DNA of 16,572 nucleotides, from contig JAITTM010000082.1 in assembly GCA_031286975.1 (NCBI GenBank), positions 1-16,572 of the forward strand. Direction: 5' to 3'. Each line of letters starts with the position of its first letter. Position 1 is the stretch's first letter. Source of the stretch: Coriobacteriales bacterium. GTDB taxonomy: Bacteria; Actinomycetota; Coriobacteriia; Coriobacteriales; UBA8131. Positions 1 to 16,572 of this stretch are shown piece after piece. The translations under genes were made by a program, and so were the position numbers. The notes under the pieces are model-generated. The model searched no databases, had not been told where the DNA came from, and was given only the letters and a program-made list of their open reading frames with translations.

Positions 1-84
1 CGGTTTCGCTTTTTATCCTCGACAGCCTTGTCATTAACATCACCTCAAGGAACAGTATAAGCTGTAACCGTAGTGAACACAAGA

Positions 85-136
85 GAACCGTCCCGCTGTG
101 TCGACGCTGTGTCGAAGGAACCGTCCCGCTGTGTCG
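85..136. repeat. short REP-like direct repeat downstream of asd
   Basis: The 19-bp string GAACCGTCCCGCTGTGTCG occurs at 85-103 and again at 118-136, 33 bp apart. A partial copy, CGCTGTGTCG, lies between them at 105-114. The unit resembles the GGGACGGTT / GTGTC-type intergenic repeats I recall from Coriobacteriia and Clostridia, often discussed with REP-associated tyrosine transposases; that link is from memory. No transposase gene is visible here. The repeat sits just past the asd stop codon, a usual place for REP-type sequences. Bases 1-84 hold no recognisable gene: short open frames run in from the edge but match nothing I know. Confidence 0.55.
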
Positions 137-155
137 TGTGGCGACGCACTGCCGC

Positions 156-1187
156 CTACCTGCCTGCCCCTATCAGCAGCTCGGCTATCTGCACGGCGTT
201 GAGGGCGGCGCCTTTGCGAATCTGGTCGGCGACACACCAGAAGTTGAGGCCGTGGGCGACCGTAGGGTCTTTGCGCAGGCGGCCTACGTAGGTGGCATCG
301 GTCCCGGCGAGCAGGCCGGGCATGGGATAGGTCTTGGTGGCAGGATCGTCCATGACGATGATGCCGGGTGCCGCCGCAAACGCCGCGCGCGCCTGCTCAA
401 CACTGATGGGCGCGGCAAACTCCACGTTCACCATCTCGGCATGCGAGCGCAGCACAGGCACACGCACACAGTTCGCGGCGACCTCGATGTTCTCATCACC
501 GAGGATCTTCTTGGTCTCGACCACCATCTTCCACTCCTCTTTGGTGGAGGCATCGTCGAGGAAGACATCAATGTGTGGAATGCAATTGAACGCGATTTGA
601 TGCGCGAACTTCTCGACATGCAGAGGCTCGTCGGCCAAAAAATCGCGCGTCTGGTTGTAGAGCTCGCTCATGCCGCCGGCTCCGGCACCACTGGCAGCCT
701 GGTAGGTCGACACCACCACGCGCTTGATGGGCGCAACCTGGTGCAGGGGGTTTAAGGCGACCACCATCTGGATGGTGGAGCAATTGGGATTGGCAATCAC
801 ACCGCTATGGGTAAAGGCGGCGGCAGGATTGACCTCGGGCACCACCAGCGGTACGTCGGGAGCCATGCGGAAGGCTGACGAGTTGTCGATCATCACGGCT
901 CCGGCTGCCACCACGGCATCGCGAAGCTGCTCGGAAACGGTGCCACCTGCGCTGAACAAGGCGATATCAACGCCCTCAAACGACTCCGGGCACATCTCTT
1001 CGACCGTAAGCTCTCCCCCGCGATACGGCAGCGTGCTGCCGGCGCTACGCACGCTGGCCAGTGCCTTGACCTCGGCAGCCGGAAAGGCGCGCTGCTCAAG
1101 CACAAGCAACATCTCGCGTCCCACCGCGCCGGTGGCTCCGGCAATGGCGACAACAGGGTTTGCGGGCAGAGGTTTTGACCAACTCAT
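156..1187 (-). CDS. asd: aspartate-semialdehyde dehydrogenase
   Basis: This cytoplasmic enzyme reduces beta-aspartyl phosphate to aspartate semialdehyde with NADPH, the second step toward lysine, diaminopimelate, methionine and threonine. The product is 343 aa, a normal family length. An N-terminal nucleotide-binding loop GATGAVG (residues 17-23) is followed by SAGG near residue 80, IDNSSAFRM (100-108) and the active-site motif ANPNCSTIQ with catalytic Cys136. The substrate-binding region has RVPVLRSH (Arg242, His249). An in-frame reading extends 25 codons upstream, but MSWSKPLPANPVVAIAGATG is the natural N-terminus; a GAG lies about 10 bases before this ATG. The start faces the hemolysin III gene. 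lysC, its usual partner, lies about 900 bp upstream on the same strand. The call is firm; the start is fairly sure. Confidence 0.95.
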   Translation of the reverse strand: MSWSKPLPANPVVAIAGATGAVGREMLLVLEQRAFPAAEVKALASVRSAGSTLPYRGGELTVEEMCPESFEGVDIALFSAGGTVSEQLRDAVVAAGAVMIDNSSAFRMAPDVPLVVPEVNPAAAFTHSGVIANPNCSTIQMVVALNPLHQVAPIKRVVVSTYQAASGAGAGGMSELYNQTRDFLADEPLHVEKFAHQIAFNCIPHIDVFLDDASTKEEWKMVVETKKILGDENIEVAANCVRVPVLRSHAEMVNVEFAAPISVEQARAAFAAAPGIIVMDDPATKTYPMPGLLAGTDATYVGRLRKDPTVAHGLNFWCVADQIRKGAALNAVQIAELLIGAGR

Positions 1188-1260
1188 GGCAATCATCTCG
1201 CATAATCGGGTACACTGACAGATAGTGGTCAATGATACTACAACGAATGACGGGATGAGC

Positions 1261-1968
1261 ATGGCGGATAAGCCCGATACCAGTCACAGCGAGAAACGGC
1301 AAAAACGCCGCGAACGTGCTGCGCAAAAGCTCGCGAACATCAATGAGTACACCCTGGGGGAAGAGGTTGCCAACTCCGTCACCCATGGCATCGGCATCCT
1401 GCTCTCTGTTGCAGCCTTGGTGTTGCTGATCGTCTTCGCCCTGCGCAACGGCGGCGGCATCAGACTCGCCGCAGCCATCATCTTTGGCTTCACACTCATC
1501 CTGGAATACACTAACTCCACGCTCTACCACGCTTTTCCCTGGCCCAAGGTCAAGCGACTGTTCAAGATATTCGACCACTCGTCTATCTATCTGCTCATCG
1601 CCGGCACCTACACGCCCTTCACCCTCATAACGCTCTGGCCCGATGGCGGCCTTTGGATGACGGTGCTCATCTGGGCTATCGCCGTTGCCGGTGTTGCCGT
1701 CGAGGCCTTCTGGGTCTTTCGTCCCCGCTGGCTGGGGGCGCTGCTCTACCTTTGCATGGGTTGGATCATTATCTTCAGGGTACAGGCGCTGCTGGAACTC
1801 ATGGATCCAACGGGCGTGATCCTGCTGACCGCTGGCGGCCTCGCGTATTCGCTGGGCATCATCTTCTATGTGCTCAAAAAGGTGCGCTACATGCACTCCA
1901 TCTGGCACCTCTGGGTACTGGCCGGCAGCATCCTGCACTTTCTTTGTGTGCTGCTGTTCGTCTTATAA
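1261..1968 (+). CDS. hemolysin III / PAQR family membrane protein (TrhA/YqfA type)
   Basis: This is a 235-aa, seven-helix membrane protein of the HlyIII/PAQR superfamily. A basic N-terminus (KRQKRRERAAQK) precedes the signature EVANSVTHGIG (35-45). STLYH (86-90) and DHSSIYLLIAGTYTPF (105-120) follow, and the last helix has HSIWHLWVLAG. His90, Asp105, His212 and His216 match the spacing of the zinc site of PAQR proteins. Despite the name, bacterial members are not established toxins; B. subtilis TrhA is linked to membrane energetics. It is divergent from asd and convergent with lysC. The start is uncertain: ATG at 1261 has GGGA five bases upstream, ATG at 1255 is possible, and a GTG at 1225 has no ribosome binding site. 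No clear terminator is seen before lysC. Confidence 0.9.
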   Translation: MADKPDTSHSEKRQKRRERAAQKLANINEYTLGEEVANSVTHGIGILLSVAALVLLIVFALRNGGGIRLAAAIIFGFTLILEYTNSTLYHAFPWPKVKRLFKIFDHSSIYLLIAGTYTPFTLITLWPDGGLWMTVLIWAIAVAGVAVEAFWVFRPRWLGALLYLCMGWIIIFRVQALLELMDPTGVILLTAGGLAYSLGIIFYVLKKVRYMHSIWHLWVLAGSILHFLCVLLFVL

Positions 1969-2090
1969 GGGCATCAGAGAGCAAGCAGATGACCGCAGTT
2001 TTGCTGAATCAGACTACTAACCCCGTCTTAAAAGCAGGGCGCGGAAGAATTGCGAGACAGGATTGCAGGGCGAAGGTGCAGCGGGCGCTC

Positions 2091-2633
2091 TCAACGCCCC
2101 TTGGCGGCCTTTGCGGCCAGCTCTTCGCCACTCAGTTGGGTCTCCTGGAATACGTCGCTTGAATCCAGACCAAAGGCGGTGTGCAGGCTTTGCGCGGCGA
2201 GCTCGGTTTTCTCCCCTTCAATAACCACGCTCACGCGGATGGCGGAGGTGGATATCATGCCGATGTTCACCCCGTTTTTGGCCAGGACTTTGAACATCTT
2301 GGCAGCAACGCCGGGGTTGGTTTTCATACCGGCGCCCACCAACGAGACCTTTGCGATGGACTCGTCCACCAGATATTCGCGCACGCCCAGACGCTTGATC
2401 GCCTCGTCGAGCACGGGGCGCAGACGCTCCAGCTCGTTGATGGGCGAGGTAAAGCTGATGTCCGTGTAGCCGTGCTCCGAGATGTTTTGCACGATCATGT
2501 CTATATTGATGTGCGCCTTTGCGATATTGCCGAATATCTCCGCGGCAAGACCCACGTGATCGGGCACGTTGCGCAGAGTTACCTTGGCCTCGCTCTGGTC
2601 AAAGGCGATGCCGGATACGATTGCTTGCTCCAT
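2091..2633 (-). CDS. lysC: probable aspartate kinase beta subunit from an internal start in lysC
   Basis: An ATG at 2633-2631, in frame with lysC, corresponds to Met246 of the full-length protein. It is preceded by AAGGAGG (2648-2642) with an 8-base spacer, a stronger ribosome binding site than that of lysC itself. The product would be 180 aa, beginning MEQAIVSGIAFDQ, and would consist of the ACT regulatory domains only. Heterotetrameric aspartokinases of B. subtilis (AKII) and Corynebacterium make such a beta subunit from a start at almost the same residue (246 and about 250, as I recall). The sequence shows the signal; its use in this organism is inferred. Confidence 0.65.
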   Translation of the reverse strand: MEQAIVSGIAFDQSEAKVTLRNVPDHVGLAAEIFGNIAKAHINIDMIVQNISEHGYTDISFTSPINELERLRPVLDEAIKRLGVREYLVDESIAKVSLVGAGMKTNPGVAAKMFKVLAKNGVNIGMISTSAIRVSVVIEGEKTELAAQSLHTAFGLDSSDVFQETQLSGEELAAKAAKGR

Positions 2634-3368
2634 GGTGTTGGCCTCCTTGACCAGGGTTCCCGTGCTATTGGTGAATGCGCTGCGACAGTGGATCACCACG
2701 CCGTGGTTGCGGGCGAACTCAACCGAGCGCATCTGCAACACGCCCGCGCCGGACGCTGCCAGCTCGAGCATCTCATCGTAGCTGATCTCGTCGAGCTTGC
2801 GGGCACGTGGCACTAAACGCGGGTCGGCGGTGTACACACCGTCCACGTCCGTATATATCTCGCAGACCTCCGCGTCTAACCCGGCAGCCAGCGCGACCGC
2901 CGTGGTATCGCTGCCGCCGCGCCCCAGCGTGGTGATGTCGCCCTCGCGCGTGACGCCCTGAAAGCCGGCAACGATCACGATTTTGTGCTGCTCGAGCGCC
3001 CTGAACACGCGCTCTGCCTTGATCTCGCTGATCTTGGCCTTGTTGTGGATGTTCGTGGTGACGATACCCACCTGCGCCCCCGTCATCGAAACCGCCCCGA
3101 CCCCCAGAGCCTCGATGGCCATGGCAAGGATGGACATGCTCACCTGCTCACCGGTTGCCAGCAGCATGTCGAGCTCACGGGCAGGCGGCCGCTGGTTGAC
3201 GCTTTTTGCCAGGCGGAGAAGATCGTCGGTCGACTTGCCCATGGCACTCACAACGGCCACTACATCCCAACCCTGCTCGTGATAGGCCACCAACCGAGAC
3301 GCGACGTTGATAACGCGCTCGGAGGTTGCCAGCGACGTGCCGCCGAATTTGGCGACTAAAAGTGACAT
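2091..3368 (-). CDS. lysC: aspartate kinase (alpha subunit, full-length product)
   Basis: Aspartate kinase phosphorylates aspartate to beta-aspartyl phosphate, the committed step of the aspartate family. The product is 425 aa, normal for the ACT-domain class found in Gram-positive bacteria. The kinase domain begins MSLLVAKFGGTSLA (KFGGTS at 7-12) and includes TTLGRGGSDTTA (146-157) and the EIYTDVDGVYTADPR stretch (about 170-184). Two ACT regulatory domains fill about residues 260-410 (for example HINIDMIVQNIS and NGVNIGMISTSAIRVSV) and imply feedback control by lysine and/or threonine. The ATG at 3368 has GGAG eight bases upstream. An in-frame GTG at 3386 has none and is rejected. An internal start probably yields a separate regulatory subunit. 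The upstream region is too short for a lysine riboswitch. Confidence 0.95.
   Translation of the reverse strand: MSLLVAKFGGTSLATSERVINVASRLVAYHEQGWDVVAVVSAMGKSTDDLLRLAKSVNQRPPARELDMLLATGEQVSMSILAMAIEALGVGAVSMTGAQVGIVTTNIHNKAKISEIKAERVFRALEQHKIVIVAGFQGVTREGDITTLGRGGSDTTAVALAAGLDAEVCEIYTDVDGVYTADPRLVPRARKLDEISYDEMLELAASGAGVLQMRSVEFARNHGVVIHCRSAFTNSTGTLVKEANTMEQAIVSGIAFDQSEAKVTLRNVPDHVGLAAEIFGNIAKAHINIDMIVQNISEHGYTDISFTSPINELERLRPVLDEAIKRLGVREYLVDESIAKVSLVGAGMKTNPGVAAKMFKVLAKNGVNIGMISTSAIRVSVVIEGEKTELAAQSLHTAFGLDSSDVFQETQLSGEELAAKAAKGR
2642..2648 (-). promoter_or_regulatory. internal ribosome binding site within lysC
   Basis: The minus strand reads AAGGAGG, eight bases before an in-frame ATG (2633). 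It encodes part of VKEAN in the alpha chain, so it serves both as coding sequence and as a likely initiation site for the beta subunit. Confidence 0.65.
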
Positions 3369-3405
3369 TGCGGGTGCTCCATTCACCGTAATAAACCGAG
3401 AGGAC

Positions 3406-3434
3406 AGTGTACGTTACCCGTCGCCCCCGAGCAA
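3406..3434 (-). promoter_or_regulatory. candidate sigma-70-type promoter for lysC
   Basis: On the minus strand TTGCTC (3434-3429) and TACACT (3411-3406) are separated by 17 bases. They lie about 40 bases upstream of the lysC ATG, in the only intergenic space available. Matches to consensus are partial (3/6 and 4/6), so this is a placement argument rather than a strong motif. Confidence 0.3.
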
Positions 3435-3480
3435 GATGCCTTAGGTGAAAAGCACAGCAGAGCCAAGAGCAGCAGTCAGG

Positions 3481-3503
3481 GGCTGCAAGCGTAGCATGCA
3501 GCC
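3481..3503 (-). terminator. hairpin downstream of the radical SAM gene
   Basis: GGCTGCA and TGCAGCC form a perfect 7-bp stem around a 9-base loop, starting 18 bases after the radical SAM stop codon on the minus strand. No uninterrupted T-run follows, only a T-rich stretch further on, so it is at best a weak intrinsic terminator or an mRNA 3'-end stabiliser. It also insulates the lysC promoter region. Confidence 0.4.
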
Positions 3504-3521
3504 AAAGATCCCGCTTATTCG

Positions 3522-4445
3522 CTACTTGCTTGAGCGCACCGTCAACCCGGCTTTGACCATAGAGGGATTCAGCTTGAACAGCAAGGCCATCTCGGCGCCC
3601 ATGCCAAAGCCACAGTCTGCGCAGATACCAGCAGGTTCACCAGGGCAGGTGGGGATACGCGTGCCATCGCTTTGGATGAAATTGGATATCCAGCACTGCT
3701 TTTTATCGATGAAGAGCTGGGGGTCGCGCAGCAGCTTGAGGCCAGCCAGTGAATTCATGAGCGGGTAGCCAGCTTTTTTGAGAGCAAGCGCTGTATCGAT
3801 AACCGCTCCCCGTTGCTTTGAGCTTGGCAATAGATCGCGCGACTCATACGGCAGATAGAAAGAGAATGAGAAGCGGTTGAGCCGAGGGTTGTCTTTAACC
3901 AGCTGGGCGACGGCCTCAAAATCCTGATAATTGCGGTTGGTCACCACCATGTTGACATTCAGATTGGGATGGTCACACGCTGCGATGTTCTCAAGCGCAC
4001 GCTCGAATGTGCCTTTGCCGCGCTGCTCGTCATGCGCCTCCTGTAGACCATCCAGGCTTATCCAGACCAAATCGGAGTCTGCGGTGATGGGCAACTGGGC
4101 ATTGGTGGTGACGGTTATCGAGAAAAACCCGATCTCGCGCGCCAGCGCAATCAGCGTGTTCAAATCGGCACCCGCACCGTCGCATGCCGTCTCATCACGC
4201 CAGAGTTGGGGTTCTCCGCCCTCAAAATCGATGATGCGGCTGCCCAGGTCGTAGCAATACTGCAAATGCTCACGCACCTGCTCATAGCTCATGGTGGTGA
4301 CGTTTGGTCCCGTCTTTACCACGTTGCAGTGGGCACAGTGCAGGTTGCAACGGTCGGTGATGAAGATGACCGACTGCAAAGGTCGCCGCCTGCCAGCAAA
4401 CTTGCAGCCAAACCACCAGCTAGCATAATAAAGAAACTCGCCCAT
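3522..4445 (-). CDS. radical SAM protein with C-terminal cysteines, paired with a UbiA prenyltransferase
   Basis: The 307-aa protein has the radical SAM cluster motif DRCNLHCAHC (Cys33, Cys37, Cys40) and the SAM-binding GGEP (76-79). TVTTNAQLP and WISLDG strands are typical of the barrel. Four more cysteines at 251, 267, 275 and 278 (KQCW, PTCPGE, GICADC) suggest a short SPASM/twitch-like extension that may hold a second iron-sulfur cluster. The N-terminal segment LYYASWWFGCKFAGRRRP looks amphipathic and could dock to the membrane. Its ATG lies 9 bases after the prenyltransferase stop, so the two are almost surely cotranscribed. The substrate is unknown; modification of a quinone or other prenylated lipid is a guess from the neighbour. 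The family call is firm. Confidence 0.85.
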   Translation of the reverse strand: MGEFLYYASWWFGCKFAGRRRPLQSVIFITDRCNLHCAHCNVVKTGPNVTTMSYEQVREHLQYCYDLGSRIIDFEGGEPQLWRDETACDGAGADLNTLIALAREIGFFSITVTTNAQLPITADSDLVWISLDGLQEAHDEQRGKGTFERALENIAACDHPNLNVNMVVTNRNYQDFEAVAQLVKDNPRLNRFSFSFYLPYESRDLLPSSKQRGAVIDTALALKKAGYPLMNSLAGLKLLRDPQLFIDKKQCWISNFIQSDGTRIPTCPGEPAGICADCGFGMGAEMALLFKLNPSMVKAGLTVRSSK

Positions 4446-4454
4446 ACGATACGC

Positions 4455-5486
4455 CTACATCCTGATAAAATTGCCAATGGCCACAATCAGCACAAAGGCC
4501 ATCAGCAGGTTGCGAGCTAAAAGCCAGCGTGCCATGAACCAGTCGATACCCGCCGCTTTTATCCGCTTCCAATTGCCCGCCGGGCCCATCCATGCCTTGA
4601 ACTCCACGGGTGTTTCGGGCTCCTTGATATATAAGAACAGCATCCTGATAAAGGCGATACTCATGGGCAGCGTGATAAGCACCGCCAAGGTAAAAACGCT
4701 GAATACGCCCAGGAGCACAGCCGCTACCACCGAGGCGTAGGAGACAACCACCAACAATACGCCAAACACAAAACCCGCCATCTTTGAGCCCATCAGCCCC
4801 ACGGTGGTAATGCGGTTGGCAGCCTTATCCGACTCGAAATCCATAATGGAATGCGCGTTCAATATGTTGATGGTGAGAAGCCCGGCCGGTATCGAGGCCA
4901 AGATCGCAATGGGCTGGATCTCTCCCAAGGCCACATAATAGGCCGCGATAACCACCAGGGGACCACAGATGATGCCCACGATCAGCTCGCCCAGACCGTG
5001 GTAGCTCAAACGGAGTGGAGGACCAGCATAGGCCACTCCCAGCACCAGTGTCACCAGAGCAAAGACCGCAACCGGCCAACCACGCAGCACCAGGACAACC
5101 ACGCCGAGCAACAGCGCGATCACGATGAACAGCGTGGCGACCCTGCGCGTATCCTCAGGTGTGACGCCGCTCTCAAAATAGGAGCACTTGCCCATACGCG
5201 CGCGCATGCCCCCGTTCTCGAGTTCTCTGCGAGCCTTGACGGCTCCACCCGTATAATCAAAATAGTCATCGAGCAGGTTGATGCCGCTATGCGCCAAAAT
5301 CACGCCAAGTAGGCCGATGACCATCAAGGCCACATTGGTGCCGTCAATCGCAAAGCCGGTATAAACGACCGTTGCAACAGCCAGAAGCGTCCCCAGAACA
5401 TAGGGCATCACCGATTGCCCCAATGCCGTCTTGCGTGAAGCATCAAACCAGAATTTCAAGGACTTGCCAGCCAATAACGTTGTCAA
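4455..5486 (-). CDS. UbiA-family prenyltransferase (MenA-like)
   Basis: UbiA enzymes move a polyprenyl chain from its diphosphate to an aromatic or other acceptor inside the membrane. The first Asp-rich motif is NLLDDYFDYTGG (70-81) and the second is NAHSIMDFESDKAANRIT (about 210-227), both needed for Mg-diphosphate binding. Multiple hydrophobic helices fill the rest. The motif style is closest to 1,4-dihydroxy-2-naphthoate prenyltransferase (MenA), but no other menaquinone gene is near, so the acceptor is uncertain. I place the start at TTG 5486 with GGAGG five bases upstream, giving 343 aa. The frame stays open 80 codons further upstream, but that part is a Pro/Ala/Arg-rich artefact of a G-rich repeat. 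A C-terminal stretch with WMGPAGNWKRIKAAGIDWFM is unusual. The radical SAM gene follows after 9 bases. Confidence 0.85.
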   Translation of the reverse strand: MTTLLAGKSLKFWFDASRKTALGQSVMPYVLGTLLAVATVVYTGFAIDGTNVALMVIGLLGVILAHSGINLLDDYFDYTGGAVKARRELENGGMRARMGKCSYFESGVTPEDTRRVATLFIVIALLLGVVVLVLRGWPVAVFALVTLVLGVAYAGPPLRLSYHGLGELIVGIICGPLVVIAAYYVALGEIQPIAILASIPAGLLTINILNAHSIMDFESDKAANRITTVGLMGSKMAGFVFGVLLVVVSYASVVAAVLLGVFSVFTLAVLITLPMSIAFIRMLFLYIKEPETPVEFKAWMGPAGNWKRIKAAGIDWFMARWLLARNLLMAFVLIVAIGNFIRM

Positions 5487-5583
5487 TCTGTCCTCCCCAC
5501 AGCCATGTTTACACAGGGTACCCCTGCTTTTCTGTTTGCCATGATACAGGAATGAAAAGAATCGTGCAGACTTTGCTTGCTGG

Positions 5584-5708
5584 TGGCGGAGCAGAGTGGA
5601 GCCGACGGAGCGGGGCGGGGCGGAGCGGGGCGGCGCAGGCGGGGCGGGACGGTGCATGCGGAGCGGTGCAGGCGGAGCGGGGCGGCGCAGGCGGGGCGGC
5701 GGCGGCGG
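5584..5708. repeat. G-rich tandem/direct repeat tract upstream of ubiA
   Basis: The plus strand is built from GGCGG, GGAGC and GGGGCGG units. A 27-bp segment is exactly duplicated at 5621-5647 and 5673-5699, and the tract ends in a GGC run. The many G-runs could form quadruplexes on the plus strand. It fills most of the gap between the prenyltransferase start (5486) and the phospholipase C-like stop (5752). All frames through it give Pro/Ala/Arg or Gly/Ala-rich peptides, so I see no gene in it. It would lie upstream of, or in the leader of, the ubiA transcript. Confidence 0.8.
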
Positions 5709-5749
5709 TTTCTTTTCTCCGCACATGGTTAGTGGTCCATAGTATGCGC

Positions 5750-6676
5750 CTATGCGCCCGTTGGTCTGCCTTCAAAGTCAAGGCCGACACTCAGTAGCAC
5801 GGACGCAGCGCCTTCCTCGTGCAGTCGCAGGTTCTCAAGTGCCACGGAGAGAGCCGCGGCAAACAGGTCGGCAAAGGAGGCGTCGCTCTGCTCCCCGGTA
5901 AAGGGGTTGATCCAGCTGGCGTGCTCCTCGTTGTCAAAGTCGCAGCGCTCCCCCACATCGGCGCGATGCGACATCGCCTGCGCCAAGCTGTGCCGCCGTG
6001 CCAGCCGCTCCAGATAGCCCAGTGCGATGCGCTTCTTTCCCGTAGACGAGCGCAACACGCCATAGGTCGTGCGCATATCCCTGACACCGCGGGTAAAGGC
6101 CCGGTCGGGCAGCTTGAGGCCATAGACCTCCCAGGCAGTATAGTTGTAGAGAAGATCGAGCTGCCCCAACACGGCGTCACTCGCGTGCAGTATCTGACGC
6201 GCTATCACAAAATCCTCGATGGTCTTACCCGTTGCCCGCTTAAGCATCATGGCATCCAGATCCGTCTCGATCTGTCCATGCACGACGGAGCCATCGCTTT
6301 GGTCAAGCCCCTCAACACCGGCGCCGGTGATCGCATTTTGCTGCGCATACACAAAGGGGTGCGCAACACTGTCGAGCGAGAAGTGGCACAGATAGCCACA
6401 GAGATACGCGTCGACCACCTTCTGCCAGGGCACCGTCACGGCACGGGTATAGCGACGCAACGCCTCAAACGAGGCATCCACCTGCTCGTGGTGCAGGGTC
6501 GAACCAAACCTCTTGAGATCGACCAGCGCCGGAGAGAACAGCGTGTAGAAAAAGGGGTCGGGCCCCTGATTGCCCAAAAGAAAGGCATCGCGCTCGTTGC
6601 GGCTGGGAAAGGCACCGCCGCCCAGCTGCGAGAGTACGCTTGTTCCAAACAGGTGATGGGTGAGCAGGGCAGGCAT
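5750..6676 (-). CDS. zinc-dependent phospholipase C-like domain protein
   Basis: The 308-aa protein matches the zinc-dependent phospholipase C / S1-P1 nuclease fold. Probable metal ligands are His7/His8 (LTHHLFG), Asp40 in GNQGPDPFFY (35-44), His62/His63, His98, Asp102 and His106 in GYLCHFSLDSVAHPFV, and His133 plus Glu137 in HGQIETDLDAMM. Unlike secreted clostridial phospholipases it has no signal peptide or membrane segment, so it is probably cytoplasmic and its substrate is unknown; many such proteins are annotated only as hypothetical. The ATG at 6676 has AGGAG about seven bases upstream. A 50-codon upstream extension is cysteine-rich noise and is rejected. It is divergent from the transporter gene and separated from ubiA by the G-rich tract. 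Confidence 0.85.
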   Translation of the reverse strand: MPALLTHHLFGTSVLSQLGGGAFPSRNERDAFLLGNQGPDPFFYTLFSPALVDLKRFGSTLHHEQVDASFEALRRYTRAVTVPWQKVVDAYLCGYLCHFSLDSVAHPFVYAQQNAITGAGVEGLDQSDGSVVHGQIETDLDAMMLKRATGKTIEDFVIARQILHASDAVLGQLDLLYNYTAWEVYGLKLPDRAFTRGVRDMRTTYGVLRSSTGKKRIALGYLERLARRHSLAQAMSHRADVGERCDFDNEEHASWINPFTGEQSDASFADLFAAALSVALENLRLHEEGAASVLLSVGLDFEGRPTGA

Positions 6677-6832
6677 GGTCTTCTCCTCATCTAAGTGAAG
6701 CTCGGCTTTTGTCCGTATCCCCTGAGGTACTCCATTATCGTGCAAAATGCAGCTCGCGATACAGACTGAAACCCAAATAGCGCAATTTTGACAAAATATA
6801 CCGGCTTTTGTCGCGCAGTGGGGCATACAAGT

Positions 6833-6849
6833 CGCTACAATTTACAGCG
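6833..6849 (+). promoter_or_regulatory. candidate -10 box within a near-palindrome upstream of the UMF1 transporter
   Basis: TACAAT (6836-6841) lies inside CGCTACAATTTACAGCG, a 17-bp imperfect palindrome, about 30 bases before the GTG start at 6874. No good -35 box is spaced 16-18 bases upstream. The arrangement would suit a promoter covered by a regulator, but this is weak. Confidence 0.2.
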
Positions 6850-6873
6850 TTATCAACCGAGAAGGGAGCACAC

Positions 6874-8118
6874 GTGTCAAACCGGATGGACAAACGTGAA
6901 CGCAGCTGGGTGCTTTATGATGTCGCCAACTCTGCCTTTGTCATGCTGGCGACCTCGCTGGTGCCTATCTATTACGCCAGCCTCGCGCCCGAGGGCTCAA
7001 CCGATTCGGTGACCGTGGTCTGGGGCTATACCATCGCCATCGCCACCGCCATCGTCGCGCTGCTCATGCCCTTTTTGGGTTCGCTGGCAGATTACCCCAA
7101 GAACAAGAAAAAGTTTCTCGTGGGCTCTATCGGCACGGGAGTTGTGGCCTGCTGTGCACTTGCCTTGGCGGGCGCGCCTGTGGCCTTTTTGGTGATCTAT
7201 GTGGTTGCCGAGGTGGGCTACAGCCTCTCGCTGCTCTTCTCCGATGCCTTTTTGGTCGATGCGACCACTGATGAGAAGTACGATGCCGTGAGCTCCAAGG
7301 GCTATGCCTGGGGTTACGTGGGATCGCTCATACCCTTTGGCATCTGCATCGCGCTGGTGCTGCTCGGCCCGGGCTTTGGCCTGCCAACGGCGACTGCGGT
7401 AAAGATCAGCTTTCTCATCACCGCTGCCTGGTGGGTGCTGTTCTCCATCCCTATCTTGAAAAACGTACACCAGAAGCACAGCAAGCCCCGCACGGAGCAC
7501 GCGATTACCACGTCACTCAAGGGACTTCTCGGCACCCTTAAGAGCATCGTGCAGTACAAGAAGATGCTGTTTTTTCTGATCGCCTTCTTCTGCTACATCG
7601 ACGGCGTGCACACCATCATCAAGATGGCGACGGCCTACGGCACGCAACTCGGCATCGACAGCACCCAGATGATCATCGCGCTGGTGGTAACGCAGCTGGT
7701 CGCCTTTCCCTCGGCGCTCGCCTTTGGCAAGCTCGCCGGGCGCGTGGGCGCACGCAAGATGCTCATCGTGAGCGTCATCGCCTACGCGCTCATCACCGTG
7801 TATGCGGCGTTCTTCCTCGCAACCGCCACGGAGTTCTGGATCCTCGCGGTGAGCGTGGGGCTCTTCCAGGGCGGCATCCAGGCACTCAGCCGCTCCTACT
7901 TCAGCCGACTCATCCCCGACAAGAGCCACAGCAACGAGTACTTTGGGTTCTTTGACATCTTTGGCAAGTACGCCGCCATCTTAGGTCCGCTGTTCATGGC
8001 GACCTTCGAGCTCATCACCGGCAGCGCCAGCATGGGCATCCTCTCCCTCACCGCGATGTTCATCATCGGCCTGGTCTTCCTCATCCTTATGCCCAAAGGC
8101 GACGAGGCAGGCACATAA
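6874..8118 (+). CDS. MFS transporter, UMF1 (Atg22-like) family
   Basis: The 414-aa membrane protein starts MSNRMDKRERSWVLYDVANSAF; the W-x-LYDxANSAF motif near the N-terminus is typical of bacterial UMF1 transporters related to fungal vacuole effluxer Atg22. About 12 hydrophobic helices follow, with charged loops such as DYPKNKKKF after helix 2 and KLAGRVGARK in the second half. The C-terminal DKSHSNEYFGFFDIFGKYAAILGP segment is characteristic of the family. The start is GTG 6874, with AAGGGAG five bases upstream; an earlier in-frame ATG at 6808 has no ribosome binding site. Substrates of bacterial members are mostly unknown; amino-acid efflux is suggested only by analogy with Atg22. It is convergent with coaX and transcribed alone. 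Confidence 0.9.
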   Translation: MSNRMDKRERSWVLYDVANSAFVMLATSLVPIYYASLAPEGSTDSVTVVWGYTIAIATAIVALLMPFLGSLADYPKNKKKFLVGSIGTGVVACCALALAGAPVAFLVIYVVAEVGYSLSLLFSDAFLVDATTDEKYDAVSSKGYAWGYVGSLIPFGICIALVLLGPGFGLPTATAVKISFLITAAWWVLFSIPILKNVHQKHSKPRTEHAITTSLKGLLGTLKSIVQYKKMLFFLIAFFCYIDGVHTIIKMATAYGTQLGIDSTQMIIALVVTQLVAFPSALAFGKLAGRVGARKMLIVSVIAYALITVYAAFFLATATEFWILAVSVGLFQGGIQALSRSYFSRLIPDKSHSNEYFGFFDIFGKYAAILGPLFMATFELITGSASMGILSLTAMFIIGLVFLILMPKGDEAGT

Positions 8119-8226
8119 GCGCCAAAACAAATGGGGAGAAGACCGTGGCGCCACAACCAAACCCCGCACGCGTCACGGCACTGCCACGAGCAGAAGGGGA
8201 TGACGATCCATGCCGCCACGAGCAGC

Positions 8227-8245
8227 CGCCACGGCTGCCGTGGCG
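8227..8245. terminator. GC-rich hairpin between convergent genes
   Basis: CGCCACGG and CCGTGGCG form a perfect 8-bp stem with a 3-base loop, between the transporter stop (8118) and the coaX stop (8254). No T-run follows on either strand. The gap also has a GTGGCGCCAC palindrome (8145-8154) and two copies of GCCACGAGCAG (8183-8193, 8215-8225). A shared bidirectional terminator region is plausible but not strongly shown. Confidence 0.35.
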
Positions 8246-8253
8246 CAGCTGCC

Positions 8254-9021
8254 TTATCTGCCGCTGCGCTGGTAGATCAAGCGCAGGCCTTCGAGGGTGA
8301 GGTCGTCGTTGACGTGGGTGATGGTCTTTGAGAGGTTGGTCACGCGGTGCGACAGACCACCGGTGGCAATCACGGGAGCGCTGTAGCCCAGCTCGTCGAA
8401 CACGCGCTGTATCAGGCCGTCGATGCGGTCTATCTCACCGTAGGTGAGGCCCGATTGCACAGCCTGCTGTGTGGTCTTGCCTATCACGGCGGACGGTATC
8501 TCGATGCTGGTCTTGGCCAGGCGGGCGGCTGCACTGAAGAGCGCCTCGGCGGAGGTAGCGAGGCCAGGAGCGATTATGCCACCCACAAAAGCCCCGGTCT
8601 TATCCACAATCTCTATGTTGGTCGCCGTGCCAAAATCGACCACGACGACGGGTGCACCATAAAGCGCGATGGCAGCCACGGCATCAGCCAGGCGGTCGGC
8701 ACCGATCTCGAGGGGATTGCTGTAGTCGATGGTCAGGCCAAGATCCGTCTCGCCGCTTACCACCAGCGGCACGACGTTGGTAAGACGCTTGGCCACAGCT
8801 CGCCACTGCAAGGTGAGAGGTGGCACAACCGAGGCGATGGCCACGTCGGTCACCGCGTCAAAGCCAGCGCCTGCCAAAGCCAGAAGACCGCGCAGGCGGA
8901 TGAGCAGCTCGTCGGTGGTGTCGGCCTGGATGGTAGCGATACGCCAGGTATGCCGCACCTGCGCACCCTCGTACAGACCGAGGACGGTCTGCGTATTACC
9001 CACATCTACAGCAAGAAGCAT
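8254..9021 (-). CDS. coaX: type III pantothenate kinase
   Basis: CoaX catalyses the first step of coenzyme A synthesis, phosphorylating pantothenate with ATP in the cytoplasm. The product is 255 aa, the usual length. The ASKHA-fold motifs are in order: DVGNT (6-10) for phosphate binding, EIGADRLADA with catalytic Asp109, DFGTATNIE (129-137), GGIIAPGL (147-154) and ATGGLSHR (219-226). The type III enzyme is typically insensitive to CoA feedback and needs a monovalent cation. I chose ATG 9021 because GGAGG lies just upstream and the protein then begins at the canonical MLLAVDVGNT. The frame stays open 81 codons further upstream without homology. It is divergent from the two-component operon and stands alone. 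Confidence 0.95.
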   Translation of the reverse strand: MLLAVDVGNTQTVLGLYEGAQVRHTWRIATIQADTTDELLIRLRGLLALAGAGFDAVTDVAIASVVPPLTLQWRAVAKRLTNVVPLVVSGETDLGLTIDYSNPLEIGADRLADAVAAIALYGAPVVVVDFGTATNIEIVDKTGAFVGGIIAPGLATSAEALFSAAARLAKTSIEIPSAVIGKTTQQAVQSGLTYGEIDRIDGLIQRVFDELGYSAPVIATGGLSHRVTNLSKTITHVNDDLTLEGLRLIYQRSGR

Positions 9022-9088
9022 AAACCCTCCGTGTCGTTCCTGTAGCGACTCTCTAACAGAATCATGACCTTGGTGACCGTGATTGTCC

Positions 9089-9114
9089 ATTGTACTGCAA
9101 ATGCGTGGTATCAT
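9089..9114. promoter_or_regulatory. candidate divergent -10 boxes between coaX and the response regulator
   Basis: The 267-base divergent gap (9022-9288) has TACAAT on the minus strand (9094-9089), about 70 bases before coaX, and TATCAT on the plus strand (9109-9114). Neither has a convincing -35 partner at 16-18 bases. A small inverted repeat, ACGTGCGTGCACGT (9149-9162), lies between them and the regulator. Nothing else is recognised in the gap. Confidence 0.25.
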
Positions 9115-9288
9115 CTGCAAGAGAACTGGATGCTCGGGGCGCGCACAAACGTGCGTGCACGTGCTTGCATGAGCTTGCAGTGCTGGCAATATGGGTAGGC
9201 GCTGACGGTTGTTGATAGAGGCAACACGTATCAGCTGCTTGCCATATGCGCGCTTACAGAGCAAAGCCTTGGCGAATTGGAGAGATTC

Positions 9289-9999
9289 ATGAATGACGCA
9301 CCCGCACGTATCTTGGTTGTCGACGACGAACCCTCAATCACCGAGTTCGTGAGTTACAACCTGCGCAAAGAGGGCTACGACGTGCACACCGCACAAGACG
9401 GTGCAACGGCGGTCCAGATGGTCAACGCGACACCCTTCGACCTGATCATCCTCGACGTGATGCTGCCCAACATGGACGGTTACGAGGTCTGCCGCCGTGT
9501 GCGCTCCGTCAGCAGCGTGCCCGTGCTGTTTTTGAGCGCGCGCGATACCGAGCTCGACAAGGTGGTGGGCCTCGAGATAGGCGGTGACGACTACCTGGCC
9601 AAGCCCTTTGGCGTGCGCGAGCTCATCGCCCGCGCCAAGGCACTGTTGCGCCGCACCAACCAGCACGACAACTCCTCGACTTCGCTTGACTACAGCGAGA
9701 CCATCGAGGCAAGCGGCATCACGCTGGACGAGGGCACACATATGGCCACCAGCGTCAACGGCCCCATCGATCTCACGCCGCGCGAGTTCGAGCTCTTGGC
9801 CGCACTCATGCGCCACGCCGGCAAGGTGCTCAGCCGCGATCAACTGCTGCACGATGCCTGGGGCTGGGAGTATCTGGTTGAGACCAAGACCGTCGACACC
9901 CACGTCAAGCGCCTGCGCGATAAGCTCGAAGCGGCCCAGGTCGACTCGGCTCTCATCGAGACCGTGCGCGGCTACGGCTATCGCTTCAAGCTCTCCTAG
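9289..9999 (+). CDS. response regulator, OmpR/PhoB family
   Basis: The 236-aa DNA-binding regulator has an N-terminal receiver domain with acidic pocket Asp12/Asp13, phosphoacceptor Asp56 in LIILDVMLP, Ser83 in FLSARD and Lys105 in AKPFG. A linker of about 30 residues leads to a winged-helix domain with LTPREFELLAALMRHAGKVLSRDQLL and VDTHVKRLRDKLE, ending VRGYGYRFKLS. The start is ATG 9289, with GGAG six bases upstream; a TTG four codons earlier is rejected. The kinase gene follows 18 bases after its stop, so the pair is an operon. The regulon cannot be read from the sequence; no Pho, stress or antibiotic target gene is adjacent. Confidence 0.93.
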   Translation: MNDAPARILVVDDEPSITEFVSYNLRKEGYDVHTAQDGATAVQMVNATPFDLIILDVMLPNMDGYEVCRRVRSVSSVPVLFLSARDTELDKVVGLEIGGDDYLAKPFGVRELIARAKALLRRTNQHDNSSTSLDYSETIEASGITLDEGTHMATSVNGPIDLTPREFELLAALMRHAGKVLSRDQLLHDAWGWEYLVETKTVDTHVKRLRDKLEAAQVDSALIETVRGYGYRFKLS

Positions 10000-10017
10000 T
10001 CAGAAGGGGAGCCTCGC

Positions 10018-11064
10018 GTGCAGTACCGCACCCTACGCCTTCTGCTCGCCACGATAAGTGGCCTGTGCACCTTCATCAGTGCCATGATTCTGGTGCTGTT
10101 CATCTTCATGACCTCGCATATCTCGCTCTGGCTCATCCTGCTCACCGTTCCCTTTGCGGTTTTTGCCTTTTGCGTCGCCTATGCCATTGCGGGTGTCTAC
10201 CTGGGGCCCCTCAACGTGCTGGTCACCAAGACCAAGCAGCTTGCCGGCGGCGAGTTGCAGGTCAAGTTTGCTGATGAGAAGATCGTGGCCTCCCCCCTCG
10301 GTGTCCGTGAGTTGGCCACCTCGCTCGATAAGGTGACCGCACGCGTGCGCAGCTCGATGGCGGAGGTCTCTGCCGAGGGTAAGCGCCAGGGGCAGTTCAT
10401 CTCAGATGTCTCGCACGAGATACGCACGCCGCTCACCTCGATCCGCGGTGCTGCCGAGACCATCATGGACGCGGACATCCCCCTCGAGGATCGCCAGCGC
10501 TTCTGCCGCACCATCGTTTTTGAGAGCGAGCGGCTGACCCGCCTGGCAAATGACCTGCTGACCCTGCAGCGCATCGAGGGCGACGGCGAGATCGTGCTGG
10601 CGCGGGTGAACCTCCACGGCATTGTGGAGCGCGCCGCCAACATGCTCGAGCCGCTACTCGAATCGCGCCAAGCTCTATTCACCTTTGGTGGAGAAGCCCC
10701 AGATGTCCTGGGCGACCCCGACCGTCTGCAACAAGTGGTGCAGAACCTCATCGAGAACGCGAGTCGCTTTGTGCCCTCGGGCGGCAGGGTGCACGTCGAG
10801 CTCAGCGGCATAAGGGAGCACAGCGTGATCACCGTAAGCGACAACGGCCCCGGCTTTGGCGACATCGACCCCGCCCGCCTCTTCGACCGCTTCTATCGCG
10901 GCGACTTCAGCCGCGCGCGCACCACCGGCGGCACTGGTCTGGGGCTCACCATCGTCAAGGCGATAGTAACGGCGCACGAGGGCACGGTAGAGGCCGTCAA
11001 CCTCCCCGGCGGCGGTGCCTGCTTCATAGTGGCCATCCCCTCACTCCCCCCGCAAGGGTCCTGA
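10018..11064 (+). CDS. sensor histidine kinase with almost no extracellular loop
   Basis: The 348-aa membrane kinase partners the preceding regulator. Two hydrophobic helices (about residues 9-31 and 37-60) are joined by only about five residues, so there is no extracellular sensor domain. A HAMP-like linker (about 61-118) leads to the dimerisation helix with FISDVSHEIRTPLTSI (His133). The ATPase domain has an N-box LIENAS (Asn247), G1 DNGPGF (275-280), the F-box LFDRFYRGD and G2 GTGLGL (305-310). The start is GTG 10018, with AGGGGAG six bases upstream. Such short-looped kinases are usually intramembrane-sensing and often rely on an accessory membrane protein; none is adjacent on this strand. 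The gene is convergent with steB. Confidence 0.92.
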   Translation: MQYRTLRLLLATISGLCTFISAMILVLFIFMTSHISLWLILLTVPFAVFAFCVAYAIAGVYLGPLNVLVTKTKQLAGGELQVKFADEKIVASPLGVRELATSLDKVTARVRSSMAEVSAEGKRQGQFISDVSHEIRTPLTSIRGAAETIMDADIPLEDRQRFCRTIVFESERLTRLANDLLTLQRIEGDGEIVLARVNLHGIVERAANMLEPLLESRQALFTFGGEAPDVLGDPDRLQQVVQNLIENASRFVPSGGRVHVELSGIREHSVITVSDNGPGFGDIDPARLFDRFYRGDFSRARTTGGTGLGLTIVKAIVTAHEGTVEAVNLPGGGACFIVAIPSLPPQGS

Positions 11065-11139
11065 ACAACACCCAACGAGGTCAAAACCCGGCAAAAACAA
11101 AAGACCATCGATTGCTGAAGTTTTGGCCTAACAGGGCGC

Positions 11140-11302
11140 TAGTGCCCTGTAACATCTAAAAATGTGCAGGGTCGCGCCGGACATATTTCGTAGTGCAAGG
11201 CGTCCGACCGAGCACTCCTGTACGTAATGTGAAAAAGGACAACGCAGCAATGCGGAATATGAACAAGAGACTCTGTACATTTTTAGCTGTTACAGGACAC
11301 TA
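11140..11302. mobile_element. MITE-like element with 24-bp terminal inverted repeats and TA flanks
   Basis: GTGCCCTGTAACATC at 11142 onward and its mirror (to 11300) form terminal inverted repeats. The 27-bp arms 11139-11165 and 11277-11303, TA included, match at 25 of 27 positions, and weaker pairing continues inward for about eight bases. TA dinucleotides lie at 11140-11141 and 11301-11302, as expected of a TA target duplication by an IS630/Tc1/mariner-type transposase. The 159-bp body has no credible gene. It lies between the kinase and steB 3' ends. A CAGGGC...GCCCTG hairpin (11132-11149) spans its left edge, and CTAGGGAACCCTAG (11300-11313) spans its right edge and the steB stop codon. 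Confidence 0.7.
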
Positions 11303-11309
11303 GGGAACC

Positions 11310-12620
11310 CTAGCCCTTGAACGGGGTAGTGCCGGTGGGGTCGGTGGGTAGTTCGGGGTAGTGTTCGTCCAGGCTGCGGTTGGTGCCGTAGATGCCCTCG
11401 GGTGCTCCCGAAAGCAGGGCGATGATGCTGTATTTGCCCGCAGTATCGGTGGGCTCCGTCACGCATGAGAGCCCTGCTTGGCTTGCCGCGTTAACCAACG
11501 TGGATACCGCTTGGGGCATCTGGAGCAACACGGCGTAGTAGCTGGGGATACTGCCGTCAGTCTCCGTGACTGTTGCGGGATCCTGCTCGTCTGTCTGTGC
11601 TGGTTGAACGCCTGCTGTGTCAGTGGTTTGGGGATACGGCAGACTGCCCGCCATGCCCAGCTCCTCGAATGCCTGGGCGATGCGCACGCCCGCAATGCTG
11701 GTGATGTATGAGTTCGAGCTCGTGGCCTCATTGTTTGTGACCCAGAGGTCCACGATGCCGTTGCATGCGTAGGGCACACTCTTCTGCCCTGCTACCTGCT
11801 GCGCCAAGCGAACGAGTGCCTCCTGCGAGGTCTCGTCGGCGGGTGCCACGCTCGTGATGTACTCCGTCTCAACCGTGATGATGTCACGGCGCAGCAAAAG
11901 CAGCGTGAGCGGATACCGCTCATCAAAGCGCTCCTCGATCAGGGCGAGGCTGCGAGCCTCCAAAGCTGCGGGGGTCTCCGCTGCCGCCGCATCCTGCAAG
12001 GCCGATCCACCCGCTGTGCCGTCTGTTGTGCCGTCTGTTGTGCCATCTGTAGTGCCGTCTGTAGTGCCGTCTGTAGTGCCAGCTGCCGCCTGCCCCTTCT
12101 GCTCCTGCAGCGCCGCCTGGAGTGCCACGGGATCCTCCTCGAAGGTCCACTCGGCAGCCAAGGCTCGCGCCAGCGTATCGACGTAGCTCTCGCCATTGGT
12201 TTGGGGCAGTATCTTCTGCAGTTCAGTGGCGGTCTCCTCGTCAGCTATACCAAAATCGGGCTGGCTGACCGCAATGCTGATGGGAATACCGCCGCTTTGT
12301 GTGATGAGCTGACCCACCAACTGCACCGTCTGCGCATCATCATCGTTTGACAACACCACCACGGTGCGCCCGTCAAGCCGCTCGCTTTGCCAGGCGCCCA
12401 GCAGTTGTGTGGCAAAGGGCCGGGTGGCCTCAAGCTGCCGGGAAAGATCATCGTTTTGGGTCTTGATGGTATTGAACTCGTCGAGCAGCGACTCGACCAT
12501 GCCGTTTGAGGTGTCGCGCACGATGTCGCTGCCGCCAATGCCCGCGCCGAGCACGAGGCCTAATGCGAGTGCCAAGAATATCGAGCAGATGGTGACGATG
12601 TGATACCGAAAGTTGTACAT
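11310..12620 (-). CDS. steB: SteB/MctB-like cell-envelope protein (copper transporter MctB family)
   Basis: The 436-aa protein begins MYNFRYHIVTICSIFLALALGLVLG, the hallmark N-terminal anchor of the MctB family (PF11382). A coiled coil follows (about 41-66), then an extracytoplasmic domain with RTVVVLSNDDDAQ (85-97). In M. tuberculosis MctB is linked to copper homeostasis; in Corynebacterium the homologue SteB works with SteA in daughter-cell separation. The second role fits better because steA is next to it. Residues 181-204 are a low-complexity (TDGT)n linker encoded by a tandem repeat. ATG 12620 has AGGAG six bases upstream. It is separated from steA by an inserted element and followed by another. 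Function is inferred from family and synteny. Confidence 0.88.
   Translation of the reverse strand: MYNFRYHIVTICSIFLALALGLVLGAGIGGSDIVRDTSNGMVESLLDEFNTIKTQNDDLSRQLEATRPFATQLLGAWQSERLDGRTVVVLSNDDDAQTVQLVGQLITQSGGIPISIAVSQPDFGIADEETATELQKILPQTNGESYVDTLARALAAEWTFEEDPVALQAALQEQKGQAAAGTTDGTTDGTTDGTTDGTTDGTAGGSALQDAAAAETPAALEARSLALIEERFDERYPLTLLLLRRDIITVETEYITSVAPADETSQEALVRLAQQVAGQKSVPYACNGIVDLWVTNNEATSSNSYITSIAGVRIAQAFEELGMAGSLPYPQTTDTAGVQPAQTDEQDPATVTETDGSIPSYYAVLLQMPQAVSTLVNAASQAGLSCVTEPTDTAGKYSIIALLSGAPEGIYGTNRSLDEHYPELPTDPTGTTPFKG
12016..12087. repeat. 12-bp in-frame tandem repeat within steB
   Basis: Six consecutive 12-bp units read GTGCCGTCTGTT, with single-base variants; the last unit is the most diverged. 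On the steB strand they encode TDGT units. The unit is a multiple of three, so copy-number change keeps the frame. Confidence 0.95.
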
Positions 12621-12630
12621 GCTGTGCTCC

Positions 12631-12796
12631 TAGGGAGGCATTGATTAATTCTGGTACCTGCCATTGTGCTGGATTTTGGATGCAATTTCAATGCAGAAAA
12701 TCGAGGCGTATTATACATACGATGAGATTTTGTGCGTTGAAAGTGCGCTAAAAGACGGTGCAAGGGTAGGTGTCAGAATTAATCAATGCCTCCCTA
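12631..12796. mobile_element. MITE-like element with 21-bp perfect terminal inverted repeats inserted at the steA-steB junction
   Basis: TAGGGAGGCATTGATTAATT at 12631 is perfectly mirrored to 12796. The inverted repeats match over 23 bases counting the TA flanks (12631-12653 against 12774-12796), with partial pairing beyond (ACCT, CC). The 162-bp body (12633-12794) is AT-rich, unlike its neighbours, and encodes nothing. TA at 12631-12632 and 12795-12796 is the likely target duplication. Deleting the body plus one TA gives, on the minus strand, ATTTAGGAGCACAGCATG: the steA stop TAG merges with the steB AGGAG and the ATG follows after nine bases. The body also carries TATAAT on the minus strand (12715-12710), a possible -10 box for steB, without a clear -35. 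Confidence 0.8.
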
Positions 12797-13924
12797 AATG
12801 CCCAAGTGTGTGCGGATATTCAACCACATGATTATGAAGACTTGCCGGAGCGGCGGAGAGATCGCTATGGCGGCGATAAGGGCGACCAGCGCTGCAAGCA
12901 CGGTGAGCAGGATATAGCGCGGTGGCGGAGTGGCGCGGTAGAGCTTGCTCACGCCCTTGGCATCCACCAACTTGGTGCCCACCTTAAGCCGCACCAAAAA
13001 CGAGGATGCCATACCACTGCGACCCTTATCGAGGTATTCCACCAGGTTGGAGTGCGTGCCCAAAGCGACGATGAGGTCGGCTTTCTTCTCCCAGGCAAGC
13101 AAAAGCGCCAGATCTTCACTCGTGGCACTGAGCGGCCAAGGTGTGACCGTCAGCCCCAGCTTCTGCACGCGCTCAAGCGAGGGGCAGGTGCCGTCGTCGT
13201 AGGCATGGGGAATAACCTCGGCACCGCAGAGCAGCGCCTTATCGGTCACCGAATCCATGTCGCCGATGATGATGTCAGGGGTGAAACCAGCTTCGAGCAG
13301 GGCATCGGCACCGCCATCGACCCCGATGAGCACCGGCTTCACCTCGCGGATATAGGAGGTGAGGGTCTTGAGATCCTGCAGGTAATCATAGCCGCGCACC
13401 ACCACCAGCACCTGACGATGCCGTATCTCCGTTGTGAGAGGCGGTATCCAAGGGTCGTAGATGAAGCTCCCCTTTTGCTTCTCAAGATACTCGGCGGTGT
13501 TTTTCACAAAGAGCTCGAGCTCGGCATCGATCTGCTGGTCAGCGGTATCCATGTAAAACTCCACCAGCGCCGCGTCGAGGTTGATGCCCGAGGCAACCAG
13601 CACATGGTTGCAATACAGGTCGTTGCCGTGGATGCCCAGCTCGTCGCCGTCCTGCACGATGTCAAAGACCTCGGCACCCACCTCGTCGAGCAGCTGGATA
13701 CCGGCATCCACCAGGATCTGTGGCCCGATGTTGGGGTAGCGCCCGCTGATCGACTTGGCGGCATTGACCACGCCCTTGACACCGCTTGCCACCAGCCCCT
13801 CAGCCGAGACGCGGTCGATGTCAACGTGGTCGATAACGGCGATATCGCTGGCCGTCAGGCGCTTGACGAGATCCTTGGTCTTCTTGCCCTTTTGCGCTGT
13901 GCCGCCAATCGTACTGGTCGCCAT
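12794..13924 (-). CDS. steA: SteA-like cytokinetic ring / cell separation protein
   Basis: The 376-aa protein matches the SteA family (Rv1697 type), which carries a thiamin-pyrophosphokinase-like fold and a C-terminal membrane anchor. Visible motifs are GVDGGADALLEAGFTPDIIIGDMDSV (split here as GVDGGADALL at 201-210 and GDMDSV at 221-226), ATSEDLALLLA (267-277) and VALGTHSNLVEYLD (286-299). A single helix (about 337-355) is followed by a short basic tail. In Corynebacterium SteA localises to the division ring with SteB and supports peptidoglycan hydrolase-driven daughter separation. It starts three bases after the recN stop. Its own stop, TAG at 12796-12794, straddles the edge of the inserted element. 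The same stop would exist without the insertion, so the protein is intact. Confidence 0.9.
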   Translation of the reverse strand: MATSTIGGTAQKGKKTKDLVKRLTASDIAVIDHVDIDRVSAEGLVASGVKGVVNAAKSISGRYPNIGPQILVDAGIQLLDEVGAEVFDIVQDGDELGIHGNDLYCNHVLVASGINLDAALVEFYMDTADQQIDAELELFVKNTAEYLEKQKGSFIYDPWIPPLTTEIRHRQVLVVVRGYDYLQDLKTLTSYIREVKPVLIGVDGGADALLEAGFTPDIIIGDMDSVTDKALLCGAEVIPHAYDDGTCPSLERVQKLGLTVTPWPLSATSEDLALLLAWEKKADLIVALGTHSNLVEYLDKGRSGMASSFLVRLKVGTKLVDAKGVSKLYRATPPPRYILLTVLAALVALIAAIAISPPLRQVFIIMWLNIRTHLGI

Positions 13925-13927
13925 AGT

Positions 13928-15607
13928 CTACACCGCCTGCTCTAAGAGCTGGCGAGCGTGTTCGAGCGCCGTGGCATCCGTGCTGCCTGCCAGCATGCGG
14001 GCGAGCTCCGCCGTGCGCTTCTCGCCCGTGACCGGCGTGATGCTCGTCTGTGCCACGTCGCCCTGCAGCGTTTTGCGCACGACCCACTGGCTGTCAGCAA
14101 CCGCGGCGATCTGTGCCAGATGCGTCACCACAATGAGCTGATGCGTGCGCGCCAACTGTGCCAGCCGCTGCGCCACAGCCGTGGCGGTTGCCCCGCCGAT
14201 GCCGGCGTCTATCTCGTCGAACACCAAAGTCACCGTGGGGTCGGCCTCACCCAGCAGAGTCTTGAGCGCCAGCATCACGCGCGAAAGCTCGCCGCCGCTG
14301 GCAATCTTGGCAAGCGGCCGGGGCGTGCTGCCCGCGCTGGGCTGATAGAGTATCTCGTAGTGCTTGCTCCCCTGTAGCGTCCAAGCCCCAGGCGCAAGTG
14401 CCGTGATGGCGACCTGAAACGCCGCTCCCTCCATGGCCAAATCCTGCACCGCCGCGCTTAAAGCTGCTGAGAAGACCGTGGATGCCTGCGCTCGCAGCCC
14501 ACCCAAAACCTCAGCGGCCTCTTGCAGCGCCTGCTGCGCCGCTGCAAGCGCCTGCTGCGCCTTGGCCTGGCGCTCCTCCAGGCTCTCGGTCAGCTCGACG
14601 GTTTGCTGTGCCGTCTGCCAGGTGGCAAAGACATCCTCCATGCGGGGACCAAAGCGCTTGCGCAGGCCCTCGAGCTGCCCCAGGCGGTCAAGGGTCTGCT
14701 CCAAGGCCTGAGGGTCGAATTCAACACTGTCGCGGTAGTCACGGAACTCCGCCGCAAGATCCTCAGCGCCGATGCTGAGCGACTCAAGCTGGGCTGCCAG
14801 CGCGTCGAGGCGGGCATCGATACCAGCAAAGCGCGCCAGCTCGTGCTGGGCAGCGCCCAGAGCCTCCAACGCGCCGCCCTCGGAGCGCAGAGCCTTGAGC
14901 GCGGCATTGGAGGCCTGCGCCAGGTCTTCTCCGTTGCGCAGACGCGGGAGTTGCTCTTCGAGTTGTTCGTATTCGCCGGGTTGCGGGTCGGTCTGGGTGA
15001 TCTCACGCAGGGTGAACTGCGCCTGCTCGATGGCAAACGCGGAGGTCTGGGCCGCCGCCGCCAGCTGCTCGACCTGCTCGCAGGCGGCGGCATGTACGCC
15101 AAAAGCCTCCTGATAGACCGCCAGGGCGTCGCGCACTTCTGCGCCAGCAAATCGATCAAGACAGGCAAGCTGTGCCGCCGGCTTGAGCAAGGCCTGATGC
15201 TCGTGCTGCCCATGCAGGTCGATGAGAGGCCCGATATGCTCGGCCAGAGCACCCACCGTGACCATCTGGTCGTCGAGCGTGCACTTCGAGCGCCCATCAG
15301 CCCCCAAACGCCGCGATGCGATGCGCTCGGGGCAGGGAGACGGTTTTGCCGCTGCTGGTTTTGCCGCTGCTGGTTTTGCCGCTGTTGGCTCAGCCGCTAC
15401 TGTGAAGCGTGCTTCTACGCGGGCTTCTTTGGCACCGTCGCGCACCATGCTGCTGTCGCCGCGCTCGCCTACTAACAGTTTGACGGCGGCTAACAACGCG
15501 GTTTTGCCCGCGCCTGTCTCGCCAGTCAGTACCGTGAAGCCAGGGCTGAACTCAAGTGAGGCATCCTCGATGAGGGCTATGTCGCGTACGCGCAGCTCAT
15601 CGAGCAT
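13928..15607 (-). CDS. recN: DNA repair protein RecN
   Basis: RecN is an SMC-like ATPase that acts early in double-strand break repair. The 559-aa product has the canonical start MLDELRVRDIALIEDA, Walker A GETGAGKT (29-36), LIDLHGQHEHQALL (about 128-141), a long coiled-coil middle, the ABC signature ASGGELSRVMLALK (436-449) and Walker B TLVFDEIDAGIGG (460-472), then VVTHLAQIAA. ATG 15607 has GGAAG five bases upstream and overlaps the nadK stop by 11 bases, indicating coupling; a TTG four codons upstream is rejected. An AAKP-repeat insertion at about residues 71-89 interrupts the N-terminal head between beta strands (RFTVAAEPT to PERIASRRL). The essential motifs around it are intact. Confidence 0.95.
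   Translation of the reverse strand: MLDELRVRDIALIEDASLEFSPGFTVLTGETGAGKTALLAAVKLLVGERGDSSMVRDGAKEARVEARFTVAAEPTAAKPAAAKPAAAKPSPCPERIASRRLGADGRSKCTLDDQMVTVGALAEHIGPLIDLHGQHEHQALLKPAAQLACLDRFAGAEVRDALAVYQEAFGVHAAACEQVEQLAAAAQTSAFAIEQAQFTLREITQTDPQPGEYEQLEEQLPRLRNGEDLAQASNAALKALRSEGGALEALGAAQHELARFAGIDARLDALAAQLESLSIGAEDLAAEFRDYRDSVEFDPQALEQTLDRLGQLEGLRKRFGPRMEDVFATWQTAQQTVELTESLEERQAKAQQALAAAQQALQEAAEVLGGLRAQASTVFSAALSAAVQDLAMEGAAFQVAITALAPGAWTLQGSKHYEILYQPSAGSTPRPLAKIASGGELSRVMLALKTLLGEADPTVTLVFDEIDAGIGGATATAVAQRLAQLARTHQLIVVTHLAQIAAVADSQWVVRKTLQGDVAQTSITPVTGEKRTAELARMLAGSTDATALEHARQLLEQAV
15342..15401. repeat. 15-bp in-frame tandem repeat within recN
   Basis: Three near-identical units GGTTTTGCCGCTGCT (15342-15356, 15357-15371, and 15372-15386 with one change) and a degenerate fourth (15387-15401) encode AAAKP units in RecN. 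The period is a multiple of three. Confidence 0.95.
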
Positions 15608-16466
15608 AGTCGCTTCCAAAGAACGCGTGGCTGATTGCCGTGTAGTAGTCGGGCGTGTTATAGCGCAAGGTGATGAGGTCGTCGGGGTGGCGGCTCAGTT
15701 GGATGCTCTCGACCTCGGCTGCCGCATCAGGACTCGCCACCGTCTCTCCGTCAAAGAAGAAAGCGACCTTCTGGTGCTCGCGCTCAAGGGGGCGCAGCTC
15801 TACCACATCGGAGGCGGCGGTGACAATGGCGCGTGAGTCTAGGCGATGCGGCGACAGGGGCACCACCACAAGACCGCGCAACTCAGGCGAGAGCAGCGGG
15901 CCGCCCGCGCTGAGCGCGTAGGCGGTCGAGCCGGTTGCCGTGGCAACCAGCATGCCGTCACCCCGGATGGTAGAGACAAGCGAGCCGTTGATGAACAACG
16001 ACACATCGATCACGCGACCGATATTCTTGCGGCTCAGCATCAGCTCGTTGAGGGCGATCTGCTCGTCGACCAGGCCGTTTGAGTAGGCGATGCGCGCGTG
16101 CAGGATACTGCGGCGCTCCTGCACCACCTCGCCGGCCAGCAGAGCCTCTATTGCCGGGATCAGGCCTTCAGCGGTGGCCCCCGCCAAAAAGCCAAGTTTG
16201 CCAAAGTTGAAACCCAAAAGCGGCACACCCGTGCCACCGATGACGTGCGCAGCACGCAGCGTGGTGCCGTCGCCACCAAAGGAGCACACAAAGTCGAAGT
16301 CGCCGATGCGTTTTGCAAACTGCTCGAACGCAGGCGTACCGCGCACCACGTCGTCACCGCTGGCAAAAACCGTGCTGATGCCATGTCGCTCCAACCAGGC
16401 TTCGACGGTATGCACCGCGTCAATCGCTGCGATATTCGTGCTATTGGCAACCAACAGTACCTTCAT
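15597..16466 (-). CDS. nadK: NAD kinase
   Basis: NAD kinase makes NADP from NAD with ATP or polyphosphate in the cytoplasm. The 289-aa product has CSFGGDGTTLRAA with GGDGT (64-68), GFNFGKLGFLA (85-95), the ALNELMLSRK motif (Asn140-Glu141) and the conserved GDGMLVATATGSTAYALSAGGP region (169-190; key GST at 179-181), followed by VVVPLSPHRLDSRAIV. Its ATG lies nine bases after the tlyA stop with AAGGA about six to seven bases upstream, and its end overlaps recN, so tlyA-nadK-recN is one transcription unit. NADPH made here is used by Asd, among others, but there is no sign of direct linkage. Confidence 0.95.
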   Translation of the reverse strand: MKVLLVANSTNIAAIDAVHTVEAWLERHGISTVFASGDDVVRGTPAFEQFAKRIGDFDFVCSFGGDGTTLRAAHVIGGTGVPLLGFNFGKLGFLAGATAEGLIPAIEALLAGEVVQERRSILHARIAYSNGLVDEQIALNELMLSRKNIGRVIDVSLFINGSLVSTIRGDGMLVATATGSTAYALSAGGPLLSPELRGLVVVPLSPHRLDSRAIVTAASDVVELRPLEREHQKVAFFFDGETVASPDAAAEVESIQLSRHPDDLITLRYNTPDYYTAISHAFFGSDYAR

Positions 16467-16475
16467 GATGCTTCC

Positions 16476-16572
16476 TTAATCCAGCGCGGCATGTGCAGCC
16501 CGCACAACCGTTTCTACATCAATGGTAGCAGGAATTCCTGCGCGTTGCGCCCACAAAAAGAACTCGATGTTG
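16476..16572 (-). CDS. tlyA: TlyA-family rRNA 2'-O-methyltransferase, C-terminal end only
   Basis: The minus strand entering from the right edge encodes 31 residues, NIEFFLWAQRAGIPATIDVE then VVRAAHAALD after a Thr, and stops at TAA (16478-16476). (G)NIEFFLW matches the conserved end of TlyA/YqxC-type methyltransferases, which modify 16S/23S rRNA and confer capreomycin susceptibility in mycobacteria. Position directly before nadK-recN agrees with actinobacterial gene order. The rest of the gene is outside the window, so catalytic residues cannot be checked. Confidence 0.8.
   Translation of the reverse strand, partial: NIEFFLWAQRAGIPATIDVETVVRAAHAALD

Follow-up and report, generated by a model that had tools for sequence, protein, structure and literature searches.

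In a Coriobacteriales bacterium, a long inverted repeat lies between steA and steB, which raises the questions of whether it was inserted there, by what kind of transposition, and how both genes kept their signals. A preliminary description of the window, i.e., the whole stretch of 16,572 nucleotides analysed here, had read the repeat as a transposed MITE of IS630/mariner type with a 162-bp body between two TA dinucleotides. Our analysis indicates that the element is real and was very probably transposed. We consider it highly likely that the element is non-autonomous, that an IS5-family transposase recognising GGRRGYRYYGATTWA-type ends moved it in trans, and that it inserted in and duplicated a CTAG-like 4-mer at the steA stop. 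The features of the locus are as follows.

11310..12620, minus strand: steB-like gene (Pfam MctB PF11382, E 2.9e-21)
12627..12631, minus strand: steB Shine-Dalgarno AGGAG, two bases of which are shared with the target copy (from the sequence)
12630..12633, no strand: putative steB-side copy of the 4-bp target, CTAG (flank comparison; family-level 4-bp duplication)
12634..12793, no strand: non-autonomous element (MITE), 160 bp, GG...CC (inverted repeat, second full-length copy, family-wide ends)
12634..12793, plus strand: RNA-like hairpin strand (10 G.U, 0 A.C)
12634..12653, plus strand: left terminal inverted repeat GGAGGCATTGATTAATTCTG (sequence; end model GGRRGYRYYGATTWA)
12663..12691, minus strand: promoter-like TTGAAA-17-CACAAT within the element; the 36 nt containing it are identical at 34/36 positions in the second full-length copy (C219)
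12774..12793, minus strand: right terminal inverted repeat, the perfect complement of the left end (sequence; inverted-repeat search)
12794..12797, minus strand: putative 4-bp target copy TTAG on the steA side, including the steA stop TAG (12796-12794)
12794..13924, minus strand: steA (NCBIfam NF040608 SteA, 473 bits)

On the minus strand, the order is steA, hairpin, and steB. The gene identities given in the preliminary description were upheld: the upstream protein matches SteA, and the downstream protein, whose domain match is MctB and whose name SteB is taken from that description, appears compatible with SteB. This SteB-like protein also has five consecutive GTTD repeats mid-chain (12021-12080, minus strand). 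The outer 21 bp of the inverted repeat (GGGAGGCATTGATTAATTCTG) are perfect, with TA at both sides, and lie between steA and steB as had been described. The arms (12631-12677 and 12750-12796) comprise 47 nt and are 81% complementary. The fold was better than all 200 shuffles both as DNA (z = -9.25, 191 nt) and as RNA (z = -7.57, 221 nt); the inverted repeat is far beyond chance. The minimum free energy of the element was -95.4 kcal/mol on the plus strand versus -61.6 kcal/mol on the other strand, and on the mRNA strand the predicted stem links the steA stop with the steB Shine-Dalgarno region. The promoter-like site is a weak signal (one found versus 0.4 expected in shuffles; permutation p 0.039), and no Rfam family matched the window at the gathering threshold.

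Joining the window flanks with one target copy gave ...GGCATTTAGGAGCACAGCATG, reproducing the sequence proposed earlier, and an element-free steA-steB junction of the same species or genus would be expected to read ...GGCATYTAGGAGCACAGCATG. The joined site is tight (9 nt) as a reconstruction from the flanks; the steA-steB spacers of the two closest relatives (73-74% SteA identity) are 82 and 84 nt and have another sequence. The view that the joined spacing equals that of the other coupled pairs did not hold, with 3 nt between the recN stop and the steA ATG and with the recN start overlapping the nadK end. In the 11 relatives in which both genes were found adjacent, all more distant than the same genus, the steA-steB gap was 7-125 nt and never about 160 nt. 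The comparison of junctions suggested earlier thus bore out the absence of the spacer, and a base-exact empty site was not among these junctions.

The genome from which the window comes (G000; 1.7 Mb in 230 contigs, 76% complete) contains a second full-length copy (G000:C219:855-1018, L010), which is 77% identical to the window element and is flanked by the end of a gatB-like gene and by a phoU-like gene (names from ORF reading only), as well as partial and related-end copies. A loose end pattern had 69 matches in this genome versus 17 for the reversed control; therefore, many of these matches are due to chance. A search for the terminal repeat, as had been proposed, revealed further copies in related genomes as well: the ends were present in 14 of the 33 family genomes, including the own genome, with a 21-mer and up to three mismatches (reversed control, 0), and in 17 of the 33 with a 17-mer and up to two mismatches (control, 4 hits in three genomes). 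In a class-wide draw of 396 genomes (17-mer, at most one mismatch; control, 1), matches were obtained in 7 of 16 family genomes and in 3 of the 380 others, with one hit each. The named matches comprise 20 loci in five MAGs titled Coriobacteriales bacterium. Viral contigs gave no match in exact-pattern scans, nor did genome contigs in a first scan of this kind, in which the own genome was possibly not included. When the whole window element was used as a DNA query against 60 genomes, the own genome was the sole match, and the interior of the window element is similar to that of one other copy only.

Among the matches listed, at least 189 end clusters were counted; 155 of them were unfetched, of which 100 were then fetched. 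From the fetched loci, we gathered 75 end pairs, which represent part of all matches and passed a filter (11 of 15 like end bases) that biases the test of end-likeness within an element upward. Thirty-one of them are 160 or 161 bp long, and the other sizes include 152, 218, 119, and 98 bp. Seven are 26-27 bp and consist of two fused ends (L020:1502-1528, L030:1494-1520, and five G018 loci); the 4-bp flanks are identical in two of these seven (TAAG and CTTG). Both ends carry the self-complementary core ATTAAT; therefore, deletion between these direct repeats would give scars of 26-27 bp. Forms of 161 and 60 bp with the end GGAACCACTGATTAA were found in addition in the own genome, and the 60-bp forms (L253, L257, L261, and L262) appear to be 161-bp elements shortened internally. 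The family thus forms a natural size series of complete IS, 218, 161, 119, 98, and 60 bp, and 26-27-bp fused ends. In a genome of a different genus (G017), the steA stop is directly followed by GGAAGTGTCGATTGATTGCTTCC-CTAC (L099, G017:C62), possibly a 23-bp remainder, after deletion, of a separate insertion at the same stop; a similarity search with the collected elements gave no match at this site. The sequence after the putative remnant resembles a tRNA gene by eye, and no steB was detected in this locus.

In G005, a sister element separates a TAG stop from the following gene. The same-genus genome G030 lacks it at the orthologous junction, where the flanks on both sides align with 88% identity; compared with the joined G005 flanks, this G030 junction lacks about 11 nt next to the site and is not a base-exact empty site. 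With further copies in the own genome and in the family, relatives without the spacer, and this sister element missing from an orthologous junction, the earlier proposal of a transposed MITE was sustained; the spacer is not common to all relatives, and the element is not a single copy.

To characterize the hairpin, 27 copies of 160-163 bp from eight genomes were aligned, namely L251 and 26 of the 36 elements measuring 150-163 bp. The window and C219 copies, the 151-152-bp elements L040, L074, L079, and L207, the divergent or unoriented elements L048, L153, L177, and L187, and the N-holding element L122 were left out. On the strand beginning with CATTG, double changes occurred in 28 of 46 pairs, and the covariation score was 0.324 versus 0.105 in shuffles and at most 0.086 with the pairing slid. 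On the opposite, CTTG-first strand, double changes occurred in 40 of 59 pairs, with a consensus energy of -98 versus -44 kcal/mol, and this strand was the more stable one in all 27 copies, by 26 kcal/mol on average. When the arms were aligned with each other without folding, A.C exceeded G.U on the CATTG-first strand in 32 of the 34 oriented 150-163-bp elements (255:78); A.C on this strand corresponds to G.U on the other. The ratio was 39:13 in five 209-220-bp elements and 40:24 in twelve shorter ones, and one near-invariant pair by the loop is opposite in sense (U.G on the CATTG-first strand, 26/27). The copies are related, so the mismatch counts are not independent events. The 161-bp sister lineage is a covarying hairpin with wobbles that are mostly G.U on one strand.

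The window copy has 10 G.U and 0 A.C on its folded strand, which is the plus strand and hence antisense to steAB, while its closest copy in the own genome, C219, is not one-sided (7:7). We rejected the window interior as a homologue of the 161-bp lineage, as the covariance model of this lineage, applied up to E 1, did not report the copy in the window or that in C219. This model matched 4 of 246 genomes, a draw whose family genomes are only partly identifiable, namely the own genome and three from two other Coriobacteriales families. The elements of these three genomes (L287, L288, L289, and L291) are hairpins of 91-159 bp with closely similar ends, and one of them is placed on the stop of a 499-codon ORF.

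A constraint at the RNA or ssDNA level in the amplifying lineage is a possible, unproven cause of this pattern. It is conceivable, although less likely than not, that one strand must fold as RNA or ssDNA while the lineage amplifies; the hairpin would then be no by-product of long terminal repeats, and in these DDE-type MITEs a transcript or folding signal specific to one strand would be selected during propagation and released from selection after a copy settles. On the other hand, mutation bias combined with arm-to-arm correction (quasipalindrome template switching) could produce the one-strand wobbles with no RNA selection; this is a fair rival, to which we give an even chance. It agrees with the many double Watson-Crick changes on the tree (50 on internal and 49 on terminal branches) and with ends that are alike within an element beyond same-genome shuffles, a result that the pair filter favours. 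Terminal branches likewise show an excess of G.U (gains of G.U:A.C, 44:16), and the difference from internal branches (35:4) reaches only p 0.07. Furthermore, the folded strand showed no orientation bias relative to host genes (35 sense, 49 antisense, p 0.16; the gene being only the longest ORF in the flank). Two observations speak against mutation bias and correction. With symmetric scoring, i.e., pairing without RNA energies, used since the pairs of RNAalifold favour the folded strand, the mismatch types common to at least two copies were 32 G.U versus 6 A.C on the folded strand, whereas private types were balanced (12 G.U versus 14 A.C; Fisher p 0.002), and three 119-bp elements of G009 (L064, L173, and L180) had no asymmetry (10:11 summed). 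A fold on one strand only is unexpected for "junk" elements such as these. If the one-strand structural constraint is true, it would show that a bacterial MITE depends on its hairpin in some way when it spreads.

The target copies in the window (TTAG and CTAG, minus strand) agree at three of four bases, and the window copy alone is compatible with a duplication of either 4 bp or TA; its size of 160 bp is set by the sister copies. Therefore, of the extent given earlier, the inverted repeat stood, and the 162-bp body flanked by TA gave way to 160 bp with a 4-bp target. At the family level, a YTAR-like 4-bp duplication was found, with identical 4-bp flanks in 24 of 85 elements (shuffle mean 11.6, maximum 21 in 10,000). 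The 85 elements are the 75 end pairs without four doubtful ones plus 14 added elements (six from the own genome, L268, three large ones, and four from the RNA model). Seventeen of the identical flanks are CTAG, and the others are CCGG, TAAG, CTTG, CAAG, CCAG, and TTAG twice; the first five of these lack a central TA, the CCAG case being an element with a poor right end (L181). Flanks with at most one mismatch showed a modest excess (49/85 versus 40.6 expected, p 0.009), and no single flank position was significant when tested separately. Decay of old copies would blur these flank tests. Where an outermost G or C deviated, the deviating letter was shared by the partner copy in only 3 of 11 and 5 of 12 instances. 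On the evidence of the sister copies, the duplicated target appears to be 4 bp and CTAG-like rather than the dinucleotide TA. The 4-bp target duplication of IS5 is given as YTAR in the accessible part of one report (PMC10359306) and as C(A/T)A(G/A) in that of another (PMC11677980). The CTAG/YTAR-like 4-bp duplication matches IS5 and MITEPsy1, not the TA of IS630, and the IS630/mariner filing is therefore disfavoured.

Two elements with matching ends encode IS5-family transposases. A G002 element of 1390 bp (L241/L047), the right end of which is the contig end, has perfect terminal repeats of 19 nt that include CTAG and encodes an IS5-family transposase of 329 aa (263 bits; cut-off 140). A G007 element of 1109 bp (L242) has CTAG on both sides and an IS5-family transposase (207 bits) that is apparently short at the N-terminus. 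Both share window-type ends; in a comparison by eye, the left end of L242 agreed with the window end at 12 of 15 bases, and the end of L241 agreed with it at 10 of 15. Transposases related to that of G002 were detected in 5 of the 33 family genomes, three only weakly, and none was found in the own genome, which is 76% complete. In addition, a 2.5-kb locus of G007 (L246, G007:C1, 117-2631) has window-type ends with CTAG at both and carries divergent IS5-family and IS630-family transposases; it is either a nested insertion or a composite. This IS630-family transposase beside the IS5 one, together with the TA at both sides of the window element, fits the earlier assignment to an IS630/mariner-type MITE with a 2-bp TA duplication. 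However, seven of the 24 identical 4-bp flanks are not CTAG and five of these have no central TA, and the G002 and G007 elements encode IS5-family transposases, which speaks against this filing; we regard it as very unlikely. That the repeat is a resident, non-mobile regulatory hairpin of the steAB operon, as its strong fold and the promoter-like sequence kept in the C219 copy might suggest, is scarcely credible, because none of the 11 relatives has a spacer of about 160 nt, same-end elements lie at unrelated places with identical 4-bp flanks in excess, and the dispersed copies already argue strongly against it.

Based on the dispersed copies, the shared ends, the excess of identical 4-bp flanks, the IS5 transposases in relatives, and the orthologous junction without the sister copy, we propose the following course of insertion. 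An IS5-family transposase would act in trans on the GGRRGYRYYGATTWA-type ends of the non-autonomous element, which would insert into CTAG-like (YTAR) 4-mers and thereby lead to their duplication; we infer the mobilisation in trans from these sequence comparisons. Here, the target would have been YTAG, in which Y is the third base of the last SteA codon and TAG is the stop. After insertion, the steA stop would persist in the TTAG copy, and the steB AGGAG in the CTAG copy together with the GAG that follows it. Since the stop and the Shine-Dalgarno sequence are each kept by one target copy, neither protein and neither signal is lost, and a hairpin of 160 nt now separates the two genes, consistent with the earlier claim that the junction was split without harm to either protein. 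Either T or C as the first target base keeps isoleucine as the last SteA residue; therefore, the single difference between the target copies is silent. The end of the window element also provides a backup TAA in the steA frame, four codons on. In the steAB mRNA, the stem is predicted to close and to bring the stop codon and the Shine-Dalgarno sequence together at its base. Such a closed stem could limit the loss of translational coupling, as the 160 nt would be bridged rather than open, and an effect of the element on steB expression is conceivable from this model.

To what extent elements of this family land on stop codons was counted for 57 elements with flanks of at least 400 bp out of the 75 end pairs, using ORFs of at least 120 codons. 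Nineteen are on an ORF stop, seven are read into in that frame, seven are in another frame, and 24 are intergenic. Outside elements, the same loci contain 251 CTAG sites, of which 149 are genic, 36 are stops, and 66 are other sites. As 36 of the 102 non-genic CTAG sites are stops anyway, there is no clear excess, and we rejected a special targeting of stop codons. The CTAG target rule together with the loss of harmful insertions therefore accounts for the fit at the steA stop. When ORFs of at least 100 codons were considered, eight ends are entered by a reading frame that terminates 12 bases within the element, mostly where CCAG replaces TAG. At the C219 copy, which provides one of these eight, the gatB-like gene of the own genome has CCAG at the place of the target stop, and its protein has an element-made tail ending 12 bases inside; similar same-frame read-in cases are present in other genomes. 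A simple rule follows from the proposed course: an element that duplicates CTAG/YTAG can hit a TAG stop while sparing both this stop and the next Shine-Dalgarno sequence. The window holds an ordinary event, an IS5-type MITE on a stop codon, in a family with an unusual one-sided structural signature.

We compared the window family with known systems. Among the matches listed, literature that treats bacterial MITEs together with CTAG or IS5, with stop codons, with hairpins, or with compensatory G-U evidence contained no equivalent, and the listed papers on coriobacterial MITEs contained no such elements. IS5 of Escherichia coli resembles the window family in its 4-bp target duplication and in its transposase, which belongs to the same family as those of the G002 and G007 elements, but is autonomous, unlike the window element. 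The ends of IS5 have a sequence other than those of the window element, and the ends of Correia and ERIC elements also differ from them. Like the window element, Correia and ERIC elements are intergenic MITEs, and according to the part of the report available they can alter mRNA processing or decay once transcribed (PMC10969869). QMITE1 and QMITE2 are described, in the accessible portions of two reports, as long-palindrome MITEs with strongly folding transcripts, some of which yield small RNAs, and QMITE2 occurs mostly in 3' untranslated regions; they differ from the window family in sequence and duplication, and a strand analysis of G.U and A.C is absent from these portions (PMC5896051, PMC10969869). 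MITEPsy1 of Pseudomonas syringae, which is related to ISPsy2 of the IS5 family, is 100 nt long with 18-nt ends of another sequence and six copies in the tabulated strain, and the excerpted description contains no long covarying hairpin (PMC3189936). The same excerpt shows MITEPsy1 to be like the window family in being short and non-autonomous, with a left end starting with GGAAGG, a 4-nt duplication of CTAG or YTAA, and ends similar to those of an IS5-family IS (PMC3189936).
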